64,000 nucleotides of DNA from Parvularcula sp. IMCC14364 (GTDB lineage: Bacteria; Pseudomonadota; Alphaproteobacteria; Caulobacterales; Parvularculaceae): NCBI RefSeq assembly GCF_030758415.1, contig NZ_CP132334.1, positions 62,001 through 126,000 on the forward strand. The letters run 5' to 3'. The notes under the pieces were generated by a model. That model was not told where the DNA came from. It was given only the letters and a program-made list of their open reading frames with translations, and did no database searches. The stretch's first letter is position 1; each line of letters begins with the position of its first letter. A program made the position numbers and the translations under genes. Positions 1-64,000 of this stretch are shown piece by piece.

Positions 1-687
1 TGTGACCTGGCGCGGCAAAAAAAAATTGCCGTCTATCTTGGCATCATGGAGCGCGCGCCGGACAGGGGTGGGCATACGCTTTATGCAAGCATCGTCTATA
101 TCTCGCCTGAGGGCATCGTTGGTTCTGTCCACCGCAAACTTCAGCCCACATATGATGAACGGCTGGTCTGGGGCCCGAGCGATGGTCATGGGTTGCGGGT
201 ACATCCGCTGGGCAACTTCACAGTCGGTGGTCTGAATTGCTGGGAAAACTGGCTGCCTCTTGCCCGCGCATCGCTTTACGGGCAGGGGGAAGACCTGCAT
301 GTCTCGATCTGGCCGGGCGGGCTGCACAATACGCAGGATCTGCCGGTTTTCATCGCCAAAGAGGCCCGGTCCTATGTTATCGCCGTCTCGGGCCTGATGC
401 GTAAAACAGATATTCCGGATGATTTTCCCCATGCCGATGAGATTGCCGCCAATGCCGGGGACTTTATGGCGAATGGGGCGTCCTGTATTGCTGCGCCGGA
501 TGGAAGCTGGGTTATTGAGCCGGTGATTGGCGAGGAAGCGCTGTTGATTGCGGATATAGACCAGGCGCAGGTGCGCCGTGAACGCCAGAACCTTGACGTT
601 GTTGGTCACTATTCCCGGCCGGATGTCACCCGTCTGATGGTGAATCGCGAACGGCAATCAACGGTGCAGTTCAAGGATCAGGATTGA
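1..687 (+). CDS. carbon-nitrogen hydrolase (nitrilase family), 5' truncated
   Basis: This is the C-terminal part of a nitrilase-superfamily enzyme, which hydrolyses nitriles or amides through a Glu-Lys-Cys triad. The reading frame is open from base 1, so the start and the catalytic Glu lie outside the window. The Lys region (HRKLQPTYDE, about bases 133-162) and the nucleophile region GGLNCWENW are present, with the Cys codon at 238-240. The Trp after the Cys is usual for aliphatic nitrilases and cyanide hydratases. The next gene starts 3 bp after the stop, so it is probably co-transcribed. Family assignment is firm; substrate unknown. Confidence 0.85.
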   Translation, partial: CDLARQKKIAVYLGIMERAPDRGGHTLYASIVYISPEGIVGSVHRKLQPTYDERLVWGPSDGHGLRVHPLGNFTVGGLNCWENWLPLARASLYGQGEDLHVSIWPGGLHNTQDLPVFIAKEARSYVIAVSGLMRKTDIPDDFPHADEIAANAGDFMANGASCIAAPDGSWVIEPVIGEEALLIADIDQAQVRRERQNLDVVGHYSRPDVTRLMVNRERQSTVQFKDQD

Positions 688-690
688 TCG

Positions 691-1122
691 ATGACAGCTT
701 TCCAACTGCTCGTTGTATTTTCAGTGGTGTCGATCAGCCTGATGGCTTTTCTATTGCATCGGTTGGGGCAGTCAACAAACCACGCTTTTACAGATGGTGC
801 GGCAGCCGGGTCAGTTTTTCTGGAAGAATTTCCCGACAGTCGCGTCGATAAGGTGGCGCTCTCTGGGGACGGGCGTGCCGCCATGCTGACACTTGCCAAT
901 GAGCCTTACATTGGTCTGGTGCGGGCCATGGGTAAATTCTCTCTCGCACGAAAAGTAGGCCCGCAGAGTGTACGCTCTGTCGAGGTTCATGAGACAACTG
1001 TGAAACTGAAATTGCGGGATTTTGCCGATCCTGATTTTTCGATTACATTCAGTGAAACAAAAGAGGCTGAACGCTGGGCCGGTTACTTCGGTCCGCTGGA
1101 GGAGCAGGAAACACATGCCTGA
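691..1122 (+). CDS. hypothetical protein with N-terminal membrane anchor
   Basis: A 143-residue protein of unknown function. Residues 1-22 (MTAFQLLVVFSVVSISLMAF) form one hydrophobic segment, and the rest is a soluble mixed-charge domain. It starts 3 bp after the nitrilase stop and its last 8 bp overlap the start of the sterol-desaturase-like gene. The three are therefore probably one operon with translational coupling. The N-terminal segment reads as a signal-anchor rather than a cleaved signal. I recognise no family. Confidence 0.65.
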   Translation: MTAFQLLVVFSVVSISLMAFLLHRLGQSTNHAFTDGAAAGSVFLEEFPDSRVDKVALSGDGRAAMLTLANEPYIGLVRAMGKFSLARKVGPQSVRSVEVHETTVKLKLRDFADPDFSITFSETKEAERWAGYFGPLEEQETHA

Positions 1123-2134
1123 AATGCCAGACCTGCCAAAAGTCGAGGAATTCGCCGGTCCCATTTACATGGTACTGATCCTGCTGGAGATTTTTCTGAT
1201 CACTGGCAAGAAGGCAAAAGGCCTTTATGAGACACGTGATGCGACTGTCAGTGTTGCCATGGGGCTGGGCAGTGCGGTTGTGCCTTTGCTGATCGGCGGT
1301 ATTGTTCTGGCAGGTATCTATGCGATCCTGTTCTGGTTTTATCAGTTCGCGCCGGTCAAATGGGAATTTACACTCTGGGCATTTCTCGCCTGTTTCCTGC
1401 TGGATGATCTGCGCTATTACTGGTCACACCGGTTCAGCCACACTATTCGCTGGGGCTGGGCCAATCATGTGATCCACCACTCCAGCCAGCACTATAATCT
1501 GTCCACGGCCTTGCGACAGCCCTGGTTCAGTTTCACCACAGGCTTTTTCGTGTTGAAGATACCGCTGGTTTTGCTGGGCTTTCACCCGGCAATGATCGCC
1601 TTTGCCGGGTCTGTGAACCTGCTTTATCAGTTTTTTATTCATACGGAGACTGTAGGGCGGATGCATCCATGGATAGAGGCCGTCTTCAATACGCCGTCCC
1701 ATCACCGGGTTCACCATGGCCGCAACCCGCGTTATCTCGACTCGAATTATGCGGGTGTCCTGATTATCTGGGACAAGCTGTTTGGTACTTTCGTGCCGGA
1801 GGATGATACCGAACCGGTACGTTACGGGATCATCAAAAGCCTTGGCACGTTCAACCCATTACGGGTGGCCACGCATGAATATGTTGCTATCGGGCAGGAT
1901 GTCTCGCGGCGCGGGCTGTCGCTGAAACAGCGCCTTGCTTATGTTTTTGCGCCCCCGGGCTGGAGCCATGATGGCAGCCGCAAGGGCTCGCGCGCGCTCA
2001 AGGCTGACTTTGTGGAGAAACACCCAGAGCTGGCCGGGCGACCCGGATTGCCCTTGTCGGGTTCTGGCATGATGCAGGCACCTGATACGCGTGAAGCGAC
2101 TGCTTCAGGTTCGCCTCAGGGTACCAATGTCTGA
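1115..2134 (+). CDS. sterol desaturase / fatty acid hydroxylase family membrane protein
   Basis: A 339-residue integral membrane di-iron oxygenase-like protein. The histidine boxes are visible: HRFSH, then HVIHHSSQHYN, then HHRVHH followed by the NPxYLDSNYAG region. Hydrophobic segments precede the first box and lie between boxes. This family hydroxylates or desaturates sterols, fatty acids or alkylglycerols; the substrate here cannot be told. I chose the ATG at 1115 because a GGAGGAG sequence lies about 10 bases upstream and it overlaps the preceding gene by 8 bp. A longer in-frame opening from 1022 would lie inside that gene. The C-terminal 40 residues are Gly/Ser/Pro-rich. Confidence 0.88.
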   Translation: MPEMPDLPKVEEFAGPIYMVLILLEIFLITGKKAKGLYETRDATVSVAMGLGSAVVPLLIGGIVLAGIYAILFWFYQFAPVKWEFTLWAFLACFLLDDLRYYWSHRFSHTIRWGWANHVIHHSSQHYNLSTALRQPWFSFTTGFFVLKIPLVLLGFHPAMIAFAGSVNLLYQFFIHTETVGRMHPWIEAVFNTPSHHRVHHGRNPRYLDSNYAGVLIIWDKLFGTFVPEDDTEPVRYGIIKSLGTFNPLRVATHEYVAIGQDVSRRGLSLKQRLAYVFAPPGWSHDGSRKGSRALKADFVEKHPELAGRPGLPLSGSGMMQAPDTREATASGSPQGTNV

Positions 2135-2473
2135 TTTTTTGCTGCAGGTGCGAAAGAAAGCCGCATTGGCCAGACCACATGGTGGCCTTTACGACACACC
2201 ACGCTTCCAAATATCCCGAACAGTCTATTAAAAGGCTGACAGCTCGCAATCAAAGTGCTGTTTATATTGACGCAAAGTCCGTCAGCCGAGGGGGCATTCG
2301 CTGGCGGATCCCGAGACACTGCGTCTGAAAACTGTCAGACGGCGGTAGAGGGGACGAGGCGGCGCACTTAATTGTGCGCCGCTTTGCCATATCCGGGCTT
2401 CACTCCTTGCGGCATGTGGCAACCAGCCCTAGATACTGAAGTGATCGTCATATCTTGTTACGGGGCCTGCCTC
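2135..2473. other. intergenic region with one strong hairpin
   Basis: This is a 339-bp gap between the sterol-desaturase-like gene and yggT. It has no convincing ORF. Its only clear structure is a perfect 9-bp stem with a 6-base loop at 2359-2382, annotated separately. I recognise no tRNA, riboswitch or SRP RNA. Confidence 0.5.
2359..2385 (+). terminator. perfect inverted repeat, possible terminator
   Basis: GCGGCGCAC (2359-2367) pairs with GTGCGCCGC (2374-2382) around a TTAATT loop, followed by only TTT before a G. The stem is strong but the U-run is short. It may terminate the upstream operon or be a protein-binding palindrome in the yggT leader. Confidence 0.45.
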
Positions 2474-2755
2474 ATGGGATTCATTGCCTACATCTTGTAT
2501 CAACTCATCGGCCTGTTCATCTTCGTGCTGTTCGCCTGGATTATTCTTGGCTGGCTCATTGCATTCGGTGTGTTGAGTTACCAGACACCGCTGGTCGCCA
2601 ATATCATGGCCTTTTGTGATGCTCTGACGCGCCCGGCACTTGAACCCATCCGCAAGATCATTCCAGCGATCGGTGGTATTGATATCAGTCCTATTTTTCT
2701 GCTGATCGCTCTCAACGCGGTGCAAATATACATCCTGCGCCCGCTGATGGGCTGA
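2474..2755 (+). CDS. YggT family membrane protein
   Basis: A 93-residue protein with two hydrophobic segments, about residues 5-30 and 70-88. Between them is the family's conserved stretch (LTRPALEPIRKIIPAIGGIDISPI). YggT proteins are small inner-membrane proteins linked to osmotic tolerance and, in other bacteria, to division or SepF-type functions; the exact role is unsettled. I chose the ATG at 2474 (MGFIAY) because it gives the normal family length. The in-frame opening from 2372 adds a non-conserved leader that runs through the hairpin. The gene converges on the YdeI-like gene with a 12-bp gap. Confidence 0.88.
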   Translation: MGFIAYILYQLIGLFIFVLFAWIILGWLIAFGVLSYQTPLVANIMAFCDALTRPALEPIRKIIPAIGGIDISPIFLLIALNAVQIYILRPLMG

Positions 2756-2767
2756 GCGCGGCGGGTT

Positions 2768-3403
2768 TCAGCGCTCCATTGCCCCTTTGCCGGAAATAAT
2801 TTTTTCGCGGAATTTACCGATACGGTTGTATCGCGTCTCTGGTTTTTTGGCCGAGTTGAGATTGATCACATAACTTTTCTGCCGGCCCGGCGTGAGCGCA
2901 TCAAAGGCTTCCGCCAGTTCCGGGTCCGCCGCCAGTGCATTAACCAGCTCATCCGGCAGGCTGAGTTCTGTTTCTATCTTCTCCGGCCTGACATTGTTCT
3001 CGGCATATTGCATGGCTTCCAGAAGATAGCCGCTGATAGAGGCTTTCAGCTTTGCAACCTGTTCGTTCTGCGTGAAGGGGATCATGTCCGCATATTGTGT
3101 GTTCGGCCCCTGCTTTTGCAGGATGTTGTCAGGGTCCTTCATCAGCGCTGCGTAAAAAAAACTCAGGCGGAAATTGTCTCTGAAAGCGCCGATGATCGCA
3201 ATGTTTCTGCCCGCATGTGTATAGCAAGGGTGACCCCATTTCACAGTTTCGGTCAGCCCGGCAGCCGTGCAAATCTGTCGCAGCGCTTTCAGGCCGGGTT
3301 CCCATTGTTTTGTTGAGCAGTCCGGTGTGTCAAATCGCTCGCAACGGCCACAGCCCTTTGAAAAATAATCCTCAATGTTGGTGATCATGGTTCTATCTGG
3401 CAT
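2768..3403 (-). CDS. YdeI/OmpD-associated family protein with DUF1801-like domain
   Basis: A 211-residue cytosolic protein. The N-terminal half (about residues 25-125, including KWGHPCYTHAGRNIAIIGAF) resembles the DUF1801/YdhG fold. The C-terminal segment LTPGRQKSYVINLNSAKK followed by TRxNRIxKxxExIxxGKG is the YdeI hallmark. Function is unknown; members occur widely as stand-alone genes. An alternative start at residue 6 (MITNIEDYF) is possible. The N-terminal Cys cluster (CGRCERFDTPDC) is unusual and might bind a metal, but this is only suggested by residue spacing. Confidence 0.8.
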   Translation of the reverse strand: MPDRTMITNIEDYFSKGCGRCERFDTPDCSTKQWEPGLKALRQICTAAGLTETVKWGHPCYTHAGRNIAIIGAFRDNFRLSFFYAALMKDPDNILQKQGPNTQYADMIPFTQNEQVAKLKASISGYLLEAMQYAENNVRPEKIETELSLPDELVNALAADPELAEAFDALTPGRQKSYVINLNSAKKPETRYNRIGKFREKIISGKGAMER

Positions 3404-3663
3404 CGGCCAAACCTCCGATGGAAATTCTTGAGCGCTGGTTCTGGCTGCAGGCGGTCCTCGGCAATCCGGTCAGCGCAGAGACACTTTACCCGCAAGCCAG
3501 GAAACCATCACCCCGGTACGGGCCATGCCATATCCTGCCACTCTTCACAGGCCAAGCAGCGAAAAAAATCAGCAATCAATGGCTTCGATGCTCATCATCA
3601 AGTTTTTGGTCCGGCAGAATATTACACTTGCATTAGCCCCAGACAATGCACACCTGAACCGGT

Positions 3664-4290
3664 ATGAAGTTTTCAGGTCTGCCCCGTAAAAAAATACTCA
3701 TGACAACCGCCATGGCGGCTTTGGCTACAGCGCTTGCGGGCGGTGCCACGGCGCAGGCTGATGATGTCAGTGCTGGTCAGACACCGACCGCGCAATATGA
3801 ATATAGCTCTTCTCTAGTGGCAGGCAGTCCTGATCAGAGCGATCCTGCAACCAGTGTGGTTGTGGATACAGGCTCAAGGTGGCTTGCTGTGACAGCCCTC
3901 TCGGGTTTGCTCGCCAGTGCTTTTACCTTGTTTGGCGCGAACAGACTGTTGCAGTTTTTCGCCAGTGCCGGAAACTGGCTGGGCAGCAGTACTAAGAAGG
4001 CTGCTTCTGCATCATGGTCCGCCACCAAGGCCACTGCCTCGGCGGCTGGCAGGGTCGGTGCGCGCGTATCCCGAAAGCCGATGCGGGTTCTGTTTCTGGT
4101 TGGAGGCCTGACGCTTTTCGCCCTCACCGGCATTGCCTGGTTTGATATTGAATGGCAGGCCGGATTATTGACCGGCGCCGGCGCGGCAAGCGCCGCAGCA
4201 TATGGGTTTGACCGGACGGGTAAGTTTGTCAGAAATCTCATGGCTAAAGTCCCCGGCAGGCGCAGGGCCGAGCAGGTGAAGCCGGCCTAA
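3664..4290 (+). CDS. hypothetical exported/membrane protein
   Basis: 208 residues with no family I recognise. Residues 1-33 look like a signal peptide (KK, then an Ala-rich core ending ATAQA-DD). Further hydrophobic stretches lie at about residues 78-102 (WLAVTALSGLLASAFTLFGANRLL) and 138-175. Between them is an Ala/Ser/Lys-rich amphipathic segment (SSTKKAASASWSATKATAS). The C-terminus is basic (KVPGRRRAEQVKPA), suggesting a cytosolic tail. It stands alone, with 260 bp of featureless sequence upstream. The start is the only ATG before the signal peptide. Confidence 0.65.
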   Translation: MKFSGLPRKKILMTTAMAALATALAGGATAQADDVSAGQTPTAQYEYSSSLVAGSPDQSDPATSVVVDTGSRWLAVTALSGLLASAFTLFGANRLLQFFASAGNWLGSSTKKAASASWSATKATASAAGRVGARVSRKPMRVLFLVGGLTLFALTGIAWFDIEWQAGLLTGAGAASAAAYGFDRTGKFVRNLMAKVPGRRRAEQVKPA

Positions 4291-4437
4291 TAGGCACGGC
4301 GTTTCAGCTTGGCACAGTTTTTCTGAGTAATATCAATGATTTGGGCAATTTTGACCACTCATGGCCCTAATTTGGCCGCAAAACCATTCCATATGATAGA
4401 CATGAACATGATGAGCCCCCCGATCATAAAACACACA

Positions 4438-4467
4438 GCCGGAACGTATCCCGGCCAAAATTTTTTA
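4438..4467 (+). terminator. weak hairpin with T-run
   Basis: GCCGG (4438-4442) pairs with CCGGC (4451-4455), followed by CAAAATTTTTTATG. It may terminate transcripts from the 3664-4290 gene. The stem is short. Confidence 0.35.
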
Positions 4468-4563
4468 TGTGCGCGCGCTCAAGATGGCCTTGATGGTCTC
4501 ATTCTCCAGGTTTCCAGATACTGATTTTTTTACGACTACCAACTTGCACCCCTCACCTTCTCA

Positions 4564-4591
4564 GCCCCCGCCACGTGCGGGGGCTTTTTTT
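4564..4591 (+). terminator. rho-independent terminator
   Basis: GCCCCCGC (4564-4571) pairs with GCGGGGGC (4577-4584) around CACGT and is followed by a run of T. It lies 80 bp upstream of the rpe ATG, so it ends a short upstream transcript or acts as an attenuator for rpe. Confidence 0.8.
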
Positions 4592-4673
4592 GGGAAAAAC
4601 GAAACATGGAATTCACGTATGAGAGGCCGTGCCAATGTTGCTTTTTGCAGGCGGCGCAGGATAAGAAAAACCT

Positions 4674-5339
4674 ATGTCTGTCCTGATTTCCCCTTCCATT
4701 CTTTCCGCAGATTTTGCCTGTCTCGGAGAAGAAGTGCGCGCTGTAGATGTTGCCGGTGCTGACATGATCCATGTTGATGTCATGGATGGTCATTTCGTCC
4801 CTAATCTGACGATTGGCCCAGCGGTGGTCAAGGCATTGCGCCCCCATTCTCAAAAGCCCTTCGACGTGCATCTGATGATTTCGCCCGTAGATGCTTACAT
4901 TCCTGATTTTGCCGAGGCAGGTGCGGACATCATCACCATCCACCCAGAAGCGGGGCCGCATTTGCACCGCTCCCTTCAACTGATCCGCTCTCTGGGCAAG
5001 AAAGCGGGCGTGGCGCTGAACCCGGCCACACCAGCGGAACTGATCGCACCGGTTTTGGACAGCATTGATCTGGTGCTGGTGATGAGTGTTAATCCGGGGT
5101 TCGGTGGGCAGAAATTTATCGACAGTCAGCTTGAAAAAATTCGTCAGCTGCGCGGCATGATTGATTGTAGTGGATATGATATCATGCTTGAAGTTGATGG
5201 CGGTGTGAATGCTGAAACAGTCCCCGGTGTCATTGCTGCCGGGGCAACAGCGCTTGTTGCTGGCAGCGCAGTGTTCAGGGGCGATCCCGGCGCGTATGCT
5301 GACAATATCCGTGCGCTGCGTGTCAACGGAGTGGCCTGA
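4674..5339 (+). CDS. rpe: ribulose-phosphate 3-epimerase
   Basis: A 221-residue TIM-barrel enzyme interconverting ribulose 5-phosphate and xylulose 5-phosphate in the pentose phosphate pathway. The family landmarks are complete. [10 protein letters not shown] is at the start; the metal and catalytic residues are in [12 protein letters not shown] (His and Asp) and [18 protein letters not shown] follows; and the second catalytic Asp is in EVDGGVN. VAGSAVF is the phosphate-binding loop. Length is normal. A GCAGGATAAGAAAA purine-rich stretch precedes the ATG. It is followed after 6 bp by the heparinase-like gene, a plausible operon. Confidence 0.97.
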
Positions 5340-5345
5340 GTGTAA

Positions 5346-7052
5346 ATGGCGAAATCCAGTCGAAAACAGACTCCCTATGCTGCGAATGTCAGTGCCAGAA
5401 AGCCCTGGCGACATTGGCATGACGGTCTGTTTTATGAACTGCAATTAAATGGCCCTGCGCCAGACCGTTTGACGTTCAATCTTGTAAATCCGTACAAGCC
5501 GGACACCACAGATGCAATAGAACTGCTGAAGCAGTATGAGAATGAGCAACTTCATATTTCATCTATCAGTCAGCATCAGGAGGGGTTTCTGACACCCTGG
5601 CGTGACCTCTGTTCTGAAGACCTCAAATATCGTCGGTATCATTCTTTTGCCTGGCTCGCTGGGATGGCCGCCGGGGGACAGTCCAGCTTGCCTGCTGCAA
5701 GAGCCATGGTTGATGGATGGCTGCATTATAACGAGAAGTACCAGCCAGAAACATGGCATCCACATCTGGTATGTGACCGGCTCTGGCATCTGGCCCGCGA
5801 TGGGCAATGGTTGATGCGCGGCGCAGAGGCCACCTGGCGCTCCCGCCTTTTATCCTCTATGGCGCGCCAGACGCGACACCTTGCCAAGGCCGTGGCACGG
5901 GTTGAGGAACCTGTCGAGCGATTGTTCAGTGCCATGACATTGATCCTGATGGGTTTGGCATTGCCGCATCATCGCACTTGCGAAGAGCAGGGCAGCACCC
6001 TTTTGCGTCGTGAATTGCGACTGCAATTAAGAGCGGACGGTGGTCACATCAGCCGCAATCCGTCGTTGCAGCTGCGCATTACATTATGCCTGCAGGATCT
6101 GATGAAGGCCTATCGGCTGTTGTCTCTGTCGGCACCGAATTTCCTGCATCACGCGGTGAGCCGGACAACCGACATGACGGAGTTTTTCCGCTGTGGCGAC
6201 GGCAGACTTGCTGTTTTCAATCAGGGAACAGAGGATGACCCGAAGGCGCTTGCAAGAGCGTTGTCCTTTGACAGTGTGGCCCGTAACCGGATTGATTTTG
6301 CCTCACAGTCAGGGTTCCAGCGTCTTTATGGCGCGCGTACCTATTTGTATGCTGACATTGGTGTGCCTGCAGCCAGTCCGGGCAGAGTCTCAAATGAGAT
6401 TGCTGATAGCGCAAAAGGGACATTCGCGATCCAGTTTTCTGCCGGTCGCCAGCGGATCATCACAAATTGTGGTTCTGCCAATGCGCTCGCAACGCCTGAT
6501 TCCGGCTTGTCGCTGGCTGAGTACCGGCAATGGCATGAAGCCCTTGCCGGGCCTGATGCCCATTCAGGCCTTTGTGTTGACGGCGTTGATACGCCTTTCT
6601 CCGGAACAGCACGTAACGGTGCAGGTGGAAATAGCTACCATCACCTGGAAGAAGATCGTCACGGACAACTCCTGGAGCTCGAGCGCACTGACGTGCCCGG
6701 CGCAACAGGCTGTACGCATCGACGGCGTCTTTTTCTGGGTATCGACGGGGATGATTTGCGCGGGGAAGATGTGCTGATCCCCCCAGGGGGGGAGAGCGCC
6801 CCCAAATGGCTGCTGCGGTTCCATTTATATCCCGGGATCAAGGCGTCGCTGTCGCGTGATCGACATACTGTGATCCTTGTCACTCCACAAAATGAAGGAT
6901 GGCGCTTTATAGCGGGTGACGCGATGATGGAGCTGGCACCCAGCATATATTGTGGTGTTGAGGGGCCGGTGCAGAAAATAGAACAGATTATCGTGAAACC
7001 GGCGCGCGCCAGAGGTGTTGTACAACAGGTTAAGTGGGCGCTGAAAAAGTGA
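5346..7052 (+). CDS. heparinase II/III family protein
   Basis: A 568-residue protein of the alphaproteobacterial heparinase II/III-like family. The N-terminal half is alpha-helical and toroid-like (about residues 60-290, with WHPHLVCDRLWHLARDG). The C-terminal half is beta-rich (about residues 320-560, with SYHHLEEDRHGQLLELER). Characterised relatives are uronate polysaccharide lyases. These cytosolic-looking members, which have no signal peptide, have no established substrate and are often found next to housekeeping genes. Here the gene lies 6 bp after rpe. The start ATG has no clear Shine-Dalgarno of its own, so coupling to rpe is likely. Confidence 0.85.
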   Translation: MAKSSRKQTPYAANVSARKPWRHWHDGLFYELQLNGPAPDRLTFNLVNPYKPDTTDAIELLKQYENEQLHISSISQHQEGFLTPWRDLCSEDLKYRRYHSFAWLAGMAAGGQSSLPAARAMVDGWLHYNEKYQPETWHPHLVCDRLWHLARDGQWLMRGAEATWRSRLLSSMARQTRHLAKAVARVEEPVERLFSAMTLILMGLALPHHRTCEEQGSTLLRRELRLQLRADGGHISRNPSLQLRITLCLQDLMKAYRLLSLSAPNFLHHAVSRTTDMTEFFRCGDGRLAVFNQGTEDDPKALARALSFDSVARNRIDFASQSGFQRLYGARTYLYADIGVPAASPGRVSNEIADSAKGTFAIQFSAGRQRIITNCGSANALATPDSGLSLAEYRQWHEALAGPDAHSGLCVDGVDTPFSGTARNGAGGNSYHHLEEDRHGQLLELERTDVPGATGCTHRRRLFLGIDGDDLRGEDVLIPPGGESAPKWLLRFHLYPGIKASLSRDRHTVILVTPQNEGWRFIAGDAMMELAPSIYCGVEGPVQKIEQIIVKPARARGVVQQVKWALKK

Positions 7053-7141
7053 CGGAATCATGAAACTGTTGCGTTCAACAGTATGGATATGTTGCGAACC
7101 TGTAATGGTCTGCTACTTTGGGCCCGACGAGGAGTAAATGC

Positions 7142-8413
7142 ATGTCAGCTGACATGAATAACGGACAACAGCACGGTTTCTGGGACAGGTTACGGGCGTT
7201 GCTGAATCCCAATGCGTCAATGGAGGCCCCCACTGAGATGGTCAGCCCCCGGCTTGCCCCTTGTGACTTGAGCGGGTTGCAAATGGATTCAACGCAGTTA
7301 TTGCGGCGCCCGCCACGGTCGATAGACCTTCATGCCGCCAGCACGTTGATGAGTGGTAAGCGAATTCTCATCACCGGCGCAGGGGGCACCATCGGCTCAG
7401 AGCTCGTGCGTCAGGCTGCTTCCTTCAAACCATCAAAGCTGGTTCTGGTGGATAATTCCGAGTTCAACCTCTATCAGATTGACATGGAAATGCGGGAGCT
7501 GGGTCTTGATGTGCCCGTGGAGGCCTATCTGGTCGATGTTTGTCGTCGCAATCACCTGACACGTCTTTTCGAGAATACGAAGCCGGAAATTGTTCTTCAT
7601 GCGGCTGCTTTCAAGCATGTACCTATTGTTGAGCAGAACCAGTCACCCGCTGCGTTGACCAATGTGCTTGGTGCCAAGAATGTTTTTGACGCATCGGTGG
7701 AATTCAAGTCCGAGGCTGTTGTGTTTATCTCCACTGATAAGGCCGTGAATCCGACGAGCTTTATGGGAGCAACCAAGCGCATTGCCGAACTCTATGCGCA
7801 GGCACTGGATGTCGCGCAAACTGACACGCGGTTTGTGACGGTGCGCTTTGGCAATGTTCTCGGCTCGACGGGATCAGTTGCGCCTCTGTTCGAGCGTCAG
7901 ATTGCTGCCGGCGGTCCTGTGACTGTGACCCACCCGGATATTTCGCGCTATTTCATGACCACGCGCGAGGCAGTGCAACTGGTGCTCCAGGCCGCCAGTC
8001 TCGACCATGGTCAACGCGGTGTCGTCACCCATGATGGGCGTATATTTGTACTCGACATGGGGGAGCCGATCCGCATCGTCGAACTGGCGAAACGAATGAT
8101 CGAAGCTCATGGCCTGAAACCGGATGAAGACATCAAAATCGAATTCACCGGCCTTCGGGCAGGGGAGAAGCTGTTCGAGGAAATTTTCCTTGATACAGAA
8201 AAGCTGATCAAGACCGGCGCTGACGGTGTTCTGTTGGCCTCGCCAACAATGATTGATCTGCCTTTGCTCAATCCGCGTTTTGCTGATGTGATCAGTTATG
8301 CCCAGAGCTGCGATGAAGTGAAACTAGCCGAAGCTGTTCACCATCTGGTGCCGGAATTTCGTGGGCCTTCTGCTGTTGCCGACATGGCGGCCTCACAAAC
8401 CGCTGCGGAATGA
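7142..8413 (+). CDS. CapD/FlaA1-type polysaccharide biosynthesis NAD(P) epimerase/dehydratase, short form
   Basis: A 423-residue extended short-chain dehydrogenase. The Rossmann motif is GAGGTIGSEL (about residue 80), then AAAFKHVPIVE and STDKAVNPTSFMGATKR with the catalytic Tyr replaced by Met, as in the C6-dehydratase/CapD group. RFGNVLGSTGSV and GLRAGEKLFEE follow. Relatives are 4,6-dehydratases acting on UDP-GlcNAc. Full-length CapD/WbpM proteins have four membrane helices and an extra Rossmann domain at the N-terminus. Here these are replaced by about 70 residues of unrelated sequence, so the product is probably soluble. I chose the ATG at 7142 because GAGGAG lies 7 bases upstream. It sits with galU and likely makes a precursor for surface glycan. 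Confidence 0.88.
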   Translation: MSADMNNGQQHGFWDRLRALLNPNASMEAPTEMVSPRLAPCDLSGLQMDSTQLLRRPPRSIDLHAASTLMSGKRILITGAGGTIGSELVRQAASFKPSKLVLVDNSEFNLYQIDMEMRELGLDVPVEAYLVDVCRRNHLTRLFENTKPEIVLHAAAFKHVPIVEQNQSPAALTNVLGAKNVFDASVEFKSEAVVFISTDKAVNPTSFMGATKRIAELYAQALDVAQTDTRFVTVRFGNVLGSTGSVAPLFERQIAAGGPVTVTHPDISRYFMTTREAVQLVLQAASLDHGQRGVVTHDGRIFVLDMGEPIRIVELAKRMIEAHGLKPDEDIKIEFTGLRAGEKLFEEIFLDTEKLIKTGADGVLLASPTMIDLPLLNPRFADVISYAQSCDEVKLAEAVHHLVPEFRGPSAVADMAASQTAAE

Positions 8414-8502
8414 GCGCGCAGCCGAGCTTGCGATTTATGTGAGACACGTCATAACGACGTCAATGCTATCCGCCCAGTTATCAATCCCTGAGGACATGCC
8501 CC

Positions 8503-9369
8503 ATGAAGCCAATCCGCAAGATTGTCATTCCCGTTGCCGGCCACGGCACCCGTGTATTGCCAGCGACCAAGTCGACACCAAAAGAAATGTTGCCCGTCGT
8601 GGACCGGCCTTTGATCCATTATGTGGTAGAGGAAGCGCTTGAAGCGGGCATCGAGCATATTGTTTTCGTCACTGGTCGCGGCAAGGGCGCACTGGAAGAT
8701 TATTTCGACCATGCTTTTGAGCTTGAGGCTGGGCTCGAAGCCAAAGGCAAGACAGAAATTCTTGAAGATGTCCGGCAGCCGATTATGACGCCTGGCAGCC
8801 TTTCATATACCCGACAGCAGTCTCCGGCAGGTCTTGGTCATGCGATCTGGTGCGCCAGGGAAATTATCGGGGATGAGCCTTTCGCTATTTCGCTGCCTGA
8901 TGTGATTATCCGTGGCAAGCCAGGCTGTTTGCGGGAGATGGTGGACCACTATAATAAATGTCAGGGGAATATTATCGCAGTGGAGGAAGTGCCCCGCGAG
9001 GAAGTCAACAAATACGGGATCATCGCCCCCAAATCGACTGATGAAGCCTTGATGGAAATGACGGGTATGGTGGAAAAGCCGTCCGTTGAGGATGCGCCGT
9101 CCAATTTCTCCATCACTGGCCGATATATCCTGCAGCCAGAGATTTTCAGCCTGTTGGAAAAAACCGAACGTGGTGCCGGTAATGAAATCCAGCTGACAGA
9201 TGCGATGGCAGCTTTGATGACGCAACAGCCATTTTTTGCCTGTACTTTTTCAGGAGAAAGCCATGACTGCGGCAGCAAGATTGGCTGGTTAAAAGCCAAT
9301 CTTGCTTTCGCGACCGATCGTCCGGAGTTTGTGCAAGAACTACAGAGCTACGTTGGGGAACTGTTTTAG
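8503..9369 (+). CDS. galU: UTP-glucose-1-phosphate uridylyltransferase
   Basis: A 288-residue nucleotidyltransferase making UDP-glucose for lipopolysaccharide, capsule and exopolysaccharide. The signature is PVAGHGTRVLPATKSTPKEMLPVVD (residues 10-34 region). The usual GLGTRF is GHGTRV here. SLPDVII, the EEV-KYGII segment, VEKP and the C-terminal HDCGSKIGWLKANL are present. Length is normal. It lies 89 bp downstream of the CapD-like gene in the same direction. Another UDP-sugar nucleotidyltransferase of the family is possible but less likely. Confidence 0.95.
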   Translation: MKPIRKIVIPVAGHGTRVLPATKSTPKEMLPVVDRPLIHYVVEEALEAGIEHIVFVTGRGKGALEDYFDHAFELEAGLEAKGKTEILEDVRQPIMTPGSLSYTRQQSPAGLGHAIWCAREIIGDEPFAISLPDVIIRGKPGCLREMVDHYNKCQGNIIAVEEVPREEVNKYGIIAPKSTDEALMEMTGMVEKPSVEDAPSNFSITGRYILQPEIFSLLEKTERGAGNEIQLTDAMAALMTQQPFFACTFSGESHDCGSKIGWLKANLAFATDRPEFVQELQSYVGELF

Positions 9370-9401
9370 ACTGTCAGTTAAGATAAAGTTCGGGGCTGGC
9401 C

Positions 9402-9659
9402 CTAGAAAATTGCCTGACCGAAGTAAAATACACCGCCCCAGAACAGGGAGCAGGTGACAAATACAAAGGCAATGGTGCGGCCTACAGGCCATCTTTCTTC
9501 GTCTGCGACCGGTGCGTCCCACTGCTGCTCCAGAGCAGATTGCAGGCGACGGGCAGGAGAATTGAGGCCACCGATAATATTCAACGGCTCCAGAGGTGAA
9601 GCTGATTGTGCTTCTTCAGCTTCAAACGAGAATTCCTGTTTGCGCTGTGCTTTCGCCAT
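9402..9659 (-). CDS. small single-pass membrane protein, unknown function
   Basis: 85 residues. The first 60 are charged and Gln/Glu-rich. A single hydrophobic helix occupies about residues 62-82 (TIAFVFVTCSLFWGGVFYFG) and the protein ends FGQAIF. The start is well supported by AAAGGAG 8 bases before the ATG. Its promoter region is shared with the divergent gene at 9834 and holds a perfect CtrA-type site 60 bp upstream of this ATG. It converges on galU. I recognise no family; a small envelope protein tied to polysaccharide synthesis is a guess from context. Confidence 0.7.
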   Translation of the reverse strand: MAKAQRKQEFSFEAEEAQSASPLEPLNIIGGLNSPARRLQSALEQQWDAPVADEERWPVGRTIAFVFVTCSLFWGGVFYFGQAIF

Positions 9660-9718
9660 GATGGCAACTCCTTTTGATACTCATGTACTAACGTACTAAC
9701 ATCATATGCATGATCCTC

Positions 9719-9733
9719 TTAACAAGTGCTTAA
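9719..9733. promoter_or_regulatory. CtrA-type binding site TTAA-N7-TTAA
   Basis: TTAA at 9719-9722 and TTAA at 9730-9733 are separated by exactly 7 bases, and the second half continues as TTAACC. This is the full consensus for the alphaproteobacterial cell-cycle regulator CtrA. It lies between divergent genes, 60 bp from one ATG and about 100 bp from the other. Binding is inferred from sequence only. Confidence 0.6.
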
Positions 9734-9833
9734 CCTGGGTTAGGGTTCCCTGAACGGAATGGATTGAACTTTTCTAAACTTGTCCATGCTATCAGTTTTT
9801 GTGGCATTTATATCTGCCGGAGGAGGCTGAAAA

Positions 9834-10466
9834 ATGACGCTCTATATTAGATCAAGGCAGGTTAAACGTCTGCTTGGGGCCGGCATGTTTGCAGTCGGCG
9901 TATTATGCGGCGGGGCTTTTCTGGGGGAGGCAGAAGCCTGGAGGTTGGCCCGCCAGGAAGCAACAGCTCAGCAGTTGGCAGCGTTGACGCCTTTGCCGCA
10001 GGGCAAGACAGTGAATTACTATACAGCGCTGGCAGATTACGCGCTTGCCGTGCGACCTGGCGACTATGTGTTGGCTGAGCAAGCGACGGGCAAGATTCTC
10101 AATCGCAACAGCAAGGATGCGCAGGCCTGGAACCGGCTTGCTTTTATTGATCTGCGCGAGAACCGGCAACTGACCAGAGATGGTGTTGCGGCACTTTACA
10201 AATCTTATGACGCAAGCCCTTACGGTGACTTGGCGATGATGATCTGGCGCGTTGAGTTTGGCTCGAGCGTCTGGTCGTCCCTGCCGGATGATTTGCGCGC
10301 GCGTACGCTGGCACAAATTCCCGTGATTGGTCGTTTCGGTGTTTCGTGGGAATGGCGTGTAGGCGCGTGTCGGCAAAATCCCCATGAGCAGATCTGGCGG
10401 GCCGCCTGTGATATTGCACCGGGTGTTGTCAGACCGGGAACAGGCGGTAGGCCGCAAACGGGATAG
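9834..10466 (+). CDS. hypothetical membrane-anchored protein
   Basis: A 210-residue protein. Residues 10-32 form a hydrophobic anchor or signal (LLGAGMFAVGVLCGGAFLGEAEA). The remainder is helical, with a TPR-like segment at about residues 65-110 (YTALADYALAVRPGDYVLAEQATGKIL... DAQAWNRLAFIDL). A GGAGGAGG sequence sits 6-10 bases before the ATG. It converges on the O-antigen ligase gene with a 19-bp gap. Membrane-anchored TPR-like partners of glycan polymerases or ligases exist, but I cannot assign one here. Confidence 0.65.
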   Translation: MTLYIRSRQVKRLLGAGMFAVGVLCGGAFLGEAEAWRLARQEATAQQLAALTPLPQGKTVNYYTALADYALAVRPGDYVLAEQATGKILNRNSKDAQAWNRLAFIDLRENRQLTRDGVAALYKSYDASPYGDLAMMIWRVEFGSSVWSSLPDDLRARTLAQIPVIGRFGVSWEWRVGACRQNPHEQIWRAACDIAPGVVRPGTGGRPQTG

Positions 10467-10485
10467 GCTGGTATCAAGCCACTAC

Positions 10486-11778
10486 CTATTGACGTTTGCG
10501 TGACCCGCGCGCGGCGAGACCAGCGCCAAGCCCCAAAAACAGCATCCACCACCACATGACCCCGGGTATCTCCAGGGCATAGTCGACCTGTCCGTGCAAC
10601 AGGATGAATAGGGATATAATCAGTATTGTACGTAAATACGTGCCATAGCGTTTGTGAGCAAAGCCGGTGCGCACAGTCCATATCATCCAGACCACAATGC
10701 CAACGGCGCAGAGCGTGCCGACAATGCCGGTTTGCAGCAACCATTGCAGGGCAATATTATGCGCCGCGCCTTGTGTTGCCAGAATGTGGGCGTTCTCACT
10801 GGTCATGATCATATCATTCACCGTACTGAACGAACCAAAGCCATAACCGGTGAATGGGCGGGCAAGGAAAGCTTCCCAATAGGCAGAGAACATGACGAGG
10901 CGCATGTTGGCATCTTCGTCGAGGTCAGCATAGCGCGCGCCGGCCACATCGCCGGACAGGTTCCAGAAAAAAACGCCGAGCAGGCTGATGCCTGCTACAG
11001 CAAGTATGATCAGGCGGAAAAGCGATGAGTCCGTCTTGCCGTCTGATGCGCTGGTCCTGCGTGAGAGTACCTCCCAGAAAAAAAGGATCCCAAGGCAAAC
11101 CAGCGTGAATGTGAGCCCCGCTCTTGAGGCCGTCAGCAAAAGACACACAGCGGCAAAAAGGAAGGTAACAACCCCCAGCATTCCGTGGCGGAAAAGACTT
11201 TCCATCAGCACCAGCGGGTTCAGGCTCACAACCTTGCGCAGGGCACGCAAAATGGAGGCTGTCGCCGCCAGAATGGTGATGCCAAAAAAAGTTGCTGCTG
11301 TGTTCGCGGAGAGGAATGCGGCTGAAAGTCGGTCCTCATGATAAGGGCGCGGCTGCCCATGGATCATGTCAGGATTAAGTGTGAAATCGGCAAAGGCCCA
11401 GACAGCAATCATCAACAGCACAATCAGTATCACCTGCCACAGCCGGTGTGCATCTTTCGCCAGCCTGCCTTCACTTTCTGCCAGCATGTAAACGCAGAGC
11501 GCCGCAGCAATGATGGCGTAATGGTTCATGGCAAAAACAGTGCGTCCGGTGATCGCATCAAAGACAAATGCACAGCCCAGCAGGATCAATCCCATCGCTA
11601 CGACTTGCGGCAAGCGCGAAGATTTTCCGGTAACCAGCTTTGTACCTGCCAGCAGCAATAGAGCCGCGGAAAAAAGAAACGAGGTCATTGGCGTGTCAGC
11701 GCCAAAAAACAGGCTGGCCCCGGCCAGCAATATCACCAGCAGGCCATATGGATAGAATAAGCGTAACAGTCCGGCCAT
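10486..11778 (-). CDS. O-antigen ligase / Wzy-type polymerase family protein
   Basis: A 430-residue polytopic inner-membrane protein with about 10-12 hydrophobic segments. The large periplasmic loop holds the typical Wzy_C-like region (residues about 200-330) with TASRAGLTFTLVCLGILFF, RPFTGYGFGSFSTVNDM and AHNIALQWLLQTGIVGTL, including the conserved H-N-x-x-L-Q near its end. This family either attaches O-antigen to lipid A-core (WaaL) or polymerises repeat units (Wzy); sequence alone does not separate them. The start ATG has AGGTGAGG upstream. A single TTAACCAT half-site lies at 11819-11826. Confidence 0.85.
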   Translation of the reverse strand: MAGLLRLFYPYGLLVILLAGASLFFGADTPMTSFLFSAALLLLAGTKLVTGKSSRLPQVVAMGLILLGCAFVFDAITGRTVFAMNHYAIIAAALCVYMLAESEGRLAKDAHRLWQVILIVLLMIAVWAFADFTLNPDMIHGQPRPYHEDRLSAAFLSANTAATFFGITILAATASILRALRKVVSLNPLVLMESLFRHGMLGVVTFLFAAVCLLLTASRAGLTFTLVCLGILFFWEVLSRRTSASDGKTDSSLFRLIILAVAGISLLGVFFWNLSGDVAGARYADLDEDANMRLVMFSAYWEAFLARPFTGYGFGSFSTVNDMIMTSENAHILATQGAAHNIALQWLLQTGIVGTLCAVGIVVWMIWTVRTGFAHKRYGTYLRTILIISLFILLHGQVDYALEIPGVMWWWMLFLGLGAGLAARGSRKRQ

Positions 11779-12051
11779 GCCTCACCTGATCGGGTCAAAC
11801 CCCTTTACTACCGCCAAGTTAACCATGTGAGTCTTGTGAATTGGTTACGGCTGGCAGCGGAGCCTCAAATTGTAATCCAGACCGAGAGAGTGCAGATTTG
11901 ACGCAGGGGAAGCGGTTCTTTATTATTGCCGCTTGTGGTGATGGGGTTATCCCAATGACGGGTAAGTTGAGTTTTTGGCACGCGCCTGGCGCGTATCTGG
12001 CCCTATCTTTGCAACACCTTCGGCAAGCTTTTGTGAACCGGAGATAGAAGC
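11779..12051. other. divergent promoter region, O-antigen ligase / sugar transferase
   Basis: A 273-bp region between divergent genes. TTAACCAT (11819-11826) is one CtrA half-site with no second half at the right spacing. I see no gene or hairpin. Confidence 0.4.
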
Positions 12052-12747
12052 ATGACAGCTGTTGCAGAACGGGACTTTACCAGCTTCAAGGAACTGGATC
12101 AGGCTTTTGCCGCACCGGCAGACGTGCCGACAGGCCTGACAGGTGTCCTGAAACGCACGCAGGATCTGGCCATCGCGATCCCGCTATTCATCTTCATTTT
12201 GCCTCTGCTGGCAACTATTGCCATTCTGATCCGCGCTCAGGGACATGGACCCGTAATTTTTCGTCAGGTCCGCTGTGGCCGCGGCGGGGTGCCGTTCACC
12301 TGCTACAAATTTCGCACCATGCACATCGATGCCCCCAAGGCACTGGAAGACCTGTTGCAGCGAGACCCCAAAGCAGCGGCAGAATGGGAAAAAACCCAGA
12401 AACTGCAAAATGATCCACGCATTACAAGGATTGGTCGCTTCCTGCGCCGCTCCAGCCTTGATGAGTTGCCGCAACTGGTCAACATCATTGCTGGCGACAT
12501 GTCAGTCATTGGGCCGCGCCCCGTGACATTTGACGAGTTGCCGCGTTACGGCAGCAAACTCTCTTATTATATGGCGGCCCGCCCTGGCGTTACCGGTTTG
12601 TGGCAAGTGAATGGTCGCAGTCAGCTCACATACCAGCAACGGATAGATTACGATGCTGAATATGCAAAAAGCTGGAGCCTCGTGCGTGATATGCGCATTC
12701 TTCTGAAAACCGTCCCGGCCGTGCTGATGTCCAAAGGCGCTGTGTAA
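12052..12747 (+). CDS. exopolysaccharide undecaprenyl-phosphate sugar transferase
   Basis: A 231-residue monotopic phosphoglycosyl transferase that starts glycan assembly by moving sugar-1-phosphate to undecaprenyl phosphate. One hydrophobic helix at about residues 43-63 is followed by the catalytic domain. Landmarks are FRQVRCGRGGVPFTCYKFRTM (with F-R-T-M), LRRSSLDELPQLVNIIAGDMS (catalytic D-E) and GPRPVTFDELPRY, then RPGVTGLWQVNGRS. Length matches ExoY-type short forms that lack the extra N-terminal helices of WbaP. A CGGAGATAGAAG sequence precedes the ATG. Together with galU and the O-antigen ligase it defines a surface-polysaccharide locus. Confidence 0.93.
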   Translation: MTAVAERDFTSFKELDQAFAAPADVPTGLTGVLKRTQDLAIAIPLFIFILPLLATIAILIRAQGHGPVIFRQVRCGRGGVPFTCYKFRTMHIDAPKALEDLLQRDPKAAAEWEKTQKLQNDPRITRIGRFLRRSSLDELPQLVNIIAGDMSVIGPRPVTFDELPRYGSKLSYYMAARPGVTGLWQVNGRSQLTYQQRIDYDAEYAKSWSLVRDMRILLKTVPAVLMSKGAV

Positions 12748-12953
12748 CTGGTCAAGCAGTACGCGCGTCCAGCTTCTTGCTTGCCTGTCCTGACGGGGCA
12801 CACTCAGTCGCAGATTTACTTGCCTGCCGTGATAAGTGCGTGAAATGAAATTTTCGCGCACTGAGGCTTTGTTCCATATGTGAAGTTATGACATCGTCAT
12901 GTTGCCGCAGGCTTTGAAAAGGGTCTTCAGGCTGACGGGCATGGGATTTGATC

Positions 12954-14240
12954 ATGATGCAGGACGCTAAACGAATACGCTTTTCACTGATTATACTGTG
13001 TTTTTTTCTGGTCACAGGCTGCGTGCGCCTGACCATGTCATGGGCTGACCTGACCCCGGATCGACCGGAAGCGACACCGGAAGTGCTTGCTGCATTTGAT
13101 GATCAGGGGCGGGTGCTGACGACAGCTGATTGGCAGGAGCGTGTTCCTGCCCTGAGACAGGCCTTTCAGGAACATGTTTATGGCATTCTGCCGGATGAGT
13201 CGGGTGCACGTATCGTTGATCGCCGTCTTGTTGCAGATGATTTGCTCGAAGGGCGCGCCCGGTTGGAAGAGCTGACGGTTGAGGTGTCGGCTCGTTTTGG
13301 GGAAGTGCCGGAAAGAGCCGCCACGTTCAAACTGCTTCTGGCAACGCCCAACGCCGTGAAGGGCTCTTCTCCATTGATCCTGATGGAAACATTCTGTCCC
13401 AATCACAATACGATACCTCATGAGGGCGTCTCCCGGCCAGACACAGGGGGCGGATGTGATGGCGAGGGGCCAATGGCAATGGCTGTGACCTATGTTTTCG
13501 GGCGGTACATTGCAACACCGCCACTGGCTGAAATCTTTGATCGTGGTTATGCGCTCGCCACTTTCTATCCGAGTGAGTTTGTGCCCGATCAGGCAGGTGC
13601 CGGCCTCTCCGCCTTGAGGCGTTTCTCAGACGGGCATTCTGATGACGAAACGCGGTGGGGAGCTGTGGCTGCCTGGGGATGGGGATTTTCGCGGGCGCTG
13701 GATGTGCTGGCACAAGAGCCGACAGTGGATATGGCCCGGGTGATTGCCTATGGACATTCCCGTTATGGAAAGGCGGCGTTGTTTGCCGCTGCTTTTGATG
13801 AGCGTATTGCGGGCGTGATCGCCCATCAGTCAGGTACGGGCGGCGCAGCGCTCAGTCGCGATAAGGCCGGTGAAAGTGTTGGTGAAATCACGGATGCTTA
13901 CCCGCACTGGTTCGCCCGTCAGTATGCGGCTTATGCAGGACAGGAGGAGAAATTGCCAGTGGATCAGCATCAGTTACTGGCATTGATTGCGCCGCGTCCG
14001 ATGTTGCTCGGCAATGCACGGCGCGATGTGTGGTCCGACCCTGAGGGGACATTCGTTGCCGCGCAGGGCGCGCACCCTGTATATGACCTGCTTGGCACCA
14101 GTGGTCTGCAACAGACAGACCTGAAAGCATTCATTCCTGATGCAACATTGTCATTTCATATTCGCCCGGGCACCCACGGTGTGACCGAAGATGACTGGCC
14201 AGCTTTTTTTGACTTTCTGGAGGCGCATTTTAGGGAATAG
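12954..14240 (+). CDS. exported CE15-like alpha/beta-hydrolase lipoprotein (glucuronoyl esterase family)
   Basis: A 428-residue serine hydrolase. The N-terminus is a lipoprotein signal with lipobox LVTGC at about residues 17-21, and the residue after the Cys is Val. The nucleophile elbow GHSRYGKAALFAAAFDERI followed by HQSGTGGAA matches the G-x-S-R-x-G-K pattern of CE15 glucuronoyl esterases, which cleave ester bonds between glucuronate and lignin or other alcohols. The catalytic His is probably in GTHGVTEDDW. Start codon choice is uncertain: ATGATG at 12954/12957 without a clear Shine-Dalgarno, or a TTG at 12948. It converges on the TolC-like gene with a 7-bp gap. Confidence 0.82.
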   Translation: MMQDAKRIRFSLIILCFFLVTGCVRLTMSWADLTPDRPEATPEVLAAFDDQGRVLTTADWQERVPALRQAFQEHVYGILPDESGARIVDRRLVADDLLEGRARLEELTVEVSARFGEVPERAATFKLLLATPNAVKGSSPLILMETFCPNHNTIPHEGVSRPDTGGGCDGEGPMAMAVTYVFGRYIATPPLAEIFDRGYALATFYPSEFVPDQAGAGLSALRRFSDGHSDDETRWGAVAAWGWGFSRALDVLAQEPTVDMARVIAYGHSRYGKAALFAAAFDERIAGVIAHQSGTGGAALSRDKAGESVGEITDAYPHWFARQYAAYAGQEEKLPVDQHQLLALIAPRPMLLGNARRDVWSDPEGTFVAAQGAHPVYDLLGTSGLQQTDLKAFIPDATLSFHIRPGTHGVTEDDWPAFFDFLEAHFRE

Positions 14241-14247
14241 CCTGTGG

Positions 14248-15537
14248 CTATTCGTCCAGACCGAAAACGGTTGTGCGCAGCGTAAACAGATTATTGTAAT
14301 ACTGATAACGCGTATTGATTTCCTGACTGGCCGTCGAATAGTAGCGCTCTGCTGCCTGCACCACATCACCTAGCGGGCGGGTGCCAATTCTGTATTCACT
14401 CTGTATACTGTCAAGTTGTGTACGATAATTGATACGGGCATCTGCAAGAGCTTTAAGTGTTTCCTGCTGTGCCTGAATGCGCACCCAGGAACGGGTCACC
14501 GTGTCTTCCAGAGCAATGCGGGCCGAGGTCAGTTCGCTGTTGGCACTGCGCAGACGCGCGAGGGAGTCATCTACCCGCGCCTTGCCGAGGCCGCCGCTAT
14601 AGAGCTGGCTGGTAACATTAAGGCCGATCCGGTCCCGCGTGATGAAGTCGCCTGTGGGGCCGTTAACGTCAATATCCTCTTCATACGCCGCAAATGCCTG
14701 AAAACTGATGACGGGCAGGCCGGCCCGCCTATTCTGTTCTGTAGTTGCCCGGGCAGAACGGATTTGCGATTGGGCACGTTTGAGCGAGGCAGCATTGCGG
14801 GCAGCGACATCCAGAATGCTGTCGAGTGTTTCACGCTCGATCACGTCTTCTGTATCATCCGCATAAATAAAGGCTGAGAGACCGGTCGTACAGGCCGTGT
14901 CAAAGTCCAGCAGCAAGGCAAGCCTGGTGAGGGCCTGATCCCGAACGAGTGTTGCATCAATGCGTTGTGAGGTCGCAATGGCGGCACTGGCTTTTACCTG
15001 ACTCGCATCTGCAATGGTGATGGCCTGAGCACGCAAGCGCTCATCTGCGGTCATGGCGTCTTGCAGGTAATATTGTTCCTGCTCTTCGGTTAGCACCTGA
15101 ATGGCAGCAGAGCGTAATGCTTCAAGATAGGCTGTGCCGGTTTCCTGTGCTACGCGCACTTGCGTTTCTGCGATGCTGTATTCTGCGGCCTGCACCTGTT
15201 CCTGTGCGCTGGCGCGCGCCATCTTGTTGGCCCCAAAGTTATACAGGGTTTGCTGAAGCTGGATGCCAACCTGATTGTCGCGTTGGTTGTTCTGTAAACG
15301 ACCGTCGCCCTGACCTGTCTGGGCGAAGAAAACAACCTGCGGACGGTTCTGGGAGAGAGTGGCCAGCAGATTCGCTCTGGCAAGATCACGTTCGGCTTCC
15401 GCCCCCTCAATCTGGGGGTTTATCTCCCCAGAAATGGCCAGAGCATCTTCGAAGGCAATGCAACTTTGGTCAGTCTGGGCCATCGCAGTGCCAGAGAGAG
15501 AAGCTATGGCAGTGATGATGGCGACGACGCGGTGCAT
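14248..15537 (-). CDS. TolC family outer membrane efflux/secretion protein
   Basis: A 429-residue outer-membrane channel subunit of a type I secretion system. A signal peptide at residues 1-20 ends TAMA-QTD. Two repeated TolC halves follow, rich in heptad-like helices, with LQQTLYNFGANKMARASAQEQVQAAEYSI and VTSQLYSGGLGKARVDDSLARLRSANSEL as the paired beta-to-helix transitions. The C-terminal YRIGTRPLGDVVQAAERYY is conserved in this family. Its start is 6 bp from the HlyD-like stop, so it is the last gene of the T1SS operon. Confidence 0.93.
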   Translation of the reverse strand: MHRVVAIITAIASLSGTAMAQTDQSCIAFEDALAISGEINPQIEGAEAERDLARANLLATLSQNRPQVVFFAQTGQGDGRLQNNQRDNQVGIQLQQTLYNFGANKMARASAQEQVQAAEYSIAETQVRVAQETGTAYLEALRSAAIQVLTEEQEQYYLQDAMTADERLRAQAITIADASQVKASAAIATSQRIDATLVRDQALTRLALLLDFDTACTTGLSAFIYADDTEDVIERETLDSILDVAARNAASLKRAQSQIRSARATTEQNRRAGLPVISFQAFAAYEEDIDVNGPTGDFITRDRIGLNVTSQLYSGGLGKARVDDSLARLRSANSELTSARIALEDTVTRSWVRIQAQQETLKALADARINYRTQLDSIQSEYRIGTRPLGDVVQAAERYYSTASQEINTRYQYYNNLFTLRTTVFGLDE

Positions 15538-15543
15538 GGGGAC

Positions 15544-16857
15544 CTAGCTTACTCTGCTGCCTCTATCGAAGACATTGAAGATCGGTTCGAATAATATCTC
15601 TGCGAAGGTACTCTTCTGACCATTCGCTATAAAAGCCTCTACCGGCATTCCGGGTATAATATCAATGTTATTTTCAGTTTTCAGGGTGGAGCGGTCAAGC
15701 AAAATACGCGCTTCATAATAGCTGACGCCTGTTTCCGGCACCTGCTTCAGATCAGCGCTGATGGAGAGAACTTCGCCATCGATGCGCGGCTGTACCCACA
15801 TCTTGTAGGCCGAAAGCTGTGCCTTGACACTCTGGCCCGGCTGGACAGCATCCCGGTCTGTGGGGTTGATTTGCACCTGCGCAACCAGGTCCGAAGTATC
15901 GGGCACAATTTCCATAATCGGTTCGCCGGAGCCGACAACGCCGCCAATTGTTGTGAACGAAAGGTTCAATACTTTGCCAGAGCGCGGGGCTGTAATGATG
16001 GTCCGGGAAAGCACATCCTGGGAGGCGCCCAGTTTTTCTTCAGCCATTTCAGCATTGCGCCGCGCTTCGAGTAATTCGCCGGAATAGCGTGCTTGCGCCA
16101 CAGCAACAGCACTCTTTATTTCTTCATCAATTTCCAGGGCCGTCACACGCGCTTCGTTCTGGCTGGCCCGCAATGCGGATAATTCAGCTTCCAGGCTGGC
16201 CACCTCACGCTCTGATGCCTGAACACGGTCAATGGTTTCCCATTTCTGGTCCAGGAAAGACAGACGTCTGGTCAGATCGTCGCTGGCAAGACGCAGAGAA
16301 CGGCCAACGGCGTCAATCTGACTGACCAGGTCACGTTCGCGGGCTTTTTGCGTTGCGCGCCGAGCGGTCAGTACGCTGATTTCTGAATCGAGACTTCTGA
16401 CGGTCTGGTCGAACAGGCGCTGTTGGCGCGCGATAATTTCTGTACGTGTTCTCTCGTCAATAGGCAGATCGTCGAGAACTGAAAAATCAGGTGCATCGCC
16501 AGCATCCAGAAGACTGGTCAATCGCTCAATGGAGGCAAGCTCTACCGCGAGCTCATTGGCGACTTCATCGCGTCGCGCGAGAGAGGCAATCTGGCCAAGC
16601 TCGACCAGTACATCACCTTCTTCGACAATATCACCTTCCTTGACATGCAGTGTACGAATGATGCCGCCTTCAAGATGCTGCACTACCTTGCGGTTGTCTT
16701 CAACGACAACCTGACCAGAGGCTGTCACGCCTTCGGCCAGTTGCGCAAAGGCACTCCACAGCACAAAACCCCCAATGAAGAAAAGGCAGGCTGCAGAAGC
16801 CCAGAAAGTGGGCCAGTCCTGGAAGTTCAGGAAGAATTTTTTTTCTGTAGGCTGCAT
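15544..16857 (-). CDS. HlyD family type I secretion periplasmic adaptor
   Basis: A 437-residue membrane fusion protein linking the ABC transporter and the TolC channel. A cytosolic N-terminus of about 15 residues is followed by one membrane helix (about residues 16-37) and then a split lipoyl domain (GQVVVEDNRKVVQHLEGGIIRTLHV). A long alpha-helical hairpin occupies about residues 90-270, and the second lipoyl half follows (IITAPRSGKVLNLSFTTIGGVV). The C-terminal beta-barrel contains VKAQLSAYKMWVQPRIDGEV. All are HlyD/PrtE hallmarks. It lies 21 bp after the ABC gene. Confidence 0.94.
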   Translation of the reverse strand: MQPTEKKFFLNFQDWPTFWASAACLFFIGGFVLWSAFAQLAEGVTASGQVVVEDNRKVVQHLEGGIIRTLHVKEGDIVEEGDVLVELGQIASLARRDEVANELAVELASIERLTSLLDAGDAPDFSVLDDLPIDERTRTEIIARQQRLFDQTVRSLDSEISVLTARRATQKARERDLVSQIDAVGRSLRLASDDLTRRLSFLDQKWETIDRVQASEREVASLEAELSALRASQNEARVTALEIDEEIKSAVAVAQARYSGELLEARRNAEMAEEKLGASQDVLSRTIITAPRSGKVLNLSFTTIGGVVGSGEPIMEIVPDTSDLVAQVQINPTDRDAVQPGQSVKAQLSAYKMWVQPRIDGEVLSISADLKQVPETGVSYYEARILLDRSTLKTENNIDIIPGMPVEAFIANGQKSTFAEILFEPIFNVFDRGSRVS

Positions 16858-16878
16858 CTTGATGACCTGTTACTGTTC

Positions 16879-18687
16879 TTAGTCGTTTTGCCCCGGCCCC
16901 GTACCACCTTGGGAAGGCGGATTGAGCTGGGCCCGTTTCTGGTTCAGATCACTGATCTTGCGTAAATATTCGTCACGCGGCATCAGGCCGACTTTACCAT
17001 TCTGTATCACCAGAACGCGGTCGGCTGCATTGATAATCCTTACATCATGTGTCGCAATGATATACAGGCTGTCCCGATCAGCCTCAGGGATTTTGGAGAG
17101 GCGCGCAATCTGTTGCAAAAAGGCTCCGACCATGGTCGAGTCAAGATGCGCTGTTGGTTCATCCAGCAACATCATTACAGGATTGTCGAAAAAGGCGCGG
17201 GCAAGACCAACGCTCTGGCGCTGACCGGCTGAAAGGTGTGCACCATGTTCGCCGATCTGGGTATCATAGCCCTCCGGCAGGCCCAGGATAACGTCATGGC
17301 ATCCGGCGCGGCGGGCTGCTTCATAAACGAGGTCCGTATCAGGATCTGTGAAGCGCGAAATGTTTTCAAAAACTGAGCCGGTCAGCAGTTCCACATGCTG
17401 TGGCAGATAGCCAACATAGCGGCCCCGGTCTTCTGAATTCCAGGTATGAATATCGCGATTGCCAAGACGCGCGGTACCATGGGCGGGAAGCCAGGCACCG
17501 GCAAGCGTTTGCATCAGCGATGTCTTGCCGCAACCGCTTGGCCCCAAAAGCGCAACAATCGCGCCGCGCTGCAGTTCAAATGTCAGTTTCGGCAGCAGGG
17601 GCTTCTGCGCACCCGGCGCTGCCACTGAAAACTCTTCCAGTTTCAGAATGGGAGAAGGGCGCGGCATTTTTGTAACCTTCTCACCTTCCTTGAGCATTTC
17701 AGACGTCATTCCTGCGGCGACATATTTTTTCAGGTCCAGCCATGATTGCTGGGCACGGATCATCTGGCGCCACATGCCAACGGCCTGGTCAATAGGTGCA
17801 AGGCCGCGGCCCATGATGATTGAGGCGGCAATGATAGCGCCGGGCGAGATCAGTTGTTGCAGAGCCAGGGCAGCAGCGGCACCTAGGATGCCTACCTGCA
17901 GAATCTGCCGGAAAGAACGGGATGTGGCGCTGAGGAAATTGCTGGAATTGACCGAGCGCAGACTTTCTGTAATCGCCCCCTGACGCTTTTCCTGCCAGCG
18001 GTCGATAATTCGGTCTCCCATCCCCATACTGACAATCGCAGCACGTTGCCGCACTGTATGTGCGAGCATGGTCTGGGCAGCGTTTTCCTGTTGCGCGGCA
18101 TCTTCAACAGACTTCTTGGAGGTCGAGTCCGTGAACAGGGCGATACCCAGCAGGACTATGGCGCCAGCCAGGCCAAACACACCAAGAGACCAGTGAATGG
18201 CGAACAGGATGAGCAAAAACAGCGGCGCGAACGGCGCGTCCAGCATTGGCGAGATTGTGCCATTGATCAGGAAGCTTTGGGCGCGCGACAGATTGCCGAC
18301 ATTCTGGATGATGGCCGCAGGGGGCATGCGGGAATTATGGAAACCGGCGCGCAGGGATACGCGGTCAAGCGTTTCACCGAATTCCTTGCCGGCATTGGCA
18401 AGCACGCGCTTGCGCCCGCCTTCAGCGGCCACATACATGAGAAGCAGGAAGACAGCGATGAAGGTGAGGACGATCAGCGTCTCGACAGAACCTGAGGTGA
18501 GCACCCGGTCATAGATCTGCAACATATACATCGGTGCGACCAGCAACAACAGATTGACTGCCACCGTAAAGCCCAGTGCACCACGTACATAACGCCAGAA
18601 AACACGCTTTGCTGACTTGATTTCCGGTACCAGGTCCGGTTGCAGGGCTGAATGTTGTTGCCCGTCTGTACTCTGTTGACTGTCCAC
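16879..18687 (-). CDS. type I secretion system ABC permease/ATPase (PrtD-like)
   Basis: A 602-residue ABC exporter half-transporter. The membrane domain spans about residues 30-310 with the ATPase after it. The Walker A GPSGCGKTS is at about residues 372-380, with Q-loop YLPQHVEL, signature LSAGQRQSVGLARAFF, Walker B VMMLLDEPTAHLD and switch IIATHD. It lacks an N-terminal C39 peptidase domain, so it belongs to the PrtD/AprD group that exports C-terminal-signal proteins such as RTX proteases or lipases. The start is GTG (18687) without a clear Shine-Dalgarno. No RTX substrate is encoded nearby. Confidence 0.95.
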   Translation of the reverse strand: MDSQQSTDGQQHSALQPDLVPEIKSAKRVFWRYVRGALGFTVAVNLLLLVAPMYMLQIYDRVLTSGSVETLIVLTFIAVFLLLMYVAAEGGRKRVLANAGKEFGETLDRVSLRAGFHNSRMPPAAIIQNVGNLSRAQSFLINGTISPMLDAPFAPLFLLILFAIHWSLGVFGLAGAIVLLGIALFTDSTSKKSVEDAAQQENAAQTMLAHTVRQRAAIVSMGMGDRIIDRWQEKRQGAITESLRSVNSSNFLSATSRSFRQILQVGILGAAAALALQQLISPGAIIAASIIMGRGLAPIDQAVGMWRQMIRAQQSWLDLKKYVAAGMTSEMLKEGEKVTKMPRPSPILKLEEFSVAAPGAQKPLLPKLTFELQRGAIVALLGPSGCGKTSLMQTLAGAWLPAHGTARLGNRDIHTWNSEDRGRYVGYLPQHVELLTGSVFENISRFTDPDTDLVYEAARRAGCHDVILGLPEGYDTQIGEHGAHLSAGQRQSVGLARAFFDNPVMMLLDEPTAHLDSTMVGAFLQQIARLSKIPEADRDSLYIIATHDVRIINAADRVLVIQNGKVGLMPRDEYLRKISDLNQKRAQLNPPSQGGTGPGQND

Positions 18688-18868
18688 TATATTTAATGCT
18701 GCTCTCGCAACACTCCCACCAAGGTTCTGTGCGTTATACGTAAAGGAACATGGTTACGGAAGCCTTAGCTTGGCCTTCAAGGCCATGTAATCATTTGATA
18801 TTTGCCCTAAAGGTCAATGGCCCAAAGGACACTTTGGATGGGTGTGGCTGCGGATTGCCTGAGGCTGG

Positions 18869-21286
<2,418 letters not shown>

Positions 21287-21384
21287 TGGTTTGCCCGTAC
21301 GGCTTGATCAACCTGCAATCTGGCGCATTGAGATAAAAATAGGGTAAAGAGATGGTATCTGTATAAAGTCGCCCTACAGATTAT

Positions 21385-21399
21385 TTAATCTTCTGTTAA
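21385..21399. promoter_or_regulatory. CtrA-type binding site TTAA-N7-TTAA
   Basis: TTAA (21385-21388) and TTAA (21396-21399) are separated by exactly 7 bases. The site sits in the 151-bp gap between the trkH stop and the hybrid kinase start, about 100 bp upstream of the kinase GTG. This suggests that the kinase belongs to the cell-cycle/motility regulon. Binding is inferred from sequence only. Confidence 0.6.
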
Positions 21400-21437
21400 G
21401 ACTGGTTTCCAGGATCTCAACATATCCGCTTCAGGCT

Positions 21438-22913
21438 TTAATTTCGCCAGAAGCTGGGTGCCAGTAATACCAGTACGGTGAAGATTTCAAGCCGGCCGAG
21501 TAACATGGCCGCTGACATGGTCCATTTCGCCCCGTCGGGCAGGCTCTGGAAATTGCCTGTGGGGCCGACCGTTTCGCCCAGACCCGGACCGACATTGGCA
21601 ATAGCTGTCCCTGCCGCGGAAAGTGCCGTCACCGGGTCCAGCTGAAACATGGACAGGATAACAGCAACTGTCGCGAAGATGGCAAAATAAACGAAGAAGA
21701 AACTGAAAACGGAGATGAAAACTTCATCTGTCAGCGGTCGGCCATTATAACGGGCGATAAAAACCCCATTGGGAAAAATCAGCCGCTTGCTGTAAATCGA
21801 CAAAGCCGCAAAGACGACCTGCAGGCGGAATACTTTAAGGCCGCAGGAGGTGGAGCCCGCGCAGCCGCCAACAAACATGACACAGAAGAAAAAGCCATGG
21901 GCGAAGGTGCCCCACAGCCAGTAATCCGTGCTGGCATAACCTGTGCCGGTCATGATCGAGATGACGTTGAAGGCTGAAAGGCGGGTCGCGGTAAAGAGGT
22001 CATATTTGAATTCGAAAAAGATCAGCAACATCATGATCGTCACGAATATGCAGGCGATGAGGAGGAAAAACCTGGCCTGGCTGTCAGAAAATGCCGCTGT
22101 CCATTGTCCTCGCACGGCCAACAGGTACAGACCAAACGGTAGTGAGCCAAGGCACATGAACAGTACACAAACGAGGTCAACCGGGCCGACGATATCCGGG
22201 TCAGTCAGGAAATAGCCAAAGGAATCATCATGAGTGGAAAAGCCACCCGTCGCGATGGTGGTCATTGCATGATTGATCGCATCAAACGCATTCATGCCCA
22301 TGAGCCAATACGCAAAAAAGCAAAGCGCCGTGAAGACCAGATAGATCATGGTGATGGCTGTTGCGATCTGGGATGCGCCGGGCAAAATCTTGTCTGATGT
22401 GTCAGAGCTTTCCAGCCGGAAAAGCTGCATCCCCCCAATAGACAGCATTGGCAGAATGGCGATGGCCATGATGACAATGCCGATCCCGCCGATCCATTGC
22501 AGGATGGACCGCCACAGCAATAGCCCTTTCGGGGCCTCATCAAGATCACTGATGACTGTTGAGCCGGTTGTGGTCAGTCCTGACATGGCCTCGAAGAAGG
22601 CATCGGTCACGCTGAGATCATATTCTCCCATTGAGAACGGTAGGGAGGCAAAGAAGACCAGTACAAGCCAGCTGAGCGAGGTAATCAGAAAGCCCTGACG
22701 AACATCAATGCGTTCAATGCGCCCCCAACTTGCGGTTGCGGCTGTGACCCCGAAAAGCAGGGAGAGAACGGCGGCGGCGGCAAAGCCCCGCCAGTCCTGC
22801 CGACGTAACGGGTCATCCTGCAGCAGGTCGGCGATCAGCGGCACCAGCATGGCAACGCCAAGACCAGCTGTCAGCAGACCCATTATGAGGAAGACCGGCC
22901 TGAGATTGATCAT
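21438..22913 (-). CDS. trkH: Trk-type potassium uptake channel subunit
   Basis: A 491-residue polytopic K+ transporter with four repeated M-P-M units. The pore glycines are visible in TTTGSTVISDL, ATGGFSTHDDS, GTGYASTDYWLWG and NVGPGLGETVGP. The motif FVGGCAGSTSCGLKVFR lies before the last unit, as in TrkH. It normally works with the peripheral NAD-binding subunit TrkA, which is not in this window. It is downstream of apaG in the same direction with a 60-bp gap. Confidence 0.95.
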   Translation of the reverse strand: MINLRPVFLIMGLLTAGLGVAMLVPLIADLLQDDPLRRQDWRGFAAAAVLSLLFGVTAATASWGRIERIDVRQGFLITSLSWLVLVFFASLPFSMGEYDLSVTDAFFEAMSGLTTTGSTVISDLDEAPKGLLLWRSILQWIGGIGIVIMAIAILPMLSIGGMQLFRLESSDTSDKILPGASQIATAITMIYLVFTALCFFAYWLMGMNAFDAINHAMTTIATGGFSTHDDSFGYFLTDPDIVGPVDLVCVLFMCLGSLPFGLYLLAVRGQWTAAFSDSQARFFLLIACIFVTIMMLLIFFEFKYDLFTATRLSAFNVISIMTGTGYASTDYWLWGTFAHGFFFCVMFVGGCAGSTSCGLKVFRLQVVFAALSIYSKRLIFPNGVFIARYNGRPLTDEVFISVFSFFFVYFAIFATVAVILSMFQLDPVTALSAAGTAIANVGPGLGETVGPTGNFQSLPDGAKWTMSAAMLLGRLEIFTVLVLLAPSFWRN

Positions 22914-22973
22914 TGCAAAGCCATGACTCTAACCGGGGAAGAGGTCAATAAAGTGAATGGTGCCACACAGTTG

Positions 22974-23366
22974 CTAGTTGATCTGGCGCAACTCGTGAGG
23001 GCTATCGAGGGAAAAGGCCGGAATGACAGCTTCAAAATGCTCGCCCGTCATGGTTTCCATGCCATAGCTGCCAACCATCAAGCCAGAGGGCGTGGTCAGT
23101 GGCGCGCCGGATGTATATTCAAACACATCGCCGGGAAAAAGCATTGGCTGCTCACCAACGACGCCATCCCCGTTGACAACTTCCGTGCGACCATCCGCAT
23201 CTGTAATGCGCCAGTGGCGCGTTTTAAGCTGGACAACATCGCTTGACGTATTGTCGATACGGATTGTGTAGGCCCAGACGTAATGATCGTCATAAGGTTC
23301 TGACTGGTCTTCAAGGTAATCCGGTTCGACGGAAATGCGAATACCGCGCGTTTCGTTCTCGTACAT
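22974..23366 (-). CDS. apaG: ApaG domain protein
   Basis: A 130-residue FN3-like protein. The pattern is typical: TRGIRISVEPDYLEDQS, then YVWAYTIRIDN, LKTRHWRITDADGRTEVVNGDGVVGEQP, FEYTSGAPLTTPSGLMVGSYGM and F-V-PAFSLDSP. The domain is widespread, has been linked to Co/Mg resistance in enterics and occurs in some eukaryotic F-box proteins; its molecular role remains unclear. It is divergent from the dCTP deaminase gene, with a 167-bp shared upstream region. Confidence 0.93.
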   Translation of the reverse strand: MYENETRGIRISVEPDYLEDQSEPYDDHYVWAYTIRIDNTSSDVVQLKTRHWRITDADGRTEVVNGDGVVGEQPMLFPGDVFEYTSGAPLTTPSGLMVGSYGMETMTGEHFEAVIPAFSLDSPHELRQIN

Positions 23367-23533
23367 GGCAACTGCCCTGCTATACTAAATCTCAAACAGC
23401 AAGAAAAATAGCGACCCGGACTGTACTCGGCAAGCAGCAAGCTGATAATTATCGCGTGTGTGTCGCCCGACTGGTGCAAGGCACATCACAAGGAAACGCT
23501 TCCAGTTGCAGGAATCGCCGCTAAGGTCAGCGC

Positions 23534-24640
23534 ATGTCTATTCAGTCAAACACTCAGGGCGTGTTCACCGCCGCGGCCTTGCAGGCAGCAGTTGCCGAGA
23601 ACGTAATTCAGCTCGCTGGTGCGGCCTCGACCCGTCAGGTTCAGCCTGCCAGTCTTGATCTCACGCTCGGGGAGCGCGCCTGGCGTGTGCGCGCATCCTT
23701 CCTGCCGGGGGCGACGCGAAACGTCTCAGATTGCCTGTCCGGGCGTTTGTTCATGCATGAACTGAACCTGCGTGAAGGTGCTGTTCTGGAACGTGGCTGC
23801 GTTTATCTGGTCGAATTGCGTGAGCGGTTGCAGTTGCCGCAGGATGTCTCGGCCTTTGCAAACCCTAAAAGCTCCACAGGCCGGATTGATGTTTTTGTGC
23901 GCCTCGTAACGGATCAGGGTACTGCTTTTGAGCAGGTGCCAGCCGGCTACCATGGCAAGCTATATGCTGAAATCAGTCCAAAGACGTTCTCAATTCTTGC
24001 GCGTGCTGGGTCTTCGCTGAACCAGTTGCGCCTGAAACGCGGGCAGGTTCTGTTAGATGATGCTGACCTTGCCACGCGCCATGCAGCAACGCCGCTTGTG
24101 TCGCATACCGGACGCATTGCTCAAGGCTTGCGCCTGACGGTACAGTTGTCAGGTGCTGAAGGTGATGTGATCGGCTACAGGGCCAGGCGTCATGCGGGCT
24201 TGATCGATGTAGACCAGATCGGGGCGCTAGATCCGGCAGATTACTGGGAGCCGATTTTTGCGCGCGCCGACCCACACCTCATTCTTGATCCGGATGAATT
24301 CTACATTCTCGCGTCAAAGGAATGGCTTCGTATTCCACCGGATCTGGCGGCTGAGATGGTGGCGATTGATCCGCTTGTTGGCGAGTTTCGGGCCCATTAT
24401 GCCGGTTTCTTCGATCCCGGTTTCGGTTGGGAGGGGCAGGATGATGCAGGCTCCCGGGCAGTGCTGGAAGTGCGGGGGCATGATGCCCCGTTTGTGCTTG
24501 AGGATGGTCAACTGGTGGCAAGACTGGTTTATGAGAGATTGTGCGGTACGCCGGAAAAACTTTACGGTCAGGATATGGCCTCGAATTATCAGGGGCAGGG
24601 ATTGAAACTGTCCAAACATTTCATGCCATGGCAAGGTTGA
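23534..24640 (+). CDS. dcd: 2'-deoxycytidine 5'-triphosphate deaminase, two-domain form
   Basis: A 368-residue dCTP deaminase of the tandem type typical of alphaproteobacteria, roughly twice the length of enterobacterial Dcd. It deaminates dCTP to dUTP for thymidylate synthesis. Visible features are QPASLDLTLGERAWRVRASFLPG, FANPKSSTGRIDVFVRLVTD with the conserved S-S-x-GR, and AEISPKTFSILARAG. The second half has FYILASKEWLRIPPDLAAEM and a GFFDPGFGWEG segment. The start ATG follows AAGGTCAG. Function is assigned from family resemblance. Confidence 0.92.
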   Translation: MSIQSNTQGVFTAAALQAAVAENVIQLAGAASTRQVQPASLDLTLGERAWRVRASFLPGATRNVSDCLSGRLFMHELNLREGAVLERGCVYLVELRERLQLPQDVSAFANPKSSTGRIDVFVRLVTDQGTAFEQVPAGYHGKLYAEISPKTFSILARAGSSLNQLRLKRGQVLLDDADLATRHAATPLVSHTGRIAQGLRLTVQLSGAEGDVIGYRARRHAGLIDVDQIGALDPADYWEPIFARADPHLILDPDEFYILASKEWLRIPPDLAAEMVAIDPLVGEFRAHYAGFFDPGFGWEGQDDAGSRAVLEVRGHDAPFVLEDGQLVARLVYERLCGTPEKLYGQDMASNYQGQGLKLSKHFMPWQG

Positions 24641-24670
24641 GCCGGGTAAAGATGGGCCAGGTATAGACAA

Positions 24671-25372
24671 ATGACGTTGCGTTTTTTGAACCATGTGCTC
24701 TTGATAAGTGTGCTGATGATAAACGCCTCGGCCTCGGCTGCCATGCAGCAGCCGGAAGCTCCAGAAGAGGCCTTGCCTGAGCCGGTGCAACTCTATCGGT
24801 TGCAGCCCGAAGATACCCATGTTGGTTTCACTGTCAGACATATGCCGTTTTCAACGGTGACCGGCAGCTTTGACCGGTTCGAAGCGTTTTTCGCTTTTGA
24901 TGAGCGCGCCCCTTCGGTGATTGATTTTCTGGGGGTGGTGGACATGACCAGTTTCAATCCCGAGCGCGAGCCGCCGATTGATGTAACCGGGCCGGACTGG
25001 TTTGCGCTTGAGCAACATCCGACGGGTCACTTCCATGGTTATACCATGCAGATGACCGGTGAAAAAACGGCCATCGTCTCAGGCGACATGACCATGAAAG
25101 GCATAACAGGTGAGGCAGAGATCGAGATTGTCTTTCCGGAGGCGTCACCATTTTTTGAGCCGTATCCTGACAGCTTTCCGTTTGAGGCCCGCATGGTTGT
25201 GGATCGCACGCGGTTCGGGATGACGCGACTGCAGGGCATTGTCCGTAAGGATATCGTGTTGACATTCAGTGGGAATTTGCAGCGTCAAAATGTGGGTTTG
25301 CTCACTGAGCCAGGTTTTGCACTGCCGCCTGTTGTAGATGACTTTTTGGCTGACCTTGAGGCGAGGCCATGA
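24671..25372 (+). CDS. YceI family exported protein
   Basis: A 233-residue periplasmic lipocalin-like protein. A signal peptide covers about residues 1-24 (LLISVLMINASASA-AMQ). The YceI core begins at YRLQPEDTHVGFTVRHMPFSTVTGSFDRFE and continues through FNPEREPPIDVTGPDWFALEQHPTGHF, TGDMTMKGIT-type and MVVDRTRFGM segments. Members bind isoprenoid lipids, and some support stress or cytochrome b561 functions. Its last 4 bp overlap the metallophosphoesterase start, and that gene overlaps the next, so the three are translated as one unit. Confidence 0.93.
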   Translation: MTLRFLNHVLLISVLMINASASAAMQQPEAPEEALPEPVQLYRLQPEDTHVGFTVRHMPFSTVTGSFDRFEAFFAFDERAPSVIDFLGVVDMTSFNPEREPPIDVTGPDWFALEQHPTGHFHGYTMQMTGEKTAIVSGDMTMKGITGEAEIEIVFPEASPFFEPYPDSFPFEARMVVDRTRFGMTRLQGIVRKDIVLTFSGNLQRQNVGLLTEPGFALPPVVDDFLADLEARP

Positions 25373-26325
25373 CTGATTTAATGTTGTTCATCTATCATGC
25401 AAGCTATGTATATTTTCTCGTTACTCCTTTCCTGATCTGGCTGTTGTTTCGTGAGAGGGGTCGTTTCAGCGGGCGAAAGTTCAAGGGCGCAGCAGGTCTG
25501 TTTTTGCTCGGAATATCTGTTCTGGCTTACGCCCGGTTTGTTGAGCCGCGCATTCTGTTGACCCGCGAGCATGAGGTGCAGTTATGCGCCGCAGGTGAGG
25601 GCAGTTTGCGGGCAGCTGTTTGGGCTGATCCGCAGACGGGCATTTTTGGCAATGTGATGCCGGTGCCGCGCGTCGTGCGCCGGATCAACGGCCTTGGGGC
25701 GGACATGGTGTTCATCCCCGGGGATTTTACCTATTATCTGCCCGAGGAAGAAATCGCCGATGTCTTTGCGCCCATGGCAAAATTGCAGGTGCCGACTTTT
25801 GCCGTCATGGGCAACCATGATGCAGGGTTGAAAAAAGGCCCTGATGTCATCGCCCCCTTGACCCGTGTTTTGACGCGGGCAGGGATCGTGGTGCTGGACG
25901 GGCGCAATATGGATGTGCCGCATGGGGATGATATTATTCGCATCATTGGCATGCGTGATCACTGGACTGCCCAGCGCGATCAGAAACCGGTTAATGCGGC
26001 CCTGCCAGAGACGCCTGCTGATCTTGTGATTGCTTTACAGCATAATCCGGATGTTCTGTATGAGCGGCGTCGCCTGCCTGCCTTTGACCTGATGGTGTCA
26101 GGCCATACCCATGGCGGGCAGGTCCTGCTTCCGGTTCTCACCTGCGCCCTGACTTTCGCCTGCGATGTGCATCGTTATGGCTTTGCCGAAAAGCGTCGGG
26201 GCAACATTTTTGTCTCTTCCGGCACAGGTCTGGGTGGTATCCCGGTTCGCTTTGCGGTGCCGCCTGTTGTTGATGTGCTGAATATCGAATATGCACCTTG
26301 TACGAACAGGCAGGCAGTTGAATGA
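25369..26325 (+). CDS. membrane-anchored metallophosphoesterase
   Basis: 318 residues. Two hydrophobic segments lie at the N-terminus (about residues 6-24 and 38-55), followed by a calcineurin-like domain of the YaeI/UDP-2,3-diacylglucosamine pyrophosphatase-like kind. The metal-binding signature is partly unusual. The first block reads VWADPQTGIFG rather than the usual D-x-H. The remainder is canonical: GDFTYYL, GNHDAG, ALQHNPDVL and SGHTHGGQ. The catalytic domain probably faces the periplasm. It overlaps YceI and the HDAC-like gene by 4 bp each. Substrate unknown; relatives act on phospholipid or nucleotide phosphodiesters. Confidence 0.88.
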   Translation: MTDLMLFIYHASYVYFLVTPFLIWLLFRERGRFSGRKFKGAAGLFLLGISVLAYARFVEPRILLTREHEVQLCAAGEGSLRAAVWADPQTGIFGNVMPVPRVVRRINGLGADMVFIPGDFTYYLPEEEIADVFAPMAKLQVPTFAVMGNHDAGLKKGPDVIAPLTRVLTRAGIVVLDGRNMDVPHGDDIIRIIGMRDHWTAQRDQKPVNAALPETPADLVIALQHNPDVLYERRRLPAFDLMVSGHTHGGQVLLPVLTCALTFACDVHRYGFAEKRRGNIFVSSGTGLGGIPVRFAVPPVVDVLNIEYAPCTNRQAVE

Positions 26326-27251
26326 CCACGCTTCTCTACAGCCATAACGATTTCGAAAATCATGAAGTGCCCGCGGGCCACCCGGAGCGGCAGGCGCGAT
26401 ATGCCTATGTACGCGATGCACTGGCTGCGCCTGCATTCGATCATCTTCAGCGCCAAGAGGCACAGGAAGTTGCCTGGGATCGTATAGCGCTCGCCCACCC
26501 TGAGCCATTCGCGCAGATCGTGCGGGATGCCGCCCCTTCTGCTGAGCGTATCATCCAGCTTGATCCCGATACCTGGATGGGGATGCATTCGCTTTCTGCC
26601 ACGCGCCGTGCGGCTGGTGCCGGTGTTGCTGCTATTGATGAAATCATGGCGGGCAGGGCGGATAATGCGTTTGTGGCGGCCCGCCCGCCCGGTCACCATG
26701 CAGAGCAGGACCGGGCAATGGGGTTTTGCGTCTTCAATTCTGCTGCCATTGCTGCCTTGCACGCTCAGGCGGCCCATGGCTGTGAGCGGGTCGCCGTGGT
26801 TGATTTCGATGTACATCACGGCAATGGCACCCAGGCCATATTCTGGGATAAGGAAAATGTCTTCTTTGCCTCCTCTCACCAGTGGCCACATTATCCGGGC
26901 ACAGGGCGCGAAGCAGACACAGGCGTTTTCGGTCATATCCACAACGCAACGCTCCAAAACGGGGAGGCGGGGAATGCCTTCCGGCGCGTCTGGGGAGAAA
27001 ATTTGCTCCCGGCGCTCTCGGACTTTGACCCTGATTTCATTATCATTTCCGCTGGCTTCGATGCCCATGCGGCTGATCCGCTGGGCGGCCTCAATCTCGT
27101 CGAGGACGATTTTGCCTGGGTCACACAGGAGATAAGGGCTGTGGCGGCTGCGCAGTCTCAGGGCCGGATCGTGTCATTTCTGGAAGGCGGGTATGATCTG
27201 GAGGCGTTGGCAAAAAGTGCGGCTGCGCACGTGAAAGCCCTCGCCAGCTAA
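26322..27251 (+). CDS. histone deacetylase family (AcuC/AphA-type) hydrolase
   Basis: A 309-residue zinc deacetylase. The active site is complete: ARPPGHHAEQDRAMGFCVFN (His pair), VAVVDFDVHHGNGTQAIFW (Asp-x-His zinc ligands) and SAGFDAHAADPLGGL (third zinc ligand Asp). Bacterial members deacetylate acetylpolyamines, acetoin-pathway proteins or other small amides; the target here is unknown. The ATG overlaps the upstream stop by 4 bp. A perfect 6-bp inverted repeat (TAACCG/CGGTTA) spans its stop codon at 27249-27265. Confidence 0.93.
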   Translation: MTTLLYSHNDFENHEVPAGHPERQARYAYVRDALAAPAFDHLQRQEAQEVAWDRIALAHPEPFAQIVRDAAPSAERIIQLDPDTWMGMHSLSATRRAAGAGVAAIDEIMAGRADNAFVAARPPGHHAEQDRAMGFCVFNSAAIAALHAQAAHGCERVAVVDFDVHHGNGTQAIFWDKENVFFASSHQWPHYPGTGREADTGVFGHIHNATLQNGEAGNAFRRVWGENLLPALSDFDPDFIIISAGFDAHAADPLGGLNLVEDDFAWVTQEIRAVAAAQSQGRIVSFLEGGYDLEALAKSAAAHVKALAS

Positions 27252-27278
27252 CCGTAAATCGGTTAATTCCATGGCCCG

Positions 27279-27905
27279 ATGGTCGGTAGAATTATAACAG
27301 TGCGGCATGGCAAGCCGGATATCTCGCGGGATGTGCGTATCACAGCCCGTGAATACGGGGACTGGTGGGCGCAATATAATCGCAGCGGTCTCGACCCAGC
27401 GGAGCAGCCGCCGGACTCTCTGTTGAAAGCAACCGAACATGCCACGCATATTATCTGCTCAACCATGCCGCGCGCGATCGAGACTGCCAGTATGATTGTG
27501 GAGGAGGGGCGCGTTGTGCCCCAGGACTCCCTTTTCGTTGAAGCGCCGCTGCCGCCCCCGCCGGTGCCTTTCCTGCGCTTGCGGCCCGGGACCTGGGGGG
27601 TGGTTTCGCGCACTTTCTGGTTTTTCGGTTTTGCGCCGGACGGGGCGGAGAACCACAGTGCTGCCTGGCAGCGCGTGCGGATGATTGCAGACCGGCTGAT
27701 TGATCTTGCCGGTGAAGGTGACGTGGTCCTGTGTGCCCATGGGTATCTCAACTGGATGATCGACTCTCACATGCGCAAGCGGCGCAAATGGGACAAGGTC
27801 GATCACCAGCGGCGCAACAATTACTGGTCATGGCGCGCGTATGAAATGAGCGCCCCGCAGGCTGCGGCCAACCGGTCGCAACCAGCGACGCAAGCCGCGA
27901 AATAA
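27279..27905 (+). CDS. histidine phosphatase family protein
   Basis: A 208-residue phosphoglycerate-mutase-like phosphatase. The phospho-acceptor motif is VRHGKP at residues 8-13, with Arg in STMPRAIETA and the second His in VLCAHGYLNWMI. A Pro-rich stretch (LPPPPVPFLRLRPG) replaces the usual acid loop, and the C-terminal 20 residues are Ala/Gln-rich. No clear Shine-Dalgarno precedes the ATG at 27279. It sits between the HDAC-like gene and xseB, where many alphaproteobacteria have no such gene. Substrate unknown. Confidence 0.85.
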   Translation: MVGRIITVRHGKPDISRDVRITAREYGDWWAQYNRSGLDPAEQPPDSLLKATEHATHIICSTMPRAIETASMIVEEGRVVPQDSLFVEAPLPPPPVPFLRLRPGTWGVVSRTFWFFGFAPDGAENHSAAWQRVRMIADRLIDLAGEGDVVLCAHGYLNWMIDSHMRKRRKWDKVDHQRRNNYWSWRAYEMSAPQAAANRSQPATQAAK

Positions 27906-27928
27906 AAACAGAAGAAAGAACAGGCCGG

Positions 27929-28171
27929 ATGGCGGATCATAAAGACATCGCAAAAAAATCGTTCGAGGATGCGCTTGGCGAGCTCGAAGAAATTGTCCAG
28001 AAACTGGAAAGCGGCAATGCGCCGCTGGAAGAGTCCATTACCCTTTATGAGCGTGGTGCCGCGCTGAAAGCCCATTGTGAAGCGCGCCTCAAATCTGCCC
28101 GCGAGAAAGTCGAGAAAATTATTCTCGATGAAAATGGCGAGCCCAAAGCGGAACCTGCACGCTTTGACTGA
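27929..28171 (+). CDS. xseB: exodeoxyribonuclease VII small subunit
   Basis: An 80-residue protein with the whole XseB pattern: KSFEDALGELEEIVQKLESG, then PLEESITLYERGAALKAHCEARL followed by A-EKVEKI. It forms a multimeric complex with XseA to degrade single-stranded DNA into oligonucleotides. It lies 23 bp after the histidine phosphatase gene. In many alphaproteobacteria a polyprenyl synthase gene (ispA) separates xseB and dxs; here only 154 bp of non-coding sequence does. Confidence 0.95.
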   Translation: MADHKDIAKKSFEDALGELEEIVQKLESGNAPLEESITLYERGAALKAHCEARLKSAREKVEKIILDENGEPKAEPARFD

Positions 28172-28325
28172 CCTGTCGTCAGGCCGATGCACGCAAGTTG
28201 CCTGAAAACCCGTAACCCCTAAATCTTAGAGAAATCATTGTCTTATCGCAGCGCAGTCATTATTGTGCCGTAGATGCGCGCGACGCCTCACAATAAGCGC
28301 ACAATGCCCAAAGAGAGTTTTTTAC

Positions 28326-30245
28326 ATGGCTGTAGACACCCCCCTTCTGGACCAGATCACTTATCCCGAAGACCTGCGCAAGATGGAGGTCGGCCAGCTG
28401 CGGCAGGTGGCTGACGAGTTGCGTGATGAAGTTATCGACGCTGTTTCCACGACCGGCGGGCATCTCGGGGCCGGGCTTGGGGTGATCGAGTTGACGGTCG
28501 CGCTGCATTATCTGTTCGACACGCCCAAGGACAAGCTGATCTGGGATGTGGGCCATCAGTGCTATCCGCACAAAATTATCACCGGGCGGCGAGAGCGCAT
28601 TCGCACCCTGCGTCAGGAAGAAGGTTTGTCCGGTTTCACCAAGCGCAGTGAAAGTGAGTACGATCCTTTTGGCGCGGCACACGCTGCGACATCCATTTCT
28701 GCGGCTCTTGGCATGGCGGTGGCCAGCGACATGCGCGGGGACGACAACAACGTCATCGCGGTCATTGGTGACGGGTCCATGTCTGCCGGCATGGCCTATG
28801 AGGCGATGAACAATGCCGGTGATCTCGGCAAACGGCTGATTGTCATCCTCAACGACAATGACATGTCCATTGCGCCGCCGGTTGGCGCGATGAGTGCCTA
28901 TCTCGCGCGGATGAGTTCGTCCGGTGTTTATCAGGGCTTCCGCAATTTTGCCAAACAGCTGGTCAAGAAGTTGCCAAAAGCCCTTTATAAAAGCGCGGCG
29001 AAGGCAGAAGAATTTTCGCGCGGCATGGTGCAGGGCGGTACCCTGTTTGAAGAGCTTGGTTTTTATTATGTCGGCCCGATTGATGGCCATGACATGAATC
29101 ACCTGATTCCGGTTCTGGAAAATGTGCGCGATATGGAAACCGGGCCAGTGCTCGTGCATGTGGTAACACAAAAGGGCAAGGGGTATGCCCCGGCGGAATC
29201 CTCCGCAGACAAATATCACGGCGTTGCCAAATTCGATGTCATCAGCGGCAAACAGCACAAGGCCAAGGGCAATGCCCCGTCCTATACGTCCGTGTTCGCC
29301 AGACAACTGATCGCCAATGCGAAAAATGACGATAAGATTGTCGGCATCACGGCGGCGATGCCCGGCGGCACCGGCATCGACAAGTTCATGGAAGAATTCC
29401 CTGACCGGACCTATGATGTGGGGATCGCCGAGCAACATGCGGTCACGTTCGCTGCCGGCCTTGCCGCGGAAGGCATGAAGCCGTTTGCGGCGATCTATTC
29501 GACATTCCTTCAGCGCGCGTATGATTCCGTTGTGCATGATGTTGCCCTGCAGAACCTGCCTGTCCGCTTCCCGATGGACCGTGCCGGTCTGGTCGGCGCT
29601 GATGGCGCGACCCATGCCGGCGCCTATGACCTTGCCTATCTCGGGTGCTTGCCCAACATGGTCATCATGGCCGCAGGGGACGAGGCTGAATTGACTCATA
29701 TGACGCATACGGCAGCCCTTTATGATGGTGGCCCGATTGCCTTCCGCTTCCCGCGCGGCGAAGGTGTTGGTCTTGAGCTGCCGGAAACGCCGCAGTTCCT
29801 TGAATTCGGCAAGGGCCGTATCGTCCGTGAAGGGACCAGTGTCGCCCTGCTCAGCCTTGGGGGCCGACTGTCTGAATGTCACCGCGCCGCTGACATGCTG
29901 GCCGCGCAAGGGCTCTCCACGACAGTGGCAGATGCCCGTTTTGCCAAACCATTGGATGAAGCACTGATCCGCCAGCTTGTTGCCCATCATGAAGTTGTGG
30001 TGACCGTGGAGGAAGGCTCTGTCGGCGGCTTTGGGGCTTTTGTGCTGCATTTCCTTGCCCGCGAAGGTCTTCTGGATAGCGGCGTGAAAATCCGCACCAT
30101 GACCCTGCCGGATATTTTCCAGGATCAGGCGTCACCTGCCCGGATGTATGAAATGGCCGCGTTGAACGCCCCGCAGATCGCGAAAACCGTGACAGATGCG
30201 TTGGGCGTGGAGCTGCAACAGCAAAGCGGCGACCTGAGGGCGTAA
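28326..30245 (+). CDS. dxs: 1-deoxy-D-xylulose-5-phosphate synthase
   Basis: A 639-residue thiamine-diphosphate enzyme and first step of the MEP isoprenoid pathway, condensing pyruvate and glyceraldehyde 3-phosphate. Landmarks are [37 protein letters not shown] and the ThDP motif [41 protein letters not shown] (catalytic Glu) and [16 protein letters not shown] lie in the second half. I chose the ATG at 28326 ([11 protein letters not shown]) because it gives the family length and follows AAAGAGAG. The in-frame opening from 28263 would add a non-conserved leader. Confidence 0.97.
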
Positions 30246-30588
30246 GTACCTGTTCTTCTCGTCTTTGCGTTGCGTCTGGCTGGCGTAGCAGGATCTGCCA
30301 CAGTTTTGATAAAAGTTTTCGCCCTCTCCCCCCGGGGGTGCGCGCGCATCGCTATGGCCGCAGCGTCTGCGTTCAAAGAACGCGGGGCGGTCTGGCTGTG
30401 CGGGTTTAGTGAATAAGGCATGGGTTTCTCGTTGCGAGTATAATCCAGATCTTATATAGAACAAAAAAAATACAAAGTCAACATATTATATCGGATATGC
30501 CAGATGCCAAATACTCTACCTTGATCAGGTTTGCTTATTCACTGCCCCTACTATAAGATTTTAGTAAATATTGAAGTGTGATAAATTC
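30246..30588. other. intergenic region with a sharp drop in GC
   Basis: A 343-bp gap after dxs. The first half has ordinary GC; from about 30430 it becomes AT-rich, with possible -10 elements such as TATAAT (30440-30445), and leads into the low-GC beta-barrel gene. I see no terminator with a T-run after dxs and no trace of tlyA, which often follows dxs in relatives. Confidence 0.45.
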
Positions 30589-31299
30589 ATGCTGAGGGTA
30601 GTTTGCACTATATCTATTGTTGGGTTCGGTCTGTTGACGCCAGCTTGGTCTTCGGAAAAATGGGATGTCGGATTTGAGTTAGGAATTAATCATCCCTACG
30701 ATCGCGATGCCTCTCAAGGGCAGATATTCGACGAATTTCTCACAAGTACAACAAGTTATGATTATGGTGAAGTATTTGGCTTCAATATTGGATATTGGCC
30801 GTTGCGAAGGCTTCGTCTTGGATTGGCTGTAGAAGAGAGTAAACTGCATCTTGAAGAACGCACAAACTTTACTTTCATCCCTCAACTGAACGAAGTTTTT
30901 GTGGAGCCATTCAAGGTGTCAGGAACAGAGAACATGACAAATGTGATGTTGACGGCTGATTATGTTGCCCGCGCAGGGAAGAAACTCAGACCTTTTATCG
31001 GAGCAGGTGTTGGGTATTCCATAGATTATTTTGACAATTTTGGTATAGCTACAGACAGAAAGAATCAATCCCAGTTTGCGGATACTGTGGGGCCTATCGT
31101 CTTTGATGAAGATGAATATCTTGCCATCTATGAGGCACGCGCTGGAGTTTCATGGCAGTTATCACCTAAAGTCAGCGTCGGGGTACTAGCAAAGCATGTT
31201 GGCATTAATGAGACCTACAGATCAACCTCGCTGGGGAGGTTCGGTGGTGAAGATGAGGAGGTGAATGGTCATAATACATTCAATTTTTCATCCGTATAA
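30589..31299 (+). CDS. outer-membrane beta-barrel protein, low GC
   Basis: 236 residues. A signal peptide covers residues about 1-21 (MLRVVCTISIVGFGLLTPAWSS-EKW). Alternating amphipathic strands follow (FELGINHPY, VFGFNIGYWPLRRLRLGLAVE, LRPFIGAGVGYSIDYF, YEARAGVSWQLSPKVSVGVLAKHV), the pattern of OmpW/OmpA-like 8-strand barrels. The C-terminus ends NFSSV rather than with a terminal Phe/Tyr, so the last strand may be shortened, possibly by a nearby frameshift. The start is the ATG at 30589; a TTG 18 bases upstream is possible. Base composition is clearly lower in GC than in neighbours, which suggests recent acquisition. Function unknown. Confidence 0.7.
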   Translation: MLRVVCTISIVGFGLLTPAWSSEKWDVGFELGINHPYDRDASQGQIFDEFLTSTTSYDYGEVFGFNIGYWPLRRLRLGLAVEESKLHLEERTNFTFIPQLNEVFVEPFKVSGTENMTNVMLTADYVARAGKKLRPFIGAGVGYSIDYFDNFGIATDRKNQSQFADTVGPIVFDEDEYLAIYEARAGVSWQLSPKVSVGVLAKHVGINETYRSTSLGRFGGEDEEVNGHNTFNFSSV

Positions 31300-31453
31300 G
31301 ACCGTTTCAAGGAAAATAACCAATTTCTTTTTTTGGAAGGGCGGGCGTACCAAGGGTAAGTCGTTCTCTGATATTTTTCGAGGGGAGCTATATGTGATGA
31401 CTGTAACGGGTGTTTATTCGGTCAGGGCGGATGGTGATCAGATTTAGTAATAA

Positions 31454-31897
31454 CTATCCTGCCTTTGGAACCACTGGTCCTATTTGAGATAATTGTTCTT
31501 CAAAGAAGACCCATATCAAAATCAATGAGAAAACAATCAGTGCTATGCCGGTGAAGCCGCCATAGATGACGCTCATTCGGGCTCTTGCTTCGTCTCGATC
31601 TTCCATCTTCAAATAAGAGATGGCCTGCGCCAGAAATATCAGACTGGCCAAACCGAGTCCCCAGGCGACACCTTGGGCGAGAACAAGAAAAAGATGCCGT
31701 CCGTCATCGGTCAAAAATCCGGCTACGAACATGGCTGCTGTTGCGCCGAAAACAGCGACCATTAAAGAACCGATCATGCCGCTGATAAGTGTATTCGCAA
31801 AGACCCATTGAGGGTGCGCGCCAAGCTTGGCAGTCGCTTTGATAAGAGGCATTTCCTTTAAGATCATAACCCAATTTACCAGAAATTCTGATGCCAT
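31454..31897 (-). CDS. hypothetical membrane protein
   Basis: 147 residues with four predicted membrane helices at about 33-60, 65-90 (split by TDDGRH), and 105-132. I recognise no family. The annotated ATG (31897) has no Shine-Dalgarno and lies only about 10 bases after a terminator-like hairpin and T-run on the same strand. Translation may start internally at M11 (MILKEM) or M16 (MPLIKA), or the mRNA may begin near the ATG. Neighbours are the low-GC barrel gene (convergent) and the TraB-like gene upstream. Confidence 0.6.
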   Translation of the reverse strand: MASEFLVNWVMILKEMPLIKATAKLGAHPQWVFANTLISGMIGSLMVAVFGATAAMFVAGFLTDDGRHLFLVLAQGVAWGLGLASLIFLAQAISYLKMEDRDEARARMSVIYGGFTGIALIVFSLILIWVFFEEQLSQIGPVVPKAG

Positions 31898-31902
31898 GAA
31901 AC

Positions 31903-31934
31903 AAAAAACCCGGACTGCTTTTCAGCGATCCGGG
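31903..31934 (-). terminator. intrinsic terminator of the TraB-like gene
   Basis: On the minus strand TCCGGG...CCCGGA-equivalent arms (31929-31934 with 31909-31914) plus an inner CTG/CAG pair form a hairpin followed by TTTTTT. It ends transcripts of the TraB/GumN gene immediately before the next start codon. Confidence 0.65.
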
Positions 31935-32054
31935 GGGGTACTGTTATAAAATTTATCCAGTCATGACATCGACCGGCGGGAGGTGGGTGCTACGGACAAG
32001 CCGTGGCAAGGCGGGTTTGTTACAACCCGGACCTGTGGTGAGCGTCGGACCCTC

Positions 32055-32963
32055 CTACAGGCGCTCGGCCTCGATGCCCTTTTCGGCCAGATAGTCCTGC
32101 AGGGATTTTTCCCCCGCGAGGTGACCGGCGCCAACGGCGACGAAGAATGTGCCTGCTTCTTCATTCAGCACAGTTTCCAGCGTGTCAGCCCAGTTGGCAT
32201 TGCGCTTATACAGCAGCACATCAGCGATGGTGCCATCGCTGCTCTGCATGGCCCCGTTGATCATGTCACCAAGCCGGTCCATGTCCCCGGCCTGCCAGGC
32301 GCTGACCATATCGTTGAAGAAATTCGGGAAGTCATTCGTCTGCTGAATGCCCTCAATCAGCATGTCAGCCATCATCTCGTCCGGCAGGTCCGCGAAGAAG
32401 CGCAGTTGCTGCTCGCCGGTTTCGAAGAAGCGCAGGTTCTTTTCGTCCGCGACGGCTTCCTTGCCGAGAATCATTTCAAGGCCAGCCTCCGGATCACCGC
32501 CATCGGCGACAATGCGCATGACGCCAATGGTCAGGCTGGCGAGCCAGGGCCGGAAGGGTTGCAGGCTGGACAGGGGCAGGCCAAGCGGCGTTGCTTCTGT
32601 TTCAATCAGGGCGAGTTCTTCTTCGGTGAAGAAGGACGACAAGGTTGTGCCTTCCGGGTTGAGGCCCAGTTCAAATATCAGGGGCTGCAAGGCGGCCTGT
32701 GCTTCGGCTGAAATGTCTGTCTCGAAATAGACCGTATCAGCACTTTCCCATGCGGTGTTGAACGCCTCATTGCGCCAGGCAACATCCTTTTGCAGAATAT
32801 GTACGGTGCCGAACAGATAGATGGTGGTATCCGCGTCACTCACCGACCAGATGGCCGGATCGGGCGCTGTTGTTTCCATCTCTTCTGCCGTTGCGGCAAA
32901 AGTGCCGCTGGCCGCCAGTGCCACAAGGCTGACGCCTGTTGTCTTCAAAAAACTGTAAATCAT
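32055..32963 (-). CDS. TraB/GumN family exported protein
   Basis: 302 residues. A signal peptide covers about residues 1-24 (LKTTGVSLVALAASGTFAATA). The TraB/GumN domain follows with its three markers: IYLFGTVHIL (G-T-x-H), VYFETDIS (E-x-D) and the C-terminal FVAVGAGHLAGEKSLQDYL (G-x-x-H). Related domains in other groups (Tiki/PrgY) are membrane or secreted metalloproteases with these same residues, so a protease is plausible. I chose the ATG at 32963 because AAGGAGATAAACGG precedes it. Confidence 0.9.
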   Translation of the reverse strand: MIYSFLKTTGVSLVALAASGTFAATAEEMETTAPDPAIWSVSDADTTIYLFGTVHILQKDVAWRNEAFNTAWESADTVYFETDISAEAQAALQPLIFELGLNPEGTTLSSFFTEEELALIETEATPLGLPLSSLQPFRPWLASLTIGVMRIVADGGDPEAGLEMILGKEAVADEKNLRFFETGEQQLRFFADLPDEMMADMLIEGIQQTNDFPNFFNDMVSAWQAGDMDRLGDMINGAMQSSDGTIADVLLYKRNANWADTLETVLNEEAGTFFVAVGAGHLAGEKSLQDYLAEKGIEAERL

Positions 32964-33101
32964 CCGTTTATCTCCTTTTTGCCCGCCCCACACTTCTTCT
33001 TCGGCAAGACTGGATGTAAAGTGGGCTTTACAGGCTGGGTTGTCAAGGAGGCTTTACAGATATTTTTGGGCGCAGGCAGGGCGCGGCGATCACCGGGCAT
33101 A

Positions 33102-33128
33102 AAAAACCCCGGCACGTGGCCGGGGTTT
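33102..33128. terminator. bidirectional terminator between sodB and TraB-like gene
   Basis: AACCCCGGC (33105-33113) pairs with GCCGGGGTT (33119-33127) around a short loop. The A-run at 33101-33106 gives a U-tract on the minus strand, so it mainly terminates sodB. Confidence 0.8.
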
Positions 33129-33163
33129 GGCATGTCAGTCATGTCAGTGATGGCAGAAAGCCG

Positions 33164-33766
33164 TCAGGCGGCCGCCAGATTCTGGTTGGCAAAGTCCCAG
33201 TTCACAAGTTTATCGAGGAATGTCTCGATATAGGCCGGGCGCTTGTTCTGGAAATCGAGATAGTAGGCGTGTTCCCAGACATCCATGGTCAGAAGCGGGG
33301 TGACACCAATTTCCGTCAGGGGGGTGTCAGCATTGGCTGTCTTGCGCACTTCCAGCTTTTCGCCTTTCAGTACCAGCCAGGCCCAGCCGGAGCCAAACTG
33401 TGTTGCGCCCGCTGCGGCAAAAGCAGATTTGAATTCATCATATGAGCCAAAATCGCGGTCGATCAGTTCGGCAATTTTGCCCGTTGGCTTGCCGCCGCCA
33501 TTGGCGCTCATGGAGTGCCAGTAAAAAGTGTGATTCCAGATCTGGGCAGCGTTATTGAATACGCCCTGCATGTCTGAATTGATGGCACTTTCTGTGACAA
33601 TCGCTTCAAGGCTGGCACCGTCATGGGGTGTGCCGGCAATCATCTTGTTGAGATTGTCCACATAGGCCTGGTGGTGCTTGCCATAATGGAAAGACAGGGT
33701 GTTGGCAGAAATGTGGGGTTCAAGGGCATCCTGCGCATAAGGCAGGTCTGGCAGGGTTACGGACAT
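33164..33766 (-). CDS. sodB: superoxide dismutase [Fe]
   Basis: A 200-residue iron/manganese superoxide dismutase dismuting superoxide in the cytosol. Metal ligands lie in [16 protein letters not shown] (first His), [14 protein letters not shown] (second His) and [20 protein letters not shown] (Asp and third His). The residues [12 protein letters not shown] and the NHTFYW context favour the iron form. I chose the ATG at 33766 because GAGAGGATTGCCC precedes it; a TTG two codons upstream is unlikely. Fe versus Mn specificity is not certain from sequence. Confidence 0.95.
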
Positions 33767-33974
33767 GGGCAATCCTCTCTCTTGTTGCGTCTGGTCTTAC
33801 CTAGTCACCTTAACGCAAAGGTCAACTGGTCGTTTCACAATGCATTGACGCGGGTGAATTGTGGCAATGGCCCGGGGTCAGCTTCGCGGAAATGCTTACC
33901 GGCGTCAGGAAAGCAGCGCGGCGTCACGCAGTCGGCCCGATTGAGGCAGATTTTGCGGTTGGTGCCCGGCGTGC

Positions 33975-34799
33975 CTATTTATCCGGATACGTCACATCGC
34001 CAGATTTGCTGCGCGGGTTCACATGAAATTTCACGCCTTTGAGCAGGACGCGCAAGGCTTCCCAGTGAATGGCTGCGATGATTTTGAAATACATCAACGG
34101 ATGTGACAGGAGTGTCCGGCGTATATTACGTGCTGTAAAGGAGACACGTTTGCCAGTCTGTACAGCAAGAAGTGTGCGCTTGTCGGCCTGCGTTTCGCGA
34201 ATGCCGATGCTGAGTTTTTCAGCCGGGTCATTCAGGGTGAAATTATACCGGCAATTCATGTCCAGTAACGGGGAGACATAAAAAGTCTTGTCACAGGACT
34301 GGCGTATGCCGGTGCTGCGGCCGGCATTGTTTTCTGCGACAGGCAGCATGTAGCCGCGCCATTCACCGAAAGTGTTTCGCACTTCATAAAGGACGGTGCG
34401 CAGATTATCTTCTGTGTCGTAACAATACCAGATGGACAGAGGGTTGAACACCAGACCAAACAGTCGCGGAAAACAAAGCAGACGGATGGCCCCCGGCGTG
34501 AACGCATAACCGCCATCGCGCAGTTTTTCTTCAATCCAGGGGCGCAAGGGGCTGCCATCCTTGGCGCCGTGGTCTTTGTCCCTGAACCCCATCAGGCCGA
34601 AACGGTTATAAACAAACCAGCTTCTGGACCGATCCAGATCGGGCAGTTCATCTATGTTGATCAGTAGGGAGAATATGCTGTACGTGAAGCGATGTGACAC
34701 AGGTTTTACGCGGCGGTGGGACACAGCCCCCACATATATCCTTGTGTCAAAATTTCCCACGTCGTCTTTCAGGGCGCGCTCTCTTTCCTGTAATGTCAC
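33975..34799 (-). CDS. DUF1365 family protein
   Basis: A 274-residue cytosolic or membrane-associated protein. The family pattern is clear: IYVGAVSHRRVKPVSHRFTYSIFSLLINIDEL, FGLVFNPLSIWYCYD, YEVRNTFGEWRGYML and DKTFYVSPLLDMNCRYNF. DUF1365 genes are commonly paired with an FAD-dependent oxidoreductase and a cyclopropane-fatty-acid synthase-like methyltransferase, including in photooxidative-stress regulons. Here the oxidoreductase is directly upstream. The GTG start overlaps its stop by 4 bp, but no methyltransferase is adjacent. A role in fatty-acid modification is inferred from that association. Confidence 0.9.
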   Translation of the reverse strand: MTLQERERALKDDVGNFDTRIYVGAVSHRRVKPVSHRFTYSIFSLLINIDELPDLDRSRSWFVYNRFGLMGFRDKDHGAKDGSPLRPWIEEKLRDGGYAFTPGAIRLLCFPRLFGLVFNPLSIWYCYDTEDNLRTVLYEVRNTFGEWRGYMLPVAENNAGRSTGIRQSCDKTFYVSPLLDMNCRYNFTLNDPAEKLSIGIRETQADKRTLLAVQTGKRVSFTARNIRRTLLSHPLMYFKIIAAIHWEALRVLLKGVKFHVNPRSKSGDVTYPDK

Positions 34800-36160
34800 T
34801 CAGCCGCGATGCCTGTGCCAGACAAGCGTACCGGCATGGCGTTTTCTGCAGCGGGGCTCATCTGTGTGATTTTGCCTGCCCAGGATGGCGGGGCACCAAG
34901 AGCCGCTGCAACGGCGAATCCAGACGCGGCGCCGTCTTCATGGAACCCGTGTCCACACCATGCGCCGCAATACCAGCGGCCGCCAATGCCCTGAATGTTC
35001 TTCAGGGCCTGTTGAGAATCAAGGGCGGCCCGGGAGAATTGTGGGTGGGCGTAGTCAAAAGAGCCATAGGTTCTTGCCGGATCTGGTGCGCGTAAGGGGT
35101 TGAGGGTTACGAATACCGGTTCCGCCGTTTTCAGATTCTGCAGCCGGTTCATCCAGTAGGTGAGGGCAACAGGAGACAGCGTTTCATCACTGTGCGCTTC
35201 GCGGTCTGCCATATAATTCCAGCTTGCCCACGCTTTTTCGCGGCGTGGCATGTGATGGCGGTCTGTATGCAGGACGGCAGTATTTTTTTCATACTGTATG
35301 CCATTAAGAATGGCGCTTTCTTCCGGTGTCGCATCGTTGCCGAGTATGTTCAGTGCCTGGTCCGGGTGGCAGGCGAAGATGACCTCGTCAAACACGTCTT
35401 CCGAATTAGTCTTTCCGGCAATTTGCAGGTGCACGCCGTTTTCTTTTCGTTGTGCGCTGACAATGGGGGAGCCGGTGACGATCCGGTCAGCAAAACCGGC
35501 GGTTATCTTAGTGATATATTCCCTGCTCCCCCCGGAGACTGTTCGCCAGACTGGCCGGGCCAGCAGGTCCATCTCAAAAAGCCGGTGATTCTCGAGGAAG
35601 CTGATGAGGGCTTCAGCCGGGAAGTCGTTTATCTTCTCAACTGGCATCGACCAGATTGCGCCTGCCATAGGCAGGATGTGGCGATAGCGAAAAGCCTTGG
35701 AATAATTCTCTTCAGTCAGGACGTCCCCGAGGGTTTTGCGCTCGCGCTTTGCGCTTTCCATCAGTTTTGGGGCTTTTTTGTAAAAATCCATGATGTCGCG
35801 AATCATCGCCCAGTGACTCGGGCGCAGCAGATTGCGCTTCTGGGCAAACATGCCGCGCGGCTCGCCCAGATATTCTGTTTTGCCGCCACCAATCGAAATG
35901 GCGAACGACATGTCACTCTCTTCTGTAGTGACATTGGACTCATCGAAGAGGTGTACCAGATTGGGATAATTATGCGTATTATAGACGATAAAGCCCGTGT
36001 CTACGGCAACGGTGCCTCCCAGACCGTCAGGCATTTCTACAGTGTGAGAATGCCCGCCAACACGATTGTCAGCTTCAAACACTGTAATTTCATGCAGTTT
36101 GTGAAGGCTGTAAGCGGCGGCAAGTCCGGTGATGCCGGAGCCGATAATGGCGATTTTCAT
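34796..36160 (-). CDS. FAD-dependent amine-oxidase-like oxidoreductase
   Basis: A 454-residue flavoprotein. The dinucleotide-binding motif is IAIIGSGITGLAAAYSLHK (residues 3-21) with the acidic end FEADNRVGGHSHTV, then VDTGFIVYNTHNYPNL. The C-terminal FAD-contact region is GIGGRWYCGAWCGHGFHEDG. It is the usual partner of DUF1365 proteins and may act on unsaturated or modified fatty acids; the substrate is not established. It is the first gene of the pair, and its upstream region is shared with the divergent OmpA-like gene. Confidence 0.9.
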   Translation of the reverse strand: MKIAIIGSGITGLAAAYSLHKLHEITVFEADNRVGGHSHTVEMPDGLGGTVAVDTGFIVYNTHNYPNLVHLFDESNVTTEESDMSFAISIGGGKTEYLGEPRGMFAQKRNLLRPSHWAMIRDIMDFYKKAPKLMESAKRERKTLGDVLTEENYSKAFRYRHILPMAGAIWSMPVEKINDFPAEALISFLENHRLFEMDLLARPVWRTVSGGSREYITKITAGFADRIVTGSPIVSAQRKENGVHLQIAGKTNSEDVFDEVIFACHPDQALNILGNDATPEESAILNGIQYEKNTAVLHTDRHHMPRREKAWASWNYMADREAHSDETLSPVALTYWMNRLQNLKTAEPVFVTLNPLRAPDPARTYGSFDYAHPQFSRAALDSQQALKNIQGIGGRWYCGAWCGHGFHEDGAASGFAVAAALGAPPSWAGKITQMSPAAENAMPVRLSGTGIAAE

Positions 36161-36564
36161 GGCGGGATTATCTCAAATTCCCATTTAAACTAGGCTATTT
36201 GCCGCCTGCGTCCAGCGGTAAGGATATAATTTAATTCTTCGGGGAACCAGCAGGCAAAAATGCGGTTATAGTTGCAGTGTCAGGATGTGAGATTCGAATT
36301 GCCTTGAATCTACCATATTCCGGCACCATTACTGCAGACATGACTGGTCATAACTGACACGGGAGACTGAATATTAACCGGCCATTAACCGTCAGGCCCG
36401 ATGAAAAGGGCCAAGGCGCGGCGAATTTGCAACAGGTGCTCAATTTTCCTTTATCCACAGGGTTTTTGAGAAAAAACAGTTGCTCTCGTGGTTACCATCC
36501 AGTTAAATGTGTCTACATGAGATTCCATCGCGTTTCGGCGCAAAGTACACCTTCAGGAGGGGTT
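36161..36564. promoter_or_regulatory. regulatory region upstream of the OmpA-like gene
   Basis: A 404-bp divergent intergenic region. It contains GATTC (36291-36295) and GAATC (36306-36310), both GANTC sites recognised by the CcrM methylase. A perfect CtrA-type site follows at 36374-36388, then about 175 bp of 5' sequence before the ATG at 36565. I see no gene in it; the in-frame extension from 36427 lacks a signal peptide at its start. Confidence 0.5.
36374..36388. promoter_or_regulatory. CtrA-type binding site TTAA-N7-TTAA
   Basis: TTAA (36374-36377) and TTAA (36385-36388) are spaced by 7 bases, and each continues as TTAACC. It lies about 180 bp upstream of the OmpA-like start and about 65 bp after the second GANTC site. 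The site is inferred from consensus only. Confidence 0.6.
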
Positions 36565-37785
36565 ATGAAATTGAAACTTGCACTTTTGGCTGCCGCGGGC
36601 TCACTGGCTCTTGGTTCAGTCGCTCATGCTGGTGATGGCAGCTGGTACACAGCTCTCGGCGCTGGCTACACATTCTCAAATGACGAGAATGATTTTGAAT
36701 CAAACACGGCGATACCAGGATCAAGTGGTACTCCAGGATCAGCTACATTCGGTTTTAACACGGATTACGACTTGGACGAAGCGCTTAACCTCTACGGCGC
36801 TATTGGTAAAAAATTGAGCAACGGTCATCGTGCCGAGGTTGAATTCGCCACCCGTACGCAGACAGTCGACAGTTTTGCTGCTCCTACACCCGGATTTGGT
36901 GGAATTCCGTCGGATGGTGATTTGGGCGATGTCACAGTCAACACGTTGATGTTTAACGTTTACAAAGACTTGGACTTCAGCATCGGTTCTCGTGTGAACC
37001 CTTACATTGGTGCCGGTATCGGTCTCGCGCGGATGCGGTCAGAAGTTAACAATGTTAACGTAACTGGTGGGGCTTTGGCCCAGTCCACGACTGACCCTTA
37101 CACTGTAGTCGTTGCCGATGGCGATAATGCAGTTGCTTATCAAGCGATGGCTGGTTTGGTATTTGACTTGGCTGAAAATCTTGATTTCGATGTTCGCTAC
37201 AAATATCTGCTCACTGGCGAGTTTGATTATGATGGTTTCGTTAATGGTCCACTGACATCACTGGACTCCGAATTTGAAGCCAACGAATTGACAGCTGGCT
37301 TCCGTTGGACATTTGGTGCTCCTGCACCTGTCGCTACACCAGCGCCGCGTGCAACAGTAACTTACAAGAACTGCCCTGATGGCAGCCGCATCGAAGCATC
37401 TCTCGATTGCCCGGCAGCTATCGTGGAAGAAGTTGTTGCACCTAAAGAGCTCGGTTTCACAGTGTACTTCGACTACGACAAGTCGAACCTGTCTGACGCT
37501 GCCCGTCGTGTTATCAATGAGCGCACAAGCGAAGCTCTGCAGTATGACATTGCTGACGTAGATGTTGCGGGTAACACAGACACATCCGGTTCCTCTGCTT
37601 ACAACAACGCACTCTCTGCACGTCGTGCAGCCGTTGTTCGTGACGCACTGGTTGCCAATGGTGTATCTGGCGGCTTAATCGATGTTGCTGCTCTTGGTGA
37701 GAACAACCTTGCCAAGCCAACAGCCGATGGTGTTCGTGAGCCTCTGAACCGTCGTACAGACGTCGAGTTCACTTTCGACAATTAA
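36565..37785 (+). CDS. OmpA family outer-membrane protein
   Basis: A 406-residue protein tying the outer membrane to peptidoglycan. A signal peptide covers residues 1-22 (LALLAAAGSLALGSVAHA-GDG). An N-terminal 8-strand beta-barrel spans about residues 24-255. A Pro-rich linker (APAPVATPAPRATV) and the segment KNCPDGSRIEASLDCP follow. The C-terminal OmpA domain has FTVYFDYDKSNLSDAARRVI and VAGNTDTSGSSAYNNALSARRA, and its NRRTDVEF end motif. The start follows AGGAGGGG. Codon choice favours T-ending Gly/Ala/Val codons unlike its neighbours, as expected for very high expression. It ends in a strong terminator. Confidence 0.93.
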   Translation: MKLKLALLAAAGSLALGSVAHAGDGSWYTALGAGYTFSNDENDFESNTAIPGSSGTPGSATFGFNTDYDLDEALNLYGAIGKKLSNGHRAEVEFATRTQTVDSFAAPTPGFGGIPSDGDLGDVTVNTLMFNVYKDLDFSIGSRVNPYIGAGIGLARMRSEVNNVNVTGGALAQSTTDPYTVVVADGDNAVAYQAMAGLVFDLAENLDFDVRYKYLLTGEFDYDGFVNGPLTSLDSEFEANELTAGFRWTFGAPAPVATPAPRATVTYKNCPDGSRIEASLDCPAAIVEEVVAPKELGFTVYFDYDKSNLSDAARRVINERTSEALQYDIADVDVAGNTDTSGSSAYNNALSARRAAVVRDALVANGVSGGLIDVAALGENNLAKPTADGVREPLNRRTDVEFTFDN

Positions 37786-37813
37786 AAATAAATTCCCACT
37801 ACGGGATTTGAAG

Positions 37814-37842
37814 ACCGGCGTTCTTTGAGCGCCGGTTTTTTT
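37814..37842 (+). terminator. rho-independent terminator of the OmpA-like gene
   Basis: ACCGGCG (37814-37820) pairs with CGCCGGT (37830-37836) around a 9-base loop, followed by a T-run. It lies 28 bp after the stop codon. Confidence 0.85.
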
Positions 37843-37847
37843 ATTGC

Positions 37848-38117
37848 TCAGAGTTCGGCTTGCCAGTTTTTGGCTATGTCCTGTCTGAGGGGCCGCAACT
37901 TTTTGATCTTATATTTGTGCCGCGCAATTTTTATCACTGGCGGGTGTTCTTCCTGACGATCAGGACAGCGTACTGCTGCCCCACGCCTGTTGCCCCCTGA
38001 GTTGAGCCAGTGGTTCAGATATCCCATGGCACCATCTCTGTTGACCTGTCTTTGGTGGATCAGCGCGTAGAAGCGCAGAGTACGGAAGTCAAAGCAGCGT
38101 ATATTCCGCTTGCCCAA
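37848..38117 (-). CDS. small basic hypothetical protein, TTG start
   Basis: 89 residues, no recognised family. The composition is protein-like rather than shadow-like: FDFRTLRFYALIHQRQVNRDG, then YLNHWLNSGGNRRG and KIARHKYKIKKLRPL. The likely start is TTG at 38117, preceded by AGGAC at 7 bases; an ATG-initiated form would begin at residue 31 (MGYLNHW). The pattern of Arg, His and aromatic residues suggests a nucleic-acid-binding or helical protein, but this is speculative. It follows the OmpA-like terminator in convergent orientation. Confidence 0.45.
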   Translation of the reverse strand: MGKRNIRCFDFRTLRFYALIHQRQVNRDGAMGYLNHWLNSGGNRRGAAVRCPDRQEEHPPVIKIARHKYKIKKLRPLRQDIAKNWQAEL

Positions 38118-38171
38118 TAAGATGTCCTGTCAGGGGATTGCACATATTGCCATGTCGGCGTCGACTAGGTC

Positions 38172-38834
38172 TTACGCGGCAACCCGTTCCAGAATACCAA
38201 TGCGCACACCATCAAATATATATTGTGTTGAAAGGGCCATCAGGAGCATGCCCAGCAATCGTGAGATCATGTTCATGCCGGTGCGACCTAAAGCATGTGC
38301 GATGCGCCCGGCAAATGCCATGATGACAAGTCCCGTGAGCAAGGTCGCATAGACAGCAGTCAACGCGCCCGCCTGAACTGCAACTTTCTCCGCTCCGCTT
38401 ATTCCGTCCTCACCGTTCATCAACAGCATGATGGTTGCAATCGCGCCTGGTCCTGCAAGAAGCGGCAAGGCAATAGGAAAGAATGCAATGTTGTCACGCG
38501 CTGAGGCTTTGGGTCCCGGGGTCTTGGCATCAAGTTCGCCTTCGGGTTCAAAGAACATCCGGAACCCCATCAGGAATAGAAGGATGCCGCCAGCTGTCCG
38601 GAAGGCTGCCATGGAGATGCCGAGATGGTGCAGCATCCCACTGCCAAGCAAAGCGAAGAATGTCAGTACACCCGCTGCAATCAGAGATGCTTGCAAGGCA
38701 ATGCGCCGTTGTTTCTTGCGGCTGTCATTCTGTGTTAGTGCAGCAAAAATGGGGGTCACCATGATCGGGTCGATCACAATGAAAAGCGTCACAAACGCTG
38801 CAACGAACGAAGAGAGGAAAGTTGAAAGCATCAC
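38172..38834 (-). CDS. MarC family integral membrane protein
   Basis: A 220-residue inner-membrane protein with about six hydrophobic segments. Family landmarks are FVTLFIVIDPIMVTPIFAALTQ near the N-terminus, then FRTAGGILLFLMGFRMF, and FFPIALPLLAGPGAIATIMLL with the conserved P-L-x-A-G-P-G. The C-terminal part has GRTGMNMISRLLGMLLMALSTQYIFDGV. MarC/UPF0056 proteins have no proven transport function; the old link to multiple antibiotic resistance was not confirmed. It lies 7 bp after the glycosyltransferase stop in the same direction, so the two are probably co-transcribed. Confidence 0.92.
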   Translation of the reverse strand: MMLSTFLSSFVAAFVTLFIVIDPIMVTPIFAALTQNDSRKKQRRIALQASLIAAGVLTFFALLGSGMLHHLGISMAAFRTAGGILLFLMGFRMFFEPEGELDAKTPGPKASARDNIAFFPIALPLLAGPGAIATIMLLMNGEDGISGAEKVAVQAGALTAVYATLLTGLVIMAFAGRIAHALGRTGMNMISRLLGMLLMALSTQYIFDGVRIGILERVAA

Positions 38835-38841
38835 TGATGAC

Positions 38842-40044
38842 CTAAGGCAGGAACGGATCTTCGATCATTTTCGCAGACCGTAACCAGAATTCTTCATCGA
38901 AGCCCGGTATTTCAAGATTGGAAATGAACTGACGGGCACCCGCATCCCAGGAAAAATTCATCGAGTGCGCCCGGCAGGCTTCCGGGTCACGTTTCTCCAG
39001 AGCAGTCATGCAGGCAACTTTCAGGTCTTCATCAAGACAGCCCGCACCTTCGGGTGCCTCTTCCATAATCTCAAGAGGTCCCCTTACAGGGAAGGCCGCC
39101 ACAGGCACGCCGCACGCGAGAGCTTCTACATTGACGAGACCGAACGTGTCTGTGCGAGACGGGAACACGAAAACATCTGATGCTGAATAATATTTGACCA
39201 GGTCTTCACCAAAATGTTTCCCGACGAAATGAGCCTCCGGATATTTCGCTTTCAGCTCTTCTTCCTGTGGGCCTGCGCCAACAATCACTTTTGAGCCAGG
39301 CAAATCCAGATCCAGAAAATCTTCAAGCGTTTTCTCCACAGCGATCCTGCCGACATAGGTGAAAATCGGCTTTGGCAAGTCAGCCATAATATCTGAAGGT
39401 GTTGGCTTGAATACAGTTGTATCGACCCCCCGACTCCAGAGCTTCATGTTCTGAAAACCACGATCCTCCAGCTCGGTCATCAGACCGGGCGTCGCGACCA
39501 TCATGGTCTCACCATATTTGTGAAAGTCACGCAGGAAGGCGTATCCCCAGTCTATAGGCACCTTGAAGCGCTCATGAGTGTATTCGGCAAAGCGTGTATG
39601 AAATGATGTCGTATACGGATAGCCACGGCGTCTGCAGAAACGACGGGCTGCACGGCCAATAGGCCCCTCGGTGGCAATGTGTATAGCATCCGGTTTGAAT
39701 TCATTGACGATTTTGGCCACTTTTCGGTTGGGAAAAAGTGACAGGCGTATCTCTGAATAGGTCGGCATGGGAACTGATTTGAAATCTTGCGGCGTGATGT
39801 AAATCACCTGGTTGCCCAGCGCCGTCAGGATATTGCCCAGTGTATCAAGAGTGGTCACCACGCCGTTGAGTTGCGGTTTCCACGCGTCAGTTGCGATAAC
39901 GACCTTCAAGCCACTTTGCGGATTTGGCATCGGAAACTTCTGCTTGGCCTTGGCCAGTCGCGCAACACCAGACCCTATCTTCTTGAGGGTGCTTTTACGT
40001 TTCTCAGGCTTGTCTGGGTCAGGCTGGTTCTGTTCTTCCATCAT
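38842..40044 (-). CDS. GT4-family glycosyltransferase (group 1)
   Basis: A 400-residue GT-B enzyme. After a charged tail of about 45 residues, the N-terminal domain starts VVIATDAWKPQLNGVVTTLDTL and contains HIATEGPIGRAARRFCRRRG and TSFHTRFAEY. The C-terminal donor domain has LWSRGVDTTVF, FTYVGRIAVEKTLEDFL, VIVGAGPQEEELK and the E-x7-E motif in FPSRTDTFGLVNVEALACGVPVAA. It resembles plant/cyanobacterial SqdX and actinobacterial mannosyltransferases, so a glycolipid product is plausible. The ATGATG start has no strong Shine-Dalgarno. Confidence 0.9.
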   Translation of the reverse strand: MMEEQNQPDPDKPEKRKSTLKKIGSGVARLAKAKQKFPMPNPQSGLKVVIATDAWKPQLNGVVTTLDTLGNILTALGNQVIYITPQDFKSVPMPTYSEIRLSLFPNRKVAKIVNEFKPDAIHIATEGPIGRAARRFCRRRGYPYTTSFHTRFAEYTHERFKVPIDWGYAFLRDFHKYGETMMVATPGLMTELEDRGFQNMKLWSRGVDTTVFKPTPSDIMADLPKPIFTYVGRIAVEKTLEDFLDLDLPGSKVIVGAGPQEEELKAKYPEAHFVGKHFGEDLVKYYSASDVFVFPSRTDTFGLVNVEALACGVPVAAFPVRGPLEIMEEAPEGAGCLDEDLKVACMTALEKRDPEACRAHSMNFSWDAGARQFISNLEIPGFDEEFWLRSAKMIEDPFLP

Positions 40045-40283
40045 ATCACCGCTTATGCTTGGTATGATTGTTTATGGGTCTTGCCCGTCTTTTGGAAGTC
40101 GAATTATTTTTGAGAGTGTAAGTATTAAATTCGAATTCAGGACTTGGAATATTAATCTATTTTTGATCATTTTATGGGCGTAATATTTCAATATAATCGG
40201 TAAATTTGGGATATTATCGCGAAATTATGTTGCGCTGCAAAAAGAGTTGGTGCGATCCTGATGGGTCTTCTAGCTTAATCTCA

Positions 40284-40364
40284 GACGTCTCTGGACGTCG
40301 ATGCCCTTTCTGGGCGTTTCCTCCCTATTAAACTGCCGCAGCCTCGTGCTGCGGCTTTTTTTTA
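40284..40364 (+). ncRNA. candidate small RNA or leader with three hairpins and anti-SD stretch
   Basis: Hairpin 1 pairs GACGTC (40284-40289) with GACGTC (40294-40299). Hairpin 2 pairs GCCC (40303-40306) with GGGC (40312-40315). An unpaired stretch then contains CCTCCC (40320-40325), complementary to Shine-Dalgarno sequences. Hairpin 3 is an intrinsic terminator: GCCGCAG (40336-40342) pairs with CTGCGGC (40350-40356), followed by eight T. The 5' end is not fixed. It stops 90 bp before the PBP start, so it is either a trans-acting RNA or a terminated leader. Exposed CCUCCC motifs between hairpins are typical of several alphaproteobacterial small RNAs. Confidence 0.5.
40336..40364 (+). terminator. 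rho-independent terminator
   Basis: A 7-bp GC-rich stem (40336-40342 with 40350-40356), a 7-base loop and eight T. It is the 3' end of the candidate RNA described at 40284-40364. Confidence 0.85.
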
Positions 40365-40455
40365 GGCTGTTTTGCTCACCGACAATACCACATTTTACGG
40401 GCCTTGCCGCTCGGATATTCAAACTCTTTTAACAGCTTGCGGCGACGGTCAGCCC

Positions 40456-42723
40456 ATGAGCCGCAAGCGCACGACGTCTGGCAAGGGGCGTTCCGGAAAG
40501 ACGATCAGGAAAAAGACGGTGCGTGCGCCGTCAAAGCGCCCTGCTGCCCGCAAGGCGACGGCAAAGCCACGCAAAAAAAATGTCGCTGCGGTTTCGAGAA
40601 AAACACCTGCACCCAAGCGGCGCAGCGCTCATAAGCGGCGTAAGCGCCCGAATGCCAAACGGCAGCAGCAGTGGTTCTGGTATGCTTTTCTGCGGTTCAC
40701 GGGGGCATTCCTGTACCGTGCGAGTTTTGTTGCTTTTCTGGGCTTCATCGCAGGTCTGGCAGGATTGCTTTATTTCTCACGGGATTTGCCTTCTGTCTCA
40801 GCTCTGGATGAGAGGCAGGTCCAGAACCAGATCACGCTTCTTGATATGGATGGCAACATAATCACTCACTATGGCAATGTTCACAGCAAACAGGTGCGCA
40901 TTGCCGCGTTGCCGCCGCATGTTGTGCAGGCTTTCGTAGCAACCGAAGATCGCAACTTTTACCACCATCTCGGCATCAACCCGCTCGCCATCGGGCGCGC
41001 CTTGCTGGTCAATCTGAAAAGCGGCGATATCCGGCAGGGCGGTTCAACAATTACCCAGCAATTTGCCAAGAATGCTTTTCTGACGCCTGAAAAAACGCTG
41101 AAGCGGAAAGTGCAGGAAATGCTGCTCGCCTTCAGGCTGGAGACAGCATATTCCAAGGATGAAATCCTCGCCCTGTATCTCAATAATGTTTATTTCGGTG
41201 CGGGTGCTTACGGATTGCGTGCGGCAAGTCACCGCTATTTTGACAAGGCCCCGGAAGGTTTGACAGTGGGTGAAGCAGCCATGCTGGCCGGGCTTCTCAA
41301 GGCACCGTCACGCTATTCTCCTTCTGCCAGTCCGGAAGCGGCGCGTGACCGGGCGCGTATTGTGATCCGGGCCATGCATGATGCAGGTTATCTGAGCCGT
41401 GATACGATGGAGTCCCTTCTGGCGGGCCCGATTGCGATACTGAACATGCGGAATAATCCTGTGCCCTACGCCACGGACTATGTCATGGCAGAGCTGCAGG
41501 ATGTTTTCGGTGCGGCGCGTGAAGATATTGTTGTGCACACAACGCTTGATGTAATGGCACACCGGAAAACAGAAAATTATCTGGAACGTTTAGCACAAAG
41601 GGACAGCCTGTTTACGGATGATGTTCAGATCGCTGCCATCACTATGGAGAGAACAGGGGCGATACGGTTACTGATCGGTGGCCGGGATTACGCTGCCAGC
41701 CAGTACAACCGGGCGCTGAACGCCGAGCGTCAACCTGGTTCAGCCTTCAAGCCTTTTGTCTACCTCGCGGCCATTGAAAATGGTATGCAGCCTGATGATA
41801 TTATACTGGATACACCAGTTCATATTGGTGACTGGCAGCCAGCCAATTATAAAGACAGGTATTATGGCAGCATTGAAATGCAGGAAGCGATGGCGCGCTC
41901 TCTCAATGCTGCTGTTCTTCATGTGCAGGAAGAAACAGGCAGAGACAGAGTTATCGCCGTTGCGAGGCGTCTGGGCCTGCGCGGTGATCTTGACCCGGGC
42001 GCGGCGCTTGGGCTGGGGGTTAATGAAACGACGCCTTTTAATCTGACAACGACTTATCTTCCATTCGCCAATGATGGTTATACAGCAGAGCCATACGCAA
42101 TTACATCCGTCTACAGTAAAGCAGGAAAATTGTTATACGCGCGGGAGATCAAGCCCTCGCGGCAGCTCATTGATGCTGAAACACACACTGCAATAACACA
42201 CATGTTGCGACAGGTTGTCACTAGCGGTTCAGGTCGGGCGGCGGCAGTGCCCGGTTATGTGGCAGCGGGAAAGACAGGCACAACACAGGACAGCCGGGAT
42301 GCATGGTTTGTAGGCTATACGGCTGGCCTGGTGGGCAGTGTCTGGCTCGGTAAAGACAATTATACTCCCATGGTTTCGGGTGTCGAGGCGATCAGCGGCT
42401 CGAATACACCAGCGACTATCTGGCGCGAGATGATGTATGCATCATTGAGAAACAGACCAGATACATCGTACACGCCATGGCAGCCACGCTCTCGCAACCC
42501 TGGCTTGCTGAGATGGCTTGAGCAGATGATGCGCTCTGAGGCAACACCCGAGAGCGTCATGGCTGAATTGCCACCCGAACCGGAGGTGCAAGTCCTGCCG
42601 CCACAAATGACAGATAACGCCGTGGCACCGCAACTGGTGGCCGGGCCGCAACCTCAATCCATGGATGACTTGCTGGTTGACGTCATGACGGCAGATGAGC
42701 AGGCCCAGCAACCTGATATATAA
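40456..42723 (+). CDS. class A penicillin-binding protein (PBP1A family)
   Basis: A 755-residue bifunctional peptidoglycan synthase. An unusually long Lys/Arg-rich cytosolic tail of about 75 residues precedes one membrane helix (about 85-110). The glycosyltransferase domain has EDRNFYHHLGINPLAIGRAL (catalytic Glu), GGSTITQQFAKN, RKVQEMLLAFRLE and EILALYLNNVYFG. The transpeptidase domain has S-x-x-K at Ser429 (GSAFKPF), S-x-N at Ser482 (SLN) and K-T-G at Lys606 (GKTGTTQ). I chose the ATG at 40456 (MSRKRTTSGKG) because the upstream extension crosses the sRNA terminator. The basic tail may bind membrane phospholipid or a cytosolic partner. Confidence 0.94.
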   Translation: MSRKRTTSGKGRSGKTIRKKTVRAPSKRPAARKATAKPRKKNVAAVSRKTPAPKRRSAHKRRKRPNAKRQQQWFWYAFLRFTGAFLYRASFVAFLGFIAGLAGLLYFSRDLPSVSALDERQVQNQITLLDMDGNIITHYGNVHSKQVRIAALPPHVVQAFVATEDRNFYHHLGINPLAIGRALLVNLKSGDIRQGGSTITQQFAKNAFLTPEKTLKRKVQEMLLAFRLETAYSKDEILALYLNNVYFGAGAYGLRAASHRYFDKAPEGLTVGEAAMLAGLLKAPSRYSPSASPEAARDRARIVIRAMHDAGYLSRDTMESLLAGPIAILNMRNNPVPYATDYVMAELQDVFGAAREDIVVHTTLDVMAHRKTENYLERLAQRDSLFTDDVQIAAITMERTGAIRLLIGGRDYAASQYNRALNAERQPGSAFKPFVYLAAIENGMQPDDIILDTPVHIGDWQPANYKDRYYGSIEMQEAMARSLNAAVLHVQEETGRDRVIAVARRLGLRGDLDPGAALGLGVNETTPFNLTTTYLPFANDGYTAEPYAITSVYSKAGKLLYAREIKPSRQLIDAETHTAITHMLRQVVTSGSGRAAAVPGYVAAGKTGTTQDSRDAWFVGYTAGLVGSVWLGKDNYTPMVSGVEAISGSNTPATIWREMMYASLRNRPDTSYTPWQPRSRNPGLLRWLEQMMRSEATPESVMAELPPEPEVQVLPPQMTDNAVAPQLVAGPQPQSMDDLLVDVMTADEQAQQPDI

Positions 42724-42725
42724 AA

Positions 42726-43478
42726 TCAGGCCGCGGCCTGAGAGGCTTCATCGCGCAGGTTTGTGCCATATCCATAGAGGCTGGCACCATTCAGTTTGAG
42801 CCAGTCTTCTGCTTCGATCCTGTCAGAGATGAGGGTGTCAACCGTTTGCCAAAAGGATGCTGAATGGTCCATGTGCCTGAGATGAGACACTTCATGGGCG
42901 ATCACATATCTGTACACGAATCGGGGAGCAAGAATAAGACGCCAGCTGAAAGAAATCGTGCCTGTCGATGAACACGAGCCCCATCTTGTTTTTGTGTCGC
43001 GCACGCTGATGCGTCGTCGTGTAACACCCAGCGCCTTGCAGAACTCGTCTGCCTGGTCGGAAAATTCCTTGCGCGCTTCACGGCGCAGCCAGTCATGGAG
43101 GCGCCGCCCCAGATGTGTCGGGTCACCGCCTACAATAATCTGTGATGGGGATGTGTGCGCATCGACACTGCGCCGCAGCGCAGGTGCGCTGATTATTTCA
43201 TGGCGCACACCGCGCAAGGGAATGGTGGCCCCCGCAATAAAGGGCTGTGCTGGCGGCGCGTCCGAAAATTGCTCCCGGATCCACTCCTGCCTTTCCTGTG
43301 CGAAGGCAAGGGCGGTCTTTTTCTGTCGTGCAGACGGGCAGGTGAGGAGAATGGCTGGTCGGAAAGGGTCTACTTTCAGAATTAAGCGTCTGGCCCTGCG
43401 GTTCACACGAATATCCACGGGAATTTCGCGGCCATTTACGATCATGACTGGGGATTGTGGCGGGGGGCGTCTCATCAT
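42726..43478 (-). CDS. YgjP/DUF45-type M48 metallopeptidase
   Basis: A 250-residue zinc metalloprotease. The zinc motif is IAHEVSHLRHMDHSASFW (HExxH plus a downstream His region). The preceding RDTKTRWGSCSSTGTISFSWRL is a hallmark of the YgjP/SprT-like DUF45 group. The N-terminal domain has VNRRARRLILKVDPFRPAILLTCP. I chose the ATG at 43478 because AGAGGGTAGA precedes it. An in-frame opening from 43610 would run into the mutS 5' end. It converges on the PBP gene with a 2-bp gap and is divergent from mutS. Substrate unknown. Confidence 0.9.
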   Translation of the reverse strand: MMRRPPPQSPVMIVNGREIPVDIRVNRRARRLILKVDPFRPAILLTCPSARQKKTALAFAQERQEWIREQFSDAPPAQPFIAGATIPLRGVRHEIISAPALRRSVDAHTSPSQIIVGGDPTHLGRRLHDWLRREARKEFSDQADEFCKALGVTRRRISVRDTKTRWGSCSSTGTISFSWRLILAPRFVYRYVIAHEVSHLRHMDHSASFWQTVDTLISDRIEAEDWLKLNGASLYGYGTNLRDEASQAAA

Positions 43479-43584
43479 TCTACCCTCTATCAGGTTGAAA
43501 TCAGGATCAAGTGATGCGCTGTTATAAACGCGCCCTTTCGACTCGCCTCTTGCCCACGTATAAGACAGGGTTATCGGAGGGTTT

Positions 43585-46308
43585 ATGGATGGAAGCGCAC
43601 AGCCCGGCAAAGTCGTAAAGCCGGTTACGCCGATGATGGCGCAGTATCTGGAGATGAAAACGCAGGCGGGTGACGCCTTGCTGTTCTTCAGGATGGGCGA
43701 CTTTTATGAGCTTTTCTTTGAAGATGCTGTCAAGGCCGCTGCGGCACTCGACATCACCTTGACACGGCGTGGGCAGCACAAGGGGGAAGACATTCCCATG
43801 TGCGGCGTGCCCTGGCATTCCCATGAGGGTTATCTGGCACGGCTGATCAAGGCTGGGTTCAAGGTGGCGCTGTGCGAGCAGACAGAAGACCCGGCTGAAG
43901 CGAAAAAGCGTGGTCCAAAATCTGTGGTCAGGCGTGAGATTGTCCGCTTCGTCACACCGGGCACGTTGACGGAAGAGACGTTGCTGGAGACACGCCGCAA
44001 CAATTACCTTCTGGCCCTTTCCGTCAATCGCGGTGACAACGGGGCCATAGCCTGGGCGGACTTGTCCACAGGTGAGATCATGACGCGACCAGTGACGCGG
44101 GATGATTTTGCGTCAGAACTTGCTGCTCTATCGCCACGGGAAGTTCTGTTGTCGGACAATTTAAGCGACGCCTGGCAAGGTTCCTTAAGTGATCTGCATG
44201 GCGATCACTGTCTGACGATGCAGGCCTCTACCGTTTATACCCTGCAGTCGGCTCAACGCACCTTGACTGACTTTTATCAGGTCAGATCACTTGATGCCTA
44301 TGGCGATTTTCAGGCCAGTGAAATCATGGCGATGGGGGCATTGGTTGCCTATCTGGAATTAACGCAAGCTGGCAAATTGCCGACGTTGAAGACGCCGCAG
44401 CGCACCGCGCGCACCGAGACAATGACGATTGATGCGGTAACACGTGCCTCGCTGGAGCTTGACCAGACACAACGCGGTGACAGCAATGGCTCTCTCCTGT
44501 CAGCGATTGACCAGACCGTTACGGGCCCCGGCGCACGCCATCTCAGTAGCTGGCTGGCACGCCCGCTAACTGAGGTTGAGAAAATTCGTGCACGCCAGCA
44601 AGCAGTACAGTATTTTCATGATGAGCCCGCGCAGCGGGAACAAATAAGAACCATACTGAAAAAAGCACCGGATATGCAGCGCGCCATCTCGCGGCTGGGG
44701 TTGGATCGGGGTGGGCCGCGTGACCTGGCAGCCTTGCGCGATGGTATCTTTCTGGCGGGTGAGTTAGGCCAGTTGCTGTCGCAGTCACTGCCGGAAACAT
44801 TCACCAACACAGCCGTACCAACCCACATTCACCAGTTGTGCGAGGGGCTGGCCGCAGTGCCGGAAACCACAGGCGCCCTGTGTGCGGAGTTACAAGAGGC
44901 GCTGGGTGATAACCTGCCGCTGCTTACGCGTGATGGTGGTTTTATTGCATCACGCTACGACGACACGCTCGATGAATTGATTCATCTGCGGGACAATGCG
45001 CGCAAGGTGATTGCGGGCTTGGAAGACAAGTATCGGCAGCAATCAGAAATCAAATCCCTCAAAGTCAAGCATAACAACGTACTGGGATATTTCATTGAGA
45101 CGCCGGTTGCCCAGGCGGAGCGTCTGACCGAGGGGGACAGCACGGGTGAGTTCATTCACCGTCAGACCCTTGCCAGTGCTGTGCGCTTCACAACCGTAGA
45201 ATTGTCAGAGCTGGATGCGAAAATCAGCCGCGCGCGCGATGGTGCTGTTGCCCGCGAACTGGAACTGTTCAGGGGACTTTGCAGACGGGTCGTTGAGTTG
45301 GCTGCAGAAATTTCGCTCATCGCTGAGGCTTTGGCCGATCTTGATGTGTTCACCGGGCTGGCGGAACTGGCCATCACGCAGAAATACTTCTGCCCGGTCG
45401 TGGATGACAGCCTCGCGTTTGAAGTGACTGGTGGGCGACACCCTGTTGTGGAACAGGCCCTGCGCCATGCACCCCAAAATGAGAATGCCCGTTTTATTCC
45501 CAATGACTGTGTGCTGACAAATGATGATCGGGCACAGTTGTGGCTTGTCACCGGTCCCAATATGGCCGGTAAATCAACTTTTCTGCGCCAGAATGCATTG
45601 ATTGCCATCCTCGCGCAGATTGGCAGTTTTGTCCCTGCGTCACAGGCCCGAATTGGCATCGTTGACCGTGTCTTTTCGCGTGTCGGCGCGTCTGATGACC
45701 TCGCGCGCGGGCGCTCGACATTCATGGTGGAAATGGTGGAAACGGCGTCCATTCTCAATCAGGCTACGGCGCGGTCTCTTGTCGTATTGGACGAGATTGG
45801 TCGGGGAACGGCAACATTTGACGGCCTTTCCATTGCCTGGGCAACGGCGGAACATCTGCATGATGTCAATCAGTGCCGCGGATTGTTTGCCACGCATTAT
45901 CACGAAATGACGGTTCTTTCCGAAAGACTTGACCGTCTGCAGAATGTTTCCATGAAAGTACAGGAGTGGCAGCAGGAAATTGTCTTCCTGCATGAAGTGG
46001 TGCCCGGGTCAGCCAACCGCTCTTACGGAGTGGCTGTGGCGCGGCTTGCAGGTTTGCCCGCATCCGCCGTCAAACGCGCGGAAGAGGTCTTGCGGTTGCT
46101 GGAAGAGGGCAAAGTGCACAAGCATGGCGGCGTTGACGCCCTGATACAGGAATTACCCTTGTTTTCTGCTGGGCCGCCAGTTGAAGGGGGGGCGGATTGG
46201 GGCGAACTTGCGGAACAGGTGCGTCAGGTGGAGCCGGATTCGCTGACCCCGCGTGAAGCCCTTGAGGCCCTTTATCAGTTGAAAGAAATGCTCCAGCAAC
46301 ATGAGTAA
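43585..46308 (+). CDS. mutS: DNA mismatch repair protein MutS
   Basis: A 907-residue mismatch recognition ATPase. The mismatch-binding Phe-x-Glu is in RMGDFYELFFEDA (about residue 38). Connector, core and clamp domains follow. The ATPase has Walker A GPNMAGKSTFLRQN (about residue 657), Walker B LVVLDEIGRGTATFDGLSIAWA and HYHEMT. A helix-turn-helix dimerisation region and a C-terminal tail finish the protein. GGAGGGTTT precedes the ATG. The last 8 bp overlap glnD, so the two genes are coupled. Confidence 0.97.
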   Translation: MDGSAQPGKVVKPVTPMMAQYLEMKTQAGDALLFFRMGDFYELFFEDAVKAAAALDITLTRRGQHKGEDIPMCGVPWHSHEGYLARLIKAGFKVALCEQTEDPAEAKKRGPKSVVRREIVRFVTPGTLTEETLLETRRNNYLLALSVNRGDNGAIAWADLSTGEIMTRPVTRDDFASELAALSPREVLLSDNLSDAWQGSLSDLHGDHCLTMQASTVYTLQSAQRTLTDFYQVRSLDAYGDFQASEIMAMGALVAYLELTQAGKLPTLKTPQRTARTETMTIDAVTRASLELDQTQRGDSNGSLLSAIDQTVTGPGARHLSSWLARPLTEVEKIRARQQAVQYFHDEPAQREQIRTILKKAPDMQRAISRLGLDRGGPRDLAALRDGIFLAGELGQLLSQSLPETFTNTAVPTHIHQLCEGLAAVPETTGALCAELQEALGDNLPLLTRDGGFIASRYDDTLDELIHLRDNARKVIAGLEDKYRQQSEIKSLKVKHNNVLGYFIETPVAQAERLTEGDSTGEFIHRQTLASAVRFTTVELSELDAKISRARDGAVARELELFRGLCRRVVELAAEISLIAEALADLDVFTGLAELAITQKYFCPVVDDSLAFEVTGGRHPVVEQALRHAPQNENARFIPNDCVLTNDDRAQLWLVTGPNMAGKSTFLRQNALIAILAQIGSFVPASQARIGIVDRVFSRVGASDDLARGRSTFMVEMVETASILNQATARSLVVLDEIGRGTATFDGLSIAWATAEHLHDVNQCRGLFATHYHEMTVLSERLDRLQNVSMKVQEWQQEIVFLHEVVPGSANRSYGVAVARLAGLPASAVKRAEEVLRLLEEGKVHKHGGVDALIQELPLFSAGPPVEGGADWGELAEQVRQVEPDSLTPREALEALYQLKEMLQQHE

Positions 46309-49072
46309 AAGTGGCGGGCAGAAACGCGCATCAGAAAATCTGCGCACGGCAATTACCAGAATCGCCCCGGAACTTTCGTTTCGTGAGTCGAGCTTCAAGC
46401 TGGGGCAGCTGATCCGTGATACGCGCAGTGATTCCTATGCGAAAGTATTCAATCGAACCCGCAAGGGGGAGATCATCAACAAGCGCCTGTCGGATGTAAC
46501 TGATGCTGGCATCAAGGGATTGTTTGAGGCGGGGGCCTGGCATTTTCCCGAAGAAGCGCGTTATCTTGCGATCCTGGCTGTTGGGGGCTATGGGCGCGGG
46601 GCACTCGCTCCCTATTCTGATATCGATCTTCTGTTTTTGCATGCCCCTTATGCGCGCCAGAAAATAAAGCCGCTTACAGATTTTATTCTTTACGCGCTCT
46701 GGGATACTGGGTTTTCGATTGCCCAATGCGTGCATTCTCCTGCCAGTGCCGTTGCTTTCGCGAAAGAGGATTTGTCAGGCAATACATCTTTTCTTGATGC
46801 GCGTATGCTGATTGGTGAACAGTCAATCGTCGACGATTTTCGGGCAAGGTATGAAAAACACCGCCAACAGACAGTGCGGGAATTCGTTGAGGCGAAGCTG
46901 GAAGAGCGCGAGCAGCGGTTGTCGGAGGACCATGCTTCCCGCTACCAGGTTGAGCCTGACGTGAAGGAAGGCAAGGGGGGGGTGAGAGATCTCCAGACGA
47001 TTCACTGGCTGGCCCGTTATACGCAAGGCAGCGCCAGCCTGCCGGAGCATCATGAGGCTGGTGTGTTTTCCGATGAAGAGGCTGCCAGCTACAGGAAGTC
47101 GCTGGATTTCATGTGGTCTGTCCGGGTGCAGATGCATGATTTACGCGGGCGGGCGGATGAACGCCTGACATTTGATATTCAGCCTGCGATTGCTGAAAGG
47201 CTTGGCTATCAGGATCGCGAGCGCATGCCCGCGGCTGAGCGTCTGATGAAGCATTATTTTATTACCGCGGCAGAAGTCGGCCGCCTGACCGGGGTTATCT
47301 GCGCAAGCCTCGAAGAAGCTGAACTCAAGAGCCCACGCCTTTTCGTGTCGTCCCTGTTTCAGTCGCTGAACAAAGGATTGTTCGGTGCATCAGCGAAAAG
47401 GATCAGGGCGGATGAAATAGGTCATACCGATAATTTCGCCCTGCGTAATGGCAGGCTGGATTTTGTCGATCACGCCAGTGTTGCGCAAAGTCCTGTTGAC
47501 ATGTTTCGCCTGTTTCGCATTGCCGGGCGTGCACCAGCTTGCGATATTCACCCCGATGCCTTGAAGACTGTCGCGTCTGAGGCACGTTTTCTGGATAAGG
47601 CAACAATAAGCGATCCGGAAATTGCCACGTGTTTTGAGGCTATTCTGACTGATACTGAAGATACGGAGAGTATTCTGCGCGACATGACGGAGGTCTCTCT
47701 GTTGGGCAGCTATTTCCCTGTTTTTGGTCGCCTTGTCGGGCGTGTGAAATATGGCCTTTTCCGAACGTATACACTTGAAGAACATACCCTGAAATCAATC
47801 GGCATATTGATTGATATCATGCATGAGGGTCTCAAAAAAGAGTATCCCATTTCGACAGGTATCATCCTCAATGCTGAGTCCGTCTTGCCGTATTTTCTCG
47901 CAGTGGCATTGCAGGAAGCGCACGAGGCGTTGCCGCATCTGTCCGTAGACCGGGTAGAGAGAGAAGTGCGAAAGTCAATCCGCCCCTTGCTCGCAGATAA
48001 AGCTCGCATCAGTGATATTATCTGGGTTGTTACTAATCATAAACTGATGGCTGGGACAGCGGCCCGGCGAAATATCATGGAGGCGCGGCTTGTACAGAGT
48101 TTTTGTGAAGATGTTGGCTCTGTAGAACGTCTGAATCTTCTCATGGTGCTGACAGCATGTCGGTTGAGGGTTCTTGGGTTACAGTCGTCTGATAACTGGA
48201 CCCGGCGCGACATCACTGTGCTGTATGAGGCAGCGAGGGCCTGGCTTGAAAATGGTAATGACGGTTTGGAAAAATTACTGCTGAAGCGGCGGCAGTCATT
48301 CAGGAACAAGACCGCGCGGTATCTGAACGACTGGTCAGTACCCGAGCTGGAAAAATTCTTTGCCCGCCTTGATCCGGCGTTCTTTGATGGCGCAACCCCT
48401 TTATCGGCGGCCCGCTTTGCCCGATTGACCAAGTCTGTTGATCAGACAAGCAGTTCTGGAAAGTCGATCGTTACTGAGCTTGATAGCGGACTGACCGAAG
48501 TAATGGTCTATTCGCGTGATCGTCCGGGGTTGTATGCGTCAGTTGCTGGCACGATTGCGGCTGTCGGCGGTAGTGTCAGGGCTTCCAGTGCTTTTCCGGT
48601 GACGGCCGTGGGCAAAGGCGTTGACATGGCCGCGAACATTTTCGTTTTCAGAAGGGATGAGGGCCGTGTTGCTGCTGCGGGCGAAAGCGATAGCGAGGCA
48701 CTCGAAAAACTCACAGAGCGCTTTGACGAGGCGATCACATCGCCCGGTGAGATTAGCCTGAATGTGGAACCGCGTATCGGGGACAGAACGGGCATGTTCG
48801 AGGTGGCACCGGAGATTATCTTCGATCAGGATGCGTCTGAAGATTCCCTGATCGTAGAGACGAGAGGTCTCGACAGGCCGGGCCTGCTCTATGAACTTTC
48901 GTCAGCGTTGAGAGACGTGAGCGTATCAATAAGATCTGCCTACGTTGCAACTTACGGCGAATTGGCGATAGATACTTTCTACGTTCAGGACTTGCCCGGG
49001 TACAAGATCACGGACAAGCGCCGACAGGAAGTAATCAGGCGAAAATTGAAGACAGTCCTGTTGCAGCAATAG
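46301..49072 (+). CDS. glnD: GlnD-like PII uridylyltransferase with altered HD domain
   Basis: A 923-residue homologue of the bifunctional PII uridylyl-transferase/uridylyl-removing enzyme. The nucleotidyltransferase motif GGYGRGALAPYSDIDLLFL is intact with Asp107 and Asp109. The GlnE/GlnD linker contains EPDVKEGKGGVRDLQTIHWL. In the HD domain the first His (LEEHT, His495) and the last (VTNHK, His580) remain. The central His-Asp pair, usually in a FHDIAKGRGGDHS context, reads ALQEAHEALPHLS, giving Gln538-Glu539. Two C-terminal ACT domains start near residues 735 and 850 (SRDRPGLYASVAG; GLDRPGLLYELSSAL). Uridylyl transfer should be possible; the hydrolytic activity, which needs the HD pair, is probably lost or reduced. 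Confidence 0.9.
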   Translation: MSKSGGQKRASENLRTAITRIAPELSFRESSFKLGQLIRDTRSDSYAKVFNRTRKGEIINKRLSDVTDAGIKGLFEAGAWHFPEEARYLAILAVGGYGRGALAPYSDIDLLFLHAPYARQKIKPLTDFILYALWDTGFSIAQCVHSPASAVAFAKEDLSGNTSFLDARMLIGEQSIVDDFRARYEKHRQQTVREFVEAKLEEREQRLSEDHASRYQVEPDVKEGKGGVRDLQTIHWLARYTQGSASLPEHHEAGVFSDEEAASYRKSLDFMWSVRVQMHDLRGRADERLTFDIQPAIAERLGYQDRERMPAAERLMKHYFITAAEVGRLTGVICASLEEAELKSPRLFVSSLFQSLNKGLFGASAKRIRADEIGHTDNFALRNGRLDFVDHASVAQSPVDMFRLFRIAGRAPACDIHPDALKTVASEARFLDKATISDPEIATCFEAILTDTEDTESILRDMTEVSLLGSYFPVFGRLVGRVKYGLFRTYTLEEHTLKSIGILIDIMHEGLKKEYPISTGIILNAESVLPYFLAVALQEAHEALPHLSVDRVEREVRKSIRPLLADKARISDIIWVVTNHKLMAGTAARRNIMEARLVQSFCEDVGSVERLNLLMVLTACRLRVLGLQSSDNWTRRDITVLYEAARAWLENGNDGLEKLLLKRRQSFRNKTARYLNDWSVPELEKFFARLDPAFFDGATPLSAARFARLTKSVDQTSSSGKSIVTELDSGLTEVMVYSRDRPGLYASVAGTIAAVGGSVRASSAFPVTAVGKGVDMAANIFVFRRDEGRVAAAGESDSEALEKLTERFDEAITSPGEISLNVEPRIGDRTGMFEVAPEIIFDQDASEDSLIVETRGLDRPGLLYELSSALRDVSVSIRSAYVATYGELAIDTFYVQDLPGYKITDKRRQEVIRRKLKTVLLQQ

Positions 49073-49076
49073 TGCG

Positions 49077-49304
49077 TCAATGCCTGAGACGCCTGTGTTG
49101 CATGCGGTTGCCCGCCATGTTGCGTGTCAGATGAAAAAAATTTTCAGCGCCGCCAAGGCCAACGGGGTCGTTCTCTTCTTTGGCTTCGTTCTCGTGAGGG
49201 ATCATCCAGCCTTCCACTGTGTCGCCAGAGCCCGTCTGTTGTTGCTCGACTTCAGTTTTTTCTTCGCTGCCATGGGCGAGGGCATGATTGAAATGCGCTG
49301 TCAT
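49077..49304 (-). CDS. small acidic/hydrophilic hypothetical protein
   Basis: 75 residues rich in Glu, Gln, Asn and His (HGSEEKTEVEQQQTGSGD, HENEAKEENDPVG), with no family I recognise. The start is strongly supported by AGGAGA 6 bases before the ATG at 49304. This favours the minus strand over the competing plus-strand frame, which has no Shine-Dalgarno. It sits between glnD and murJ, convergent with glnD (4-bp gap). Stress-induced small hydrophilic proteins look like this, but no function can be assigned. Confidence 0.55.
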   Translation of the reverse strand: MTAHFNHALAHGSEEKTEVEQQQTGSGDTVEGWMIPHENEAKEENDPVGLGGAENFFHLTRNMAGNRMQHRRLRH

Positions 49305-49493
49305 TGATATCTCCTGTGTTCAGGTGTGGTTACTGAATGAACACGTCAGGACGCATCCGGTTCGTTTTGAAGGTAAGATTCTGGCCGGCGGCCTCAACAT
49401 GACCAAAAACAGGGCATTCAACCGTCAATCTTGCCTGTCAGGCCCCTTTTCGGGTTAACAGCAAAGTAACGATGTAAAAGGCACAACATTGCG

Positions 49494-51098
49494 ATGGCGC
49501 GCGGTATTCTCAAATCAATGGCAACGGTCTCCGGGCTGATCATGCTTTCCCGGGTTTTCGGCTTTGCCCGGCAAGTGCTGATTTCCGGGGTCATTGGTGC
49601 CTCCGGTTCACCGGTGGCAGACGCGTTCTGGGCTGCTTTTCGCCTGCCCAACATGTTTCGCCGTCTGTTGGCGGAAGGCGCTTTTCAGGCCGCTTTTATC
49701 CCGCTGTTTCAGGGGCGGCATGTGGAGAGCGGTCACGAGGAGGCCAAGCGGTTTGCGGAAGATGTTCTGGCCTGGCTGGTGTTCATCCTGACGGGCCTGT
49801 CTGCGTTCGTGATGATCTTTGCGCCGCTTTTTGTTTTTCTGCTGGCAACCGGTTTCAAGGAAGACCCTGAAAAGTTTGACCTGACAGTTGCGTTCATCCG
49901 GATCATGTTCCCCTACCTTGCCATGATGTCACTGGTCGGACTGGGCGGGGGCATACTGAATTCCCTGCACAAATTTGCCGCCGCCGCAGCAGCGCCGCTG
50001 GCACTCAATATCTGCATGATTATCGCCGTGCTGGTTTTCGCAAATGAAGATGTCGTGGTGACAGGGTATGCCGCCTCTTGGGGTGTTTTTGCCGGTGGCA
50101 TCGCCCAACTGGCGATCCTTGTTTTTGGCGCATGGCGATCCGGGTTTCTGCTGCGCTTGCGGCTGCCAAAAGTGACGCCGCATGTGAAGCGCCTGCTGAT
50201 ATTGGGAACACCGGGTTTTATTGGTGCCAGTGCGCTACAGGTGAATACTTTCATCGGCACCAATATTGCCTCGCGTGAAGCCGGGGCGATCAGCTGGCTG
50301 ATGAACGCCGATCAGCTTTACCAACTGCCGCTGGCCATGATTGGCATTACCCTTGGCATCGTGTTGATGCCATCCATGTCCCGCGCCCTGAAAAAGGGCA
50401 ATGAAGCGGGCGCGCGTGACAGCCTCAATCGTGGACTGGAACTGGCACTACTGTTTGCCGTGCCCGCCGCCGCGGCGCTGGTTGCCATGCCGGTTCTGAT
50501 CTGTGCGGCACTCTATACGGATTTTGCCGGTGATGCGCTGCAACTGGTCGGGCGCGAAGAAAGTGCCTATACGCTGGCTGATGCGGAAGCGACGGGCATG
50601 GCGCTGATGCTGTTTGGTTTTGGCCTGCCCGCGTTCTGTTTGCACAAAGTGCTCGCCTCCGCTTTTTTTGCCCGTGAAAACACACGCACACCAATGAAAT
50701 TCTCCCTCGTGGCGATTGCGATCAATACGGTGCTGTCTATCAGCCTGTTTCCGAGCCTCAGCTATCTTGCGGTGCCAGTGGCTACCGGCATTGCTTCCTG
50801 GGTAGAGGTTACCTTGCTGGCCCGACAACTCAGCCGGGACAAGGTGTTGCAACCGGACCTGCGTCTCCTCGCCCGCGCGCCGCGTATCATCATTGCCGCT
50901 CTGCTGATGGGGCTTGCGATTTATTTTGCGCTGAACTGGGAGGCGCAACTGGTAGACCTGATGCTGGGCCAGCTTTGGCTGGTGTTGATCGCGCTCACTT
51001 TTATCGGCCTTGCGCTCTATGGTGGTTTGTGCCTGCTGCTCGGGGGCGCAAGATTGCAGGATATTTCGACAGCCATAGGCCGCGCCCCGCGCGTCTGA
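49494..51098 (+). CDS. murJ: lipid II flippase MurJ
   Basis: A 534-residue MOP-superfamily flippase with about 14 membrane helices, moving lipid II across the inner membrane for peptidoglycan synthesis. Landmarks are the start MARGILKSMATVSGLIMLSRVFGFARQVL, then VADAFWAAFRLPNMFRRLLAEGAFQAAFIPLF with its conserved R-x-x-x-A-E-G-A, then PYLAMMSLVGLGGGILNS and DQLYQLPLAMIGITLGIVLMP. It is followed after 60 bp by trpS. A near-CtrA site with one mismatch (TTAA-N7-GTAA) lies at 49455-49469. Confidence 0.96.
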   Translation: MARGILKSMATVSGLIMLSRVFGFARQVLISGVIGASGSPVADAFWAAFRLPNMFRRLLAEGAFQAAFIPLFQGRHVESGHEEAKRFAEDVLAWLVFILTGLSAFVMIFAPLFVFLLATGFKEDPEKFDLTVAFIRIMFPYLAMMSLVGLGGGILNSLHKFAAAAAAPLALNICMIIAVLVFANEDVVVTGYAASWGVFAGGIAQLAILVFGAWRSGFLLRLRLPKVTPHVKRLLILGTPGFIGASALQVNTFIGTNIASREAGAISWLMNADQLYQLPLAMIGITLGIVLMPSMSRALKKGNEAGARDSLNRGLELALLFAVPAAAALVAMPVLICAALYTDFAGDALQLVGREESAYTLADAEATGMALMLFGFGLPAFCLHKVLASAFFARENTRTPMKFSLVAIAINTVLSISLFPSLSYLAVPVATGIASWVEVTLLARQLSRDKVLQPDLRLLARAPRIIIAALLMGLAIYFALNWEAQLVDLMLGQLWLVLIALTFIGLALYGGLCLLLGGARLQDISTAIGRAPRV

Positions 51099-51158
51099 TT
51101 TGCGGCTGGAAAGCACAAAATTTTTCCGGTAACAGGGCGATCTCAAACAGGAGCCAGT

Positions 51159-52184
51159 ATGAGCGAGCCTCAGAATATCTATCAGGGACCGGAGCGCGTG
51201 TTTTCCGGCGTTCAGCCAACCGGCAATCTGCATCTTGGCAACTATCTTGGTGCGATCCGGAAATTTGTCGCGCTCCAGAATGAGATGGAGTGCATTTTTT
51301 GCGTGGTGGACATGCACGCCATTACGCAATGGCAGGACCCGAAAGAGTTGCGGGCGCAAACGCTTGAAATCGCAGCCGCTTATGTGGCGGCAGGTATCGA
51401 CCCGGAAAAGGCGGTGATTTTTCATCAGTCCGCTGTCAGCGGTCATGCGGAACTGGCCTGGATATTCAACTGTGTTGCGCGCATGGGCTGGCTCAATCGC
51501 ATGACGCAGTTCAAGGACAAAGCGGGCAAGGACAAGGAGCGCGCTTCTGTCGGGCTGTTTGTCTATCCGAGCCTGATGGCGGCGGACATTCTGCTCTATA
51601 AGGCGACGCATGTGCCGGTGGGCGAGGACCAGAAACAGCATCTGGAATTGACACGCGACATTGCCACGAAATTCAACAACGAGTTTGACGCAGGCCCGTT
51701 CTTTCCGTTGCCGGAGCCGCTCATCAAAGGGGCTGGCGCACGGGTCATGTCGTTGCGGGACGGCAGCAGCAAGATGTCCAAATCGGATCCGTCTGACCTG
51801 TCGCGTATCAACCTGACGGATGATGCCGACACGATTGCCAAAAAAATCAAGAAGGCCAGGACAGACCCCGAGCCACTGCCGGAGACGATGGCAGGTCTGG
51901 AGGGACGGCTTGAAGCAGAGAACCTGATCAGTATTTATGCCGCCCTTTCCGACCGCACCAGCGAGGATGTCCTTACCGAATATGCCGGACAGGGGTTCGG
52001 CGTCTTCAAACCGGCGCTGGCGGAACTTGCGGTAGAGAAGCTCAGCCCGATAACGGCTGAAATGCGCAAGCTCCAGGCAGACCCGGCCTTTCTTGAAACT
52101 ATTTTGAAAACTGGTGCGGCAAGGGCTGAAGCCATTGCCACGCCTGTTCTGGACGACGTAAAACGTATTGTCGGATTTCTCTAA
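51159..52184 (+). CDS. trpS: tryptophanyl-tRNA synthetase
   Basis: A 341-residue class I aminoacyl-tRNA synthetase. The HIGH-type motif is [13 protein letters not shown] (about residues 24-36) and the KMSKS loop is [11 protein letters not shown] (about residue 206). DMHAITQW and [17 protein letters not shown] match Trp-specific positions. Length and end are normal. CAGGAGCC lies 7-10 bases before the ATG. The murJ-trpS order is common in alphaproteobacteria. Confidence 0.97.
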
Positions 52185-52205
52185 AACCGGATTGGGGTGT
52201 TGCAG

Positions 52206-53477
52206 ATGAAAAAACTTGTTGCGGGTGGGTTGGCCCTGCTGCTGGCCGCGTGCGGGGGCAGTGATGAAGCGGCCCCGACACTGGAAGAGCGTCTGCAAAA
52301 ACCGGAAGGGTCTCTGCGAATTGCAACATTCAACGTCTCTTTGTACCGGGACGAAGAAGGGCAACTGGTGGAAGACATGATGCGCGGTGATGATCCGCAA
52401 ATTCAGGCCATTGCCGACATCATCCTGAAAGTTGATCCCGATATTCTGGTGCTGAACGAGATTGACTGGCACCGGGACTTCATTCCGCTTGGCGTGTTTC
52501 GGGACAACTATCTGACATTGCCGGCCAACGAAGCGGGTATCAAGCCGCTCTCTTGGCCGTTCATAACAATGATTCCGTCAAATACCGGGCTTAATCCCGG
52601 CACGGTGGACTTTGACAATAATGGCCAGATCGTCACAGAGCCAGGCTCTGCCGCTTATGCCGGTGATTCATTTGGCTACGGCAAATTCACCGGACAATAT
52701 GGTATGGCTATCTTGTCCAAAAAGCGCATTCTTTCGGAATTTGGCCGCAGCTTCAAGCAGTTCAAATGGCGGGACATGCCAAACGACAAGATGCCTGCAG
52801 ATTATTACAGCGAGGAAGCGCGCGATATTTTCCGTCTTTCATCCAAGAACCATGTCGATATACCCGTGGCAGTTGGCAATCACGAACTACACCTTTTGAT
52901 GATGCACCCTACACCGCCAACCTTTGATGGTCCGGAAGACCGCAATGGACGCCGTAACCATGATGAAATCCGTTTCTTTGCAGATTATATTTCGCCGGAA
53001 AAAGCAGAGTATATTTACGATGATGCCTGGTTGAATACCGAGGGCGAAAAAGGCCGCAAAGGTGGCCTTGCAGAGAACACACGTTTTGTCATTCTGGGCG
53101 ATCTGAATGCAGACCCGAATGACGGAGACAGTGTGACCGGCGCTATCCAGCAGTTACTGGATCACCCGGCCATTATAGATGCAAAGCCCTCAAGTGATGG
53201 CGCCTGGACGGCTTCTGAGGTGCAGGGCGGCGCGAATGAGACACAAACCGGTCCGCATGAACTGGATACAGCAGACTTCCGGGATGATGGAAATAATGCT
53301 GCAGGTAATCTGCGTATTGACTACGTATTACCGTCGAAATACGGGCTCGATGTTGTGAACGCTGGTGTCTACTGGCCCGAACCTGACGAGGAAGGCTATG
53401 AGCTGGTTGGCCCGGGCTATCCCCCTGTCAGTTCCGACCACAGACTTGTCTGGGTTGATGTGATGGTGACGGACTGA
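52206..53477 (+). CDS. endonuclease/exonuclease/phosphatase family lipoprotein
   Basis: 423 residues. The N-terminus is a lipoprotein signal with lipobox LLAAC at about residues 13-17 (next residues GGSDE). The EEP fold follows: LRIATFNVSLYRD (strand with Asn), ILVLNEIDWHRD (catalytic Glu), FVILGDLNADPNDG (Asp-x-Asn) and a C-terminal VSSDHRLVWVDV (Asp-His pair), all required metal and catalytic residues. Extracellular relatives are nucleases or phosphoesterases. It likely sits on the outer membrane. The ATG at 52206 is preferred over a GTG at 52197. It follows trpS by 21 bp. Phosphate or nucleic acid scavenging is an inference. Confidence 0.88.
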   Translation: MKKLVAGGLALLLAACGGSDEAAPTLEERLQKPEGSLRIATFNVSLYRDEEGQLVEDMMRGDDPQIQAIADIILKVDPDILVLNEIDWHRDFIPLGVFRDNYLTLPANEAGIKPLSWPFITMIPSNTGLNPGTVDFDNNGQIVTEPGSAAYAGDSFGYGKFTGQYGMAILSKKRILSEFGRSFKQFKWRDMPNDKMPADYYSEEARDIFRLSSKNHVDIPVAVGNHELHLLMMHPTPPTFDGPEDRNGRRNHDEIRFFADYISPEKAEYIYDDAWLNTEGEKGRKGGLAENTRFVILGDLNADPNDGDSVTGAIQQLLDHPAIIDAKPSSDGAWTASEVQGGANETQTGPHELDTADFRDDGNNAAGNLRIDYVLPSKYGLDVVNAGVYWPEPDEEGYELVGPGYPPVSSDHRLVWVDVMVTD

Positions 53478-53674
53478 CGCCGCAGCCTGCAAAAGGTGAG
53501 GGCGTCTACTCATGTCTGGTGTGGATGATGCCGCTGGGTAAAAATCGCCGTCAGCCGGAATAAAGCCGATGCGCGAAACCGGGAACCAGAATGTCAAAGA
53601 GCCGCCAGCAGATTATCCACTGACAAAGTGAATATGGAACATAAAAAGAACAAAGTCAATCTTTTTTGTTTCAC

Positions 53675-53693
53675 GGTAGTGTCTCAGTTTGAA
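53675..53693 (+). repeat. left terminal inverted repeat
   Basis: GGTAGTGTCTCAGTTTGAA. It matches the reverse complement of 54171-54189 at 18 of 19 positions (T/A difference at position 6). Confidence 0.75.
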
Positions 53694-53776
53694 ATTGGAG
53701 CGCGGCTATTGGCCCATAGCCGCCATTCGAATGATTTGGTTAAATCTAGCAGATCGTCAATTCTACGGAGATGCTT

Positions 53777-54142
53777 ATGATTACGAATGCCTCCTTGTGG
53801 GGGCCCAAAACAGATCTCCAGAAAGTTGTAGAGATGCAACTTGCGGGCAAGTTAAAACTTCAATTTTTGGCCACCAAAACCGGGCAATTATCCGTTGAGC
53901 TTTCAGCGACTAGGGCTCCCGAACATTGGTCCGAGGTGGCCGATCGTTTAGATGAACTGAGGTGGATGCTTACAGATTTGGCACTAGGTAATGTAAATGT
54001 ATTGGTCGCAACGACCGTCGAGCGTAAACATTTGCCTGATGGCAGTTCGACCTGCGAGCCACTAATATTACCCGAAATCGCGATTGAAGCATTGGCAAAA
54101 CTTCCGGCAGATTTTGAGTTCGCAGTCGCGCACTCCGAATGA
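53777..54142 (+). CDS. hypothetical passenger protein of the 515-bp element
   Basis: 121 residues, no confident family. A GGAG sequence 6 bases before the ATG at 53777 supports this start. The sequence reads MITNASLWGPKTDLQKVVEM, then a central WSEVADRLDELRWMLTD helix and a C-terminal PEIAIEALAKLPADFEFAVA. The C-terminal half loosely recalls DUF4279-type immunity-like proteins (helix, strand pair, then a 'pe-l-alaxlpxdxxf' end), but I do not assert it. Codons end in A/T more often than in the flanking genes, consistent with import by the surrounding element. There is no signal peptide or membrane segment. Confidence 0.6.
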   Translation: MITNASLWGPKTDLQKVVEMQLAGKLKLQFLATKTGQLSVELSATRAPEHWSEVADRLDELRWMLTDLALGNVNVLVATTVERKHLPDGSSTCEPLILPEIAIEALAKLPADFEFAVAHSE

Positions 54143-54170
54143 CTGCTTTTGGCGACAAATTGTCATCGAA

Positions 54171-54189
54171 TTCAAACTGAGACTCTACC
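54171..54189 (-). repeat. right terminal inverted repeat
   Basis: TTCAAACTGAGACTCTACC on the + strand, reverse-complementary to the left end with one mismatch. It is directly followed by TGTTTCGC, the presumed target duplication copy. Confidence 0.75.
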
Positions 54190-54218
54190 TGTTTCGCTTC
54201 ATGTGATGCCACCGGAGA

Positions 54219-54362
54219 TCAGTCGTGACGGGCCTTTGCCGTAAGGGCAGCTTCTGTCACTTCCAGGATGACATTGCGGATAGAGACATATTTCCAGCGC
54301 GGGATAGTGATACCCGCCCCGCCAGTCGGCGTTTCGCCATAGATTTTTTCTGTTTCACGCAT
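54219..54362 (-). CDS. possible very small protein
   Basis: A 47-residue frame (MRETEKIYGETPTGGAGITI... ILEVTEAALTAKARHD) with a GGGA sequence 9-12 bases before the ATG. Composition is protein-like, but conservation cannot be judged. A plus-strand frame overlaps it. It lies between the 515-bp element and gpmA. Confidence 0.3.
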   Translation of the reverse strand: MRETEKIYGETPTGGAGITIPRWKYVSIRNVILEVTEAALTAKARHD

Positions 54363-54449
54363 GACTTTCTTTCCCTGACTTTCTTGCCATGGCTGGCCAC
54401 AAAGCCGGATATGATCTAGCACCTTGCTTGAAATTGACGGAGAGACTTT

Positions 54450-55175
54450 ATGACGTATCTAGCACTGATCCGCCACGGGCAGAGCGAATGGAACCTGCAG
54501 AACCGTTTCACCGGGTGGGTGGATGTTGCCCTGACCGACGAAGGGCGCGCGCAGGCAAGCAGCACGGGCAGATTGCTCAAGGAAACAGGCATTCCTTTTG
54601 AAGCCGCCTATACGTCAGTTCTGACAAGGGCAATTCTGACTCTCAACCTTGCGCTTGAGGAAATGGATCAGCTCTGGCTGCCGGTCACCAAGGACTGGCG
54701 ACTGAATGAGCGCCATTATGGCGGACTGACAGGGCTGAACAAGGCGGAGACGGCAGACAAGCACGGTGAGGCACAGGTGAAAATCTGGCGGCGCTCCTAT
54801 GATATCCCGCCGCCAACGCTCGACGACCCATCAGATTTTCCATCGCTGACGGACGGGCGTTATGCTGACGATATTGAGACGCCGGTGACGGAGTCGCTCA
54901 AAACCACGCTCGACCGGGTGCAGCCTTATTGGGAAAGCGACATTGCCCCGCGGGTAACAGGCGGCGAGAACCTGTTGATTGCGGCGCATGGCAATTCCTT
55001 GCGGGCGCTTGTGAAGCTGTTGTTTGAGGTGAGTGATGACGAGATCGTCGGGGTGGAAATTCCCACCGGCAATCCCCTGTTGATCGAACTCGAAGATGGC
55101 ACGTTGAAGGTAAAATCAGCCCGTTATCTCGATACGGCGCGTGCCACGGCGTTGCCGCCTGTGCCTGCTGCCTGA
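54450..55175 (+). CDS. gpmA: 2,3-bisphosphoglycerate-dependent phosphoglycerate mutase
   Basis: A 241-residue glycolytic enzyme interconverting 3- and 2-phosphoglycerate. The phospho-His is in [19 protein letters not shown] (His9). [15 protein letters not shown] follows, then [23 protein letters not shown] (Glu acid and Gly-rich loop), [10 protein letters not shown], and the second His in [29 protein letters not shown] stretch precedes the ATG. Length is normal for the dPGM class. Confidence 0.97.
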
Positions 55176-55197
55176 GCAATGCCTTGCGGCACCCCCC

Positions 55198-55446
55198 TCA
55201 GTTGACGCACTCGAAATTCATATAGGCCCAGCGCACGGCCTGGGTGTTCACGTCATTGCTGACAGGCACAGCATAGCGCTTGTCTTTTGCCCGGCATTCT
55301 GCTTCCGCGCTTTGCTGCAACTTGGCCATGGAATAGCTGTAAGGGTCATAGCGGATGCTCACGGTTTCGATTGGTTCCGGCGTCGTGCTGCACTGGTTGG
55401 CCGTGGTCAGCAGGGCGATGATAGCGAGCAAGGCAATGCGGCGCAT
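55198..55446 (-). CDS. small exported protein
   Basis: 82 residues with a signal peptide (RRIALLAIIALLTTANQ) followed by Cys at about residue 19. The LTTANQC sequence is only a marginal lipobox, so it could be a lipoprotein or a periplasmic protein with a second Cys near the C-terminus (FECVN) able to form a disulfide. CGGAGATTACGC precedes the ATG. I recognise no family. It converges on gpmA. Confidence 0.65.
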   Translation of the reverse strand: MRRIALLAIIALLTTANQCSTTPEPIETVSIRYDPYSYSMAKLQQSAEAECRAKDKRYAVPVSNDVNTQAVRWAYMNFECVN

Positions 55447-55544
55447 GCGTAATCTCCGTTATGCTACTGCCTTGAGACTATCACGCTGAGCGCGTGCTGT
55501 CTTCCCCTCACTTTGAGGTGCCTCTGGTAGAATAAAGCGCGCAC

Positions 55545-55571
55545 CAAAAAGGGGTGCCCGAAGGCACCCCC
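55545..55571 (-). terminator. rho-independent terminator of hsp20
   Basis: On the minus strand GGGGTGCC (55570-55563) pairs with GGCACCCC (55558-55551) around a TTCG tetraloop and is followed by TTTTT. It lies about 25 bp after the hsp20 stop. Confidence 0.85.
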
Positions 55572-55596
55572 GCGCAGTCATTTACCGTGATACGTT

Positions 55597-56088
55597 TTAA
55601 GCGGCGTCGTTGCTCTTTTTGAGGAACTTGCCGGCACTATCGACGACCTTGCCAATGGCATTGGTTGAGGAAATCGCGATTTTGCGCGGTTTCAGGGCTT
55701 CTGGCACTTCGCGTGCCAGGGCGATCTGCAACAGGCCATTCTCAAGGGCAGCGCCGGTTACGCGCACATGCTCTGCCAGTTGGAAGCGCCGCTCGAAGCT
55801 GCGCCCGGCGATGCCCTGATGGAGGAACTGGCGCGCTGAATCGCCTTCCTTTTCGGCTTTCCTGCCCGTGATGGAGAGGGTCTGCTCGCTCAACTCGATT
55901 TCGAGATCATCTTCGCCGAAACCGGCGACAGCCAGCGTAATCAGGTAATTGTCCTCATCCTGCGCCTCTATATTGTAGGGCGGGTAGCCGGAGCCTTCCA
56001 GCTTGTTCACACTGTCAAAAAGATCGTTGAAAAGCCGGTCAAAGCCGATTGTGGACCGGTAAAGGGGGGTCATATCATAAGTTCTCAT
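55597..56088 (-). CDS. small heat shock protein (Hsp20/IbpA family)
   Basis: A 163-residue alpha-crystallin-type chaperone that holds unfolded proteins for refolding. The N-terminal MRTYDMTPLYRSTIGFDRLFNDLF is characteristic of the alphaproteobacterial class A/IbpA group. The alpha-crystallin domain runs from about residue 35 (YPPYNIEAQDEDNYLITLAVAGF) to 130, and the conserved A-x-x-x-N-G-L is ALENGLLQIAL. The C-terminal I-x-I/V anchor is RKIAIS. I chose the ATG at 56088 because AAGGATGAAACC precedes it; the longer opening from 56169 would translate the 5' UTR. Control is by an RpoH-like promoter and a ROSE-type thermometer. Confidence 0.95.
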   Translation of the reverse strand: MRTYDMTPLYRSTIGFDRLFNDLFDSVNKLEGSGYPPYNIEAQDEDNYLITLAVAGFGEDDLEIELSEQTLSITGRKAEKEGDSARQFLHQGIAGRSFERRFQLAEHVRVTGAALENGLLQIALAREVPEALKPRKIAISSTNAIGKVVDSAGKFLKKSNDAA

Positions 56089-56185
56089 GGTTTCATCCTT
56101 CGTTGAAGCAATGTTGATTCGGGTTTTGTGCCCCTTCATTGGCAGCGCATACCCCGAAGCCGGGCCCATAATGGCTCCCAGCCAA
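56089..56185 (-). promoter_or_regulatory. ROSE-type RNA thermometer in the hsp20 5' UTR
   Basis: The hairpin next to the start codon is UUGCUUC-AAC-GAAGGA (56111 to 56096). It sequesters the Shine-Dalgarno AGGA against UUGCU with one bulged G, which is the defining core of ROSE elements. Upstream are a GGG-CACAAAA-CCC hairpin and a larger element closed by UUGGC/GCCAA with an inner CCCG/CGGG stem. Known ROSE elements melt at heat-shock temperature and expose the ribosome site of small heat shock genes in alphaproteobacteria. Melting here is inferred. Confidence 0.75.
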
Positions 56186-56189
56186 CATT

Positions 56190-56218
56190 ATTTTGGAAGT
56201 CAGCGCGACGGTTTCAAG
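56190..56218 (-). promoter_or_regulatory. RpoH (sigma-32)-like promoter
   Basis: On the minus strand CTTGAAA (56218-56212) is a perfect -35 match. CCAAAAT (56196-56190) lies at the right distance as a degenerate -10. It predicts a 5' UTR of about 95 bases that just contains the ROSE-type element. Confidence 0.55.
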
Positions 56219-56324
56219 TGCGGGGTCGCCAAAATTCGGCAAGCTGTTTATGGTGTCCGGAAACAGTAAAATGACCCTGCCTGCCGGGCTTTTTTTCCGG
56301 CCACAACTTCTCCAAAGGACTGTT

Positions 56325-57224
56325 ATGAAATTTACCAGCACATTTGCCGCCTTTTCTGCCCTGTTTCTGGTCACTGCCTGTGGCGGCGGTGGCGGCCAGG
56401 TTGAGAGCCCTGAAACGGAAACGTCGCCGGCTGTTACTGGCATGACAATCGAGGCAGCTGTTGCTGCCGAGACGCGTGATGCTGACAATAAGGCGCGCGA
56501 TGCGTTTCGTAACCCGGCGCAGACACTCACCTTTTTTGGCGTTGAGCCTGATATGACGGTTGTCGAAATCTGGCCTGGTGGTGGCTGGTACACGGAAATT
56601 ATTGCCCCCTATCTTGCTTCTGGTGGTGGGACATATATTGCAGCCGGGTTCGACCCGAATGGTGCCAGCGAACGTGGTCTGGCCCGCATTGCCGCCTTCA
56701 ACGACACGTTCACCGGCAAGCCAGATATTTATGGCGATGTGGAAGTCTCAGCTTTCTCGGCGCGCTCTGGGCCGATCGCGGTCAGTAACTCAGCTGACGT
56801 GGTTCTGACATTCCGCAATGTGCATAACTGGATGTCCGGTGGGTACACGGATAAAGCATTTGCAGATTTTTATGATGTGTTGAAACCTGGTGGTGTGCTG
56901 GGTGTGGTAGAACATCGCCTGCCAGCAGACAGGGAGCAGGACCCGGAAGGGCGCTCTGGATATGTGCGTGAAGATATTGTGATCGGCTTTGCCGAGGCGA
57001 CGGGCTTTGAACTGGTGGAAGTCTCGCAGATCAACGCTAATCCGGCGGATACTGCTGACCATCCTTTTGGTGTCTGGACCCTGCCACCCTCCGCCCGCAC
57101 CTCTGCCACGCGCGAGCCGGACCCTGATTTTGACCGGACACCTTATGATGCTATCGGTGAGAGCGATCGTATGACACTGAAATTCCGTAAGCCAATTACT
57201 GCAGACGGTGCCTTGCTGGAGTAA
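56325..57224 (+). CDS. exported class I methyltransferase-fold lipoprotein (COG4798-like)
   Basis: 299 residues. The N-terminus is a lipoprotein signal with lipobox LVTAC (about residues 15-19) and a Gly run. A Rossmann methyltransferase fold follows: VVEIWPGGGWYTEIIAPYL at the position of the SAM-binding motif I, then VVLTFRNVHNW and FYDVLKPGGVLGVVEHRLP. Such predicted methyltransferases with export signals exist in several proteobacteria, but SAM is not known to be present in the periplasm. The real ligand or reaction is open. AAAGGAC precedes the ATG. The stop overlaps the SCP2 start by one base (TAATG). Confidence 0.85.
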   Translation: MKFTSTFAAFSALFLVTACGGGGGQVESPETETSPAVTGMTIEAAVAAETRDADNKARDAFRNPAQTLTFFGVEPDMTVVEIWPGGGWYTEIIAPYLASGGGTYIAAGFDPNGASERGLARIAAFNDTFTGKPDIYGDVEVSAFSARSGPIAVSNSADVVLTFRNVHNWMSGGYTDKAFADFYDVLKPGGVLGVVEHRLPADREQDPEGRSGYVREDIVIGFAEATGFELVEVSQINANPADTADHPFGVWTLPPSARTSATREPDPDFDRTPYDAIGESDRMTLKFRKPITADGALLE

Positions 57225-57538
57225 TGCCGGTGTCTGATATTCTTCCTTCTGCCGCCAGTTTCTTCCGCCAATCCTTTGACGGGGTCATCCGGATTGAGAT
57301 TGAAGGTGGCGGCGCCATCTGGATAGACGGACGGCAGGAGCCCCCTGCCGTCACTGAACAGGCGCCAAGCAATGTGGACAGCTCGTTCTGTCTGTGGCGC
57401 ACATCGATGGAAACATTGAAGCGTATTCTCAGTCCGGGCGCACGTCAGGTTGAGGCCGCTTATGTGGCCGGTCGACTTCTCATCAGTGGGGACATGTCTG
57501 TGATGACACGGCTCGAAACAGGCAAACCACAGACATGA
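57224..57538 (+). CDS. SCP2-like sterol/lipid-transfer domain protein
   Basis: A 104-residue single-domain protein. The pattern is IRIEIEGGGAIWIDGRQEPP, then CLWRTSMETLKRILSPG, AAYVAGRLLISGDMSVMTRLE, the strand-helix-strand of SCP2 domains with the conserved G-x-L-x-I-x-G-D. SCP2 domains bind fatty acyl or sterol-like lipids. It is coupled by 1 bp to the exported methyltransferase-like gene and by 4 bp to the hydrolase. It has no signal peptide, so it acts in the cytosol. Ligand unknown. Confidence 0.85.
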   Translation: MPVSDILPSAASFFRQSFDGVIRIEIEGGGAIWIDGRQEPPAVTEQAPSNVDSSFCLWRTSMETLKRILSPGARQVEAAYVAGRLLISGDMSVMTRLETGKPQT

Positions 57539-58482
57539 CCTTGATGACAGAACCCGCAGATTTCATCCGTATAGCTGAGGCACCTGTGCCTGAGGGCGCA
57601 GAAGCCTTTTACCTGCCGACGCCGGATAATGCGCGCCTGCGCGTTGCAGCGTTTCCGGTTGATGATGCTGTTGGCACAGTTTTATTACTGACCGGCTGGT
57701 CAGAGTTTATCGAAAAATACATGGAAGTCGTCGCAGACCTGCAGGCGCGTCGTTTTAACGTGGCGATGATGGACTGGCGCGGTCAGGGCCTGTCTGACAG
57801 GTTGCTGCCCATTCGCGAAAAAGGTCATATTCTCAGCTTCGGTACCCATGCAGAGGATTTGAAATATGTCGCCGAGAATTTTGTGCGTCAGCGCTTTCCC
57901 GGCAAGTTGAGTGTGATGGCGCACTCTATGGGCGGCGCGATCACGCTGCTTGCCCTGTCAGACGGGTATAGTGCATTTGACCGGGCGATTTTCTCTTCTC
58001 CGATGACCCGGATTTTCCCGCAGCGCTGGAAGCGGATTATTGTGCGCAGCCTTGCGGCCACCGGGTGTGCATTGGGCGCATCGCGCGTCTCCATTCCGTT
58101 CGTAAAGGAACATGCGCGCAAGTTTGAGGGCAATAATCTTACCCATGACCAGCGCCGCCACACCATGTACCGTAAATTGTTGGACGCGGCCCCGAATGCT
58201 GCTCTTCATGGGCCAACCTTTGGTTGGGTCAATGCCGCGACAGAAGCCGTTGGCAGGCTTAACCGCCAGGGTGCGCTGTCTGGCGTAAAAATCCCGGTAA
58301 AGATGGTTTCTGCCGGTAATGATCAAACGGTCGATGGCAGAAATGCCTCCCGGCTGGCCCGCCAGTATGACGCGCTTGAAACGGTTGTCATCAAGGGCGG
58401 CTACCATGAGTTGTTGATGGAAGACGATCGGTATCGGGACCAGTTCTGGTCAGAGTTCGACAGCTTTTTTGCCGCTTCATGA
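57535..58482 (+). CDS. alpha/beta hydrolase, lysophospholipase-like (PldB/S33)
   Basis: A 315-residue serine hydrolase. The oxyanion region is LLLTGWSEFIEKYMEV and DWRGQGLSDRLLP follows. The nucleophile elbow is MAHSMGGAITLLALSDG (Ser in A-H-S-M-G). The acid is in VSAGNDQTVDGRN and the His in KGGYHELLMEDD. The HGPTFGWVNAA segment is typical of PldB-like lysophospholipases. It overlaps SCP2 by 4 bp. With the SCP2 domain and the lipoprotein it forms a tight three-gene operon that looks lipid-related. Confidence 0.88.
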   Translation: MTLMTEPADFIRIAEAPVPEGAEAFYLPTPDNARLRVAAFPVDDAVGTVLLLTGWSEFIEKYMEVVADLQARRFNVAMMDWRGQGLSDRLLPIREKGHILSFGTHAEDLKYVAENFVRQRFPGKLSVMAHSMGGAITLLALSDGYSAFDRAIFSSPMTRIFPQRWKRIIVRSLAATGCALGASRVSIPFVKEHARKFEGNNLTHDQRRHTMYRKLLDAAPNAALHGPTFGWVNAATEAVGRLNRQGALSGVKIPVKMVSAGNDQTVDGRNASRLARQYDALETVVIKGGYHELLMEDDRYRDQFWSEFDSFFAAS

Positions 58483-58598
58483 TCTCCTGATTTTCTGCAT
58501 TCTTGCGGTTCACTCTGCGACTGCGCTTGGGGCTTTGTCAGCCGTTAGTGGTCGCGTATGATCGCACATAAACTACCCATGAGGAGACACAGAGAGAT

Positions 58599-59576
58599 AT
58601 GAAAACGGCAATTACGGAAATGTTTGGCATTGAGCACCCGATCATTCAGGGGGGGATGCATTATGTCGGTTTTGCAGAAATGGCGGCGGCGGTCTCCAAT
58701 GCTGGTGGGCTGGGCATTATCACCGGACTGACGCAGAAATCCGCTGATGATCTTGCCAATGAAATTGCCCGCTGCAAGGACATGACAGACAAGCCTTTCG
58801 GCGTGAACATTACTTTTCTCCCAACACTTAACCCGCCGGACTATCCGGCATATGTGAAAGCCGTGATTGATGGCGGCGTAAAGATTGTCGAAACCGCCGG
58901 GCGCAACCCGGTGCAGGTGCTGCCATATCTCAAGGATGCCGGGATCAAGGTGATCCATAAATGCACTTCAGTGCGTCACTCCCTCAAAGCACAGGAAATC
59001 GGCTGTGATGCTGTCTCCGTGGACGGGTTTGAGTGTGGTGGCCATCCGGGTGAGGATGATATCCCCAACATGATTTTGCTGCCACGCGCAGCCGATGAGC
59101 TGGAGATCCCGTTTGTCTCTTCTGGCGGCATGGCAGACGGGCGCTCCCTGGTCGCCTCACTGGCCATGGGCGCGCAGGGCATGAATATGGGCACACGCTT
59201 TATTGCCACAAAGGAAGCACCGGTTCATGAAAACGTGAAAGCGGCAATCGTGGCTGCAACGGAACTTGATACTCGTCTTGTCATGCGCCCATTGCGCAAT
59301 ACAGAGCGTGTACTGACAAATGATGCAGTGGAACGCTTGCTGGTCAAGGAAAAAGAACTGGGGGCAGATCTGAAATTCGAGGATATTATCGAAGAGGTCG
59401 CCGGTGTTTATCCGCGCATCATGATGGAAGGCGATATGGATGCCGGAGCCTGGTCATGTGGCATGGTCGCCGGTCTTATCAATGACATTCCGACCTGTCA
59501 GGAACTGATCGACCGGATCATGGGAGAGGCTGACGCCATCATCAACAAACGTCTGGCCGGTTTCATGACAGCCTGA
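58599..59576 (+). CDS. nitronate monooxygenase (2-nitropropane dioxygenase family)
   Basis: A 325-residue FMN TIM-barrel enzyme oxidising alkyl nitronates or, in related members, acting as an FMN-dependent reductase. Visible markers are HPIIQGGMHYVGFAEMAAAVSNAGGLGII, KPFGVNITFLP, CTSVRHSLKAQEIGCDAVSVDGFECGGHPGEDD, FVSSGGMADGRS and GAQGMNMGTRFIATKEAP. GAGGAGACACAGAGAGAT precedes the ATG. A strong terminator follows the stop. Substrate not defined. Confidence 0.92.
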   Translation: MKTAITEMFGIEHPIIQGGMHYVGFAEMAAAVSNAGGLGIITGLTQKSADDLANEIARCKDMTDKPFGVNITFLPTLNPPDYPAYVKAVIDGGVKIVETAGRNPVQVLPYLKDAGIKVIHKCTSVRHSLKAQEIGCDAVSVDGFECGGHPGEDDIPNMILLPRAADELEIPFVSSGGMADGRSLVASLAMGAQGMNMGTRFIATKEAPVHENVKAAIVAATELDTRLVMRPLRNTERVLTNDAVERLLVKEKELGADLKFEDIIEEVAGVYPRIMMEGDMDAGAWSCGMVAGLINDIPTCQELIDRIMGEADAIINKRLAGFMTA

Positions 59577-59597
59577 TCGCCGGTTAACTACGCAATA

Positions 59598-59628
59598 AAA
59601 AAGCCCGGGCAAGACCCGGGCTTTTTGG
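59598..59628. terminator. bidirectional rho-independent terminator
   Basis: AGCCCGGG (59602-59609) pairs with CCCGGGCT (59615-59622). An A-run precedes it and a T-run follows it, so it can end both the monooxygenase (+) and fasciclin (-) transcripts. Confidence 0.85.
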
Positions 59629-59647
59629 TCTGTATCACGACAGTTCC

Positions 59648-60271
59648 TTATTCAGGCAGCAATACGCTGTCGATAACATGGATAACGCCGTTTGACTGTT
59701 TCACATCGGCAATAGTGACATTCGCTGTACGGCCCTTGCCGTCTACCAGCATCACAGAATCGCCAGCATATTTCGCCGTGAAGACACAGCCGCCGACTGT
59801 TGGCACATCGTGTGCGCCGCCGTCATCATCAATCATTTTAACGATTGCACCGGACATGGCTTTTGCTGCGACCACGTGGCAGGTCAGCACTTTTGTCAGG
59901 GCATCCTTGTTTTCCGGCTTGAGCAGGGATTCGACCGTGCCAGCTGGCAGTGCGTCAAAGGCTGCATTGGTCGGCGCGAATACAGTGAATGGACCTTCAC
60001 CGGACAGTGTTTCAACCAGACCAGCAGCCTGCACAGCTGCAACCAGCGTGGTGTGATCCTTTGAATTGACCGCATTTTCGATGATGTTTTTATCAGCATA
60101 CATCGCTGCGCCGCCAACCATCGGGTTTTCGTGCTTCATTTCAGCTGATTTCATGGCCATCGCAGGTTCTGATTTGTCAGACTTGCTGGCAATGCCTGTG
60201 CTCTCACAGGCGCTGAGGGCAACAGCAGATGCCAGCGCAACGCTGGCAATGGAAAGTTTTGAGTTTAACAT
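59648..60271 (-). CDS. fasciclin (FAS1) domain lipoprotein
   Basis: 207 residues. A lipoprotein signal (LSIASVALASAVALSAC) has its Cys at about residue 22. One FAS1 domain spans about residues 60-207: LVAAVQAAGLVETLSGEGPFTVFAPTNAAFDALP, VLTCHVVAAKAMS (H1/H2 region), VTIADVKQSNGVIHVIDSVLLP. FAS1 domains mediate adhesion at the cell surface, and some bacterial ones are stress- or biofilm-related. I chose the ATG at 60271 because AAGGGAGAACC precedes it. The linker is Lys/Met-rich (SDKSEPAMAMKSAEMKHENP). Confidence 0.92.
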   Translation of the reverse strand: MLNSKLSIASVALASAVALSACESTGIASKSDKSEPAMAMKSAEMKHENPMVGGAAMYADKNIIENAVNSKDHTTLVAAVQAAGLVETLSGEGPFTVFAPTNAAFDALPAGTVESLLKPENKDALTKVLTCHVVAAKAMSGAIVKMIDDDGGAHDVPTVGGCVFTAKYAGDSVMLVDGKGRTANVTIADVKQSNGVIHVIDSVLLPE

Positions 60272-60411
60272 GAGGTTCTCCCTTTTCTCATTGTTCAAAG
60301 ACGCCCCCTTCTACACACTTATCGCGGGTATGCACACCAATTCGGCGAGGCGGGGCAGGGTTTCACCATTTTGTTACATAGCCTGTTTTGGCCTACCCTG
60401 AAAATCAGGGA

Positions 60412-60449
60412 CAAAAAAACCGACCCCGCCTTTTGCAAGACGGGGTCGG
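60412..60449 (-). terminator. rho-independent terminator of the XRE regulator
   Basis: On the minus strand CCGACCCCG pairs with CGGGGTCGG (60449-60441 with 60428-60420) and is followed by TTTTTTTG. It lies about 100 bp after the regulator stop. Confidence 0.8.
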
Positions 60450-60544
60450 CTGAATCGGTCCGGACATCGGAGGAGATAGAGGAGAGAGAGGCCCGGCCGA
60501 CCCGTCAGGTGATGTTTGCCCAGAACATCACCTTACCCTGCACG

Positions 60545-60937
60545 TCAGGCAGCGCCTGCGAGCGTTTTTGCAAGATCGAGGAGGCGACGGCGTGGCTCCT
60601 CGGAAAGGTGATAATAGGCGCGCACCAGATCAATCGTTTCCTTGTTGGAAAGGATCTGAGGGGCCAGCGTGCCGTTTTCTGTGCGTGGGGCATCTGCTTC
60701 TGCGCTGTGGTGTTCAACGCCTGGCAGATCCTCGAAAAAGTAGGAAACGGGCGTTTCCAGCGCGTTTGCCAGGGCCCAGAGCCGCGAAGCAGAAACCCGG
60801 TTGGCGCCACTTTCATATTTCTGGATCTGCTGGAACTTGATGCCGACAGAGGCAGCCAGACGCTGCTGGGTGAGGCCCAGCAGGCAGCGGCGTTGTCGAA
60901 GACGTTGTCCCACATGCAGGTCAATCGGGTGCGCCAT
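60545..60937 (-). CDS. XRE family transcriptional regulator
   Basis: A 130-residue DNA-binding protein. The helix-turn-helix is at about residues 8-62 (VGQRLRQRRCLLGLTQQRLAASVGIKFQQIQKYESGANRVSASRL). The rest (YFFEDLPG, then SNKETIDLVRAYYHLSEEPRRRLLDLAKTL) matches a common alphaproteobacterial single-domain regulator type with a C-terminal helix pair for dimerisation. I chose the ATG at 60937 because AAAGGAGAAGATTC precedes it; the opening from 61006 is less likely. No target gene is evident. Confidence 0.93.
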   Translation of the reverse strand: MAHPIDLHVGQRLRQRRCLLGLTQQRLAASVGIKFQQIQKYESGANRVSASRLWALANALETPVSYFFEDLPGVEHHSAEADAPRTENGTLAPQILSNKETIDLVRAYYHLSEEPRRRLLDLAKTLAGAA

Positions 60938-61158
60938 GAATCTTCTCCTTTTATCATGTGCTTGTGACCAATGACCTGTGCCGGCACCCCGATCGATGAT
61001 ATGCATCGGATCCCCAAACGGTGTGTCAGCGCATGGTGGCCATTCGCCTTTGTGGAGAAGTATTCAAATGGCGTGCCGTTTTTCGGCGAATCTTAAAAAA
61101 GAATGAATATTTTTCGCAAAAGCTATGAACCGCGCCCGGCGGCGCATAGCCTGATGGA

Positions 61159-63009
61159 TCAACCTTCTGCCATGGCCTTTGCGCGTTTCTTGCGCATATG
61201 TGGCTCCAGCTCGATTTTACGCAGGCGCACATTTTCCGGCGTCACTTCCACCAGTTCGTCATCGTCAATATAGGCGATGGCCTGCTCCAGTGAGAGACGG
61301 CGCGGCGGGGTGAGGCGCACAGCGTCATCCTTGCCGGCAGCCCGGATATTGGTCAGCTGCTTGGCTTTTAAGGGATTAACATCAAGATCATTATCCTTGG
61401 CATTCTCGCCGATAATCATGCCCTGATAGACTTTCTCGCCAGGCTTGATGAACATCACGCCGCGCTCTTCAAGGTTCCATAACGCGAAAGGCACAGCTTC
61501 GCCCGTGCCCATGGCTATCAAAACACCGTTGCGCCGTCCCTGAATGGCACCTTTATGGGCGCGGTGCTCAAGATATGACCGGTTCATGACGCCGGTGCCG
61601 CGCGTGTCTGTGAGAAATTCACCGTGATAGCCGATGAGAGCACGGGTTGGTCCGTGCAGGCTTAGCCGCGTTTTCCCGCCGCCGGTCGGTTTCATTTCAG
61701 CCAGTTCGCATTTGCGCTGGGTCAGCTTTTCGATCACGCCGCCGGAATATTCGTCATCCACATCAATGACGATTTCCTCAAACGGTTCCAGCACTGTGCC
61801 GTCTTCGTCGCGCCGCGTCAGCACGTGTGGCCGGGAGACAGAAAGCTCGAAGCCCTCGCGGCGCATGTTTTCGATCAGTACACCAAGTTGCAATTCGCCG
61901 CGCCCGGCAACTTCAAAAGCGTCTCCATTGGGGGAATCTGTTACCCGGATGGCGACATCACCTTCTGCCTGACGGTATAGCCGTTCACGGATCACCCGGG
62001 ACTGCACCTTGCTGCCTTCACGACCGGCAAGTGGGGAGTCATTCGGCGAGATGAAGACTGACAGGGTAGGCGGATCAATCGGCTGCGACGGGATCGCGTC
62101 GGTGACAGAGAGGTCGCATAACGTATCGGCAACAGAAGCCTTCTGAAAACCGGCAATCGCAACGATGTCACCAGGCATTGCTTCTTCGATGGGCTGGCGC
62201 TTCAGGCCACGAAAAGCGAGAATTTTGGATACGCGAGCCTGCTCGACCAGAGAGCCGTCACGGGCCAGCGCCTTGTAGGTCATGCCCGGCTTCGGCGTAC
62301 CAGCCAGAATACGCCCGGTCAGGATGCGACCCAGAAACGGATCAGCTTCCAGCGTTGTTGCCAGGATGCGGAACGGTGCATCCGGCCCGCCAGCAACTTC
62401 CGGAGCTGCCACATGTTTGATGACTGTCTCAAACAAGGGTGCCATGTTGTCGCGCGGGGCTTCCAGATCATTTGCGGCCCAGCCTTCCTTGCCGGAAGCG
62501 TATAGCACCGGAAAGTCGAGCTGGTCCTCATTTGCGCCCAGAGAGGCGAAAAGGTCGAAGACTTCATCAAGAACACGGTCAGGGTCCGCGTGGGGCCGGT
62601 CCACCTTGTTCAGAACCACAACCGGCTTAAGGCCGAGCGCCAGCGCTTTCGACAGCACAAACTTGGTCTGCGGCATTGCCCCTTCTTCTGCATCCACCAG
62701 CAGGAGGGCACCATCGACCATGGAGAGAATGCGCTCGACTTCGCCGCCAAAATCAGCGTGGCCGGGCGTGTCGATGATATTGATACGGGTCAGGCCGTCG
62801 GCAGGGCTGTCCCATTCGACGCTGGTACATTTGGCAAGAATGGTGATGCCGCGCTCGCGTTCGATATCGTTGGAGTCCATGGCCCGCTCGTCCATGGCGG
62901 CGCCTTCACGCACAGCCCCTGACTGGCGCAGCAATTCATCCACCATGGTGGTTTTACCGTGGTCAACATGCGCGATGATCGCGATATTACGCAGGGACTG
63001 GTCGGTCAT
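61159..63009 (-). CDS. typA: ribosome-associated GTPase TypA/BipA
   Basis: A 616-residue translational GTPase involved in 50S assembly and stress adaptation. The G motifs are AHVDHGKTTMVDELLRQSG (G1), RGITI (G2), DTPGHADFGGEV (G3) and NKVDRPHADP (G4). EF-G-like domains II, III and V follow, with FEVAGRGELQLGVLIENMRREGFELSVSRP and the BipA-specific C-terminal domain (VYQGMIIGENAKDNDLDVNPLK). Length is normal. It is divergent from the cyclophilin gene. Confidence 0.97.
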   Translation of the reverse strand: MTDQSLRNIAIIAHVDHGKTTMVDELLRQSGAVREGAAMDERAMDSNDIERERGITILAKCTSVEWDSPADGLTRINIIDTPGHADFGGEVERILSMVDGALLLVDAEEGAMPQTKFVLSKALALGLKPVVVLNKVDRPHADPDRVLDEVFDLFASLGANEDQLDFPVLYASGKEGWAANDLEAPRDNMAPLFETVIKHVAAPEVAGGPDAPFRILATTLEADPFLGRILTGRILAGTPKPGMTYKALARDGSLVEQARVSKILAFRGLKRQPIEEAMPGDIVAIAGFQKASVADTLCDLSVTDAIPSQPIDPPTLSVFISPNDSPLAGREGSKVQSRVIRERLYRQAEGDVAIRVTDSPNGDAFEVAGRGELQLGVLIENMRREGFELSVSRPHVLTRRDEDGTVLEPFEEIVIDVDDEYSGGVIEKLTQRKCELAEMKPTGGGKTRLSLHGPTRALIGYHGEFLTDTRGTGVMNRSYLEHRAHKGAIQGRRNGVLIAMGTGEAVPFALWNLEERGVMFIKPGEKVYQGMIIGENAKDNDLDVNPLKAKQLTNIRAAGKDDAVRLTPPRRLSLEQAIAYIDDDELVEVTPENVRLRKIELEPHMRKKRAKAMAEG

Positions 63010-63148
63010 GGATAGCCTTTATGTTGCAGTGCAAAAAATTAAACGCCGCCATACAGGACACTGGCAGTCAGGTCGAGTGAAAAGGCGCAGCAGCTTGACT
63101 TGAGCCGGCACGCGCCTGACCATGGTGCCAGATAAAGGATCGGGAAGC

Positions 63149-63781
63149 ATGTTTTCAATTTCAAGCCGGGTTATTTTGCCCGTTCTGGCCATGCTGGCCC
63201 TGAACGGCTGCGCACAGGAAAGCGAGCAAGCGAACATACAGGCGGCGGCCCAGCCGCGTGTGACGCTGGTTACGGACAGGGGGGATATCACCCTCGAGCT
63301 CTATCCGGAGAAAGCGCCAGTCTCTGTGGCGAACTTTTTGGCCTATATCGATCAGGGACATTACGCCCAAGGTGAAATTTATCGTGTGGTCAGATTTGAC
63401 AATGACCAGGGCAATCCGAAGATCAATGTCATTCAGGGCGGGGTGAACTTTGATGTCGATGCACCCCTGCCACCGATTGCCCATGAGACAACAGACGCGA
63501 CTGGCATTCTGCATACAGATGGGGTGATCTCCATGGCCCGGCTGGAGCCCGGCACGGCGGCGTCAGAGTTTTTCATCTCTATCGGTGACAATCCGGGTCT
63601 TGATTATGGGGGACAGCGCAACCCGGACGGGCAGGGGTTTGCCGCCTTCGGGCGGGTCATCTCCGGCATGGAGGTTGTGCAGGAAATTCATCAGCTGCGT
63701 GAGAGCGCGCCAGCGGAAGATGCTTATTTCGAAGGGCAGATACTGGCAGAGCCGGTAAAATTCAGTGCCAGGATAAATTAA
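63149..63781 (+). CDS. cyclophilin-type peptidyl-prolyl isomerase lipoprotein
   Basis: 210 residues. A lipoprotein signal has lipobox LALNGC at about residues 17-22. The cyclophilin domain follows: VTLVTDRGDITLELYPEKAPVSVANFLAYID, GEIYRVVRF, VIQGGVN, TDGVISMARLEPGTAASEFFISIGDNPGLDYGG, GFAAFGRVISGMEVV. It catalyses proline isomerisation of envelope proteins; the usual catalytic Arg position (in F-x-R) is partly preserved as VVRF. I chose the ATG at 63149 because AAAGGATCGGGAAG precedes it. It is followed 12 bp later by the amidohydrolase start, probably co-transcribed. Confidence 0.92.
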   Translation: MFSISSRVILPVLAMLALNGCAQESEQANIQAAAQPRVTLVTDRGDITLELYPEKAPVSVANFLAYIDQGHYAQGEIYRVVRFDNDQGNPKINVIQGGVNFDVDAPLPPIAHETTDATGILHTDGVISMARLEPGTAASEFFISIGDNPGLDYGGQRNPDGQGFAAFGRVISGMEVVQEIHQLRESAPAEDAYFEGQILAEPVKFSARIN

Positions 63782-63793
63782 GATTAGGAGATA

Positions 63794-64000
63794 ATGATGC
63801 GCAAACATGTTGCCCTATTTACCAGCGGCCTGATTGCTGTGAGTGCCTGCGGCCAGTCTGAGCAGCTGCCGTTGGCCGCGCAGGAAGCTGATACGTTTTT
63901 CCATGGGGACGTCTATACAGGAAATGCCGCTTCACCGACCGCGCATGTGATTGCCGTCAAGGACGGCTATATCACCGGCGTTTACACAGAGGATCTGGCC
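63794..64000 (+). CDS. amidohydrolase lipoprotein, 3' truncated
   Basis: The first 69 codons of a gene that continues past the window. A lipoprotein signal with lipobox AVSAC is followed by EADTFFHGDVYTGNAASPTAHVIAVKDGYITGVYTEDL. This is the N-terminal beta-sandwich of YtcJ-like amidohydrolases (pattern hGxVYTxn-p-A-A-V-x-dGxI-xV). TAGGAG precedes the ATG. No catalytic residues are yet visible, so the family call is from the N-terminus only. Confidence 0.7.
   Translation, partial: MMRKHVALFTSGLIAVSACGQSEQLPLAAQEADTFFHGDVYTGNAASPTAHVIAVKDGYITGVYTEDLA

Follow-up and report, generated by a model that had tools for sequence, protein, structure and literature searches.

A 515-bp gene-bearing element with inverted ends in Parvularcula sp. 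IMCC14364, probably a mobile insertion cassette belonging to a group of IS1-like transposons

INTRODUCTION

In the genome of Parvularcula sp. IMCC14364, a 515-bp segment with the outline of a transposon holds a gene and no transposase. What kind of element is this segment, here called E1, and how could it have reached its place? A preliminary description, made from the DNA letters and a list of open reading frames (ORFs), had called it a passenger-carrying nonautonomous transposon and had raised the idea of a gene-capturing element family. We followed up this proposal computationally. The stretch analyzed, referred to as the window, comprises 64 kb and corresponds to positions 62001-126000 of a single-contig 3.42-Mb genome. 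Coordinates are collected in Table 1.

RESULTS

Structure of E1

The 19-bp core end sequence GGTAGWGTCTCAGTTTGAA was searched in the 64-kb window with up to three mismatches. Two sites were found, 53675-53693 (+) and 54171-54189 (-), which face inwards. In the shuffle control, the mean was 0.01 sites, and two sites were present in 0 of 100 shuffles. The two ends of E1 are identical at 18 of 19 positions, and the flanking octamers TGTTTCAC and TGTTTCGC match at 7 of 8. The inverted similarity continues weakly to approximately base 58 (equal scores in 2 of 2000 shuffles and in 0 of 1000 interior pieces), indicating that the ends are longer than 19 bp. The left end also contains the near-palindrome CGGCTAT-TGGCCC-ATAGCCG (window 53703-53722), of which the sister elements keep only a part.

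The GC content of E1 is 0.47 versus 0.543 in the window. According to the ORF listing and the catalogue scan described below, a transposase gene is absent inside E1 and a passenger ORF is present, which is the arrangement of a mobile insertion cassette (MIC). A MITE is short and has no coding capacity; E1 differs from this in its coding-like 121-aa ORF. These data confirmed the preliminary description in its structural claims, namely the inverted ends with an 8-bp target duplication at this position, the lower GC content of the interior, and the lack of a transposase.

Table 1. Positions of E1, its parts, and its neighbors in the window, and of related elements in the host genome
Feature	Position	Strand	Basis or remarks
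E1 element, 515 bp	window 53675..54189		Inverted ends and target duplication; sisters with same ends
E1 left target duplication copy, 8 bp, TGTTTCAC	window 53667..53674	+	7/8 identical to right copy
E1 right target duplication copy, 8 bp, TGTTTCGC	window 54190..54197	+	Read from sequence
E1 left end module, 19-bp core plus at most ~36 bp common to E2, E3, E4, and E5	window 53675..53729	+	blastn, alignment
E1 right end module, 19-bp core plus at most ~35 bp common to E2, E3, and E5	window 54135..54189	-	blastn, alignment
GGAG, likely ribosome-binding site of E1 passenger	window 53767..53770	+	Read from sequence
E1 passenger gene, 121 aa; alternative ATG at 53771	window 53777..54142	+	Longest ORF, codon score
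Upstream host gene, 426 aa, endonuclease/exonuclease/phosphatase-like by eye	window 52197..53477	+	67.5% protein identity to G003, same place
Downstream host gene, phosphoglycerate-mutase-like by eye	window 54450..55175	+	In 6/6 genus genomes including the host
E2, 640 bp, 170-aa ORF	genome 786734-787373		Octamers CAGGAGAG/CAGGAGAG, 8/8
E3, 963 bp, 245-aa ORF	genome 2716135-2717097		Octamers ACCCTGTT/ACCCTGTT, 8/8
E4, single end, adjoining IS5-type transposase genes (named by eye)	genome 2648763
E5, 3095 bp, S41 peptidase and Trans_reg_C/TPR regulator	genome 2193816-2196910		Octamers GAAAAGTG/GAAAAGCG, 7/8
Relic of right end	genome ~237080

Sister elements in the host genome

Sequences related to the E1 ends are present at several other places of the host genome. 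The left end of E1 is 86-93% identical to those of E2 to E5 over 41-55 bp, and its right end is 87.5-91.5% identical to those of E2, E3, and E5 over 39-48 bp (blastn). The interiors of E1, E2, E3, and E5 gave a blastn match in none of the six pairs, and their passengers differ. Four elements of one genome thus have the same ends and unrelated interiors: passengers change, ends stay. Recurrence of the ends with different passengers, on which the preliminary description had made the family idea depend, was observed both here and in other genomes (see below).

Past base 19, the likeness between left and right ends is weak. Shuffles scoring as well numbered 2 of 2000 for E1, 16 for E2, 20 for E3, and 135 for E5, and for E5 this likeness is not clear. 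The E3 ORF has a poor codon score, which is below that of two other frames and was equaled by 105 of 2000 shuffles. The subterminal sequence of E1 was matched only in E2 to E5, in loci L179, L182, and L189, and in a relic in L025 (blastn).

A lone variant end, GGTAGTGGGTCAGTTTGAA, is located approximately 155 bp from E5 (host genome contig C1, 2193643-2193661, minus strand); a partner end for it was not found. The same variant bounds transposase-bearing elements in genomes G004 (L180) and G031 (L219).

Insertion site and relatives

In G003, a genome of the same genus, the two neighbor genes of E1 adjoin with approximately 384 bp between them and no element. The corresponding gap in the window is approximately 972 bp, or 449 bp when the element and one octamer are subtracted. 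Together, the two neighbors were found in one of five other genus genomes. The neighbors of E3 are also side by side in G003, and they are together in one of four genomes in which rpsD was found. E2 is absent at the rpsF-side site in G001: identity ends 8 bp before the insertion point and is followed by element-free sequence, and the gene beyond the site differs. Since the gene to the right of E2, which by eye is acetyltransferase-like, was found beside the site in none of the five genus genomes, the case for absence of E2 is one-sided.

A base-level empty site with a single octamer was seen in none of the five other genus genomes, the flanks of which are too diverged. The empty site foreseen in the preliminary description was therefore found in part: G003 keeps both neighbors without E1, and the single-octamer junction was not seen. 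Judged by gene order and not base by base, E1 appears to be absent from relatives.

Adjoining E1, a 67-aa ORF (window 54219-54422, minus strand) looks like the shortened remnant of a small gene that G001 retains in this position (L174), as does G003 (L176) when judged by eye.

Catalogue of elements with these ends

For a catalogue, 206 sequences (L020-L144, L179-L258, and part of the window) were scanned. Inverted pairs were accepted if 100-6500 bp apart, with at most six mismatches per end, at most two in the better end, and flanking octamers matching at 7/8 or better. Excluded were L001-L019 and L145-L178, which duplicated places already covered or were flank loci; one of them, L147 (a single end in G056), has no replacement. 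The scan yielded 75 distinct elements, all selected for a duplication of at least 7/8. Four are from the host genome, 29 from other genomes searched, and 42 from a wider contig set. In that set, the ends are present in at least 119 stretches, which is a minimum for their abundance outside the host's family. When the right flank was slid by 10 offsets as a control, 0 elements were obtained at each. The end itself is present in 23 of 62 genomes of the host's family (up to two mismatches) and in 39 of 385 genomes of the class (up to one mismatch).

The target duplications are perfect (8/8) in 61 elements and 7/8 in 14. A weak, symmetric sequence preference (roughly S-R-S-N-N-S-Y-S) is visible in the 61 perfect sites. 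Of the 75 elements, 39 contain a transposase span of 170 aa or more; these are 2125-4021 bp long and all have 8/8 duplications. None of these is as short as a plain IS, since each has at least 1243 bp beside the best transposase match. Three elements hold shorter transposase remnants and 33 hold none. The latter comprise 12 elements of 114-409 bp, which fit a MITE by size (eight without an ORF of 60 aa, four with one of 65-94 aa), 18 of 515-2016 bp, and three longer ones. Duplications of 7/8 were found in 14 of 36 elements without a full transposase versus 0 of 39 with one, which hints that cassettes may outlive their transposases.

L076, L251, and L256, which are from other genomes, form another trio with both ends in common and no shared interior. 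E1-like ends with nonmatching octamers, accompanied by AHSA1 and sulfotransferase genes, were seen at L179 (5/8) and L189 (fewer). The proposed gene-capturing element family is supported by the presence of these ends with different passengers throughout the catalogue.

Partner transposase

The transposase of the larger elements has approximately 300 aa; in an alignment of 13 copies, identity to the first one is 56-74%. Both transposases scanned with Pfam passed DDE_Tnp_IS1 (PF03400; 31.8 and 31.0 bits, cut-off 24.1). With the NCBIfam IS1 equivalog, all four scanned scored below the cut-off (54.8-71.1 bits versus 100). Among 19 plasmid records with a match to the transposase, the annotation reads "IS1 family transposase" in seven and "IS1 transposase" in one. 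By its profile scores, the partner transposase is of an IS1-like DDE group, below the formal IS1 cut-off. An IS1595 partner had been considered on account of the 8-bp duplication and was rejected. The IS1595 model PF12762 matched neither of two transposases and nothing in the host genome, and NF033547 gave 22.9 bits (cut-off 75) in one of four transposases and no match in the other three.

The host genome gave no match to this transposase at an E value of 0.1. At 1e-10, it was not found there either, and the same run detected it in 8 of 62 family genomes, which provides a positive control for the negative result. One of the eight belongs to the host's genus. All eight have the ends, which occur in 23 of the 62 genomes (chance 1.5e-4), and 15 of the 23 end-bearing genomes, some of them incomplete, have no transposase match.

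The 19-bp core of E1 matches transposase-bearing elements, for example those at L209, L223, and L220, and its subterminal part matches none of them. The preliminary description had suggested a search for an autonomous insertion sequence with the same ends, and transposase-bearing elements with the same core ends do exist. None of the autonomous elements found has the E1 subterminal sequence (blastn), and the idea of a close autonomous parent was dropped.

Passengers and cargo across the family

Of the 21 larger transposase-less elements, 12 have a single ORF of at least 80 aa, and 12, partly other ones, hold a protein with a Pfam match above the cut-off. The matches are RibD_C, methyltransferase, DUF4238, DUF2335, DUF2165, S41 peptidase with a regulator, UDG, GFA, DACNV, P63C, DUF1428, and, in L200, the three enzyme families given below. 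In the other nine, including E1, E2, and E3, the ORFs scanned gave no Pfam match above the cut-off. Only one pair of related passengers was detected among the 21, in L194 and L200. The L200 element (3669-8205, 4537 bp, duplication 8/8) has genes for an aminotransferase, a CDP-alcohol phosphatidyltransferase, and a nucleotidyltransferase and no transposase; our guess is that this is perhaps a phosphonolipid-type set.

The 39 transposase-bearing elements have 85 other ORFs of at least 100 aa, of which 68 were scanned. Matches among these were to Peptidase_M78 (10), P63C (9), RmrA (8), and PD-Lambda-2_B (3). A scan of 10 proteins detected RmrT, with which RmrA is paired, in two elements. In both (L118:2622-5879 and L237:2715-6508), it is accompanied by an RmrA-cluster protein, making a RosmerTA-type pair (PADLOC, blastp cluster). 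P63C-domain proteins (L078, L087, L136, L143, and others), for which blastp grouped 10 ORFs together, rank among the most frequent cargo of the transposase-bearing elements. Going by these matches, defence or toxin-antitoxin types recur frequently as cargo of the transposase-bearing elements, and the cassettes have mostly unrelated genes.

The presence of cargo beside the transposase in autonomous relatives bears on whether E1 could have arisen from one autonomous element by internal deletion, its ORF being leftover cargo and not a captured gene. Three of the 21 elements (L062, L142, and L204) hold proteins related to such cargo; on this ground, plain deletion is likely for some of these cassettes and would be as good an account as capture. 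The other 18 passenger sets have no relative among the 85 cargo ORFs. The E1 gene is absent from the other 74 elements, and E1, E2, E3, and E5 have unrelated interiors between the same ends. Their origin by deletion would require four different parents with the same extended ends, none of which was found. We therefore regard deletion as a rather unlikely origin of E1, and favor a cassette that acquired its gene.

The E1 passenger gene

The GGAG motif is located 6 bases upstream of the ATG of the 121-aa ORF. E1 also has ORFs of 69 and 80 aa, which overlap the 121-aa ORF in other frames. The GC content at the three codon positions of the passenger is 0.57/0.40/0.48, and its codon score is higher than that of the five other frames (5 of 2000 shuffles were as good).

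The protein was compared with Pfam, NCBIfam, and PADLOC, and nothing was above the cut-off (best Pfam score, 14.8 bits of 27). No relative was found in 384 other genomes of the class, in 72,556 plasmid records, in 50,697 phage records, or in IMG/VR, which was searched by short peptide patterns. PDB sequences gave nothing significant (best E value 0.13, 8a3k). The fold search gave no match at an E value of 0.001 or lower, and the single-sequence model (pLDDT 56.5) is too low to use, as is that of the E2 passenger (pLDDT 38.5, single sequence). The immunity-type likeness that had been noted for this protein found no support in the profile, PDB sequence, or fold searches, and an immunity or defence role was dropped. 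By eye, a likeness of the passenger to DUF4279-type proteins was noticed, on which we build nothing; that family is not listed in the profile search of the passenger at E values up to 10.

If the open frame had arisen by chance, E1 would be a MITE and its passenger no gene. The profile, genome, plasmid, phage, IMG/VR, and PDB searches, all without a relative, are in line with this, and an ORF at least as long as that of E1 is present in 21 of 2000 shuffled elements. The codon-position GC values, the top codon score of six frames, and the well-placed GGAG argue against it. We consider a chance frame improbable, and E1 probably encodes a real protein. Since the sister elements carry other genes, this protein is probably dispensable for movement. 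That the inverted ends and octamers are coincidence or part of conserved core DNA is practically negligible, given the shuffle counts, the slid-flank controls (0 in 10), the sisters with shared ends, and the syntenic G003 interval without the element.

DISCUSSION

We conclude, with a probability of roughly 0.87, that E1 belongs to the mobile insertion cassettes, within a group of IS1-like transposons, and that it would be moved in trans by a transposase made elsewhere. The ends, the duplication, and the sisters with different passengers all support the earlier view of a passenger-carrying nonautonomous transposon.

On this basis, two imperfect terminal inverted repeats, each with a 19-bp core weakly extended to approximately 55 bp, would enclose one gene in place of the transposase gene. 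A transposase from a related 2- to 4-kb element, located in an ancestor or on a transient replicon, would bind and cut the ends, and the unit would be inserted into an 8-bp staggered target, which is thereby duplicated. Passengers would be swapped and the ends kept, so that the ends would act as a reusable gene vehicle. A gene could enter either when the interior is replaced during repair of the transposition gap or when a gene between two end copies is captured by transposition. E1 itself may now be stranded and is possibly a fossil, because no matching transposase was found in the host genome and the duplication is 7/8, which it shares with other elements lacking a full transposase (14 of 36), as if many cassettes were old.

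Elements of MITE size, gene cassettes, and transposons with a transposase and often with defence-type genes are three layers that are generally treated as separate subjects; here, a single core end sequence is common to all of them. With this shared core end, there is a delimited set of elements in which the capture of genes by transposon ends can be tested. The short end sequence also lets others find such cassettes, the passengers of which are easily left as unplaced hypothetical genes. The ends may serve as a vehicle that moves single genes around. More tentatively, and at somewhat less than even odds, the ends could be an integrase-free counterpart of integron cassettes. In that case, the same pair of approximately 55-bp ends would repeatedly acquire unrelated host genes one by one (four together in at least one case), would remain functional with transposases that arrive and disappear on other replicons, and would spread small gene units through transposase-less genomes.

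The usual target duplication of IS1 is 9 bp, and that of the E1 family is 8 bp. The IS1-like group may already be catalogued in ISfinder. Titles and abstract openings, covering few subscription journals, contained no report of IS1-like cassettes of this kind. IS231 and MIC231 elements were reportedly called modular in the title of a 2004 paper.

The closest comparison is with MIC231 of IS231 (IS4 family) in Bacillus cereus, in which a passenger replaces the transposase between inverted repeats. MIC231 is described as mobilized in trans by the IS231A transposase, and trans mobilization was reported for MIC231A1 (PMC3913671). E1 is likewise a transposase-less unit with inverted repeats and a passenger gene. 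It differs in its IS1-like transposase group, its ends, and its hosts, and its own mobilization in trans is presumed. Unlike in the MIC231 case, its transposase-bearing relatives are themselves cargo-bearing elements of 2-4 kb; passenger-bearing ISs are known as tIS (PMC7986276), and toxin-antitoxin pairs have been reported as part of the transposition module of Tn3-family elements (PMC7157771). The qnrD and qnrS2 mic elements have a gene between inverted repeats and no transposase nearby, the qnrD mic being located on small plasmids with 24-bp repeats and 1,519 bp (PMC3913671). They are like E1 in layout and differ in carrying resistance genes. The Tn3-derived, nonautonomous TIMEs and TIME-COMP mobilize different core segments, and their authors propose a natural gene-capture system (PMC4133298). 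A complete TIME bounds TIME-COMP on both sides, whereas E1 is bounded by a single end module on each. Cassettes of this type are thus established for IS231, and comparable ones for relatives of Tn3; the elements described here appear to form a modular set that belongs to a different group of transposases.
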